Part shown: positions 1 through 40,750 of the stretch, one piece after another
Layout: each line of letters begins with the position of its first letter
Numbering within the stretch: the stretch's first letter is position 1
NCBI GenBank assembly: GCA_030611105.1
Contig: JAUWQL010000017.1
Coordinates: 1 to 40,750 of the forward strand
Direction of reading: 5' to 3'
DNA length: 40,750 nt
DNA from: Bacteroidales bacterium
GTDB lineage: Bacteria > Bacteroidota > Bacteroidia > Bacteroidales > UBA12077
Notes under the pieces: generated by a model
What the model saw: the letters and a program-made list of their open reading frames with translations, nothing else
Databases searched by the model: none
Told to the model about the DNA's origin: nothing
Position numbers and translations under genes: made by a program

Positions 1-1
1 T

Positions 2-400
2 CCGCACAGGGTTGTTCCTTCAACTATACGAATGTGGGATATTGTAGGCACCCAGAATGCAATGAACAGAAAATGGATAAAACCGAATATAAAAGACACA
101 AGCGATTTGTTACTAAGAATGTTGAAAAAAATTGATGTTGATTTAAAAGGATTACCTGAAGACAGATATTGTGAGATTAAATTTGAGGATTTAGAAAAAA
201 ATCCGACAAAGGAAATTAGATCAATTTACAATCATTTTAATGTTCAATTTTCAGAAGAATTTGACAAACAAATTAACGATTTTTTAATTTCTGTAAAAGG
301 ATACCAGAAAAACAAATACACAATGCCGGAAGGCGACAAGCTGGAAATCAATAACATTCTGAAATCATGGATGACAGAGAAAGATTATAGTTTGGATTAG
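2..400 (+). CDS. Sulfotransferase family protein, C-terminal part (5' end outside window)
   Basis: The frame is open from base 2, so the gene begins before the window; the first ATG at 32 is probably internal. The residues visible match the C-terminal part of PAPS-dependent sulfotransferases: a P-S-T-I-R-M-W stretch, then R-Y-C-E-I-K-F-E-D-L-E-K-N-P, the family's 'YEDL..dP' segment, followed by a short helix (EIRSIYNHF). The family transfers sulfate from PAPS to a hydroxyl or amine of a small molecule, lipid or glycan. The 5'-PSB loop that binds PAPS would lie upstream and cannot be checked. It is followed after 53 bases, which include a T-run, by a radical SAM gene on the same strand, so it may be part of the same biosynthetic locus. 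The substrate is unknown. Confidence 0.7.
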   Translation, partial: PHRVVPSTIRMWDIVGTQNAMNRKWIKPNIKDTSDLLLRMLKKIDVDLKGLPEDRYCEIKFEDLEKNPTKEIRSIYNHFNVQFSEEFDKQINDFLISVKGYQKNKYTMPEGDKLEINNILKSWMTEKDYSLD

Positions 401-453
401 TTTTTTTTTTTGATATTTTTATCCGTTCGAATAAGTAGAAAACAAGAAAAAAT

Positions 454-1728
454 ATGAAATTTCAATTAATATTTCCAAAGTGGAGAAAGCTTGAAGGGCA
501 AACAACTTTTAACCTGCCACCACATGGTGCAATGGTTTTTGCAGCAACAATACCCGATTATGTAGAAGTTGAATTTATCGATGAAAATCTGGAAGAAATG
601 CGTTTTGACAATGATGTTGATTTTGTTGGTATATCAATGTTGCTGACAACCCAGATAAAGAGAGGCTGGGCAATAGCTGATGAGTACAGAAAACGTGGGA
701 AAAAAGTAATGTTTGGTGGTATTTCAACTATGTTACATGCCGAAGAAACTATGGAACATGCTGATGCTGTTTTTCTTGGAGAGGCTGAAGGACACATGGA
801 GCAGGTTTTTAATGATTTTAGAAATGGTGAATTAAAAAAGGTGTATAATCACATGAACGATTTGCCTCCGATTGAGATTGTTGGCCCGGCGCGTCGCGAA
901 CTGTATAAAAGAGATTTATATTACCACAAAGGAGTACAAATGCTTGATTTGTTTCATGCTTCACGTGGATGTAAATTCAACTGCTATCCTTGTGCGGTTT
1001 CTTATCTGGGTGGAAGAAAATTTCGTCCAAGACCAATTGATAAATCGATTGAAGAATTAGAAACAATAGATAACAACAGACTTTTTATTGTTGATAATTC
1101 TCTGGCTCAGGATACTCAGTGGGAAAAGGATTTATTCAAAGCAATGATCCCGTTAAAGAAAAAATGGTGTAGCCATACTATTGAGGATAAACCCGAGGTT
1201 CTTGATTTAGCTGCACAGGCTGGTGCATGGTATGTATATCAGGCAGTATTTGATACTTCTGATTATATTAAAAGGAGAGTAAAACAATATCATGATTATG
1301 GTATTGGTGTTGAGGGAACAATTTTATTAGGCCTCGATAATCAGACCGAAGATGATATAAAGCGACTAATTGATTTCTTATTAGAGATTGATCTTGATTT
1401 AGCAGAATTTACTGTTTTAGCACCATTCCCACATACAAAAGCATGGACAGATTTACGTAAACAGAACAGGATATTTAATTATAACTGGGACGATTATAAT
1501 GCCGGTCAGGTTGTATATCATCCAAAACATATGAGTGCTGAAAGATTACAAGAGTTGTATCAGTATGCCTGGGATACTTTTTATAAAGACGAAACACAAG
1601 AAGAAAAAATGTTTAAACTTCTGAAAAAAGTAGTTTCTCGCGAGATTGAAGATGGTACATTCAGAAAACGCAGACAAGACTTATCAAAAACAAGTTTTGG
1701 ACGAAATGTTAAAAATAAAATTGCTTAA
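454..1728 (+). CDS. Radical SAM protein with B12-binding-like N-terminal domain
   Basis: A 424-aa protein. Residues about 1-130 look like the Rossmann-type B12-binding domain of class B radical SAM enzymes (hydrophobic strand VDFVGISML, then KKVMFGG and ADAVFLGEAEG), but no DxHxxG cobalamin-ligand motif is visible. The radical SAM core begins at S-R-G-C-K-F-N-C-Y-P-C with the CX3CX2C cluster at Cys173, Cys177 and Cys180, and continues with a TIM-barrel-like region (VEGTILLGLDNQTEDDI). Such enzymes bind a [4Fe-4S] cluster and cleave SAM to a radical for methylation, ring formation or C-C bond chemistry. The next gene starts 14 bases downstream, followed by an ACP, AcpS and an acyltransferase, so the substrate may be an ACP-bound acyl chain; that is inference from context only. 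Confidence 0.85.
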   Translation: MKFQLIFPKWRKLEGQTTFNLPPHGAMVFAATIPDYVEVEFIDENLEEMRFDNDVDFVGISMLLTTQIKRGWAIADEYRKRGKKVMFGGISTMLHAEETMEHADAVFLGEAEGHMEQVFNDFRNGELKKVYNHMNDLPPIEIVGPARRELYKRDLYYHKGVQMLDLFHASRGCKFNCYPCAVSYLGGRKFRPRPIDKSIEELETIDNNRLFIVDNSLAQDTQWEKDLFKAMIPLKKKWCSHTIEDKPEVLDLAAQAGAWYVYQAVFDTSDYIKRRVKQYHDYGIGVEGTILLGLDNQTEDDIKRLIDFLLEIDLDLAEFTVLAPFPHTKAWTDLRKQNRIFNYNWDDYNAGQVVYHPKHMSAERLQELYQYAWDTFYKDETQEEKMFKLLKKVVSREIEDGTFRKRRQDLSKTSFGRNVKNKIA

Positions 1729-1742
1729 TAGTTATTTATATA

Positions 1743-2120
1743 ATGGAAACAAACGTAAGTAATTACCAGGATCAAATTTATCATTTTAACGGATTATGGG
1801 ATGTTCCTTCAATTTGTGGATTGAAAATTATAAAGAAAAAAGATAATGCAATTATTATTGCAACTGATTTGTTTGATGAAAATCCGGGAACATCAATTAC
1901 AGAATGGAATACAAAACTTGCAAAAGAACTTTGTGATAAATATGAAATTGACTATAACCAGCTAATTTTTATTGAACATACTCCTGACAAGAAAACGAAG
2001 CTGTCATTTAATCAGGAATCGTTTTTTAAAGTAGATTTTGATATTGAAGATGATAAATTTGAAAATCCTCAATGGCAAGAATTAACAAAAGAAGAAGTTG
2101 ATAATTTAATAACAGAATAA
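1743..2120 (+). CDS. Conserved hypothetical protein, 125 aa, in acyl-carrier operon
   Basis: A soluble, acidic 125-aa protein without signal peptide or membrane segment. The middle reads like a compact alpha/beta unit: strand IIIATDLFDENPGTSI, a helix (TEWNTKLAKELCDKYEI) and a strand ending in IEHTPD. The 'NPGTSIT' and 'FIEHTPD' segments look like conserved motifs of a small family that I have seen as a domain of unknown function, but I cannot assign a name. It lies 14 bases after the radical SAM gene and 10 bases before the ACP gene, so the three are almost certainly co-transcribed. A helper, regulator or chaperone of the radical SAM/ACP chemistry is possible, but no function can be read from the sequence. 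Confidence 0.7.
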   Translation: METNVSNYQDQIYHFNGLWDVPSICGLKIIKKKDNAIIIATDLFDENPGTSITEWNTKLAKELCDKYEIDYNQLIFIEHTPDKKTKLSFNQESFFKVDFDIEDDKFENPQWQELTKEEVDNLITE

Positions 2121-2130
2121 ATATAAAATA

Positions 2131-2436
2131 ATGGCCCAAATTACTGATAAAACCAAAGATGAAGTAAAAGAAGTAGTGTTTGATTTTTTTGCTGAAGAAT
2201 GCGAAATGGAAATTGATGAAATATCCGAAGATTCAAATATTATTAGTGATTTAGATGGTGATTCGTTAATGTTTTTAGAGTTAATAGAAATATTTAAGAA
2301 GAAGTATAATTTAAATATCGAGTTAAAAACCATTGGTAAATATGCTGTAAAGAATCCTGTTCAGACTATTGGTGAATTAATTGATATGCAACTTCTTATT
2401 ATTGAGCATGAGAATAATATTCTTGAAATAGAGTAA
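2131..2436 (+). CDS. Acyl carrier protein
   Basis: A 101-aa acidic helical protein of carrier-protein size. The phosphopantetheine attachment motif is D-L-D-G-D-S-L, with Ser45 as the expected modified residue, followed by a helix (FLELIEIF) typical of ACP helix II. The holo form would carry acyl or polyketide intermediates as thioesters. The sequence is not that of the housekeeping AcpP (usual motif LGADSLD), and the C-terminus is slightly extended, which fits a pathway-specific carrier. It stands 10 bases after the 125-aa gene. An AcpS-type transferase gene follows after an 81-base gap filled by an intergenic repeat. An acyltransferase lies one gene further on. Together these could activate and load this carrier. 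Confidence 0.88.
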   Translation: MAQITDKTKDEVKEVVFDFFAEECEMEIDEISEDSNIISDLDGDSLMFLELIEIFKKKYNLNIELKTIGKYAVKNPVQTIGELIDMQLLIIEHENNILEIE

Positions 2437-2437
2437 T

Positions 2438-2517
2438 AGGATGCAGGATACTGTTTATTGGTTTATTGGTAAAATAGTAAGCTGAAATTTGAAACTTTAA
2501 ACTCAAAACTCAAAACT
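2438..2517 (+). repeat. Intergenic repeat island R1 (GGATGCAGGATAC / TTTATTGG / ACTCAAAACT motifs)
   Basis: The whole gap between the ACP and acpS genes is made of short motifs that recur elsewhere in the window: AGGATGCAGGATACTG at 2438-2453, a doubled GTTTATTG, CTGAAATTTGAAACT, and a doubled ACTCAAAACT ending directly at the acpS start codon. The same motifs appear at 5297-5340, 15520-15551, 16944-16990, 19147-19242, 29356-29394 and 30972-31002. No ORF or Shine-Dalgarno sequence is visible in it. Its origin is unknown. Confidence 0.7.
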
Positions 2518-2886
2518 ATGATCTTTGGTTGTGGTATCGATATTGAAGAAATTGATCGTTTCGATAAGCACTATTTTGAGAAGGGAAGATTATCGGATTT
2601 AGTTTATGATCTTTTTACATCAAAAGAAATTGAAAATTTCTCAGTTTTCGGAAAAGAAGCCTTTTTAAAAGGCTTTTGTTTTAAAGAGGCTTTTTATAAA
2701 GCACTAAACAATAATGATATAGATTTTAAGGATATTGAAATTATTTTTACAAACGAAGATGATTTTGAAATTCTAAAATCAAATAAAATCAATAATATTT
2801 TCAGACAACTAAAAATTACTGATATTGTAGCTAGTTCGCAAATAAATGAGCAATATGCAGTTTTTAAAGTTTTATTGATAAAATAA
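2518..2886 (+). CDS. acpS: Holo-ACP synthase (AcpS-type 4'-phosphopantetheinyl transferase)
   Basis: A 122-aa protein of normal AcpS length. It has the two family signatures: an N-terminal G-C-G-I-D-I-E-E-I-x-R-F with the metal ligand Asp8, and F-K-E-A-F-Y-K-A-L with Glu57 as the second metal ligand. AcpS moves the phosphopantetheine arm of CoA to the conserved serine of an ACP, here most likely Ser45 of the carrier encoded just upstream. A dedicated AcpS inside a carrier operon is typical of secondary-metabolite or specialised lipid pathways. The start codon abuts a repeat island. The stop codon lies within an 8-bp direct repeat that borders a mobile element immediately downstream, so insertion left the reading frame intact. 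Confidence 0.88.
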   Translation: MIFGCGIDIEEIDRFDKHYFEKGRLSDLVYDLFTSKEIENFSVFGKEAFLKGFCFKEAFYKALNNNDIDFKDIEIIFTNEDDFEILKSNKINNIFRQLKITDIVASSQINEQYAVFKVLLIK

Positions 2887-3046
2887 GGTTGTAGTTTAAT
2901 TTAGAGTTTAAAAATGAAGGGCTGAAGCCCTGTTTGCATAGTATATCCATAACCCCAGCTTTAAAGCTGGGGTTAGTTAGCAAGTTAAAGATAAGGACTT
3001 TAGTCCAGAAATATAAAACATAACAACGCTAAATTAAACTAGAGCC
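2887..3046. mobile_element. 160-bp MITE-like element with IS1595-type terminal repeats and 8-bp target duplication
   Basis: The left end GGTTGTAGTTTAATTTAG (2887-2904) and right end CTAAATTAAACTAGAGCC (3029-3046) are inverted repeats matching at 16 of 18 positions. TAAAATAA at 2879-2886 is repeated exactly at 3047-3054, an 8-bp target duplication as expected for the IS1595 family. Read inward, the right end begins GGCTCTAGTTTAA, identical over 13 bases to the left end of the IS at 39660. Inside are three palindromes: AGGGCT/AGCCCT (2918-2931), a perfect 26-bp palindrome (2950-2975) and GGACT/AGTCC (2995-3006). There is no coding capacity. It separates acpS from the acyltransferase gene; without it and one repeat copy the gap would be 6 bases. 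Confidence 0.85.
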
Positions 3047-3060
3047 TAAAATAATTATAA

Positions 3061-3957
3061 ATGATTAATAAAACAGCGTTTATTTTTCCAGCATTTATTA
3101 CTGAATTTACCCGAAACGAAATAGAATTTCTGGATAAAAACTCTACTGATTTTAATGATTATCTGCATAAAGCTTCTGTTGCTTTGAATATTGACTTACC
3201 TGAGTTTTCATATAATACTGATGTATATAAAACCGATGAATTAAATTCTCAGCTTTTAGCTTATTTATTAAGTTGTGCGTTTAGTGATATTCTACAAAAG
3301 AAGGGTATTATTCCTGATTTAATAGCAGGTTATAGTATGGGAATATATGCATCTTTATATGCTGCAAAATCTATTACTATTGAAGATGGTGCAAAACTAA
3401 TATTTAGTGCTTATAACTTAGTAAACAATTTAACCGGAACGAGGATTTATGGGATGGGTGCAATAATTGGATTATCTACAAAAGATGTGGGAAATTTGAT
3501 TCAAGATAGTGCTCCTGATTTAGAAATAATTAATATTAACAATGAACATTCGCTTGTTATTGCCGGGAAAAAAGATGATGTTCTTTTAGTACTTGCAAAG
3601 GCAAAAGAAGAGGGAGCCTTTTCTGCTGCAGAACTTACCGTAGATACTCCTTATCATTCCAAATATCTTTTAAAATATTCAGATCGATTTGAAAATTTGG
3701 TGAATTCCTTTTCAATAAAAGAAGCAGTTATTCCTGTTGTTTCTACTTACAACCAACGAATATTTACTCAAGTTTCTGATGTAAAAAAGGAACTCATTTT
3801 TAATTTAACCAGAAAAATTAACTGGTATAAAACAATGCAAAAACTGATTGAAAATAATGTAAATGAAATTTATGAATGTGGTGCAGGGAAAGATTTAAAG
3901 AAAATATCCAGATTCATTGAAGGTGATTATAAAATGAAATCAATTTATAAAATATAA
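3061..3957 (+). CDS. FabD-like ACP acyltransferase lacking the malonyl-binding arginine
   Basis: A 298-aa protein of normal FabD/acyltransferase length. The nucleophile motif is G-Y-S-M-G with Ser92, and the catalytic histidine is His199 in D-T-P-Y-H-S-K. The small ferredoxin-like subdomain is represented by the GMGAIIGLS region and the N-N-E-H-S-L-V-I-A-G segment. In malonyl-CoA:ACP transacylases an arginine in the L-V-R-x-R-G helix binds the malonyl carboxylate. Here the aligned helix reads L-I-F-S-A-Y-N-L, with Ala117 at that place. The enzyme is therefore a transacylase or acyl hydrolase for a non-carboxylated acyl group at least as plausibly as a malonyl transferase. It is the last gene of the operon and is followed directly by a strong hairpin. 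Confidence 0.85.
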   Translation: MINKTAFIFPAFITEFTRNEIEFLDKNSTDFNDYLHKASVALNIDLPEFSYNTDVYKTDELNSQLLAYLLSCAFSDILQKKGIIPDLIAGYSMGIYASLYAAKSITIEDGAKLIFSAYNLVNNLTGTRIYGMGAIIGLSTKDVGNLIQDSAPDLEIININNEHSLVIAGKKDDVLLVLAKAKEEGAFSAAELTVDTPYHSKYLLKYSDRFENLVNSFSIKEAVIPVVSTYNQRIFTQVSDVKKELIFNLTRKINWYKTMQKLIENNVNEIYECGAGKDLKKISRFIEGDYKMKSIYKI

Positions 3958-3958
3958 A

Positions 3959-3985
3959 AAAAGGAATCTCAATGAGATTCCTTTT
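3959..3985. terminator. Hairpin terminator, probably bidirectional
   Basis: AAAAGGAATCTC (3959-3970) pairs with GAGATTCCTTTT (3974-3985), a 12-bp perfect stem with a 3-base loop. The A-rich 5' side and T-rich 3' side serve both strands. It lies 2 bases after the acyltransferase gene and 20 bases after the end of the opposite-strand gene at 4006, so it can end both convergent transcripts. Confidence 0.85.
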
Positions 3986-4005
3986 GATTTTATCAAAAAT
4001 GTAAA

Positions 4006-4617
4006 TTATTTAAAAGCTTTTTTTACTAAGAATGCTCCCAGAGATTTTCCACATTTTGCATACGATTCCTGAATTCTATAACCGGCATCGTAATCATTAC
4101 CCATACCACGACCGGGAACATTTGTCATTGTAATAACAGCAAGAACATTATCGTTATTAGCTGTTTCAACAAATTTTACTTCAACATGAATCATTGCGTC
4201 TTTTTTCACAATACCAATGTTAAACCCAGGCTCAGTAAAAGTCGTTTTTAAAATTAAAGTGTATTTTGCCTTAATATTTGTCTGGTCAAAATTACAATTC
4301 GCTTTTGCAGTATAATTATTTAAAAGCTCTTCAAATTTTGGATGATATCTACCTTCTCTATCGCTCTCCCAGTTACCTTTCCATGTATCACCTCTTCCTG
4401 CTTCAGCTTCATTATATTCAGCTACTTTTTTATTAACATAATCTTCTTCCTTATCAAATTTCCCTACAGCCATTTCACTATAGTCATATTCTAATAATAC
4501 TTCTGATTGTCCTTTCAGGAAGCTTAAATCACCATTAGTTACTTTAATTTTTTGTGCTTGAATTGCAGTTACACTTAATACTAAAAGTGCAGATACAACA
4601 GTTTTTAAAATTTTCAT
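4006..4617 (-). CDS. Secreted conserved protein of unknown function
   Basis: A 203-aa protein with a clear Sec signal peptide (MKILKTVVSALLVLSVTAIQAQ, cut near residue 21). The mature part is mixed alpha/beta and resembles a family of Bacteroidetes exported proteins that I recognise by pattern (VLLEYDYSEMAVGKF, then AEYNEAEAGRGDTWKGNWESDRE) but whose function I do not know. No catalytic motif is visible. There are two cysteines in the mature part (NCNFDQ and AKCGKS), which could form a disulfide. It starts 30 bases after the end of the small membrane-protein gene on the same strand, so it may be the last gene of an operon with that gene and the superoxide-reductase-like gene. Confidence 0.75.
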   Translation of the reverse strand: MKILKTVVSALLVLSVTAIQAQKIKVTNGDLSFLKGQSEVLLEYDYSEMAVGKFDKEEDYVNKKVAEYNEAEAGRGDTWKGNWESDREGRYHPKFEELLNNYTAKANCNFDQTNIKAKYTLILKTTFTEPGFNIGIVKKDAMIHVEVKFVETANNDNVLAVITMTNVPGRGMGNDYDAGYRIQESYAKCGKSLGAFLVKKAFK

Positions 4618-4647
4618 AGTTTTTAGTTTTAATAATTGATTTTAATT

Positions 4648-4833
4648 TTAAATATAGTTAATTACTAATGCATAAATTCCATGTATAAAAGCAGTGAAGA
4701 ATAATACTATCCCAAGCGACTTGTGTATTTTATATTTCACTTTAATTATACGCAAACCACTTAAGAGCTGGAATAATATAAGTATAAGATTAATTATTCC
4801 GAACCATAAAATTATATTAATTCCGAAGATCAT
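4648..4833 (-). CDS. Small two-helix membrane protein with paired histidines
   Basis: Only 61 aa, with two hydrophobic helices (about residues 3-25 and 40-58). His37 sits at the start of helix 2 (Y-K-I-H-K-S-L-G) and His51 lies in it (F-I-H-G-I-Y-A-L), 14 residues apart. Two histidines 13-14 residues apart on one transmembrane helix is the spacing that holds stacked hemes in b-type cytochromes, so this could be a minimal heme-binding or electron-transfer subunit that works as an oligomer; that is inference. The gene begins 10 bases after the stop of the exported superoxide-reductase-like gene, a spacing that implies co-transcription and perhaps a shared redox role. No assignable family name. 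Confidence 0.6.
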   Translation of the reverse strand: MIFGINIILWFGIINLILILFQLLSGLRIIKVKYKIHKSLGIVLFFTAFIHGIYALVINYI

Positions 4834-4843
4834 AGTTTTCTTA

Positions 4844-5221
4844 TTATTCTACAACTACGGTTACTTTATCTTCACCTTTTGAACCATGTTTGTTACAGTT
4901 TCCTTCTACAATAATTTCGAGGTTTGATTCTGCTTTAATTTTAAACTCTAAAGTAAAGTTTTGAGTTTCAGGTAAATTTTCTTTCGAATACTCCCATTTT
5001 TTATATTCTTCACCATTTACTTTTACCAAAACCCAATCGGTATAATGTCCTTTGGTGTTACCCATATGGGTAACTTCAATCTTAATAGTAATTTCTGTTC
5101 CTTTTTCAGCTTTTTCAGGGGCAATTACTTTTACCGATGTTTTATTAGCAAAAGCACTAACAGAGAATAGCAGGAAAACAAATAATGATAAAATCCAGGT
5201 AATAACATGTTTACGTTTCAT
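4844..5221 (-). CDS. Exported superoxide-reductase-like (class II SORL/desulfoferrodoxin-fold) protein
   Basis: A 125-aa protein with an N-terminal signal peptide (residues 1-25, ending S-A-F-A) and a small beta-sandwich like the iron-binding domain of desulfoferrodoxin/neelaredoxin. Ligand motifs seen are T-H-M-G-N-T-K-G-H-Y-T-D-W (His52, His59) and C-N-K-H-G (Cys109, His112). In true superoxide reductases a further histidine lies in an E-K-H-V-P segment near the N-terminus; here the matching place reads N-K-T-S-V-K-V with Thr28. One of the four equatorial histidines therefore appears to be missing, so the metal site may be altered. The protein would act in the periplasm. A strong Shine-Dalgarno sequence precedes it. 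It is first in an operon with the di-His membrane protein. Confidence 0.75.
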   Translation of the reverse strand: MKRKHVITWILSLFVFLLFSVSAFANKTSVKVIAPEKAEKGTEITIKIEVTHMGNTKGHYTDWVLVKVNGEEYKKWEYSKENLPETQNFTLEFKIKAESNLEIIVEGNCNKHGSKGEDKVTVVVE

Positions 5222-5228
5222 AATATAT

Positions 5229-5235
5229 ACCTCCT
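5229..5235 (-). promoter_or_regulatory. Strong Shine-Dalgarno sequence AGGAGGT
   Basis: On the minus strand AGGAGGT lies 7 bases before the ATG at 5221. Most genes in this window have no such sequence, in keeping with the Bacteroidetes habit of weak Shine-Dalgarno use. It confirms the start codon and suggests strong translation. Confidence 0.65.
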
Positions 5236-5296
5236 GTTTTTAATGATAGGCTAATTTAGTAAAAAAAAAGAGATAATAAAATAATTATAAATTTTA

Positions 5297-5340
5297 CAGG
5301 ATACAGGATGCAAGATACAAGATAAAGGATGCAGTTGGCA
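5297..5340 (+). repeat. Intergenic repeat island R2 in a 400-bp gene-free gap
   Basis: CAGGATACAGGATGCA at 5297-5312 is followed by related units (AAGATACAAGATAAAGGATGCAG). The 16-base string is present exactly, in reverse complement, at 30981-30996. The rest of the gap 5236-5635 is AT-rich; I see no ORF, RNA gene or clear promoter in it. Confidence 0.65.
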
Positions 5341-5635
5341 GTTAATGCGTTAATTAGTAAATAACTTTAAATTGAAATGACAAACGTAACTTGAAATTTG
5401 ATAATACTTGATTTAAGTATATGTGCTACGCTTCTCAAATAGGTTCATTTGTAAAATCTAAAGTTCTCATGATGTTATGTTTTTAAAGTTTAAACAAATT
5501 TAGTGTTCTTCTTTGTTTAGTACTTTGCAATCATAGGGGCTTAAATTCTGTGGTTTATAGGATATGGATATTTTGAAAATTTAAAAATGAGTCATAAAAG
5601 GAAATTATTAATGCTATTTGGTTCAATTATTTGGT

Positions 5636-8107
5636 TTATAATAAACTAAATCCTGATTTTTTTAACATTTCTTCTGCCTCACGAATTAATTCAGAATCTT
5701 TTGTTGGATTATTTATCAATAAAAATGCAGTGTAGAAATCATATTGTGCAAATTGGCTGAGTTTTAATGCTAATTCAAAATATTCTTTGGCTTTTTTTAT
5801 GTCACTGTCTTTATAAAAATCAGAAAGAAAATATTTAAGAATTATTTTATATTGAAAATCATCGAAAGTTGACGGAAAATTATCTATTGTTTTTTCAAGT
5901 ATATTGATATAATTATCTGCAACTTTTTGACCTAATTTGAATTTTGCAAATTCCGAAAATAAAAATGGTAAAACATTTTGATTTTGTTGATTATTATAGC
6001 TGAAATTAGTAGAAATCTCAATATTATATATGTTGATGATTTTGTTATATAACTGAATAATAATTTTATATTCTTTAGTTAATAATAATGAAATAAAAAT
6101 TGAAAGTTCAAATTCCACAACGCCATTGTTTAAATAATTTGGATATTCATAAGCAATAGATTGATAATTATGAATATACTCTAATAAGTTGCTTATAGGT
6201 TTATTTTCAACAAAATAATGATAAAGTATCTGGTAAGCTGTTTTTCTACCTATTGGCCATGGATGTATTGTTGAATCTGGCTTAATTTTATTAATTATTT
6301 CAAACTGTTTTACACAAATTATAGAGTTCATTTTTAAAAAACCTGAAAGAAATAATATTGAGTTTCCAAACAATTGAGCTTCTTTTGTTTTTTTATGTTT
6401 TAGATATTCATTAATTCTAAAATCATAATTGTTTATAATAAAATTTGTATCAACAAATTGCTCAAAAAAGAATACTTGTCCAGCAGAACAAGTTGCATAT
6501 TTTTGAATTAATTTATTTCGAATGGAATTATTTATTCTAAAAGAATTTCCAACGGAAAAGCGAACATCTAATGATGATATAATCTCTGCAGGTAAATCAC
6601 AAAACTTTTCCAATGTATTATAATCTTCATCTTCGTATGCAATTTCGTATAAAACTGAAACAACATTATTTTTCCATTCTTCGTTTTTATCAGAATTACA
6701 AACTCTTTCAAATAACGAATAATTTAATTCATCATTTTTTTTAATTTGATTTAAAGAAGATAAATAGTAATAAAAATTTTGATGTTTAAACCCAATTAAT
6801 GTAGTAAAAATTCCATATTTATTTTCTACTCTTTCTTCATGAATTATTCCAGTTGTGATTAGCTCTTTATAAGCATTATAAAATTCAGTTTCTCTTTTAA
6901 GATGAATCGGGAAGTGTTTTTTCAATAAGTTTTTATTAATCAGAAAATCTTCTTTTTCAACTAAATCAATAATTTTCCATATAATATCTTCTTTATATTC
7001 TGAATATTTTGAATCGAAAACGAATTCTTTTAAATACTTTCTGTTTAGACTATTTGAACTGATAATTTCAATTTTCTTTTCTTTTTTTAATAATTCAAAA
7101 AGAAAGTATAAGTTAATAGGTATACGAATTAAATCTTGCAATATGAAAGGAATTGCATTATATTGAAATGATTGTTTATACTTTTGACAATTTATATTAA
7201 TTAGTTTCTTTATTTCAGATACAGAAAATGTTGAGAATTCATTAACTTCTGATTCAATGTTATTAAAGACATGATACAGTTTTTTTGCATTAAGCAATTT
7301 TATAACATCTTGTTTAACTATGTTTTTCCAAAAAGATTCTCTAATGCTAAAAACAATCTTAAGTGATATTTTATTATGATAATATTGTTCTAATTCAATA
7401 ATATAAGTTAAAAGTTCATCGATTTTTTTTGTATTTGAACTCAATTCATCCAAAGAATCAATTACCAAGATACATTGCTTATTATTATTTTTAAATTGCT
7501 CAAAATAATTATTTGGGTCATTAATTCGAATATTGATTTGATTCTTTAGATTGTTTTGTAATGATATAAGCTGATAAAAAATAGATGCAGAGCAAAATAG
7601 AATTTCATGATTTTTGGAGTTTAATGAACTTACCCAATGAGCTAAAGCAATAGACTTACCATATCCACCAGGTGCTATAACAGTGTAAATTGAAAACTTA
7701 GATTGTAAGAACTTGTTTAATTCTTTATTAAACTCTTCTCTTGGAATAGTATTTTCAAAATTTCCAAGTGTTTTTTTTGATATGCTGTTTAATGTGAATT
7801 GTGTTAGTTTTCTTAAATTGTTTATTTCTTCATTATCCGAAATTGACTTAATAGAAGAGTCTTTTATATTTTCTTTAGTAAATGTTTGGTAATCCTTTGT
7901 GTCACAAAAAATGGCTAAGGTATCTAAATTGTATGTTGAAAGATTCGATTTGCTTGGCAGTAAATCAAAAAAACGCCTTAAGGTTGTAGAACTTATTTTA
8001 CGTTTGGTTTTAATGTAAATTTCTTTTGATAGCAAGTCGCAATCTTTTGCCGAATTTATAGGTTTTATATACTCCTTAAGAAGTATTTCCCTTAGTAATT
8101 TATCCAT
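5636..8107 (-). CDS. NACHT-type STAND NTPase with N-terminal HTH-like domain and helical C-terminus
   Basis: About 823 aa from the ATG at 8107; the frame extends upstream only to a TTG at 8125. Numbering here counts from that TTG. Residues 8-90 form a small helical domain (I-S-S-T-T-L-R-R-F-F, then NLDTLAIFCDTKDYQTF) that is common at the N-terminus of Bacteroidetes signalling proteins and looks like a DNA-binding or adaptor fold. The Walker A motif is A-P-G-G-Y-G-K-S (151-158) and Walker B is I-L-V-I-D-S-L-D-E-L (219-228), the NACHT 'D.lDE' form. The rest is mostly alpha-helical with TPR-like pairs near the end (AKEYFELALKLSQFAQYDFYTAFLL). STAND ATPases act as ligand-triggered switches, many in antiphage defence or cell-death control. 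There is no nuclease or TIR domain. The upstream neighbour is a polytopic membrane protein, a possible partner. Confidence 0.75.
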   Translation of the reverse strand: MDKLLREILLKEYIKPINSAKDCDLLSKEIYIKTKRKISSTTLRRFFDLLPSKSNLSTYNLDTLAIFCDTKDYQTFTKENIKDSSIKSISDNEEINNLRKLTQFTLNSISKKTLGNFENTIPREEFNKELNKFLQSKFSIYTVIAPGGYGKSIALAHWVSSLNSKNHEILFCSASIFYQLISLQNNLKNQINIRINDPNNYFEQFKNNNKQCILVIDSLDELSSNTKKIDELLTYIIELEQYYHNKISLKIVFSIRESFWKNIVKQDVIKLLNAKKLYHVFNNIESEVNEFSTFSVSEIKKLININCQKYKQSFQYNAIPFILQDLIRIPINLYFLFELLKKEKKIEIISSNSLNRKYLKEFVFDSKYSEYKEDIIWKIIDLVEKEDFLINKNLLKKHFPIHLKRETEFYNAYKELITTGIIHEERVENKYGIFTTLIGFKHQNFYYYLSSLNQIKKNDELNYSLFERVCNSDKNEEWKNNVVSVLYEIAYEDEDYNTLEKFCDLPAEIISSLDVRFSVGNSFRINNSIRNKLIQKYATCSAGQVFFFEQFVDTNFIINNYDFRINEYLKHKKTKEAQLFGNSILFLSGFLKMNSIICVKQFEIINKIKPDSTIHPWPIGRKTAYQILYHYFVENKPISNLLEYIHNYQSIAYEYPNYLNNGVVEFELSIFISLLLTKEYKIIIQLYNKIINIYNIEISTNFSYNNQQNQNVLPFLFSEFAKFKLGQKVADNYINILEKTIDNFPSTFDDFQYKIILKYFLSDFYKDSDIKKAKEYFELALKLSQFAQYDFYTAFLLINNPTKDSELIREAEEMLKKSGFSLL

Positions 8108-8122
8108 TTCAGTTATAATGAT

Positions 8123-8167
8123 CAAATATAGTATTACCCAAAAACATTGTTATAGCCTTTGGGTAAT
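8123..8167 (-). promoter_or_regulatory. Promoter-like -7 box with overlapping/adjacent operator-like inverted repeat
   Basis: On the minus strand TATATTTG (8130-8123) fits the Bacteroidetes -7 consensus TAnnTTTG and lies 15 bases before the ATPase ATG. Just upstream, ATTACCCAAA (8133-8142) and TTTGGGTAAT (8158-8167) are perfect 10-bp inverted arms separated by 15 bases. A repressor bound there would cover the promoter; a hairpin ending the upstream gene is the alternative, but no T-run follows. No good -33 TTTG at the usual distance was found. Confidence 0.45.
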
Positions 8168-8192
8168 ATCATTCATAATATTGATTTAAAAA

Positions 8193-9944
8193 CTAAAGAA
8201 CCAAAGTAGTTAATATAATTATTACTACACTAATTATAATTGCTACGAATAATCCCAATAAGGGTTGATTTTCGTTTCTATTCTTATAAAAATCGACTTG
8301 TTCGATAAAGTATGATTTACCATCTTCATAATAGCTATACAAATCAAAATACACTTTAGTCCTGTATATCCAGTAAGGAGTTAAAATTATTGCTGTTAAT
8401 AATATCCATCCAAATAAGCCTAAGAAAGTACCAATTATCCATAAAATATTATTTCTTTTTATAGATTTAGTTCTTGCTTCTGACAGCTTTTTGAATAATT
8501 TCGTTTGTTCTTGATGTATTATAAGTTCATTTTTTAATGTACCTAAATATTCTTTTTCACCTAAAATACTTTGTTCAATACTTTCATCTTCAGGATTTTC
8601 ATTTTTGGTTTTAATTAACTCATCAATTCTTTTCTCACTTTCTTCTATTTCACTAGTTATAGATGTTTCTCTTTGGGAATAATCTTTGGTTAAATTCTCA
8701 AATTCTTTTTCTGCTCGATTTATATTTCTTATGCCATCTGGTAAATCAGTAAATATTGCTGTCCAGTCTTCTCTTAATAAATCTAATGAAAACAATCTTG
8801 ATTCAAGTCGTGCGATTTTTTTGAATGTTTTTTTAGAGTATTCTGTTGATAAATTTTCTGTATCTATGTTATCATAAATAGAATAGTATTTATCGTTAGC
8901 TTCATTTAATCGAGTATTTACCTTTTGAATGGCATTTTCACAAAAGTTTGTTTTAATGGTATTAGTTGACCACCATAAAAAACCTCCTAGTAAAACTGTA
9001 GCTATAGATACAATGGCTCCGGCAAATAAAACATATGGAATAGAACCAACTAATCTTGGCAATCTTTTTACCATATTTGTTAAAAATTCTTTGGTATCAA
9101 ATATACCATCGGTTGAAGCTATATAGGCAGGTAAAATTGTATTTGAAACTAGTGTCGATATAAATGCAACAATTAATATTATGATTAATATTTGCATTGC
9201 AGGGAAAGAGATTCCGAACACTGGCATTTGCAGTGCTGATCCATAAAAGAAGTTTAACATTAATATAATGGAAATTGCTGAAACACATATAGCAATCATA
9301 ACTCCAAGTTTATACATCATATCACTATTCCAGTATTCTTTAAATGATCGATTTTCATCGTCGTAAAGTGTGTAGCCAGAAAAATATGATGCTGCAAATA
9401 AGAAAGCAAGGATCATAAAAACAAGTATCCATTGTTGTTGAAGAATGTTACTCAAGTAAAAAAAGAAAAAGAATACAAATGATAAAAAAAGCACAGAAAT
9501 AAAACCTTTTTTTAGTGTGCTTTTATGAAATGCTTCCGGGATTCTTGTAAAACTAATTTTAAAAAACCGCCAACTCCATATAATAAGATAATGCCATAAA
9601 AGTTTTACAACAAAAAATACTACTGGGTGTATTAATTCGTTCCAAATCCATAAGATAATCCACCAAATAGCTTTTAAAATAAATGCTAGAAATTCGGCAA
9701 TGGAAATTAAACCATACACTGCCCAGGCTACGATATTAAATATAAAAATAGTTAAGGCCATAACAGGCAAAAACAAAGAAGTAAACGAGCTGCGTTGCAA
9801 CCATTCGTCTTGGATTTTCTTTTGGTTTAAAATGAAATCAGGTTTTACATTTTCAACAGCTGATCTAAAGTATCCTAATAGTGTAAGTGACATGAAAATT
9901 CCAAACAATCCGATTGGAAATTCCATAATGAATTCAGTAATCAT
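8193..9944 (-). CDS. Polytopic membrane protein with long cytoplasmic-type coiled coil, unknown function
   Basis: A 583-aa protein. About nine hydrophobic segments fill residues 8-325, including Trp/Phe-rich helices (AIWWIILWIW, SVLFLSFVFFFFFYL). A polar region follows (about 330-490) with heptad-like coiled coil (IEESEKRIDELIKTKNENPEDESIEQSILGEKEYLGTLKNEL). Two more membrane segments lie at about 497-525 and 560-583. I recognise no family. No enzymatic motif is visible. The gene ends 85 bases before the ATG of the NACHT-type ATPase on the same strand, which makes a two-gene unit likely. A membrane effector, channel or sensor controlled by the ATPase is one hypothesis. A second in-frame ATG at 9926 (M-E-F-P-I-G-L-F) is a possible alternative start. 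Confidence 0.65.
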   Translation of the reverse strand: MITEFIMEFPIGLFGIFMSLTLLGYFRSAVENVKPDFILNQKKIQDEWLQRSSFTSLFLPVMALTIFIFNIVAWAVYGLISIAEFLAFILKAIWWIILWIWNELIHPVVFFVVKLLWHYLIIWSWRFFKISFTRIPEAFHKSTLKKGFISVLFLSFVFFFFFYLSNILQQQWILVFMILAFLFAASYFSGYTLYDDENRSFKEYWNSDMMYKLGVMIAICVSAISIILMLNFFYGSALQMPVFGISFPAMQILIIILIVAFISTLVSNTILPAYIASTDGIFDTKEFLTNMVKRLPRLVGSIPYVLFAGAIVSIATVLLGGFLWWSTNTIKTNFCENAIQKVNTRLNEANDKYYSIYDNIDTENLSTEYSKKTFKKIARLESRLFSLDLLREDWTAIFTDLPDGIRNINRAEKEFENLTKDYSQRETSITSEIEESEKRIDELIKTKNENPEDESIEQSILGEKEYLGTLKNELIIHQEQTKLFKKLSEARTKSIKRNNILWIIGTFLGLFGWILLTAIILTPYWIYRTKVYFDLYSYYEDGKSYFIEQVDFYKNRNENQPLLGLFVAIIISVVIIILTTLVL

Positions 9945-10147
9945 TTTCTTGAATTTTTAGTTAGTAATAAGATATCTCCATTTTATCTGAAGTAATAAAT
10001 TTCATTTTAAAGATAATAAAAACTACCGAAAAAGTTAAATCAAGCCTGATCAAAAAGCATTAAATTATAAATTGACAAGTTTGACAGTAACAAAGTATAG
10101 TGTAATCAAGTAAATTTGGTTGAATATAAACTCTATATTAAATTAAT

Positions 10148-12652
10148 ATGAAAAAATATACAATCTTATTTTCACTTACATTAATTGTAGGTATTTTCTT
10201 GACATTATTTTATAGTTGTGAAGAAGATGAGGTAATTGAAGAAGAAAATAATATTCCAACCTGTTCAATTACTTTTCCATTACAAAATGCTGAAATGATG
10301 AAAGGAGAAATTATTACTATAACAGCTCAGGCAGATGATATAGATGGAGACTTAATAGAAATTATATTTTATATTGACGATGTAAAAGTCGGAACTTCTA
10401 ATTCTGAACCTTATACCTACGAATGGAATACAAGCAATGCTTCTGTGGGTAATCATAGTATCAAAGCGGAAGCTATTGATGAAAAAAATGCAAAGGCTGA
10501 ATCTTCAATATCTGTTAGTATAATTGATAGCCAGCTTAAAGCTGATTTTGTAGCAAACAAGTTAATAATTATTCTTGGTGATACATTAAATTTTACAGAC
10601 CAAACTATAGGAATTCCTTCAAGTTGGACATGGAATTTTGGTGATGATGAGAATAGTATAGAACAAAATCCTAAATATGTTTATTTAAGTGCAGGTATAT
10701 ATAATGTATCACTTGAGGTTAGTAATGATTTTAATTCAGATACAGAAACAAAAACTGATTACATAAAAGTCCAAACTACACCTACTATCTCAACAACAAC
10801 AATTTCTACATTAATAGCTAGAACAGCCATTGTTGGAGGTAATATATTAGATGATGGTTATTCTGATGTTTCAGAAAGAGGTGTTTATTATGGAACAGAC
10901 ACAATCCCTGAAAATAATGGTGTTAAATTTCAAATTGGTTCTGGAGTAGGTCTTTTTTCTGATACTATTAGAGACCTAAGTATTAATACCAAATATTATG
11001 TTCGTGCTTATGCTACAAATAGCATTGGAACAGTTTATGGAAATCGGCAAAGTTTCACTACAAATGATGGAGTTCCAACATTTACAACTATGGATATAAC
11101 CAATGTAACTGCAGAAAGCGCCACAAGCGGTGGTATAATAACAGATGATGGAGGTTATACCATAACTTGGAGAGGAGTTTGTTGGAATACTACTCCTATC
11201 TCAACTTTTGATGATGCTGACACACAAGCTAGTCAAAATGGAGAAGGAACAGGAAGCTATACTGTTAATATGACTACTCTAAAACCAAATACAACCTATT
11301 ATGTTCGTGCGTTTGCAGCTAATAATGAGGCTGGATTATTTTTAGGAGATGAAAAAAGTTTTACAACTAAGGATGGAATTCCTGAAGTTATAACTTTGGA
11401 TATTAGTGATATTACAATAGAAAGTGCTATAAGTGGTGGTAATGTAACAAAAGATGGTGGTTTCCCAATAATTGCTCGTGGTATTTGTTGGAATGATTAT
11501 AATACTTTTCCTAATATTCTTGAAAATCATACGACTGATGGTAGTGGGACAGGAGATTATGCTAGTAACATAACTGGCTTAAATGCAAATACAACTTATT
11601 ATGTTCGAGCTTATGCTAAAAATAGTAATAGTAGCGGTAGTAGCGGTTATACTGTTTATGGAGAAGTAAAAAGTTTTACAACAGACGATGGTTTGCCAAA
11701 TGGTTTAACAACTACTGAGATAAGTAATATTACAGCTACAACAGCTACTAGTGGTGGGAATATTGCTGACGATGGTGGTTTTGCCATTACTTTTCGTGGT
11801 GTATGTTGGAGTACCACAAACAATCCAACTATTTCAGACAGTCATACTACTGATGGTAGTGGTGCAGGAAGTTTTACAAGTAGTATAACTGGCTTATCAG
11901 AATGGACAACATATTATATTAGATCTTATGCAACTAACGAAACTGGAACTACTTATGGTCAACAATTGACTTTTACAGCAAATAATCCAATTACTGATTA
12001 TGATGACAACTCATATCAAACAATAAAAATAGGTAATCAAATATGGATGGCAGAAAACTTAAAAACCACACATTATGCTAATGGTACAGAAATTACTTTA
12101 GTAGAAAATAATACAGCTTGGGAGGCTTTGTCTTATACCGATGAAGCATACTGTTATTACGATAATTCTGTATCTAACAAAGATGTTTATGGTAGTTTGT
12201 ATACATGGTCAGCAGCCATGGATGGAGCATCTAGTAGTGCTGCAAATCCAAGTGGTGTTCAAGGAGCATGCCCTGATGGCTGGCATTTACCAAGTGACAA
12301 TGAATGGAAAGTACTTGAAATGGAATTAGGGATGAGTGCAAGTGAAGCAGATGCATTTGGATATCGTGGAACTGACGAAGGTGACAAATTGAAAGCTGCA
12401 TATGGTTGGGATAATGACGGTAACGGCACTAATAGTAGTGGTTTTAATGCTTTACCTTCAGGTCAACGAGATCATTATAATGGTGCTTTCGGGATTATAG
12501 GAACTTACACAGAGTTTTGGTCAAGTACAACTGGTGGTGCTAGTTCTGTTGCATATACACGTACTTTAAGTTCGAGTCATTCAACAGTAATAAAGAATAA
12601 CGTAAATATGTATAAGGATCGAGGATTACCAGTACGATGTATTAAAGATTAA
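10148..12652 (+). CDS. Surface lipoprotein with Ig-like, PKD, four tandem repeat units and a C-terminal FISUMP domain
   Basis: An 834-aa protein. The N-terminus is a lipoprotein signal (hydrophobic helix then L-F-Y-S-C), followed by an acidic stretch (EEDEVIEEE), so it is probably anchored in the outer membrane and exposed. Next come an Ig-like domain (about 38-125) and a PKD domain (about 133-208, with W-T-W-N-F-G-D). Four tandem units of about 100 aa follow (about 215-610), each with T-S-G-G-x-I-x-D-D-G-G, R-G-V-C-W, N-T-T-Y-Y-V-R-A and K-S-F-T-T. The end (about 615-834) is a FISUMP domain: IGNQIWMAENLKT, YGSLYTWSAAM, CPDGWHLPSDNEW, EFWSST, PVRCIKD. The role is likely adhesion or glycan contact; no catalytic site is known for the family. 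A TAAATTTG box at 10111-10118 could be its promoter, but the nearest TTTG is too far away. Confidence 0.85.
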   Translation: MKKYTILFSLTLIVGIFLTLFYSCEEDEVIEEENNIPTCSITFPLQNAEMMKGEIITITAQADDIDGDLIEIIFYIDDVKVGTSNSEPYTYEWNTSNASVGNHSIKAEAIDEKNAKAESSISVSIIDSQLKADFVANKLIIILGDTLNFTDQTIGIPSSWTWNFGDDENSIEQNPKYVYLSAGIYNVSLEVSNDFNSDTETKTDYIKVQTTPTISTTTISTLIARTAIVGGNILDDGYSDVSERGVYYGTDTIPENNGVKFQIGSGVGLFSDTIRDLSINTKYYVRAYATNSIGTVYGNRQSFTTNDGVPTFTTMDITNVTAESATSGGIITDDGGYTITWRGVCWNTTPISTFDDADTQASQNGEGTGSYTVNMTTLKPNTTYYVRAFAANNEAGLFLGDEKSFTTKDGIPEVITLDISDITIESAISGGNVTKDGGFPIIARGICWNDYNTFPNILENHTTDGSGTGDYASNITGLNANTTYYVRAYAKNSNSSGSSGYTVYGEVKSFTTDDGLPNGLTTTEISNITATTATSGGNIADDGGFAITFRGVCWSTTNNPTISDSHTTDGSGAGSFTSSITGLSEWTTYYIRSYATNETGTTYGQQLTFTANNPITDYDDNSYQTIKIGNQIWMAENLKTTHYANGTEITLVENNTAWEALSYTDEAYCYYDNSVSNKDVYGSLYTWSAAMDGASSSAANPSGVQGACPDGWHLPSDNEWKVLEMELGMSASEADAFGYRGTDEGDKLKAAYGWDNDGNGTNSSGFNALPSGQRDHYNGAFGIIGTYTEFWSSTTGGASSVAYTRTLSSSHSTVIKNNVNMYKDRGLPVRCIKD

Positions 12653-12680
12653 ATAGTTTATTCCACAAAAAAATAAAAAA

Positions 12681-13172
12681 ATGAATACAGATATAGTTTT
12701 AGGAATATTTGATAGAATTAAATCATGGAAAGATATTAAGGATGGTGTTACAACACAATACAGATTATTGTATTTGGAATGTATGCGTAATCTTGATTTA
12801 ATGGATTGTTTTAAAATTGATAAGTCAAATAAAAATGACCCTGATCTAAAAAGTCTAATAAAGGCTCTAGAGTTAGATTATATTGAATTGACTTTTTTTG
12901 ATAATAACAATACACAAATATTACATAAATTGATTAACTGTAAAATCGAATATAAATCAGAGGAAAACAAGATCAATGGATTTAAGTCTAACCTGCTAAC
13001 TTCAGTTTACTTGAAGATAAGAACAATTAAGAAGCTTGCAGAGATTGAGAAAAAGGGAGAAGCTTTACGTAACATAAATTATAAAGTTCGTTTAGCTAAT
13101 ATTAAAGAAGGTTTATTGAAAATTGTTAAGATTTTGGGTGAAGAAAAGGAGACATTTATAAATAAAAGTTAA
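12681..13172 (+). CDS. Hypothetical helical protein, 163 aa
   Basis: A soluble, lysine-rich, mostly alpha-helical protein without signal peptide or membrane segment. It contains segments such as GVTTQYRLLYLECMRNLDLMDCF and LTSVYLKIRTIKKLAEIEKKGEALRN that could form a helical bundle. I do not recognise a family. It begins 28 bases after the FISUMP lipoprotein on the same strand and ends 13 bases before the convergent symporter gene, so it may be read through from the lipoprotein promoter, but a functional link is not evident. Confidence 0.55.
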   Translation: MNTDIVLGIFDRIKSWKDIKDGVTTQYRLLYLECMRNLDLMDCFKIDKSNKNDPDLKSLIKALELDYIELTFFDNNNTQILHKLINCKIEYKSEENKINGFKSNLLTSVYLKIRTIKKLAEIEKKGEALRNINYKVRLANIKEGLLKIVKILGEEKETFINKS

Positions 13173-13185
13173 TAGAAAGAAGCAA

Positions 13186-14934
13186 TCATTGTTTGTTTTG
13201 TTTTTTTATTTGTCTTAAGATAATAAAAATGCATGAGATCCACAAAACAAACAAAACAATACTAATAGCAATAGAATAAAACTTAAACATCCAAACAAAT
13301 ATAAAGGGCAAGATTGAAATCAGGGCATAAATAAAGAGTAAACCAATTTTAGAATAATTAATTCCCTTTTGGGTTTCAAAACCTTTTGGCCACCAACCGA
13401 AAGGTTTTACCTTTTCTACATATTTTTTTAAATGTTCTTTATTGTCAGGTTTTGTTATAAAAGTTGCTGTTAACCAGGTTAATGTAACTAAGGTAGTTAG
13501 TATTAATAATTTGAGAGGGTAATAACTAAAATTCCATTGTGATAGCAAGCTGTCAAATCCATTATGGAAAACATTGGAATATTTATACATCAGGTCAAAT
13601 GTAACTGTATAAACTAAGCTACTTAACATTGCCGACAACTGACTCCATGCATTTACTCGCCACCAAAACCATCGCAAAATAAAAACAGGCCCAACTCCTG
13701 CAGCCATTGAGAAAATGAATTTTTGTAAGCCCAACATGTACTGGTTGTAAAAGGCAATTAGTAATGCCGTTATAGTAATTAAAAACATTACCAAATACGA
13801 ATAATAGATCTTTTGCTTTTCATTTGCATCTTTTTTAACATAAGTAGATATAAAATCAACGCTCACAAAACTGCTTCCCCAATTCAGAAATGCTTCGTAA
13901 CAAGTAATGAATCCTATTAGAAAAGCTATAAATGCCAAAGCACGCAATCCTGCAGGTAAAATATTGGCAAATAAACTTACAAAGAATGCTTCGTAATCAT
14001 TCACTCCATTTGAGATAGGAATTAAACCAGATTGGGTTTTACTTAATATCATTCCAGAATCAAAAATTATACTTCTAAAAACAAAAACTATAGTAATAAA
14101 AATTATAGGTAATATAGCTACTTTAAAAGCATTTGAGCTTGTTCTGGCAGTCATAAAACGTTGTGCTTCGTGTCCACCACCATCTAAAACATTTATTGAC
14201 CACCATTGAACTAAAAAGAAAACTAAAATATTTGGCAAGGTTTCAATCGTATTGGTAAATCCTTCTTGTGGAAACAATCGAGTCTGCTCGTAAAAATCCG
14301 TATTCAATGTTTTATATACAAACCCAACTCCACCAGCATATTTAAGAATGTAAATAGCACTTACAATGAATGCCACAATAAAAATAAATCCGTTTATAAA
14401 ATCTGTTTTCACTTTAACCCTGAAAGAGTTTTTAAAAATAATTAGAATCATCAATACACTCACAATGCCAAATGCAATGTTATAATCCATCTGAAAATAG
14501 ACAACAAGTAGTTTGATCGTGGCAATAATATACATAGAACACATTAAAGCAACCACTAAATATCCAACATATATTGCTCTGAAACCATGTAAGATTTTTG
14601 CGCTTTTACCTGAAAAACGAAAAAGAATAAACTGATTATCAGTCATAAATTTGAGCTTCCCCCACATTGGAGCAAAGATGATTGGGACAATTCCTGCTGA
14701 TAAAAAAGCAGTATAATAGATCCAAAGTCCCGAATATCCTTTTTCCAGTAGAATTCCCATTTTTGGTAATGAGTTCAAATTATCATTATTGGTAATGAAA
14801 TATGACATTCCGAGAATCCACCATGGAATCATTTTCTCTGAACTAAATATGTTTTGATAGTTTTTAGAATATGCGAGAATAGAAACAACTAAAAGGATAA
14901 TTATATATACAACTATAACAATTATATCAAGCAT
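13186..14934 (-). CDS. Sodium:solute symporter family (SSS/SLC5-like) transporter
   Basis: A 582-aa protein with more than a dozen hydrophobic segments spread over its length, as expected for the SSS family. Typical family features are the first helix followed by a short loop (IFSSEKMIPWWILGMSYFITNNDNLNSLPKMG), the G-Y-S-G-L-W-I-Y-Y segment, the R-F-S-G-K motif region and the late WWWRVNAWSQLSAM segment before a core helix. Members import sugars, amino acids, vitamins or anions with Na+. The substrate cannot be read from the sequence; the Ser/Thr pair that coordinates Na2 in helix 8 was not checked. The gene is single, flanked by convergent and divergent genes. Confidence 0.85.
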   Translation of the reverse strand: MLDIIVIVVYIIILLVVSILAYSKNYQNIFSSEKMIPWWILGMSYFITNNDNLNSLPKMGILLEKGYSGLWIYYTAFLSAGIVPIIFAPMWGKLKFMTDNQFILFRFSGKSAKILHGFRAIYVGYLVVALMCSMYIIATIKLLVVYFQMDYNIAFGIVSVLMILIIFKNSFRVKVKTDFINGFIFIVAFIVSAIYILKYAGGVGFVYKTLNTDFYEQTRLFPQEGFTNTIETLPNILVFFLVQWWSINVLDGGGHEAQRFMTARTSSNAFKVAILPIIFITIVFVFRSIIFDSGMILSKTQSGLIPISNGVNDYEAFFVSLFANILPAGLRALAFIAFLIGFITCYEAFLNWGSSFVSVDFISTYVKKDANEKQKIYYSYLVMFLITITALLIAFYNQYMLGLQKFIFSMAAGVGPVFILRWFWWRVNAWSQLSAMLSSLVYTVTFDLMYKYSNVFHNGFDSLLSQWNFSYYPLKLLILTTLVTLTWLTATFITKPDNKEHLKKYVEKVKPFGWWPKGFETQKGINYSKIGLLFIYALISILPFIFVWMFKFYSIAISIVLFVLWISCIFIILRQIKKQNKQ

Positions 14935-15199
14935 TCTCTTAATTTCTTATGTATTCAAGCTAAGTATAAAGTTATCCTTTTATCTTTCTATTTCAAGTTA
15001 TCTGAGTTTATTTTTATTGGCGCAACTCTGTATGGTTTGTTATTACATAAGTTATTTCATTTTCCGTTTTGAATAATCTGCCAGATATTTTAATCAAAGA
15101 ATTCATATAAATGCATTATTATAAAAATGACAGCTTTGACAGAAAAATGAAAACACAATTTTTGATATTTTTAGAACATAACTTGAATCCTTTTTGAAT

Positions 15200-15541
15200 A
15201 TGGTTAACGTTATGATACAACTTGCCAGATTAAAAGAAATTGATAGAATTTATCAAAATCAATTTGATATGCATTTAAAATTCTTTATTAATCAATTTGA
15301 TTTAGATGAAGAACAAAAAATGGAATTAGCTCTTTGCTTCAATCAAATAGTTAATTCTTCACTTCAAAAATATGTTGATATTCTAAAAAATGAAGAAGAC
15401 CTAATATTTTTTAAAAAGAAGATTAAAGAATTAGAGTGCCGTAGAAATAGGATTATTATAAATAACAGGCTTGAGAATCATTTTGAAATTGCTACATCAG
15501 GCAATAACTCAAACGATAAAACTCAAAACTTTGAACTTTGA
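15200..15541 (+). CDS. Hypothetical small protein whose C-terminus comes from a repeat island
   Basis: About 113 aa from the ATG at 15200 (another ATG at 15212; the longest frame starts at a TTG at 15194). The central part is helical and charged (LKEIDRIYQNQFDMHLKFFINQFDLDEEQKMELALCFNQIVN), without signal peptide or membrane segment. The last dozen residues (S-N-D-K-T-Q-N-F-E-L) are encoded by intergenic repeat motifs (ACTCAAAACT, TTTGAACTTTGA), so the original stop may have been lost or shifted. It does not resemble a family I know. The gene is convergent with a radical SAM gene and separated from it by 8 bases. It could be a real short gene with a recently altered tail. Confidence 0.5.
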   Translation: MVNVMIQLARLKEIDRIYQNQFDMHLKFFINQFDLDEEQKMELALCFNQIVNSSLQKYVDILKNEEDLIFFKKKIKELECRRNRIIINNRLENHFEIATSGNNSNDKTQNFEL

Positions 15542-15551
15542 ACTCAAAACT
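15520..15551 (+). repeat. Intergenic repeat island R3 (two ACTCAAAACT units)
   Basis: AACTCAAAACT occurs at 15520-15530 and again at 15541-15551, with TTTGAACTTTG between. The same unit is at 2500-2517 and 19232-19242. The island holds the stop codon of the 115-aa frame and reaches into the stop codon of the opposite radical SAM gene (15550-15552). Confidence 0.6.
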
Positions 15552-16893
15552 ATATTACATCAGTTCCCTTTTTAATAAGCCATAATTTCCCAACGTTTTC
15601 GTAAAACTTTTCAAGTGGGAGTTTAGTTTTTAAAACGCTATTAAAAAAGTTATACTTTGAAAGGTCAAAATCAATAATTTGATCTTTTACTTCTTCGTAA
15701 TACGGAGTGCCGGGCATTGGAGTGAGAATGGTATAACCGGCATAAGTTACTTTATGCGAATTTGTATAATCAGATAATGCATTAAAATCAGATTCATCAT
15801 AGTTGTTTGGAATAACATAATTACCTCGTAACATAATGTCATTTTGATGAAAGATATCAATGGCTTCATGAATCAATTTTGCTCCGGAACTTTTGTTATA
15901 TTTTTTAAGCTCTTCTTCACGGAAAGACTCAAATCCACATATTACAACTTTTAAACCTCCCTTAGCAAGTTTTTCAATTAATTTAGGATATTTAACGGCC
16001 GTATCGGTTCTGATATCCATTACAAAGGTCTTTTTTATCCCTTCCTGATTAATTCGATCGAAAAGCCTGTCTATGATTTTAGGATCAACTATAGTATTAG
16101 CATCTGCAAAACGAACAATAGGATAATCATCAATTTGTTTTAACTCGCTGATTATACTTTCAATATCGCGTTTTAAATACTTACCATCATATTGACACCA
16201 GATAGCACAAAATGTACATTTATAAGGGCATCCAAGAGATGTAAAAAGATAAGTTGAAGGATAAGGATTATTCCCGACTTTATATGTTTCTTTCCATCTT
16301 TCAAGGTGTTTACGATTTGGGAACAGGAAGTCTTCTTTAGCCGAATTGTAATCAATTATTTTGTTTTTTGATTTTATTAATACTCCATTTTTATTAATAA
16401 TTATTCCGGGAATATTTTCAAACGGGATATTTTTTTCTTTTGCAGTAATAACTTGCTTAAAGGTATGAGCCGATTGCCCCGGTAAAATTAAATTGACAGA
16501 TGGATCAGTAAAATCATTAGTAGAGAGTGTTGCATGTAAACCACCGACAACAGTTAAAATCTCCGGATTATATTCTTTAACGGCCTGAAGAATTTCAATA
16601 GCATAATAAAATTCAGAAGCTATTGTTGTAGTTCCCACAACATCTGGTTTGTGCTCGTTGAGCAACTTTAAAACAAGTTCTTTTAATGGAGGTGTGGTTT
16701 CCGGGTGAAGGTCATATTCTCCTTTTGTGTCGAATACAAAAACATCATGATCTTTTACCGCTTCGGCAACAGTAAGTAAACCAAGAGGTGGTCCAATTAA
16801 CTTCTTGTGAATATATTTTTTAGCTTCTGCAGGTGCAGACTCAAGAATCATATTATGTGGCGATCGGGGAGTATTTATTAAAAGTATCTTCAT
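15550..16893 (-). CDS. B12-binding-domain radical SAM protein
   Basis: A 447-aa protein with the class B radical SAM layout. Residues 1-150 form a B12-binding-like Rossmann domain (MKILLINTPRSP, GPPLGLLTVAEAV, PDVVGTTTIASEFYYAIEIL, ILTVVGGLHAT), again without a DxHxxG ligand motif. The cluster motif is S-L-G-C-P-Y-K-C-T-F-C with Cys222, Cys226 and Cys229. The barrel continues with IVRFADANTIVDPKIIDRLF, LKVVICGFESFREEELKKYNK and YTILTPMPGTPYYEE. Such proteins modify lipids, cofactors or natural products. It has the same architecture as the enzyme at 454-1728, but they are clearly diverged paralogs at best. It is a single gene, with a repeat island on each side. Confidence 0.85.
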   Translation of the reverse strand: MKILLINTPRSPHNMILESAPAEAKKYIHKKLIGPPLGLLTVAEAVKDHDVFVFDTKGEYDLHPETTPPLKELVLKLLNEHKPDVVGTTTIASEFYYAIEILQAVKEYNPEILTVVGGLHATLSTNDFTDPSVNLILPGQSAHTFKQVITAKEKNIPFENIPGIIINKNGVLIKSKNKIIDYNSAKEDFLFPNRKHLERWKETYKVGNNPYPSTYLFTSLGCPYKCTFCAIWCQYDGKYLKRDIESIISELKQIDDYPIVRFADANTIVDPKIIDRLFDRINQEGIKKTFVMDIRTDTAVKYPKLIEKLAKGGLKVVICGFESFREEELKKYNKSSGAKLIHEAIDIFHQNDIMLRGNYVIPNNYDESDFNALSDYTNSHKVTYAGYTILTPMPGTPYYEEVKDQIIDFDLSKYNFFNSVLKTKLPLEKFYENVGKLWLIKKGTDVI

Positions 16894-16943
16894 GTATGTA
16901 ATATAAATAACTAATATTTCGTACTTGGTAATCCATTACTATG

Positions 16944-16990
16944 TTTATTGGTAAACTGGTTAATTGGTTTATTAGTAAAATGGTTAGTGG
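16944..16990 (+). repeat. Intergenic repeat island R4 (TTTATTGGT units)
   Basis: Three near-tandem units of the TTTATTGGTAAAAT/GGTTAATTGG type fill the gap between the radical SAM gene and the TraB/GumN-like gene. They match the central part of the island at 2453-2480 and, less well, 19147-19170. Confidence 0.55.
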
Positions 16991-16996
16991 CTGGCA

Positions 16997-17875
16997 TTAT
17001 TCCGTATTGTTAATTATCTGTGTCAGTGCAGGCTCAATAGCCAATATGTGCCAACCACCAAATACAACTAATACTTTGTCGTAATACTTTAATTGTTCCT
17101 CAATTTGTTGTATCAAATATTTGTCTCTAAGTTCTTTTGATTTTCGTGCAACCTCACAAAAGTGATGGTTATTTTTAATAGGTGAAAAATCATCTGAATT
17201 TATACTGTCAATATTAAATTCTTTTTTGAAATAATTCTTGTAAAGATCTTTATAATAAGAAAATTGTTTTTCTTTAGAAGTTAATTTAATGCCCTCTGAA
17301 ACTAAGTAACCTTCAATTAAATCGCTTGTATACAAATTATCTAAATTTTCTTTTTCGGCCCAATAAGTATAAGGCAACACAAATCTTTCGGATGCAAAGA
17401 AAAATAGAGCCTCATCTTTTGAATAATACTTTACCAACTCGTAGAACTCTTTTTTGTCAGGCATATCTCCATTTAGCATTTTTATATTTTGATTGTCACA
17501 TAAAAATTTCAACAGTCCAAATTCGCCGTTTTTTATTATAGCAGAATTCTTATCGGAAAAGGTTTTGGTTATTTGTCCACCTTCATTAATTGCAACTTCT
17601 GGTTGAAAATCAGCAAATATTTTTCCAATCTCCACAAACATATTATTTGTTGTGTCTCGTGAGTGTAATGTTCCAATAACTATTAAATGCTTCTTGTTTT
17701 TATGTAAGTCAATAATATAAGGAACTTTGGGTAAGTTTCCTTTACTGTCAACCTTAATGTCAAGATATGATATTAGATTATAGTTTTCTGTTGTTTTTGG
17801 ATTAGAATTCTTGCAACTTGTCAAGATGCTAAAAAAGAACATAAAAGTCAGAAATTTTGTAAAAATATTTGTCAT
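16997..17875 (-). CDS. TraB/GumN (Tiki-like) family lipoprotein
   Basis: A 292-aa protein with a lipoprotein signal (MTNIFTKFLTFMFFFSILTSC, lipid on Cys21). The mature part has the family's spaced motifs: I-G-T-L-H-S-R-D near residue 70, V-A-I-N-E-G-G about 25 residues on, a central Y-T-Y-W / RFVLPY helix region, then R-D-K-Y-L-I-Q-Q-I and the terminal V-V-F-G-G-W-H. These correspond to the GxxH, Glu, Arg and GxxH residues of the TraB/PrgY/GumN/Tiki superfamily, which includes metal-dependent proteases and peptide-signal inhibitors. It would sit in the cell envelope facing the periplasm or outside. The neighbour downstream is a radical SAM gene; no functional link is obvious. Identification rests on motif pattern only. 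Confidence 0.65.
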   Translation of the reverse strand: MTNIFTKFLTFMFFFSILTSCKNSNPKTTENYNLISYLDIKVDSKGNLPKVPYIIDLHKNKKHLIVIGTLHSRDTTNNMFVEIGKIFADFQPEVAINEGGQITKTFSDKNSAIIKNGEFGLLKFLCDNQNIKMLNGDMPDKKEFYELVKYYSKDEALFFFASERFVLPYTYWAEKENLDNLYTSDLIEGYLVSEGIKLTSKEKQFSYYKDLYKNYFKKEFNIDSINSDDFSPIKNNHHFCEVARKSKELRDKYLIQQIEEQLKYYDKVLVVFGGWHILAIEPALTQIINNTE

Positions 17876-17918
17876 AGCAACTGTCGTTTTTATGCTTGTC
17901 GCTAACGGGTTAATGATA

Positions 17919-19022
17919 TTATAATTTTACAAAGCCATAAGCTTTTCTAAATCTAAAATCAATAACTAATTCTCCATTTTTATTAATATAACCCCATTTA
18001 CCGTTACTAAGTACAGCAGCTAAACCATTACTAAAGTCTTCTACTTTTTCGTATTGAGCTGAAATTACTATTTTATCGGATTTATCAATAAAACCCCATC
18101 TGCCACGTTGTATAATGCGCGCATATCCATCAGAAAAACTGTATTTTATTTCGTAACCGACATTTCTCCCAATTTCTTGTCCGGATGTGTTAATATAAAA
18201 ATAGCCACCATTATCTTTAACTAAGGCCATACCATCTTTAAATTCTTTAGCAACATCATATTTAGCATTAACCAGATACCCACCTGTTTTATTAACATAT
18301 CCCCAAAGTTTTCCAACTTGAACCGGAGCGAATCCATTATTAAAATCTCCAACATCTTCGAACTGGGGTTGAATAACCAGTTGTCCTTTTGTATTAATAA
18401 ATCCGAACAGTTTGTTTTTGATTACATAGGCCATACCATCTGAAAAATCTTTTTGTATTTCATATTGACCTGCATTCATTGGGAATGTGGTTTTTTCTAA
18501 ATTTATAAAAATCCAACCGGCATCACTTTTAACTTTTGCCACACCACTTTCAAAATTTTTAGTGTCTTTAAACCGGGGCTCAATAAAATAATTTCCTTTT
18601 GTATCGATAAAACCCCATAAACTGCGAGATCTTACTGCAGCAACACCATTTTTAAAATCACTTGCTTCTGTAAACTGAGGTTGAATAATTATTTTGCCGG
18701 ATGTGTTAATATATCCCCAAAGATTTTTTTGCTCTATTCGTGCAAATCCTTCAGAAAAGCTATATCGTGTAATATAATTACTAGTGCTGTTAATAATTAT
18801 ACCTTCTTTATTAATATAGTACCAATCGCTAAGATTTTTAATAAGACCCATTCCCGAAGAGAAATCTTTTGCAGCGTTATACATAGGTGGCACAATAAAA
18901 TTTCCATTTTCATTAATATATCCCCAAAATTCTTTGTCCAAAACAGCGGCAACATAATTTTGTGCAATAGTTATATTATTTAGAAAAAAAGTAATTGATA
19001 ATAAAAGAATAATTTTTTTCAT
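17919..19022 (-). CDS. Exported WG-repeat protein (ten units)
   Basis: A 367-aa protein with a signal peptide (MKKIILLLSITFFLNNITIAQ). The remainder consists of about ten degenerate units of 33-40 aa, each opening with a W-G-Y/F-I-N/D-x-x-G type motif and containing I-x-P-Q-F and a D-F-x-x-G-x-A-x-V segment. The first is W-G-Y-I-N-E-N-G and the last W-G-Y-I-N-K-N-G; units 2, 5, 6 and 8 have lost part of the WG pair (WYYIN, WIFIN, FGFIN, YFYIN). WG repeats form small beta modules of unclear function, often in envelope-associated proteins. No enzymatic domain. The upstream gap to the TonB receptor gene contains a repeat island. Confidence 0.85.
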   Translation of the reverse strand: MKKIILLLSITFFLNNITIAQNYVAAVLDKEFWGYINENGNFIVPPMYNAAKDFSSGMGLIKNLSDWYYINKEGIIINSTSNYITRYSFSEGFARIEQKNLWGYINTSGKIIIQPQFTEASDFKNGVAAVRSRSLWGFIDTKGNYFIEPRFKDTKNFESGVAKVKSDAGWIFINLEKTTFPMNAGQYEIQKDFSDGMAYVIKNKLFGFINTKGQLVIQPQFEDVGDFNNGFAPVQVGKLWGYVNKTGGYLVNAKYDVAKEFKDGMALVKDNGGYFYINTSGQEIGRNVGYEIKYSFSDGYARIIQRGRWGFIDKSDKIVISAQYEKVEDFSNGLAAVLSNGKWGYINKNGELVIDFRFRKAYGFVKL

Positions 19023-19146
19023 GACAGTATAGAGTTTAAGATTTTAGGTAATTGATATTTCAAAGATAATGCCAATTTAAGAATGAAAATTACAAATTCA
19101 AAAATAAGGAAGATTTATTAAAAGTAAAAAGCTTTATTTGGATAAA

Positions 19147-19242
19147 TGGTTTAATTGTTTATTTGGTAGACTGAAATTTGAAACCTGTCCCGAAAGCTTT
19201 CGGGATGAAACCTGAAACTTAAAACAACTTGAACTCAAAACT
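19147..19242 (+). repeat. Intergenic repeat island R5
   Basis: Carries GTTTATTTGGTA, CTGAAATTTGAAAC (also in the island at 2438-2517) and AACTCAAAACT (19232-19242), in the same order as in that island. It is split by a perfect 18-bp palindrome described separately. It fills most of the gap 19023-19258, where I see no gene. Confidence 0.65.
19179..19214. repeat. 18-bp perfect palindrome flanked by 9-bp direct repeats
   Basis: TCCCGAAAGCTTTCGGGA (19188-19205) is a perfect palindrome. TGAAACCTG stands immediately before it (19179-19187) and immediately after it (19206-19214). This is the form left by a small insertion with target duplication, although the host sequence itself is repetitive (GAAACT-type units), so slippage is also possible. 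Confidence 0.6.
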
Positions 19243-19258
19243 CTAAGCTGAACTTAGG

Positions 19259-21610
19259 TTAGAATTGTATTCGATAGCTTGCCATTGGATATAATGCCAT
19301 TTCGTAATTATGATATATTTCGCCTGTTAATGGATCAATTCTATATTCATAAACGCTTGTATAATTCGTTCTGTATTGCAAGTCCATGGCAATCTCAACA
19401 TTAAATTTGGGTTTATTTTTTTTTATTCCAAGTCTTAAATTAATACGAAAGTAATCTTCTTGCCTAACTTCATAAGCATTATCCCAGTCAAGTACTTCAA
19501 TACCTTGCGAAATAGTTTCTTCAACATCATAAGGCACATATGGCCTTCCTCCTGCATATGTTGTTCTTAATCCAATCAAAAAGGTATTATTCTTTTTAAA
19601 AGGTATTTCATATCCTCCTAAAACATTTATGGCATAATTACCATTAAATGCAGTGTTTCTTTTTATTCCGTCGTATCCTCTATAATTTGATTCATATAAG
19701 GATGTAGTTATTAAGAAATAAAAATTATTTGACAAAAATTTTTCTAAGGTAAATTCAATACCATAGTTTTCGCCCGTACCATCATTTGTTAAACTATCGA
19801 TTCGTTCAATAAAATATTCGGCCCCAAAATTAAGAATAGAGTATTCAGGCAGGCTTTCTTTAACAGGTACATCGTATAAGTTTTGGTAGTAAGTTTCAAT
19901 TTTTAATCGCAGTATATCACTAAATAAATGATCAAAACCTAAAATAACTTGATGGCTTTTTGAGAAATCAAGATTCTTATTTGTAAAAACTATATTTCCA
20001 TTATCAAGTTTAGTTTGGGTATAATAGATAATTCTAAGTTGAGTTTGGCTGTGTAATCCATAACCAATCTTGAATGAGTTTTTTTCATTTAAACTCCAGC
20101 TAAAACCCATTCGTGGCTCTAATGAATAGGTATTATTCATATCAAGATACTGAGAATGTAAGCCTAAATATAGCTCTAAATTATTGGTGAATTTATGTTT
20201 GAACTGAGTATATAACTGAAATAAATTAAACTCTTCACTAACATCAGTATTGACCTTAAACTGTCCATTAGTAACCATGCTATCTGCAAAATTTACGAAG
20301 TATCTGTCTGCTATTAAACCATAGCTAAATGTATTTCTGCTGTTGATTTTTGTATTTACATGAGTTGTGATACTTGTTTTTACTTCCGATGATTTTTCTC
20401 CGGCCCAATTACTTGGATTAGGATCCCAAACACTTAGAGTATCAATTTTTGTTGTTACCTTTGAACCATAAAGAGATATGGCAGTTTGTAATCTTGTTTT
20501 TGTGCCAAAAAAATGAACATATGAAAGTGCTAATGTTCCAATATCCGATCCATTACTTAAATCTTCGCCCCAGCTTTCAAAGGTCCAGTCTTTTTGATCG
20601 TCATTAGAATCAAACATTTCAATATAGCTTTTACCACCTATACCAACAAAACTTATTCTCCCTTTTTTCATAGGGAAATTGAGTTTAAATGTTAAGTCTT
20701 GGTATTTTGTGGTTTCAACTTCGGCACCAAGTAAATCTATAATATCTACAAGCGAGTATCTATATGCTATTAAATATGAGGCGTTAGTATTTTCAGAAAA
20801 AGGTCCTTCAGTCCCAAATTCTAAACCATTATAGCCAAATTCTGCCCAATATTCTCTTTTTTCATTATTTCCTGTGCGCATTTTTAAATCAAATACTCCA
20901 GCTAAAGCGTTTCCATATTCAGCGGGGAAAGCTCCGGTTAAAAAATCAGAATTAGTAAGCAAATTGTTATTTAATATGGTAATAGGTCCCCCGGTTGTTC
21001 CTGATGCTGCAAAGTGATTTGGATTAGGAATTTCTATTCCGTCGAGTCTCCATAATAATCCTGTTGAAGAATTACCCCGAATAATTATATCATTTCTGTT
21101 ATCGCGCACAGACATTACTCCGGCATAATTTGCAGCCATTCTTGCCGGATCGCCATAACTTCCGGGATATCTATTGGTTTCGTCAACTGTAAACGAACGG
21201 GCACTTACTGTTGCCATTTTATTTAAGGGCTTATCTTTCTGGATCGTTGCTTTTATAACTACTTCGTCAATTTCAGTTACAGATTCTTCTAATTCAATTT
21301 TTATAATTTTCTCTTTAGCAGAACTTATGACTATATTATCAATTATTTGTGTTTTGTAACCAATATAACTTGCTTGTATGGTTTGTCGTCCTATTAATAC
21401 TTCTTCGAATTTAAAATAACCTTTTTCATTACTAATTGTTCCTTGTTGAGGGTCAGTATTCGGTAAAATAATATTAACACCAGATAAAGGTATTTGAGTT
21501 TCTCTATCAATAACAATACCTCTTAAGGTTTGTTTTAGATTCGCTTGAGAATAGCCTGTATTAGCAAGGGAAATAAATAAGGAAAGAGTTAATATATATT
21601 TTAGTTTCAT
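19259..21610 (-). CDS. TonB-dependent outer-membrane receptor with CarboxypepD_reg-like domain
   Basis: About 783 aa from the ATG at 21610, chosen because it gives a clean signal peptide (MKLKYILTLSLFISLANTGYSQ); the longer frame begins at a TTG at 21643. After the signal comes a carboxypeptidase-regulatory-like beta domain (LRGIVIDRETQIPLSGVNIILP to YIGYKTQIIDNIVI), then the plug (around DPARMAANYAGVMSVRDNRNDIIIRGNSSTGLLWRLDGIEIPNPNHF) and a 22-strand type barrel (repeated aromatic strands, ending ALYPMASYRIQF with the C-terminal Phe). Such receptors import ligands using TonB energy. No SusD-like partner gene is next to it, so it may act alone; the substrate is unknown. Confidence 0.9.
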   Translation of the reverse strand: MKLKYILTLSLFISLANTGYSQANLKQTLRGIVIDRETQIPLSGVNIILPNTDPQQGTISNEKGYFKFEEVLIGRQTIQASYIGYKTQIIDNIVISSAKEKIIKIELEESVTEIDEVVIKATIQKDKPLNKMATVSARSFTVDETNRYPGSYGDPARMAANYAGVMSVRDNRNDIIIRGNSSTGLLWRLDGIEIPNPNHFAASGTTGGPITILNNNLLTNSDFLTGAFPAEYGNALAGVFDLKMRTGNNEKREYWAEFGYNGLEFGTEGPFSENTNASYLIAYRYSLVDIIDLLGAEVETTKYQDLTFKLNFPMKKGRISFVGIGGKSYIEMFDSNDDQKDWTFESWGEDLSNGSDIGTLALSYVHFFGTKTRLQTAISLYGSKVTTKIDTLSVWDPNPSNWAGEKSSEVKTSITTHVNTKINSRNTFSYGLIADRYFVNFADSMVTNGQFKVNTDVSEEFNLFQLYTQFKHKFTNNLELYLGLHSQYLDMNNTYSLEPRMGFSWSLNEKNSFKIGYGLHSQTQLRIIYYTQTKLDNGNIVFTNKNLDFSKSHQVILGFDHLFSDILRLKIETYYQNLYDVPVKESLPEYSILNFGAEYFIERIDSLTNDGTGENYGIEFTLEKFLSNNFYFLITTSLYESNYRGYDGIKRNTAFNGNYAINVLGGYEIPFKKNNTFLIGLRTTYAGGRPYVPYDVEETISQGIEVLDWDNAYEVRQEDYFRINLRLGIKKNKPKFNVEIAMDLQYRTNYTSVYEYRIDPLTGEIYHNYEMALYPMASYRIQF

Positions 21611-21661
21611 TAATTTCGGATTCAGTTTTTTCAAGAAAAACAAAGATAATAGAATTATTGA

Positions 21662-22225
21662 TTATTTTTTATCGGAGAATCCAGCCTGTTCAATAATGTC
21701 TCCTAATTGTATATATTTTCCGTGTGAATATGCCATTAAATCTTTATGTTGCATATTAATAGTTCCATTCGATTGATCAATATAGTTTTCTGATACCTGA
21801 ATGTTTACAACTTCGGCAAGAAACATGTCATGCGATCCTAATTCTTTAATTTCTGTAACTTTACATTCAATATTTATTGGTGATTCAATAATTATAGGAG
21901 CATCTACTTTTTCGCCTTTACGGGGTGTGATATTCATTTCTTTAAACTTGTCATAATCTTTTCCTGAGATTCTTCCACAGAAATCAGCAGCTCTAACTAA
22001 ATCTTTTGTTGAATAATTAATAACAAATTCCATATTCCGTTTAATAATGTCATGAGAGTATCGCTCTTTTCTTATTGAAACATAACACATTGGAGGAATC
22101 GAATTAATTGTACCGATCCAGGCAATTGTAATAATATTATATTCGTTTTTGTTTGATCCACAACTTACCATAGCTGCAGGAACAGGATATATTAAGGTTG
22201 TAGGTTTTTTATTTACTTTTTTCAT
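21662..22225 (-). CDS. Flavin reductase-like (flavoredoxin family) FMN-binding protein
   Basis: A 187-aa soluble protein. The sequence follows the flavin reductase split-barrel pattern: P-V-P-A-A-M-V-S-C-G, ITIAWIGTINSIPPMCYVSIRKERYSHDII (FMN-binding loop), EFVINYSTKDLVRAADFCG, then SPINIECKVTEIKELGSHDMFLAEVVNI. Members bind FMN and take part in electron transfer from NAD(P)H or ferredoxin, often in anaerobes. The gene lies one base after the stop of the RNase H gene on the same strand, which points to co-transcription. No partner oxidoreductase is adjacent. Confidence 0.88.
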   Translation of the reverse strand: MKKVNKKPTTLIYPVPAAMVSCGSNKNEYNIITIAWIGTINSIPPMCYVSIRKERYSHDIIKRNMEFVINYSTKDLVRAADFCGRISGKDYDKFKEMNITPRKGEKVDAPIIIESPINIECKVTEIKELGSHDMFLAEVVNIQVSENYIDQSNGTINMQHKDLMAYSHGKYIQLGDIIEQAGFSDKK

Positions 22226-22226
22226 A

Positions 22227-23003
22227 TTAACTCTTTGATATTGATTTTGCTTTTATATCACAAATGGTGTTCTCAAAATGATCAGAATGTGCTTTTACCC
22301 ACTCAAACTCCAGATACTTACCTTTAATTAACTTATCAATTTTTCTCCATTCTGTAATATTTTTTGCTTTTGTACCGTTGGCTGTATAGAATTTATTCAT
22401 TTTCCATATAGGAAGCCATCCTGTAACACCTTTTATTACATACTGACTATCAGTTACTACTCTGATTTTGTTTTCGTTTTTCAAATATTCTAAACCTTTA
22501 ATAACGGCTAAAAGTTCAATTAAATTATTCCCCTTTCTTGTGGTTCTTATTTGATTTATGAAATATTCACCTTGTATTGTTTTAATTAAAACTGCAAAAC
22601 CACCTACGTCCTTTTCATGATTAAAAGAACCATCAGTGAATAACTCCGGAATATTGTTAGTTTTGGTATCGGTTTTTTTTACTATGAATTTATTATTGGT
22701 ATTATCCAGCACTGTAATTTTAGTTCGATCATAAAAATCAACATCTGGCAAACCGTCGTGGAGAATAAAGTTAAGCTGAAAACCTTTGTAATAGCTTTCA
22801 GTCCTTTTATTGTGTAATATTTTTCGTAACTGAAATTCTTTTAGTTTAATAAATTGTGTTAACTTATTGGTATCTAAATATTTTAATTCTTTGGTTTTGG
22901 GCGAAAAACAAATTTTGCACTCTGAATTATCATAAATAATTAAGATAGTATAAAAGCCATCCTTATCATCTATAATATTCATTTTTAGCTGAAAGTATTC
23001 CAT
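22227..23003 (-). CDS. Ribonuclease HI domain protein with ~115-aa N-terminal extension
   Basis: A 258-aa protein. The C-terminal half (about 118-255) is RNase HI with all catalytic acids visible: Asp124 (L-F-T-D-G-S), Glu163 (L-I-E-L-L-A-V), Asp185 (V-V-T-D-S-Q-Y-V) and Asp249 (C-D-I-K-A), plus the H-S-D-H loop (His239/His242) after W-V-K-A. It cleaves the RNA strand of RNA-DNA hybrids. The N-terminal 115 residues are mixed alpha/beta and do not show the WY..G....Y hybrid-binding motif, so they may be a separate domain of unknown role. The downstream flavin reductase gene is one base away. Confidence 0.85.
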   Translation of the reverse strand: MEYFQLKMNIIDDKDGFYTILIIYDNSECKICFSPKTKELKYLDTNKLTQFIKLKEFQLRKILHNKRTESYYKGFQLNFILHDGLPDVDFYDRTKITVLDNTNNKFIVKKTDTKTNNIPELFTDGSFNHEKDVGGFAVLIKTIQGEYFINQIRTTRKGNNLIELLAVIKGLEYLKNENKIRVVTDSQYVIKGVTGWLPIWKMNKFYTANGTKAKNITEWRKIDKLIKGKYLEFEWVKAHSDHFENTICDIKAKSISKS

Positions 23004-23062
23004 ACATTCAGAGTGTATTTTAACTTATTTGAAAGGAGTAAAATTAGTATTTGTAGATTAAA

Positions 23063-23082
23063 AAACCGGCAAAAGCCGGTTT
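23063..23082 (-). terminator. Rho-independent terminator after the STAS gene
   Basis: AAACCGGC (23063-23070) and GCCGGTTT (23075-23082) form an 8-bp GC-rich stem with a 4-base loop. On the minus strand the hairpin is followed by a run of T. It lies 7 bases past the stop of the STAS gene. Confidence 0.85.
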
Positions 23083-23089
23083 AAATATT

Positions 23090-23428
23090 TTATTCAAATG
23101 TTTCAATACATTGGTTAATATTATCGTAAATATCAAATACATTATGTAACTGAAGTAACTTTACTAACTCCATTACTTCAGAAGACATGTTGCAAAGTTT
23201 GAACTGGCTATCGTTATTCTTTGCATTCCTTAAAATAGAAAGCAAAGCACCAAAACCAGAACTGTCAACATATTCAATACCCTCAAGGTTTAGAATAAGC
23301 TTGGTATTTGCATTTGTTAAATATTGAGCAACCTCTTCTTTTAAAGACTGAGCAATTAAGATATTTAATTTGCTTACATTATCAAATGATAGTATCTCAA
23401 TTCCGTTGTTCGATTCATGTTTTAACAT
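23090..23428 (-). CDS. STAS-domain anti-sigma factor antagonist-like protein
   Basis: A 112-aa protein consisting of a single STAS domain. The diagnostic segment L-I-L-N-L-E-G-I-E-Y-V-D-S-S-G-F-G carries the phosphorylatable serine (Ser56/Ser57), followed by ALLSILRNAKN and the C-terminal helix VMELVKLLQLHNVFDIYD. Proteins of this type switch partners with an HPK-type serine kinase or feed a PP2C phosphatase pathway. The adjacent upstream gene on the same strand (30 bases away) is an Hpt protein; together they look like two small output modules of a signalling system whose kinase is elsewhere. A terminator follows directly. Confidence 0.88.
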   Translation of the reverse strand: MLKHESNNGIEILSFDNVSKLNILIAQSLKEEVAQYLTNANTKLILNLEGIEYVDSSGFGALLSILRNAKNNDSQFKLCNMSSEVMELVKLLQLHNVFDIYDNINQCIETFE

Positions 23429-23458
23429 ATATTCTGGTTTTAAGGTTAATATTTTTGA

Positions 23459-23815
23459 TTATATTTTATTCCTTATCTCTTTTAATTCTTTCACAGCAGT
23501 ATTGCTTTCTCTTACAAATTTAGCAATTATTTCCTGATATTCATTAATATTTTTCCCCTCTTTTGCATTTTCTTCTAATTTTCTAAGCTCATTAGCCAGA
23601 TCTTTCATTCCAACCATAAGAATAGCTGATTTAGCTTTATGTGCTATTCTACTCAAATTATCCCAGTCTTTTTTTATATAAAAATTATTTAAAGCACTTT
23701 GATATTCAGGAATTTGTTTAAAAAACAGATCGACCAAATCATTTATCAGGTCGTTGCTTCCATCGCTTATTTCGTTTAAATAAGAAAGATCAATAAGTTT
23801 GCTATTATCCTCCAT
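23459..23815 (-). CDS. Histidine-containing phosphotransfer (Hpt) protein
   Basis: A 118-aa all-helical protein. The phosphate-accepting site is in L-S-R-I-A-H-K-A-K-S-A-I-L-M-V-G with His59, matching the Hpt pattern H-x-L-K-G-S-x-x-x-x-G. It has no receiver or kinase domain, so it would relay phosphate between a hybrid histidine kinase and a response regulator encoded elsewhere. It is 30 bases upstream of the STAS gene and probably co-transcribed with it. The gap upstream (23816-24009) is AT-rich without visible features. Confidence 0.88.
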   Translation of the reverse strand: MEDNSKLIDLSYLNEISDGSNDLINDLVDLFFKQIPEYQSALNNFYIKKDWDNLSRIAHKAKSAILMVGMKDLANELRKLEENAKEGKNINEYQEIIAKFVRESNTAVKELKEIRNKI

Positions 23816-24009
23816 TTTTAAAAATATATTTTATTTTTCTAATTTAATACAATAAAATAAACTTTTATCAATTACAAAAAATTAATTATGTAGAATTTAG
23901 AATTAAGGGATTTAAATTTTTATTTTTACAATACTTTTCTTATAATTAAACAATTTTACATGATTGTGAGTACAACATTAAAAATATGACTAAATCAATA
24001 TATGCTATA

Positions 24010-25059
24010 ATGAAACAACTTTTAATTACTTTGTTAGCAATTTTGTTAGCATTTGGCTCTTTTTCTCAAAATAATTCAATTGAAGAAGAAATTAAGGAGT
24101 TAAGAAAAAAAGCAAACTTGCTTTATAATGAGGGAGTCAGATTTGCTGAAGCAGGTGAATATACAGAAGCCCACCTCAAATTTGATGAATCATTATTTAT
24201 TTATCCTGAATTTTCTGATTCTTATTTGGAACGGGCTAAAATAAAAATATTGAGGCAGGAGTATGATTTAGCTATGGATGATATAGTTAAGGCTATGGAA
24301 ATTAATGATGGTTTAGGTGAGGCATTTTACATTAGGGCATATTTGAAACTATTAATGAAGGATCATCAAAATGCACTGACAGATTTCACACATGCAATTC
24401 AAAAAGGCTACACAGAACCTGAGGTTTACTATTACCGTGGATTAATGAATTTTGAGCTTGCTGATTACAATAGTGCATTAATAGATTTTACCTTAAGTAT
24501 TGATAAAAAATATGATTTTGCTTATGCTTACAACGAACGTGCAAGCTCGAAAAGAATGATGGGTGATTACCATGGGGCAATTCATGATTATAAACAAGCA
24601 TTAGCATATGATTCAACTATAATTGTTGCTTATGACAACAGAGGGAGTTGTAAAATCAAAACAGGTGATTTTCAGGGGGCAATAGAAGATTATACAAAAG
24701 CAATCCGAATGGATCCTGAATATTATTTGGCATTAAATAATAGGGGTAGTGCTTATTATCAGATGAGTAATTACCAATTGGCTCTGAATGATTTTACAAA
24801 AGTTATTGAAATTAATAAAGAATACGCTCCTGCCTATAATAATTCAGGAATAACAAAAATCAAAATGGAAAATTATCTGGGTGCTGAAAAAGACCTGGAC
24901 AAGGCCATCAAATTAAATCCTGAATATGGTGAAGCTTATATGAATAGGGGATACGCCCAAGAATTTTTAGGAAAATTCCCGGATGCTTGTGCCGACTGGA
25001 AAATGGCAAAAGAACTTGGAATCGAAGAGGCCGCAAAATATATAACTGAATGTGAATAA
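24010..25059 (+). CDS. Exported TPR-repeat protein
   Basis: About 349 aa from the ATG at 24010, chosen because it gives a signal peptide (MKQLLITLLAILLAFGSFSQ); an in-frame ATG at 23986 adds eight residues. The mature part is almost wholly TPR: eight or nine 34-residue units with the A-x-x-x-R-G/N-x-x-x-x-x-x-x-x-Y-x-x-A-x-x-D-F/Y-x-x-A-I pattern (for example GDFQGAIEDYTKAIRMDPEY). Such proteins act as envelope scaffolds. The next gene, an OmpA/PD40 protein with its own TPR segment, begins 16 bases downstream, so the two are probably co-expressed and may interact. Confidence 0.88.
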   Translation: MKQLLITLLAILLAFGSFSQNNSIEEEIKELRKKANLLYNEGVRFAEAGEYTEAHLKFDESLFIYPEFSDSYLERAKIKILRQEYDLAMDDIVKAMEINDGLGEAFYIRAYLKLLMKDHQNALTDFTHAIQKGYTEPEVYYYRGLMNFELADYNSALIDFTLSIDKKYDFAYAYNERASSKRMMGDYHGAIHDYKQALAYDSTIIVAYDNRGSCKIKTGDFQGAIEDYTKAIRMDPEYYLALNNRGSAYYQMSNYQLALNDFTKVIEINKEYAPAYNNSGITKIKMENYLGAEKDLDKAIKLNPEYGEAYMNRGYAQEFLGKFPDACADWKMAKELGIEEAAKYITECE

Positions 25060-25075
25060 CCTAACTTTATTTGAA

Positions 25076-27154
25076 ATGAAAATAATTAAATCAACAATAT
25101 TATCGTTTGTTATCCTTTTTATAGTTGGTCAGATTTCCATCGCTCAGGAAAATGTAAAAATCAAAAAAGCAGACTTTCAAATTGAGATAAAAGAGGTGGG
25201 GTTTACAGATGCCTGGAAAGAAATAAAAGAAGGAGAAAAATTATTTACTGCAGGAATGGGTACATATCCAAATGCGCTCGAACATTATTTAAGGGCTAAT
25301 AAATACAATTCCGATTGCGCTAAACTAAATTATAAAATCGGGGTTTGTTACCTGGTAACAGATAAGTTTTATTATGCAACTGAGTATTTAGAAAAAGCAT
25401 ACTTAAAAGATAATAATGTAACAGGGGATATCTATTATATGTTGGCACGGGCATATCATCTAAATCTTGATTTCGATAATGCCATTGAGAATTACAAAGC
25501 ATATTATAGCTCATTTTCTGTTAAAGAGCTGGAAAAATTTGAAGTTGGAGTTGATAATTACATTAGGCAATGTAAATACGGACAGGACCTTGTTAATAAA
25601 CCTGTAAGGGTTATAATTAATAATTTGGGAGATAGGGTTAATTCTGAGTATGATGATTATAATCCGGTCTTGCACCCAAATCAAGACAAGCTATATTTTA
25701 CTTCACGACGCGAAACTGAAAATAAAGAAAAAAGGCTCGAGGCTGATAATAAATATTTTGAAAATGTATTTGTTTCTGAGCAAGCAGGAGATCTTTGGAG
25801 AAAAGCAAAAATGGTTGAGAATAAACTTGATTCAAAAAATAATGTAGCACTTCTAGCTATATCACCAGATGCGAATAAAATATATTTATACAATGGAGAA
25901 GAAAATGGTGGTGATATTATGGTTAGCGAATTGAAAAATGGGATTTGGAAATCACCTAAAAGTATATCAGGAAAATTATTATCTAAAAGCAAAGAAACTA
26001 CTATTGCTTTTAACCCTGAAAGGAATGAAATATTTATTGTCTCAAATATGGATGGAAGCATTGGCGGGATGGATATTTTCTATAGTAAGCTGGATGATAA
26101 AGAAAAGTGGTCAGAGCCAATAAATATGGGTGCAGCAATAAATACTATTTACGATGAGGAAGGCGTTTATTGGCATCCAAAGGAAGATAAATTATATTTT
26201 AGTTCTCAGGGACATAATTCTATGGGAGGATTCGATGTTTTTGTAATAGAAAGAGATGAAAATGGAATGTGGTCGAATCCGGTAAATTTAGGCTATCCGA
26301 TTAATACTCCAAACGATGATATCTTTTTTAAAATGGATGAAACTAATAAATATGCATATTATTCATCAGTTCGTGATATTGGATTCGGAGGTAAAGACTT
26401 ATATAAAGTCATATTCCTGGGTGAAGAAAAGGAATTGAAATTATCAATAGAAGATATTTTTCTTGCATGGAATTATAAATCAATTGATAACATGTTTTAT
26501 CATGAACCGGGCGAAATAAAGGTAGATACTGCATTATTTATGGTTGGATTAGTTACCGATGCTAAAACGGGTGATTCAATACAAATGGCTAAGATTGAAC
26601 TTATTGATTTAGAAGCGAGCCAGGTTGTTGCAACCGGATTAACAGATACCTCCGGAGTTTATAAAATAAAAATCCCAAAGAAAAAGGATTTTGGAGTTGA
26701 GGTAACTGCTAAGGATTATTTATACTTTGTTGAAATGGTTTACTTGTCTCAAAAACAAGTTGTTGATAGTAAAGTTCAGGCAAATTTTCAATTGGATAAG
26801 ATTGATGTGGGAGCAACGATGGTTTTAAATAATATTTTCTTTGAAACAAATAAAGCAACTATAAAGCCTGAATCGACAACAGAACTGGAGCGACTTGCAA
26901 ATCTGCTAATTGAAAATCCAACAATCCGACTGGAAATATCGGGTCATACCGATAACATAGGATCATATCGTGCCAACCAGAAATTATCCGAATCTCGTGC
27001 TAAAAGTGTAGTTGAATACATTGTGAGTAAAGGAGTAGGTTCTAGTCGTTTAGAGTATAAAGGTTACTCTTTTAATCAGCCAATTGCAGATAATAATACA
27101 GCAGAAGGACGTAGTCAGAATCGTCGTGTAGAGTTCAAAGTATTAAGTAAATAG
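25076..27154 (+). CDS. OmpA-family protein with TPR, PD40 propeller and CarboxypepD_reg-like domain (PorE-like)
   Basis: About 692 aa from the ATG at 25076, chosen over an upstream GTG at 25052 because it yields the signal peptide MKIIKSTILSFVILFIVGQ. The order is: TPR-like helices (about 30-160), a PD40/WD40-like propeller with Y-F-x-S-x-R-x-G-G-x-D-I/V-F/Y units (about 180-440; LYFTSRRE, IGGMDIFYSK, GGFDVFVIE, GGKDLYKV), a carboxypeptidase-regulatory-like beta domain (about 490-580), and a C-terminal OmpA domain (about 580-690; NIFFETNKATIKPES, GHTDNIGS, SRAKSVVEYI, GRSQNRRVEF). The OmpA domain binds peptidoglycan. This order is that of PorE of the T9SS, but Bacteroidetes carry several paralogs, so the symbol is withheld. 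Confidence 0.88.
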   Translation: MKIIKSTILSFVILFIVGQISIAQENVKIKKADFQIEIKEVGFTDAWKEIKEGEKLFTAGMGTYPNALEHYLRANKYNSDCAKLNYKIGVCYLVTDKFYYATEYLEKAYLKDNNVTGDIYYMLARAYHLNLDFDNAIENYKAYYSSFSVKELEKFEVGVDNYIRQCKYGQDLVNKPVRVIINNLGDRVNSEYDDYNPVLHPNQDKLYFTSRRETENKEKRLEADNKYFENVFVSEQAGDLWRKAKMVENKLDSKNNVALLAISPDANKIYLYNGEENGGDIMVSELKNGIWKSPKSISGKLLSKSKETTIAFNPERNEIFIVSNMDGSIGGMDIFYSKLDDKEKWSEPINMGAAINTIYDEEGVYWHPKEDKLYFSSQGHNSMGGFDVFVIERDENGMWSNPVNLGYPINTPNDDIFFKMDETNKYAYYSSVRDIGFGGKDLYKVIFLGEEKELKLSIEDIFLAWNYKSIDNMFYHEPGEIKVDTALFMVGLVTDAKTGDSIQMAKIELIDLEASQVVATGLTDTSGVYKIKIPKKKDFGVEVTAKDYLYFVEMVYLSQKQVVDSKVQANFQLDKIDVGATMVLNNIFFETNKATIKPESTTELERLANLLIENPTIRLEISGHTDNIGSYRANQKLSESRAKSVVEYIVSKGVGSSRLEYKGYSFNQPIADNNTAEGRSQNRRVEFKVLSK

Positions 27155-27312
27155 AATAGAATGATAATTATTTAAACGAAGATATGGATGGTTAGATTGT
27201 AATCATCCATTTTTGTTATCAGGATATTTATTTAAGTATAAAGATATTCTATTAAAATAACGCAAATTATTTACCTGTCTAAATTTAACATAGAACTAGA
27301 AAAAAAAAGTAT

Positions 27313-27369
27313 GAATACAGGAATTCGTACTATTTATAATTTTATAATATTATAATAAAGATATATTTG
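27313..27369 (+). promoter_or_regulatory. Upstream element shared with the 31144-31186 region, ending in a TATATTTG box
   Basis: GAATACAGGAATTCGTACT (27313-27331) matches 31144-31162 at 16 of 19 bases, and ATTATAATAAA (27349-27359) is repeated exactly at 31176-31186. The two lie 55 and 49 bases before the start codons of the two T9SS cargo genes. TATATTTG at 27362-27369 fits the -7 consensus. The gap 27155-27414 contains nothing else recognisable apart from a short CTCAAA/TTTGAG inverted repeat at 27370-27387. Confidence 0.35.
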
Positions 27370-27414
27370 CTCAAATCATTTTTTGAGATAAATCAATATA
27401 TAAGATAAAAAATT

Positions 27415-29166
27415 ATGGATAAAAAAATACTCATTTTAGATTTTTTTAAAATAATAACATTAATACTTGTTTTATTATTAGGAATAAATGTCGGGAGTTT
27501 TGCACAAAACGTTACAATTACAAATGATGCTTCAGGTACTGCAACAGAGCGAAATAATGCCCGGTTAATTGCAACAGGGCTGGATGGCAGATTGCATGTT
27601 GTGTATTATTATTACGGTATTCATCATTCTTTTTCAGAAAATAACGGAGAAAACTGGTCTGAGTCGGAGCTGATTGACTCTATAGCCAGGAATCCTTCCA
27701 TAGCCATAGATTCTGAAAACGTACTTCATTTGGTTTATAAATGTGGAGGAGTAAATGCTTACGATATTGGGCACAAAACATATAGTAATGGTGTATGGAG
27801 CGAAACAGATACTGTTTATCATAGTGATGAAATAACATTTAGCCGTCCTCACATTGCAATTGATTCTGAAGAGAATTTACATTGTGTTTGGCAAAGAGGA
27901 AGTGGAGGAGAATATACAAATTCTGAAATATTTTATAAAAAATACACTCAGGGTAGTGGATGGGACAACGAAGCTGTAAATATAAGTGAAACTTTTGGTG
28001 CTTCGGAATATCCCACACTGGTAACCGATTCAGAAAATAACGTATATGCATTCTGGAAAGATTCAGGCGAAGATATTTTTAATGATAAAATGGTACTATT
28101 CAGGAAATTTACTGTTGGTACTGGTTGGGACGAAAATTACACCAATGTAAGTAATACTACAGGTAACGGTAGTTCTGCAACAATGGACCCGTGTGCTATA
28201 GTCGATTCCGAAGATAATGTTCATCTTGTATGGAAAGATTCACAAACAGGCAATAGAGAAATTTTTTATAAAAAATATACTGATGGTATTTGGGGCGATT
28301 CCTTAAATATAAGCAATACAGGAACTGCTTCAAGCCGTCCTATAGTTAGTGTTGATTATGAAGATAATTTATATGTTGTTTGGCAAGAAAAAACCGATGG
28401 GGTTTATTACGATATTGTTTATAAAAGTTTAGTTGATGGGGTTTGGTCTGATACAATAAACATTAGTAATACTGATGTAGTAGATTCAGAATTTGCAAGT
28501 ATCCCTGTAAAAACAGGCGATTATTTTCATGCTATCTGGACAGAAGGAGAAAATCCTGATTACAGTGTTATGAGTAATCGTGTTATTTTAAACGATAATA
28601 ATCAGCCACCTGTAATAGACGATAAAACATTTGCGATTGATGAATTTAGTGCAAACGGAACTGTTGTTGGTACAGTTACAGCAAGTGACCCTGATAACTG
28701 GCAGGGTCTGGCTTTTTCAATTACTGCCGGAAATACAAACGATGCATTTGCAATTGATTCATACTCCGGTATAATAACAGTTGCCGACTCAACTGCGCTG
28801 GATTATGAAACAACACCTGTATTTAATTTAACTGTAAAGGTACAGGATAACGGTGTAGGCAATTTAAGCGACGAAACTACTGTTACAATAAACCTTAATA
28901 ATATAACCGGCTTTAATAATATTGAAAGTCAAAATTTTAAAATATATCCTAATCCTGCCGGAAATTTTGTAAATATTGAAATACAAAATAACGAAAATAA
29001 AAATACTTTGGTTGAAATAGTTAATATAAACGGACAGGTTATTTATAGCGAAACCATAAGTAATAATTCCCAGGTAATTAATCTGTCAGATTATTCTCCG
29101 GGAATATACCATGTAAGAATAAATTCTTCAATTAAAAGAATTGTGAAAAAACTTATAATTTATTAA
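27415..29166 (+). CDS. T9SS-secreted protein with beta-propeller-like (BNR/sialidase-type) repeats and cadherin domain
   Basis: A 583-aa protein with a long signal peptide (hydrophobic segment IITLILVLLLGINVGSFAQ). Residues about 35-390 are tandem propeller-like blades with repeated D-S-E-x-N-x-H-L/C-V-W and I-F/Y-Y-K-K-Y motifs (AIDSENVLHLVYK, AIDSEENLHCVWQ, IVDSEDNVHLVWK, SVDYEDNLYVVWQ). A cadherin-like domain follows (about 400-495; GTVTASDPDN, AIDSYSGIITVADSTALDYE). The end (about 505-583) is a type A T9SS sorting domain: YPNPAGNFVNI, VEIVNINGQVIYS, LSDYSPGIYHVRI. It would be exported through T9SS and anchored or released outside. Sialidase-like blades do not by themselves show activity; no catalytic Arg triad was identified. 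Confidence 0.85.
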   Translation: MDKKILILDFFKIITLILVLLLGINVGSFAQNVTITNDASGTATERNNARLIATGLDGRLHVVYYYYGIHHSFSENNGENWSESELIDSIARNPSIAIDSENVLHLVYKCGGVNAYDIGHKTYSNGVWSETDTVYHSDEITFSRPHIAIDSEENLHCVWQRGSGGEYTNSEIFYKKYTQGSGWDNEAVNISETFGASEYPTLVTDSENNVYAFWKDSGEDIFNDKMVLFRKFTVGTGWDENYTNVSNTTGNGSSATMDPCAIVDSEDNVHLVWKDSQTGNREIFYKKYTDGIWGDSLNISNTGTASSRPIVSVDYEDNLYVVWQEKTDGVYYDIVYKSLVDGVWSDTINISNTDVVDSEFASIPVKTGDYFHAIWTEGENPDYSVMSNRVILNDNNQPPVIDDKTFAIDEFSANGTVVGTVTASDPDNWQGLAFSITAGNTNDAFAIDSYSGIITVADSTALDYETTPVFNLTVKVQDNGVGNLSDETTVTINLNNITGFNNIESQNFKIYPNPAGNFVNIEIQNNENKNTLVEIVNINGQVIYSETISNNSQVINLSDYSPGIYHVRINSSIKRIVKKLIIY

Positions 29167-29191
29167 CCTGAATTATTTATACGTTTATGAA

Positions 29192-29229
29192 ACAGAGATT
29201 CAATATTATGTATTGAATCCCTGTTTTTT
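29192..29229 (+). terminator. Rho-independent terminator after the 583-aa cargo gene
   Basis: ACAGAGATTCAATA (29192-29205) pairs with TATTGAATCCCTGT (29211-29224) with one mismatch, loop TTATG, followed by a run of T (29224-29229). It lies 25 bases past the stop codon. Confidence 0.88.
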
Positions 29230-29355
29230 GTATTTGGGACATCTCTAAAACTCAAAATTTTACCAATAAGCGAGAATGCTTATATATCTCGGTTATATCA
29301 TTAAAGGTATTCATGCGTTTGCCCTGTTAACCATTTAACAATTTATCTGCTAACT

Positions 29356-29394
29356 TCTGCATCTTGCATCCTGCAATTATATTCTGCAACTTCC
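29356..29394 (-). repeat. Intergenic repeat island R6 in the 29230-29481 gap
   Basis: GCATCTTGCATCCTGCA and neighbouring TTCTGCAACTTCCGG are reverse complements of the GGATGCAAGATGC-type units of other islands. Just upstream, GTTAACCATTTAACAATTTATC is the reverse-complement form of the GGTTAATTGG-type units. No gene is visible in this gap of about 250 bases. Confidence 0.5.
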
Positions 29395-29481
29395 GGTATT
29401 CAATTATTCCAAATCCTTTATACATATAAATAAAGATGCAATTGATGAACGGTTTGTAATTTTTTTTATTAATTTGCGTCC

Positions 29482-30726
29482 ATGTTTACTTTTAAGGATA
29501 TATTACATATAATTCCTGTTTTTCTTGCAATATTTTTTGCTTTCCAATTGTTAACATACCGAAGTGTAAAAGCCGAGGCTAATAAGGTATTAGGCATATT
29601 TATGGCTATTATTTCCTTACATCTTTTATTTGATGTTTTTTACTATTTGCGTTATTACAATTTTGTGGTTTATTTCCGGTATTATGTTGTAATGCCTTTG
29701 ATATTATCAATTATACCATTATTATATTTATATATTAAAACCTTAACTACTGAAAATTATAAACTTTCGAAAAAAGATTTTAAACATTTTATTCCCTCGT
29801 TTTTAATTTTAGCTTTAAATATTGTTTTCTATGGCTTCCTGTTTACTAATGAAGAAAAATTCAATTTCGTTGTAAATAATTATCTTTTTAATTTTGCCAC
29901 AGGTGATTTTATTATAAAAGCAAATTTTATTTTAAAGGATATCTCAGAATCCCTGTATTTTTTGCAGTTGGTTTTTTATATTATTATGATGTTTATTTTA
30001 TTTAAAAGGCACAGGAATAATATACAAAAATATTTTTCATACAAAGAAAAAATATCTCTTAACTGGTTGAGAGTTTATATTTTTATTTTTATTGCTTTAT
30101 CAGTTTTCGACCTTCTTGAAACTATCTTTTTTGTTAAAAATTACGAACTGTGGGAACAAATGTGGGAATTGGTTGATGGAATAGTAGGAATTCTGTATGT
30201 TGGTTTCCTGGGATATTTTGGAATAAAACAAACAGATATTTATGCAAGAGAAATTGTTCACGGCACAAGAGAATTAAATTTTATTCCATCACAGGAAATC
30301 GTTAATTCAGATAAATCTGAAAAAGAACCGGACTTTGTAAAAAAATATATATCATCATCTCTTTCCGATGAACAAAAGAAAGAAATTATAACCGGGGTTG
30401 TAGAATTAATGGAAAAAGAAAAATTATTTCTAAATAGTAAACTTACAATTGATGACTTAGCCCTTAGATTAGAAACAAATAAAAAATATTTATCACAGGT
30501 AATTAACGAACTGCTTAAAAAGAATTTTTATAATCTTGTGAACGAATATCGTGTAAAAGAAGCACAAAAATTATTGCTCGATACAGGGTATGAGAATTTG
30601 TCAGTTGAAGGAATTGCAACTACAGTCGGGTTTAATTCCAAATCATCATTCCATTCGGCGTTTAAAAATTTTTTAGCTATTACTCCTTCTCAGTATCAAA
30701 AATCCCGGAAAATCTATATTTCATAA
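29482..30726 (+). CDS. Membrane-bound AraC-family transcriptional regulator (7 TM + HTH_18)
   Basis: A 414-aa protein. Seven hydrophobic helices occupy about residues 7-245 (for example IPVFLAIFFAFQLLTY, MAIISLHLLFDVFYYL, IGILYVGFLGYFGIKQ), then a linker, then an AraC-type DNA-binding domain at about 310-412: LTIDDLALRLETNKKYLSQVINE (first HTH) and the signature second HTH with SVEGIATTVGFNSKSSFHSAFKNFLAITPSQYQKSR. This layout, frequent in Bacteroidetes, puts the sensor in the cytoplasmic membrane and the HTH in the cytoplasm. It lies between two T9SS cargo genes that share an upstream sequence element, so it is a candidate regulator of them; this is inference. The downstream gap holds a palindromic mobile element. 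Confidence 0.9.
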   Translation: MFTFKDILHIIPVFLAIFFAFQLLTYRSVKAEANKVLGIFMAIISLHLLFDVFYYLRYYNFVVYFRYYVVMPLILSIIPLLYLYIKTLTTENYKLSKKDFKHFIPSFLILALNIVFYGFLFTNEEKFNFVVNNYLFNFATGDFIIKANFILKDISESLYFLQLVFYIIMMFILFKRHRNNIQKYFSYKEKISLNWLRVYIFIFIALSVFDLLETIFFVKNYELWEQMWELVDGIVGILYVGFLGYFGIKQTDIYAREIVHGTRELNFIPSQEIVNSDKSEKEPDFVKKYISSSLSDEQKKEIITGVVELMEKEKLFLNSKLTIDDLALRLETNKKYLSQVINELLKKNFYNLVNEYRVKEAQKLLLDTGYENLSVEGIATTVGFNSKSSFHSAFKNFLAITPSQYQKSRKIYIS

Positions 30727-30744
30727 TAACCGGCTTTTCTATTT

Positions 30745-30956
30745 ATTAACCTGAGTTCGATATAGAACCAGCTAAATGTCAATTGATTATGAATATTTTT
30801 TTGTGTATCTTGGTGTTTTAGTGACTTGGTGGCAATATTTTGTAATTTTTTTGCCACTAAGGCTCAAAGCCTCAAAGATTTCACTAAAAACAATCAACGT
30901 ATATTGCTAAATTCCAACTAATTACATTTCGTTATTTATATCGAACTGAGGTTAAT
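30745..30956. mobile_element. 212-bp TIR-bounded palindromic element (second MITE-like family)
   Basis: ATTAACCTGAGTTCGATATA (30745-30764) and its inverted partner at 30937-30956 match at 19 of 20 positions; weaker similarity continues inward. Inside, 30809-30835 (CTTGGTG...GGTGGCAA) and 30851-30877 (TTGCCACTAAGG...CAAAG) form a long imperfect hairpin of the type CTTGGTG/GGCAA common between Bacteroidetes genes. There is no ORF. The flanks share only ATTT, too AT-rich to be a convincing target duplication. The TIR differs from that of the IS at the end of the window. It lies in a 509-base gap between the AraC gene and the large adhesin gene. Confidence 0.6.
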
Positions 30957-30971
30957 ATTTTTTATTGATTT

Positions 30972-31002
30972 ACTGCATCCTGCATCCTGTATCCTGCCAA
31001 CT
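30972..31002 (-). repeat. Intergenic repeat island R7
   Basis: TGCATCCTGTATCCTG (30981-30996) is the exact reverse complement of 16 bases at 5297-5312 and is preceded by another CTGCATCC unit. The remainder of the gap to 31143 is AT-rich with a short AGCTATA/TATAGCT inverted repeat (31095-31117) and no ORF. Confidence 0.6.
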
Positions 31003-31143
31003 TATTTTTTGTTGCACTAAACATCTCCTCGCAGGGCTTTTATTAGATGTACTGCATTCGAATAAATGTTAAATGCACACAAACTACACTAAAGAGCTAT
31101 AAATAAGAAATATAGCTATATTCTGATAAGCAAAAGGTGGTGC

Positions 31144-31186
31144 GAATTCAGGAATCAGTACTTGTTCATTTATATATTATAATAAA
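31144..31186 (+). promoter_or_regulatory. Upstream element shared with the 27313-27369 region
   Basis: GAATTCAGGAATCAGTACT (31144-31162) and ATTATAATAAA (31176-31186) match the sequence upstream of the other T9SS cargo gene; spacing between the two blocks differs by 4 bases. It ends 49 bases before the start codon of the 2446-aa gene. A common regulator site or common 5' leader would explain it. Confidence 0.35.
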
Positions 31187-31235
31187 TAGTTATTATTTTT
31201 CGGCTTTTAAATTTTACTAACCTAAATTTTTATTT

Positions 31236-34200
31236 ATGAAAAAGATTTTACCTAAACTTAATTTAAGCAAAATACTTATTACTTTTGCTTTTTTAATGAG
31301 CTATACGCTCGGCGTGAATGCCCAGAGTGTAGCTGATTATACTTTTAACTCCAGTACAGGAACCTATTCCGAAATTACCGGAACTACTACTGGTGCCACA
31401 GGCGATGATGCACTGTCAGCTGCTATTGATATTGGTTTTACTATTCCTTTTAAGTATAACAATATTGAATATACACAGGTTAAAGTATCAACCAATGGCT
31501 GGATGGACGTTGGCGCAAATGCATCTAGCAATACAAATTATAATAATTTAAGCAATTCATCCAATAAATGTTTTTTGGCTCCGCTATGGGACGACTTACA
31601 TACTGATGATGTACAATATCTATTAAGTGGTACAACTCCAAACCAGGTGTTTACTGTTCAGTGGAAAAATGCCGAATGGAACTATAGTGGTACTGCAGGG
31701 CAGAATTTCCAGGTGAAACTTTATGAAACAACAAATGTTATCGAGTTTGTTTACGGTACAATGATTGCTCCTGTTTCGCCTTCTGCTTCAATCGGTATAA
31801 ATGATGAAACAGGCGGAAGTGGGCATTATATTAGTGTTACTCCTGCCGATCCTCCAACAACAAGCTCTACAACGGAAAATGATGATATTGATGCTATAAC
31901 TTACCTTACTGATGGTTTAACATATACTTTTACTCCTTATGTTGTATATAACCAAACTTCAATTGCTGAAGACCCAACTGAACAGGTTGCTGCGGGAGGT
32001 GTTTCATCAATAGCCGATACCGAAGGCGAAGCTGTTGATGTTTTTAAATTTAAAATTACCGATGCAGGTTCAGGTGATGGTTTGCCAACTAAGGTTAAGC
32101 AAATTACAATTATGCCTCATGCAGGTAATACAGCCGACTGGACAGATCATATCCAGGGCGTTAAATTATCTGATGGTTCTGATATCACTTTACAAAATGT
32201 TAATATTACCGATACTGAAATTGTAATAGATATTAATTCCGGCGATCTTGTAATTACTGATAATACAAGCAAAGAAATTACAATGTCGGTTTACCTGAAT
32301 ACAAGTGGCATTGTAGATGGCGATGTTTTACAATTTATTATCGATTATGATGCACACGGTTTTACATCCGATTATGCAGGTTCGTTATTTGCAACTACAT
32401 TTGGTGCTGCTGATATTGAAAGCAATGTTATGACAATTGATGTAACTGCCACAAAACTTGCATTTACAACCGAGCCTTCTACAAGTGTTTATATTAATAC
32501 TAATTTAGATACTCCTCCGGTTGTTACTGCTTATGATGCAAATGACAATATCGACCTTGGTTTCACAGAAACTGTAACTTTATCAAATTCAGGTCTTATT
32601 GGCATGACAGGGAATCCTGTTGCAGCAGTTGCAGGTATTGCCGATTTTGCTACTTTACAATTCACAGAACCGGGCGGACCGCTTACTTTAACCGCAAGTT
32701 ATGGTGCATTAACAGATGCTGTTACTGCCGGTACGGTTACTGTTACTAGTGCTCCGGTGGTTTTATTCTCTGAAGATTTCACAGGACAGGTTTTACCTAC
32801 AGACTGGACAAATGTTGATAATGGCACTTCTAGTTGTTTATGGGGATTTAATAATCCGGGAGGTCGTACAATTACCGGTGCTGATTTTGACAGTGATTTT
32901 GCTATTTTTGACAGCGATAATCATGGTGACGGTGACCATAATGCAAGTTTAACAACTAAAGCTATTGATTGTTCCGGTTATTCTACAATTAATCTGAAAT
33001 TTGCAAATCAATACAGGCATAACACCGGAAGCGCCGGAAAAATTGAGGTTAGTAATAATGGAACTGACTGGACTGAAGTTGACGAGTTTACATCAAGTGA
33101 GGGTTATCCAAATCCGGCAGAAAATATTGAATATGATATTTCCTCTGTTGCTGCCAATGAAGCAACTGTTTATATTAAATGGACTTTTACAGGAAATTAT
33201 GATTGGTGGTGGGCAATTGATAATGTTGAAATTTCTGCTATTACTTCTGACAACATGGCTTATGCTTCAAGCACTGTAACCCAGGAAAATACTGATTTAA
33301 TACTAGCAGGGGATGTAAATAACGAAATTATCGGAATTCAGGTTGTAACTAACAATTCGGCTAACCCGTTAAGCCTTACTAATTTTAGTGTTAATGCAAC
33401 AGGAACAACTGATATTAACGATATTGAAAATGCAATTATTTATTATACAGGTTCAAGCGATGTATTTGCAACAGATGTTGATACATTTAACCTGACTCCT
33501 GTTGCCCCTGTTGCCGATAATTTTGATATTGGCGGATCACAGGAACTTGTTGCAGGTACAAATTACTTCTGGTTAACTTATGGTGTTAAATCTACTGCAA
33601 CAGAAAGTAATGTTGTTGATGCCGGGTGTGTTAATATAACAGTTAATTCTGTTGTTGAAACTCCGACAGTTACTGCTCCTGCCGGAACAAGAACAATAAG
33701 ATTGCCTTTAACAGGTGCTAAAACAATTGGTTCTGCTGGCGATTATTTAACATTTACCGAAGCAATTAATGAACTTAACGTTTTAGGTATTGGTACAGGA
33801 GGTGTTACATTTAATGTTGCACAAGGCGAAACATTCGATGAAGTTGTACCTGTTATTACTGTTACAGGAACTGCGGCAAATCCAATCGTTTTCCAAAACG
33901 ATGGTACTCCCGGAACAAATAATCCTAAGATTACAGGAACGGGAACAGGTTCTGCCGATGCAGGTATTATTCTTGAAACTGTAAGTTATATTACTTTTAA
34001 CGGTATTGATATCGAATGCCAGGCTTCAAACAATGATGACACAAAACGTCTTGAATATGGTTTCTGGCTTAAAGGTGATGCAACAAATAATAACATTACT
34101 AATTGTACTGTTGACCTAACCAAAACAAATACCTCGTCAAAAGGTATATACATGAATGGTGATAATAATAATAACAACAAGTTCTATAACAATACCATTC

Positions 34201-37200
34201 AGGATTGTTTTTCAGGTTATTATTTTACCGATACCGGTGATAGTAATGAAATAGGAACAACAGGTAGTGGTATAAGTACAATTACTGATCTTGGTGGTAC
34301 AGGTAATGATGTGTATGGTATTTACATTGCAGAACAGACAGGCATGAAAATATTTAATACCGAAATATATAATCTTACTACCGACAATGATGATATATAT
34401 GGTATATATTCACACTCTTCTGATAATGTGATTGATATATATAATAATAAAATTTATAATATCAGTTATACCGCTACATTATATAGTGCTTATGGAATTT
34501 ATTTTTATGCTGTTAATACATCGAATGTATATAACAATATGATTTACAGTATTAAAGCTGAAAATTCTGATGATTTTACTATTGCTACTGCCGGTATATT
34601 TATTGGTCAACCCGGAACTCAAATAAATATGTATTTTAATACTATTTATCTTGATTATACTAGTGGTGATGCAGACAATAAAAGTGCGGCACTATATTTT
34701 GATTATAACCCAAGTTCGCCAATTATCGACTTAAGAAATAATATATTTTTTAATAAAGTAGATGTTGTTACAAACGGCGGAACTGCTTATGCATTTGTTT
34801 ATGATAATACAGATTATTCAAAAATTGTCGGAACAACCAATAATAACTTATATTATGCAGGTACTCCGGGTGCAAATAATTTGATTTTCTATGACAAAAC
34901 TAATTCAGCCCAAACTCTTGCAGAATATCAAGCTTTAGTAGTAACAATTGAACAACAATCTATTACCGAAGCTAATACTCCGTTTGTAAGCACTACCGCT
35001 ACTTATAACCTTCATTTGAATGATGCTAACACTACTCAATGCGAAAGCGGTGGTACTGCAGTAACTGGAATTACAACTGATATTGACGATGATGCAAGAA
35101 CAGGTTATCCTCTTGCCGGACAAGTAAATGGTGGTGGTACAGCTCCTGATATTGGTGCTGACGAAGGCGACTTTATGATTCTCGACCATGTTGTTCCTGT
35201 AATTTCTTATACTGTTTTTGGTAATAGTGCTTCGTTAACTAGCAGAACAATAGGTGATATTACAATTACCGATCCAAGCAGTGTTAATACTACAACTGCT
35301 AAGCCACGGGCTTATTACAAAAAATCAACCGATACAGATGCGTATAATAATAATACCAACGGAACAAACGGTTGGAAATTTGTTGAAGCAATCGGAACAA
35401 CATCTCCATTCGATTTTACAATTGATTATTCTAAATTGCATACTACACCTGATGTTGGTAATACAATTCAGTATTTTATTGTTGCGCAGGATGAAGCATT
35501 AACTCCTAACGTTGGAATTTATTCCGGTTCATTTGCAAATGCACAATCTTCTGTTGATTTACAAGCCAATGCATTTCCTATTGGCGTAACAGATAGTTAC
35601 AAAATTGTTGATGCAATAGCAGGTACAGTTAATGTAGGAGACGGCGAAACTTATACTTCTCTTACAGCTGCCGGAGGTTTATTCGAAGCTCTTGATAATC
35701 TTGTAGTAAATCAGGATGTTACAGTTAATGTTACTTCTGATTTAACTGAAGATGGTACTCACGCTCTTAACAAATTATCCGAAGAAGGTGGTAATTTTAC
35801 AATTACTATTCAATCTGATACTGCTCGTAATATTTCAGGTTCTTTTGATGGTAGTTTAATCAGACTAAGCGGGGGAGTAGACGGTATTATATTCGATGGT
35901 GGTATAGACAATAATTTAACCATTATAAATACCAACAGTTCTTCTTCAGTTACTATTGAGGTAGGAGAAGCTTCTTATGATATAACAGTTAAAAATTGTA
36001 ATATCGCTACCGGTGGTAATTCATCTACAACTTATGGAATATATGCATCAGGTGCCGATATTAGTAATATTGTTGTACAAGATAATGTTATTACTGAAGC
36101 TAAATACGGTATTTATTTAAGCGGTACTTTTAGTTCCGATAATGATGGAAATTCAATTACCGGTAATAAAATCGGATCAGATGTAATTGATTCAAGAGTT
36201 AGTCAGTATGGTATTTATGTTGAATATCAAACAAACCTTGAAATTTCAGGTAATGAGATATTTAATATAATTAATACTGGCAACGACGCTTATGGTATTT
36301 ACCTGGCTAAATCAAACAATGTTACGATTTCTAAAAATAATCTTCATGACATTGTTTATTCAGGCGGATCAATAGGATATACCGCTTATGGTATGTATAT
36401 TGAAGCTGACGAAGCCAATCCTGCTGTTTTAGTTAAAAATAATTTAATAAGCCATATTGCAGGTGATGATGCTCCGACCGGAATTATGCTTACAGGTTCG
36501 GCAACTTCAGGTATTGATATTTATTATAACTCAATATACCTGACACCGGATGCAAGTTATGGTTTAGAAGATATTAATGCTTATGCTGCATCAATTATTA
36601 TTGAAGATGGTATTACAGGAATCGATTTACGTAATAACATTTTACAAACAAGTATTGGTGAAGAAGATGCTTCTTCTTATGATTCATACGGATATGCTAT
36701 CTACTGTGGTACAACTATGCCGTTTGCAACTATCGACAATAATGTTTATTATGTAGATAATCACGATAATAATAATATTGGTTATGGCAATTCAACTGAT
36801 TATGCTGATCTTACTACATGGAAAGCATGGACTACTCAGGATGTAAATTCATTAAATGATGATCCTGTGTATAATTCTGTTACGGATTTGATTCCAGGAT
36901 TAGGTTCACCTGTAATTGGTGCTGGAACACCAATAGCCGGAATAACAGATGATTATGCTGATGTTACCAGGGATGTTACAACTCCGTCAATAGGAGCTTA
37001 TGAAGAAGCTAAAGATGTTACTGCTCCGGTGATAACATATACGGCTCTTGAGAATAATCCTGCAACAGATTTCAGAACATTTAGTGATGTTGTTATCACA
37101 GATGCTAGCGGAGTTAACCTGACAGCTGCCAGACCACGGGTTTACTACAAAAAATTAACTGATGCTAATGTATTTAACGATAATGAAAATACTTCAGCAG

Positions 37201-38576
37201 GCTGGAAATTTGCCGAAGCTACCGGAACAGGTGATTCTCCTTTCACACTTATCATTAATTACACCAGACTTTTCGGAGGAACTGTAGCTGCTAACGATAC
37301 CATTGAATATTTTGTAGTGGCACAGGATGTAGCTGCAACTCCAAATGTTTCTGCTAATCCTGCTGACGGTTTTGCCGGAACTTCTGTTTCAGCAATTACA
37401 TCAGTTCCAACAACTCCGAATACTTATATTGTTAGAGAAGATGATACACCAACTGTTATATTCAGTCCTGATGATGCAGTAATTGATGTGGCTCTTGATG
37501 TTGCTATTACTTTAACATTTAATAAGTACATGTACCTTGCTGACGGTTCTGAAATTGAAGCTGCTGATGTTGCAGGTTTGGTTGAACTAAAGGAAGATAC
37601 CCAGTATGGAGAAGATGTTGACTTTACAGCAGCAATTAATGCTGCTAAAGATGTAATTACAATTACTCCTGATGCTGATCTTGAATATGGACAGGATTAT
37701 TATGTAGCGCTTAATCCTGATACTGTTGAAGATTTATGGGGCAACCCGGTACATGGACAGGCTGTAATATTTACAACAATTCCAAGTAGTGATGCAACAT
37801 TAATCAACTTAACAATTGATGATGTGACAGTTACCGGTTTTGCATCTGGTACTTATACTTACAATGTTGAGTTGCCTTATGGAACAACAACTGTTCCTGT
37901 TGTTGATGCTATGCCAACTGATTCATCAGATGCTTCTTATGTGGTTACTGCTGCAAGTGCATTACCTGGAGCAACTACAGTAGTTGTAACTGCTCAGGAT
38001 GAAACTACAGAGTTAACTTATACTATTAATTTTACTGTTGCTTTAAATACTGACGCAACATTAAGCGACTTAACAATTGATGGTACTACAGTTACAGGTT
38101 TTGCATCTGGTACTTATACTTATGATGTTGAGTTACCTTATGGAACAGCAACTGTTCCGACTGTTGTTGCTACCAAAACTGATGCAAATGCTAATCATGT
38201 GGTTAATGATGCAAGTGCATTGCCGGGAGTAACTACAGTGGTTGTAACTGCTGAAGATGGTACTACCGAGTTAACTTATATTATTAACTTTACTCTGGCA
38301 ACAGGTATTGATGATTTATACGGATTAAGTTCTCAAGTTACAGTTTATCCTAATCCTTGTAATGGAGTATTTACTTTGGATATTAATAATGAAAACAAAA
38401 AGGATTATCGTGTTGAAATTATTGATATTCTTGGTAAGGTTATCTATAACAATGAGTTTAAACAGGTAGATATACTTCAAAAACAAATTGATATTTCACA
38501 ATTTGCCAAAGGAATTTATTTCCTTAAAGTAAATGTTGAAAATGAAATAGGAATTAAAAGGATTCTTGTTCAGTAA
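31236..38576 (+). CDS. Giant T9SS-secreted multidomain adhesin-like protein (2446 aa)
   Basis: After a signal peptide (about 1-29, ending G-V-N-A-Q) the order by rough residue is: N-terminal beta-sandwich (30-235; IGFTIPFKYNNIEY, KVSTNGWMDVG); a further region to 500 with a DPTEQVAAGGVSS segment; a choice-of-anchor J/cleaved-adhesin type domain (508-665; FSEDFTGQVLPTDWTN); a domain like the BNR-neuraminidase N-terminal domain (672-805); a parallel beta-helix (827-1300; YNNKIYNI, YFNTIYL turns); an Ig-like module (1318-1450); a second beta-helix (1462-1905); a second copy of the Ig-like module (1929-2065); an SbsA-type Ig domain (2071-2180); two cadherin-like beta-sandwich repeats of 87 aa (2186-2359); and a type A T9SS sorting domain (2371-2446; VYPNPCNGVFTLDI, FAKGIYFLKV). 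It is likely surface-exposed, for attachment or polysaccharide contact. No catalytic residues are identifiable. Confidence 0.88.
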   Translation: MKKILPKLNLSKILITFAFLMSYTLGVNAQSVADYTFNSSTGTYSEITGTTTGATGDDALSAAIDIGFTIPFKYNNIEYTQVKVSTNGWMDVGANASSNTNYNNLSNSSNKCFLAPLWDDLHTDDVQYLLSGTTPNQVFTVQWKNAEWNYSGTAGQNFQVKLYETTNVIEFVYGTMIAPVSPSASIGINDETGGSGHYISVTPADPPTTSSTTENDDIDAITYLTDGLTYTFTPYVVYNQTSIAEDPTEQVAAGGVSSIADTEGEAVDVFKFKITDAGSGDGLPTKVKQITIMPHAGNTADWTDHIQGVKLSDGSDITLQNVNITDTEIVIDINSGDLVITDNTSKEITMSVYLNTSGIVDGDVLQFIIDYDAHGFTSDYAGSLFATTFGAADIESNVMTIDVTATKLAFTTEPSTSVYINTNLDTPPVVTAYDANDNIDLGFTETVTLSNSGLIGMTGNPVAAVAGIADFATLQFTEPGGPLTLTASYGALTDAVTAGTVTVTSAPVVLFSEDFTGQVLPTDWTNVDNGTSSCLWGFNNPGGRTITGADFDSDFAIFDSDNHGDGDHNASLTTKAIDCSGYSTINLKFANQYRHNTGSAGKIEVSNNGTDWTEVDEFTSSEGYPNPAENIEYDISSVAANEATVYIKWTFTGNYDWWWAIDNVEISAITSDNMAYASSTVTQENTDLILAGDVNNEIIGIQVVTNNSANPLSLTNFSVNATGTTDINDIENAIIYYTGSSDVFATDVDTFNLTPVAPVADNFDIGGSQELVAGTNYFWLTYGVKSTATESNVVDAGCVNITVNSVVETPTVTAPAGTRTIRLPLTGAKTIGSAGDYLTFTEAINELNVLGIGTGGVTFNVAQGETFDEVVPVITVTGTAANPIVFQNDGTPGTNNPKITGTGTGSADAGIILETVSYITFNGIDIECQASNNDDTKRLEYGFWLKGDATNNNITNCTVDLTKTNTSSKGIYMNGDNNNNNKFYNNTIQDCFSGYYFTDTGDSNEIGTTGSGISTITDLGGTGNDVYGIYIAEQTGMKIFNTEIYNLTTDNDDIYGIYSHSSDNVIDIYNNKIYNISYTATLYSAYGIYFYAVNTSNVYNNMIYSIKAENSDDFTIATAGIFIGQPGTQINMYFNTIYLDYTSGDADNKSAALYFDYNPSSPIIDLRNNIFFNKVDVVTNGGTAYAFVYDNTDYSKIVGTTNNNLYYAGTPGANNLIFYDKTNSAQTLAEYQALVVTIEQQSITEANTPFVSTTATYNLHLNDANTTQCESGGTAVTGITTDIDDDARTGYPLAGQVNGGGTAPDIGADEGDFMILDHVVPVISYTVFGNSASLTSRTIGDITITDPSSVNTTTAKPRAYYKKSTDTDAYNNNTNGTNGWKFVEAIGTTSPFDFTIDYSKLHTTPDVGNTIQYFIVAQDEALTPNVGIYSGSFANAQSSVDLQANAFPIGVTDSYKIVDAIAGTVNVGDGETYTSLTAAGGLFEALDNLVVNQDVTVNVTSDLTEDGTHALNKLSEEGGNFTITIQSDTARNISGSFDGSLIRLSGGVDGIIFDGGIDNNLTIINTNSSSSVTIEVGEASYDITVKNCNIATGGNSSTTYGIYASGADISNIVVQDNVITEAKYGIYLSGTFSSDNDGNSITGNKIGSDVIDSRVSQYGIYVEYQTNLEISGNEIFNIINTGNDAYGIYLAKSNNVTISKNNLHDIVYSGGSIGYTAYGMYIEADEANPAVLVKNNLISHIAGDDAPTGIMLTGSATSGIDIYYNSIYLTPDASYGLEDINAYAASIIIEDGITGIDLRNNILQTSIGEEDASSYDSYGYAIYCGTTMPFATIDNNVYYVDNHDNNNIGYGNSTDYADLTTWKAWTTQDVNSLNDDPVYNSVTDLIPGLGSPVIGAGTPIAGITDDYADVTRDVTTPSIGAYEEAKDVTAPVITYTALENNPATDFRTFSDVVITDASGVNLTAARPRVYYKKLTDANVFNDNENTSAGWKFAEATGTGDSPFTLIINYTRLFGGTVAANDTIEYFVVAQDVAATPNVSANPADGFAGTSVSAITSVPTTPNTYIVREDDTPTVIFSPDDAVIDVALDVAITLTFNKYMYLADGSEIEAADVAGLVELKEDTQYGEDVDFTAAINAAKDVITITPDADLEYGQDYYVALNPDTVEDLWGNPVHGQAVIFTTIPSSDATLINLTIDDVTVTGFASGTYTYNVELPYGTTTVPVVDAMPTDSSDASYVVTAASALPGATTVVVTAQDETTELTYTINFTVALNTDATLSDLTIDGTTVTGFASGTYTYDVELPYGTATVPTVVATKTDANANHVVNDASALPGVTTVVVTAEDGTTELTYIINFTLATGIDDLYGLSSQVTVYPNPCNGVFTLDINNENKKDYRVEIIDILGKVIYNNEFKQVDILQKQIDISQFAKGIYFLKVNVENEIGIKRILVQ
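37791..38312 (+). repeat. Two tandem 261-bp coding repeats
   Basis: The units 37791-38051 and 38052-38312 encode consecutive 87-aa cadherin-like beta-sandwich modules and are very similar at DNA level (for example both contain GGTTTTGCATCTGGTACTTA). The near identity suggests recent duplication or gene conversion, and the copy number could vary between strains. Confidence 0.8.
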
Positions 38577-38590
38577 CAAATTTAAATTTT

Positions 38591-38622
38591 AAAAAGAGTG
38601 AGCTATTTAGCTCACTCTTTTT
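38591..38622 (+). terminator. Rho-independent terminator after the giant adhesin gene
   Basis: AAAAAGAGTGAGCTA (38591-38605) pairs with TAGCTCACTCTTTTT (38608-38622), a perfect stem of up to 15 bp ending in T, 14 bases after the stop codon. Confidence 0.9.
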
Positions 38623-38662
38623 ATTATATTTAAGGTCTGATATTTTATAACAACAGGGAACT

Positions 38663-39667
38663 ATGAAAAAGATTTTTACTACTATTTTATTATTTATTTT
38701 AGCGTGTGGTGTTTGTTTAGCACAAACGAATTCTGAAGAATACAAAGATTCGAAAAGTTTAATTGAAATCGGTACCGAAACACATGATGATTTGGGATTA
38801 CCAATGGAGCCGTTTTATCATTTTACTTACACTCAATCGCTATTTTTACAAAATGAACTTAATGTTTCGGGTAAAAGAATCGAAAAGATATATTATCATT
38901 ATAACGGTAATTCTGCATGGGAACAGGATATTGTTGTTTACATGGGGCACACCGATTCTGTAAAATTTACAACGCGTAACAGTTGGATAGGCTTTAGCGA
39001 ACTTACTGAAGTTTTTAACGGGAAAATGACTGTTACCGATCAAGACGAATGGATTGAAATTATTTTAACAAAACCTTTTAATTACAATAATGTTAATAAT
39101 TTAGTTATTGCTTTTGATGAAAATACTGATGAATACTTCGATAAGGATGATGAGTTTTTTTGCAGTTCAACTACAGATACGCTAAGTCTTAGAATAACAG
39201 ATGATTTTGAGAATCCCGACCCTGAAAATCCTCCTGAATCTGACCTTGATGGCACACTGGCTTATCGCCCTAATATAAGGTTGCAGTTTGCCGATATTCC
39301 AACTACACCCAAAATAGCCCTTCCTGTTTCATCTTTCGAATTTAATTTAAGAGAAGCAATGACTAAAGATTCTGCTTACGTTGAAGTTTATAACACAGGA
39401 ACCGGCGATTTGGTTATTACAGAAATTACAAGTATAGGCGAACATTATTATAGCACGTATTCAGGAACAATACCCGAAAATGAAAAAGATACAGTTTTAA
39501 TTTATTATTATCCTCAAAGCGAAGGCACGCATAATGATACATTATCTTTTACAAGCAATACCACCTTAGAAGACCCTGTAATTGTTGTTACCGGCGAAGC
39601 TTATCCTTATGGGCTTGAAGTACCAACTGTTTCTATTAATGATACTTATTATTATTTTGGGCTCTAG
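38663..39667 (+). pseudogene. Exported protein with choice-of-anchor D-like domain, truncated by IS insertion
   Basis: The frame encodes 334 aa with a signal peptide (MKKIFTTILLFILACGVCLAQ), a beta-rich domain (about 30-215) and an ASPM/Hydin-like, choice-of-anchor D type domain (about 217-315; SSFEFNLREAMTKDSAYVEVYNTGTGDLVITEI, DTVLIYYYPQSEGTHNDTLSFTSN). The native coding sequence ends at base 39659, residue Phe332 plus one base; the last codons (Gly, Leu, stop TAG) lie in the left terminal repeat of the IS that begins at 39660. Proteins of this make-up normally end in a T9SS sorting domain, which is missing and should continue beyond the far end of the IS, outside the window. A truncated product would reach the periplasm but not be exported by T9SS. 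Confidence 0.8.
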
Positions 39668-39679
39668 TTTAAAATAACT
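39660..39679 (+). repeat. IS left terminal inverted repeat
   Basis: Twenty bases, 19 of them matching the other end; the first 13 are identical to the right end of the small element at 2887-3046. It supplies the stop codon of the interrupted gene (TAG at 39665-39667) and overlaps the last two bases of the transposase stop codon. Confidence 0.88.
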
Positions 39680-40697
39680 ATGCTAAATGCATTAAGTTAG
39701 CATACCTTTTTTCAATGCTTCTATAATCCTTTATTGCATTAGTATTAGCAACACTTAATTCAATAATACTTTCAATAAATTCAGATTCTGTAAATTTTTC
39801 TTTTACATGAAACCAATTCATATAATTCTGTAAATATTTTGATGCAACCCCAAGTAATTGCTTATCAATCCAATTTTTCATACGGCTATGCATTGAATTT
39901 ACATGTTGAATATGATATTTCTTTTGTTTTACATATTGCTTTAAGTCTGCTCTTAATACGTGATGTTCAATCGAATTATCTAATGCAAATCCTTTATAGC
40001 TAACATGACCGTCTGTGCACAAAACTGTTCTGTCTTCAACCTTATTTCCTATAGCCTGAGTTATATTATCTTTTGTAATTCTACCTAAACAAGCAACATT
40101 AATATCTATTGTGTTTTTTCGGTCGGCAGAAACAATTACAGCTACTTGTTTATCGCTGATACCTTTCTTTTTTACAGACTTACCTCTTTTTCTTGCTTTC
40201 CTTTCTATTTTTTTCGAACCCTTTTCTGAGTGCAAAAAGAAAGTCTCATCGCTTTCCGTAATACCGTTAAAGGACTCTTTCTCAATATCGGCAATAGACG
40301 CATTTATTTTGTGTCGCCAGTCGAAAGCCGTTTTTTTATTTATATGTAATTCTGTCTTTATTTTATCGAGACTCTGTCCCTGCTTCATTAATTTCAAATA
40401 TGGAATTAATAAATGCTTCTTATGGATATGAGCCAACCATGTTCCAGAGTATGCAGTAAAACACCTATTACAATTCGCACATTTATACTTTTGAATTTTT
40501 TTATCTTTACCATTCTTTTTATATCGTAAACTTCCGCAATGAGGACATGTACCTTGCTTATTGTCTAATTGTTTTACATGCCTTTCCAATAACCCGTAGC
40601 TTGACGTGTCTTTTAAATTTTGAAGTTTTGATAATAAATTATCCTGTTCATCTGGATTTAAACTCACAAAATATTTTTGAATAGATGATGATTTCAT
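39678..40697 (-). CDS. IS1595-family (ISXO2-like) transposase
   Basis: About 339 aa from the ATG at 40697, preferred over a GTG at 40730 that nearly touches the terminal repeat. Numbering here counts from that GTG. An N-terminal zinc ribbon has C-P-H-C (62, 65) and C-A-N-C (84, 87). A helix-turn-helix-like stretch follows (QSLDKIKTELHINKKTAFDWRHKI). The ISXO2-like catalytic domain shows Asp161 (I-T-E-S-D-E-T-F), Asp240 (L-C-T-D-G-H) and the third position around Asn278/His281 (H-V-N-S-M-H-S-R-M-K-N-W), a pattern typical of this family rather than a plain DDE. The frame is intact, so the element may be active. It carries no passenger gene. Confidence 0.9.
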   Translation of the reverse strand: MKSSSIQKYFVSLNPDEQDNLLSKLQNLKDTSSYGLLERHVKQLDNKQGTCPHCGSLRYKKNGKDKKIQKYKCANCNRCFTAYSGTWLAHIHKKHLLIPYLKLMKQGQSLDKIKTELHINKKTAFDWRHKINASIADIEKESFNGITESDETFFLHSEKGSKKIERKARKRGKSVKKKGISDKQVAVIVSADRKNTIDINVACLGRITKDNITQAIGNKVEDRTVLCTDGHVSYKGFALDNSIEHHVLRADLKQYVKQKKYHIQHVNSMHSRMKNWIDKQLLGVASKYLQNYMNWFHVKEKFTESEFIESIIELSVANTNAIKDYRSIEKRYANLMHLA

Positions 40698-40730
40698 TTC
40701 TTTTTTCTGTAAATATAATAAAATAAACAC

Positions 40731-40750
40731 AGTTATTCTAAACTAGAGCC
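40731..40750 (-). repeat. IS right terminal inverted repeat
   Basis: AGTTATTCTAAACTAGAGCC, the inverted partner of 39660-39679 with one mismatch. It ends exactly at the window edge. Confidence 0.88.

Follow-up and report, generated by a model that had tools for sequence, protein, structure and literature searches.

The window (the whole stretch of DNA that we analysed, 40,750 nucleotides, from an uncultured Bacteroidales bacterium) carries at 32-3957 a cluster of genes for a sulfotransferase, a B12-binding radical SAM protein, a carrier protein, a phosphopantetheinyl transferase and an acyltransferase. The cluster is interrupted by a 160-bp element that contains no transposase gene, begins right after the stop codon of the acpS-like gene and ends 14 nt before the ATG of the acyltransferase gene, the two genes being co-directional. 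The features of this region are:

2518-2886, plus strand: acpS-like phosphopantetheinyl transferase gene (PF01648), directly upstream of the element
2879-2886, unstranded: left 8-bp target duplication TAAAATAA, whose final three bases are the acpS stop codon
2887-3046, plus strand: the element, an IS1595-type MITE with a hairpin-triplet interior, recognised by its ends, its duplication and the empty site in genome G005
2887-2904, plus strand: left terminal inverted repeat GGTTGTAGTTTAATTTAG, matching the right end at 16 of 18 bases
2919-2930, plus strand: hairpin A, GGGCTGAAGCCC
2950-2975, plus strand: hairpin B, a perfect 26-bp palindrome with paired changes across copies
2995-3006, plus strand: hairpin C, GGACTTTAGTCC
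3029-3046, minus strand: right terminal inverted repeat, reading GGCTCTAGTTTAATTTAG on the minus strand
3047-3054, unstranded: right target duplication TAAAATAA, through which the 14 nt leading up to the following ATG are restored to their state in the G005 empty site
3061-3957, plus strand: acyltransferase gene (PF00698), directly downstream of the element

A first-pass annotation had described the element as bounded by inverted ends alike at 16 of 18 bases, flanked by an exact 8-bp duplication, and made up centrally of three palindromes. On each of these points it was right: the 18-base ends differ at two positions, the same 8 bp stand on both flanks, and the perfect palindrome of hairpin B lies between two smaller hairpins. 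When the element was folded as a single strand it gave a z of -6.71, with 0 of 200 shuffles folding as well. Hairpins A and C are approximate reverse complements of each other, so that much of the element is predicted to form one long hairpin, and the element aligns with its own reverse complement. An Rfam scan of the window found no family that reached its threshold.

Searching with the acyltransferase, we found an orthologous locus in all but two of the 19 other genus genomes (17 loci, L056-L072), the two exceptions, G010 and G015, giving distant matches only; none of the 17 had the element at the orthologous site. The locus in G005 (L057), whose acyltransferase has 88% protein identity to that of the window, is an empty site with a single TAAAATAA and 6 nt from the acpS stop to the ATG, exactly the tightly packed junction that the annotation had predicted would be left by removing the element with one flank. 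A gap of 3-12 nt separates the acpS stop from the point where the acyltransferase match begins in 13 of the 17 loci, and in L061, L066, L068 and L072 (4 of 17) the acpS frame is still open at the acyltransferase start, so that there the genes abut or overlap; the same stop-to-match distance in the window is 174 nt. Empty sites in relatives, which the annotation had proposed to look for, are present (17 of 17 genus loci, G005 included, have no element), and the insertion reading stands unrefuted. These results support the view that the element is a non-autonomous IS1595-type insertion into a tightly packed gene junction.

The likely local effect of the insertion would be loss of the tight acpS-acyltransferase spacing and introduction of a structured stretch into the shared mRNA. 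The bases next to the acyltransferase start codon would be kept, the right duplication preserving 14 nt before the ATG, and any coupling across the 6 nt would presumably be lost. The annotation went further in suggesting an RNA hairpin that alters acyltransferase expression, and this part is so far unsupported, although some RNA effect on that gene is possible. We find it rather doubtful that the insertion was recruited as an RNA structure acting in cis, whether to reduce acyltransferase expression, to uncouple it or to stabilise the mRNA upstream: the element does lie among co-directional genes directly after the acpS stop, its fold is strong, and effects of MITEs and REPs on mRNA are reported in PMC3733652, but the insertion here is confined to a single genome, so there is no conservation at the site, and a scan found no sense-strand terminator. 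The mismatches in the hairpins also speak against such a role, being G-U in 7 cases versus A-C in 14, and we rejected one-strand RNA selection on the hairpins given this lack of a G-U excess. The terminator scan found no consensus promoter either, its promoter models being ones that do not cover those of Bacteroidota.

A second mobile element lies at the far end of the window:

39660-40750, minus strand: IS1595-family insertion sequence, recognised by its ends, PF12762 and 8-bp duplications obtained by pairing flanks across contigs
39678-40730, minus strand: IS1595-family transposase gene (PF12762)

As the annotation had noted, the right end of the 160-bp element and the left end of this insertion sequence (IS) at 39660 have 13 outer bases in common (GGCTCTAGTTTAA), and GGCTCTAGTTTA represents the same outer 12 bases in the window IS and the MITE. 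Target duplications of the IS1595 family are 8 bp long, and we saw 8-bp duplications in three IS1595-family elements here: the window IS, with TTATTTTG for the window copy and AATAAGAA for another copy (flanks paired across contigs), and the loci L412 and L414, which have exact 8-bp repeats. The window is a whole contig (C126) that ends exactly at the IS end (40750); because a flank on contig C50 has the matching duplication TTATTTTG, C126 and C50 are probably neighbours across the window IS.

Since the MITE has IS1595-type ends and duplications, we infer that an IS1595-family transposase moved it in trans, and on sequence grounds the window IS is the best candidate for the enzyme. As the spreader of the family throughout the genus, however, the window IS was rejected, as its transposase had a match in only 1 of 20 genus genomes and none in the other 19; another relative, unsampled or lost, must therefore have spread the copies elsewhere. 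Among the IS1595-family loci of eight genomes searched there was no autonomous IS with full MITE ends. Seven such loci other than the window IS comprised two with GGGGTATCC-type ends, two with TAGAGGTCAG-type ends and three without clear ends, and the end types of the four with clear ends were unlike those of the MITE.

Further copies of the MITE occur in its own genome, and 12 near-full ones could be aligned end to end. To these we added 73 fetched matches and two copies from G161, which belongs to another family of the order, giving 87 copies or core matches for examination; the set does not include L011 and L013, which are partial copies from the own genome, or any covariance-model match that was weaker or unlisted. 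Recognisable ends were present in 27 of the 87, and among these 27 the flanks formed exact 8-bp direct repeats in 10 and repeats of at least 7/8 in 18, compared with 0 and 4, respectively, of 694 mismatched flank pairs. The duplications that the annotation had said should accompany other copies are therefore present, with the qualification that the orthologous insertions L002/L110 and L004/L102 are each counted twice, so that the 10 exact duplications represent 9 events. The G161 copies included one with an exact repeat (L319) and one with 7/8 (L337). None of 21 copies checked overlapped an ORF of at least 90 codons.

At least three subfamilies could be distinguished by eye, differing in the central part of hairpin B and in the stretch that separates the ends from hairpin A. 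Identity across 10 of the 12 own-genome copies was 0.898 in the hairpin arms, 0.791 in the ends and 0.645 in the rest, two copies with loop inserts being left out (0.877, 0.775 and 0.659 with all 12). In the 12-copy alignment, paired changes occurred at 5 of 20 base pairs and 97.1% of cells paired, versus 92.0% in shuffles. The better-kept arms fit hairpins that either still serve a function or undergo repair.

Several copies carry smaller hairpins within the larger ones. Two species share one MITE insertion, 8-bp duplication included (L110 in G012 and L002 in G000), and in one of them a TCCCGAT...ATTGGGA hairpin has taken the place of hairpin B's apex and 3' arm; inserts resembling it are also found in L010 and L162. 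A second small hairpin family (CCTGMCNGCCGNCAGGC-like) occurs in the loops of larger hairpins, including the apex of hairpin B in L006, L106, L111, L120, L126 and L169. Its pattern had 35 exact hits in the own genome (both strands counted) versus 0 for the reversed pattern, and 7 of 31 sites had an outer stem of 6 bp or more, versus 47 of 930 mismatched flanks.

The interior of the MITE proved to have a distribution of its own. A covariance model built from the 12 copies had matches in 13 of 20 genus genomes (E ≤ 0.01) and in 19 of 198 genomes of the order (E ≤ 1e-6), the own genome being included in both counts, and it matched on both strands. Of 80 cores that could be oriented, 69 were without IS1595-like ends on at least one side, some of these having decayed ends (L009, L091, L100). 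Hairpins A, B and C are about 19 nt apart, and 42 of the 69 end-less cores have a first spacer of 19 nt. Mean pairwise identity among the end-less cores was 0.97, 0.91 and 0.97 for the three hairpins and 0.33-0.37, near background, for spacers and flanks; the model search and the patterns favour kept hairpins, so that the hairpin identities are partly a selection effect and the spacing is less so. A pattern scan of named genomes placed the core, among the matches listed, in Bacteroidota, Planctomycetes and one Ignavibacteria record, most of these records being MAGs in which contamination is possible. Bacteroidota isolates with the core, again among the matches listed, included Maribellus luteus, Draconibacterium mangrovi and Sunxiuqinia dokdonensis.

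The annotation had held that the centre consists of palindromes rather than transposase DNA, and this is correct as far as it goes; the description was incomplete in that the triplet also occurs widely in the absence of these ends and has a link to Y1 genes (below). For the same reasons we consider it highly improbable that this is an ordinary IS1595 MITE whose interior arose by deletion and fold-back of the ends within the IS lineage, with no Y1 link. The halves of the element are indeed alike as inverted copies (it aligns with its own reverse complement and the model matches both strands) and the copies with terminal repeats can be aligned end to end, but the presence of the triplet in genomes and loci without these ends, including the named Bacteroidota and Planctomycetes records, and beside Y1 genes largely refutes this origin. 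Some cores lie between inverted repeats of a different, TGTCCGA type (L157, L158, L159, L215, L240 and L243, and in Planctomycetes L274, L279 and L300). The idea that cores generally lie inside some inverted repeat was rejected, as only 12 of 96 without IS1595-like ends and 10 of 17 with them reached p ≤ 0.01. A canonical GT[AG]G foot 5' of the stem was present at 2 of 702 hairpin feet (117 cores; 7.6 expected), and because this foot is absent we call the interior REP-like and not a canonical REP.

At L116 and L122 the 3' end of a Y1/HUH transposase gene is immediately adjoined by the triplet, and L135 shows this arrangement with a decayed hairpin C. We sampled the Y1 genes of the genus (30 loci-bearing of 40 hits) and of the class (29 loci, one per genome). 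In the genus, 10 of 11 close Y1 homologues had the motif GGRCTNNAGYCC within 600 nt, versus 0 of 19 distant ones, and at class level the motif was found at 18 of 29 close homologues. When any GC-rich hairpin within about 160 nt was counted, all 29 class-level close homologues had one, 21 of them on both sides, at a density of 3.0 per 320 nt versus 0.32 in 165 farther windows (41 of which hold one). The genus close homologues had hairpins at 11 of 11 (3.09 per 320 nt versus 0.15 farther off). Distant genus Y1 genes had hairpins of other sequence at 14 of 19 (2.42 versus 0.21), so the close clade is not set apart by the mere presence of hairpins. The hairpins near Y1 loci have a 2-nt loop, and a perfect-palindrome rule misses them (10 own-genome loci). 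One flanking hairpin of differing sequence, sought in five genomes, occurred at 11 places in G331, 5 in G298, 1 in G406 and 0 in both G393 and G000, its reversed sequence giving 0. A single close Y1 gene is present in the own genome, on contig C21 (PF01797 over the cut-off); the hairpin upstream of it is intact, and the one downstream has decayed. The motif Y---Q--HH was found in all 15 Y1 proteins inspected (11 close, 4 distant). From these sequence comparisons, the MITE seems to carry the REP-like triplet of a second transposition system of the Y1/HUH kind.

Two other accounts of the hairpins have to be weighed at this point. That the whole element was moved by a Y1 transposase as a REP-like unit, with the IS1595-like ends as passengers, would agree with the hairpins being its best-kept part (the arms exceeding both the ends and the rest in the 10-copy comparison); however, Y1 transposition is not expected to produce target duplications, and the duplications here abut the IS1595-type ends and are 8 bp long, as in the window IS and two other IS1595-family loci, which leaves this account already disfavoured and, in our judgement, extremely improbable. 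Templated correction of imperfect palindromes during replication is a mechanism by which perfect hairpins could be kept in place of selection or Y1 action. We regard this as an unlikely explanation: changes in both arms at 5 of 20 base pairs and the near-background identity of spacers and flanks in the end-less cores are what it would produce, yet it leaves the common 19-nt spacing and the association with Y1 genes unexplained, and it could operate in addition to another explanation.

Very probably, then, the element is an IS1595-type MITE that encloses a REP-like triplet belonging to a separate Y1/HUH system. An IS1595-family DDE transposase acting in trans would recognise the MITE ends, and insertion between acpS and the acyltransferase gene would have made the 8-bp target duplication. 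The interior, A-19 nt-B-19 nt-C, would be a REP-like triplet from a clade of Y1/HUH single-strand transposases with such flanking hairpins, and the composite most likely had a single origin, its IS1595-type ends then serving for its spread. The ends, the duplication, the empty site, the family of copies, the fixed hairpin geometry and the association of hairpins with Y1 genes are all observations; from them we infer movement in trans, one capture event and an action of the Y1 protein on the hairpins. A broader proposal, for and against which we hold the case to be evenly balanced, is that A-19-B-19-C is the native substrate of a broad Bacteroidota Y1/HUH clade (like subclass 1.2, below) and hitch-hikes in DDE-type MITEs whose ends belong to two or more unrelated types, one IS1595-like and another the TGTCCGA type of the Bacteroidota and Planctomycetes records, and hence would spread by two transposition chemistries.

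MITEs are usually explained as deleted insertion sequences whose filler is ignored, and here the filler would itself be the module of a second mobile system, one with a fixed geometry that recurs across phyla. The triplet is a specific substrate that could be tested with a little-understood clade of single-strand transposases, and the composite suggests a possible route by which REP-like hairpins travel inside DDE transposons.

MITEs with IS1595 ends are already known, and, as far as our literature searches show, an interior taken from the hairpin module of another system, with copies in two families, is new; no paper on this MITE or triplet was found in searches that mostly excluded subscription papers, which makes this weak evidence of absence. 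The element is like the IS1595 (ISXO2-like) MITEs in being short and gene-less with IS1595-like inverted ends and 8-bp target duplications, and unlike them in that its interior is a hairpin triplet found alone elsewhere instead of deleted transposase DNA. With the REP/BIME/REPIN sequences and their RAYT (TnpAREP) proteins, as presented in PMC3116915, PMC2817692 and PMC6006769, it has in common dispersed intergenic inverted palindromes that match those flanking a Y1/HUH gene, whereas the three hairpins at fixed spacing and the missing GT[AG]G foot set it apart from the REPs described there. The sequence GGGCTTTAGCCC does occur in the literature, inside a Haemophilus REP with a GTAG head. Y---Q--HH is the signature given for TnpAY1 subclass 1.2 in PMC6006769, and the Y1 proteins here resemble that subclass in having the motif and in coming from Bacteroidota; subclass 1.2 is described in that paper as generally without typical terminal secondary structures, whereas hairpins flank the Y1 genes here. 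A further parallel is the Porphyromonas gingivalis MITE with an embedded minisatellite (PMC4596501), also a Bacteroidota MITE enclosing a repeat of another kind: there the enclosed repeat is a minisatellite, whereas here it is a set of transposase-linked hairpins.
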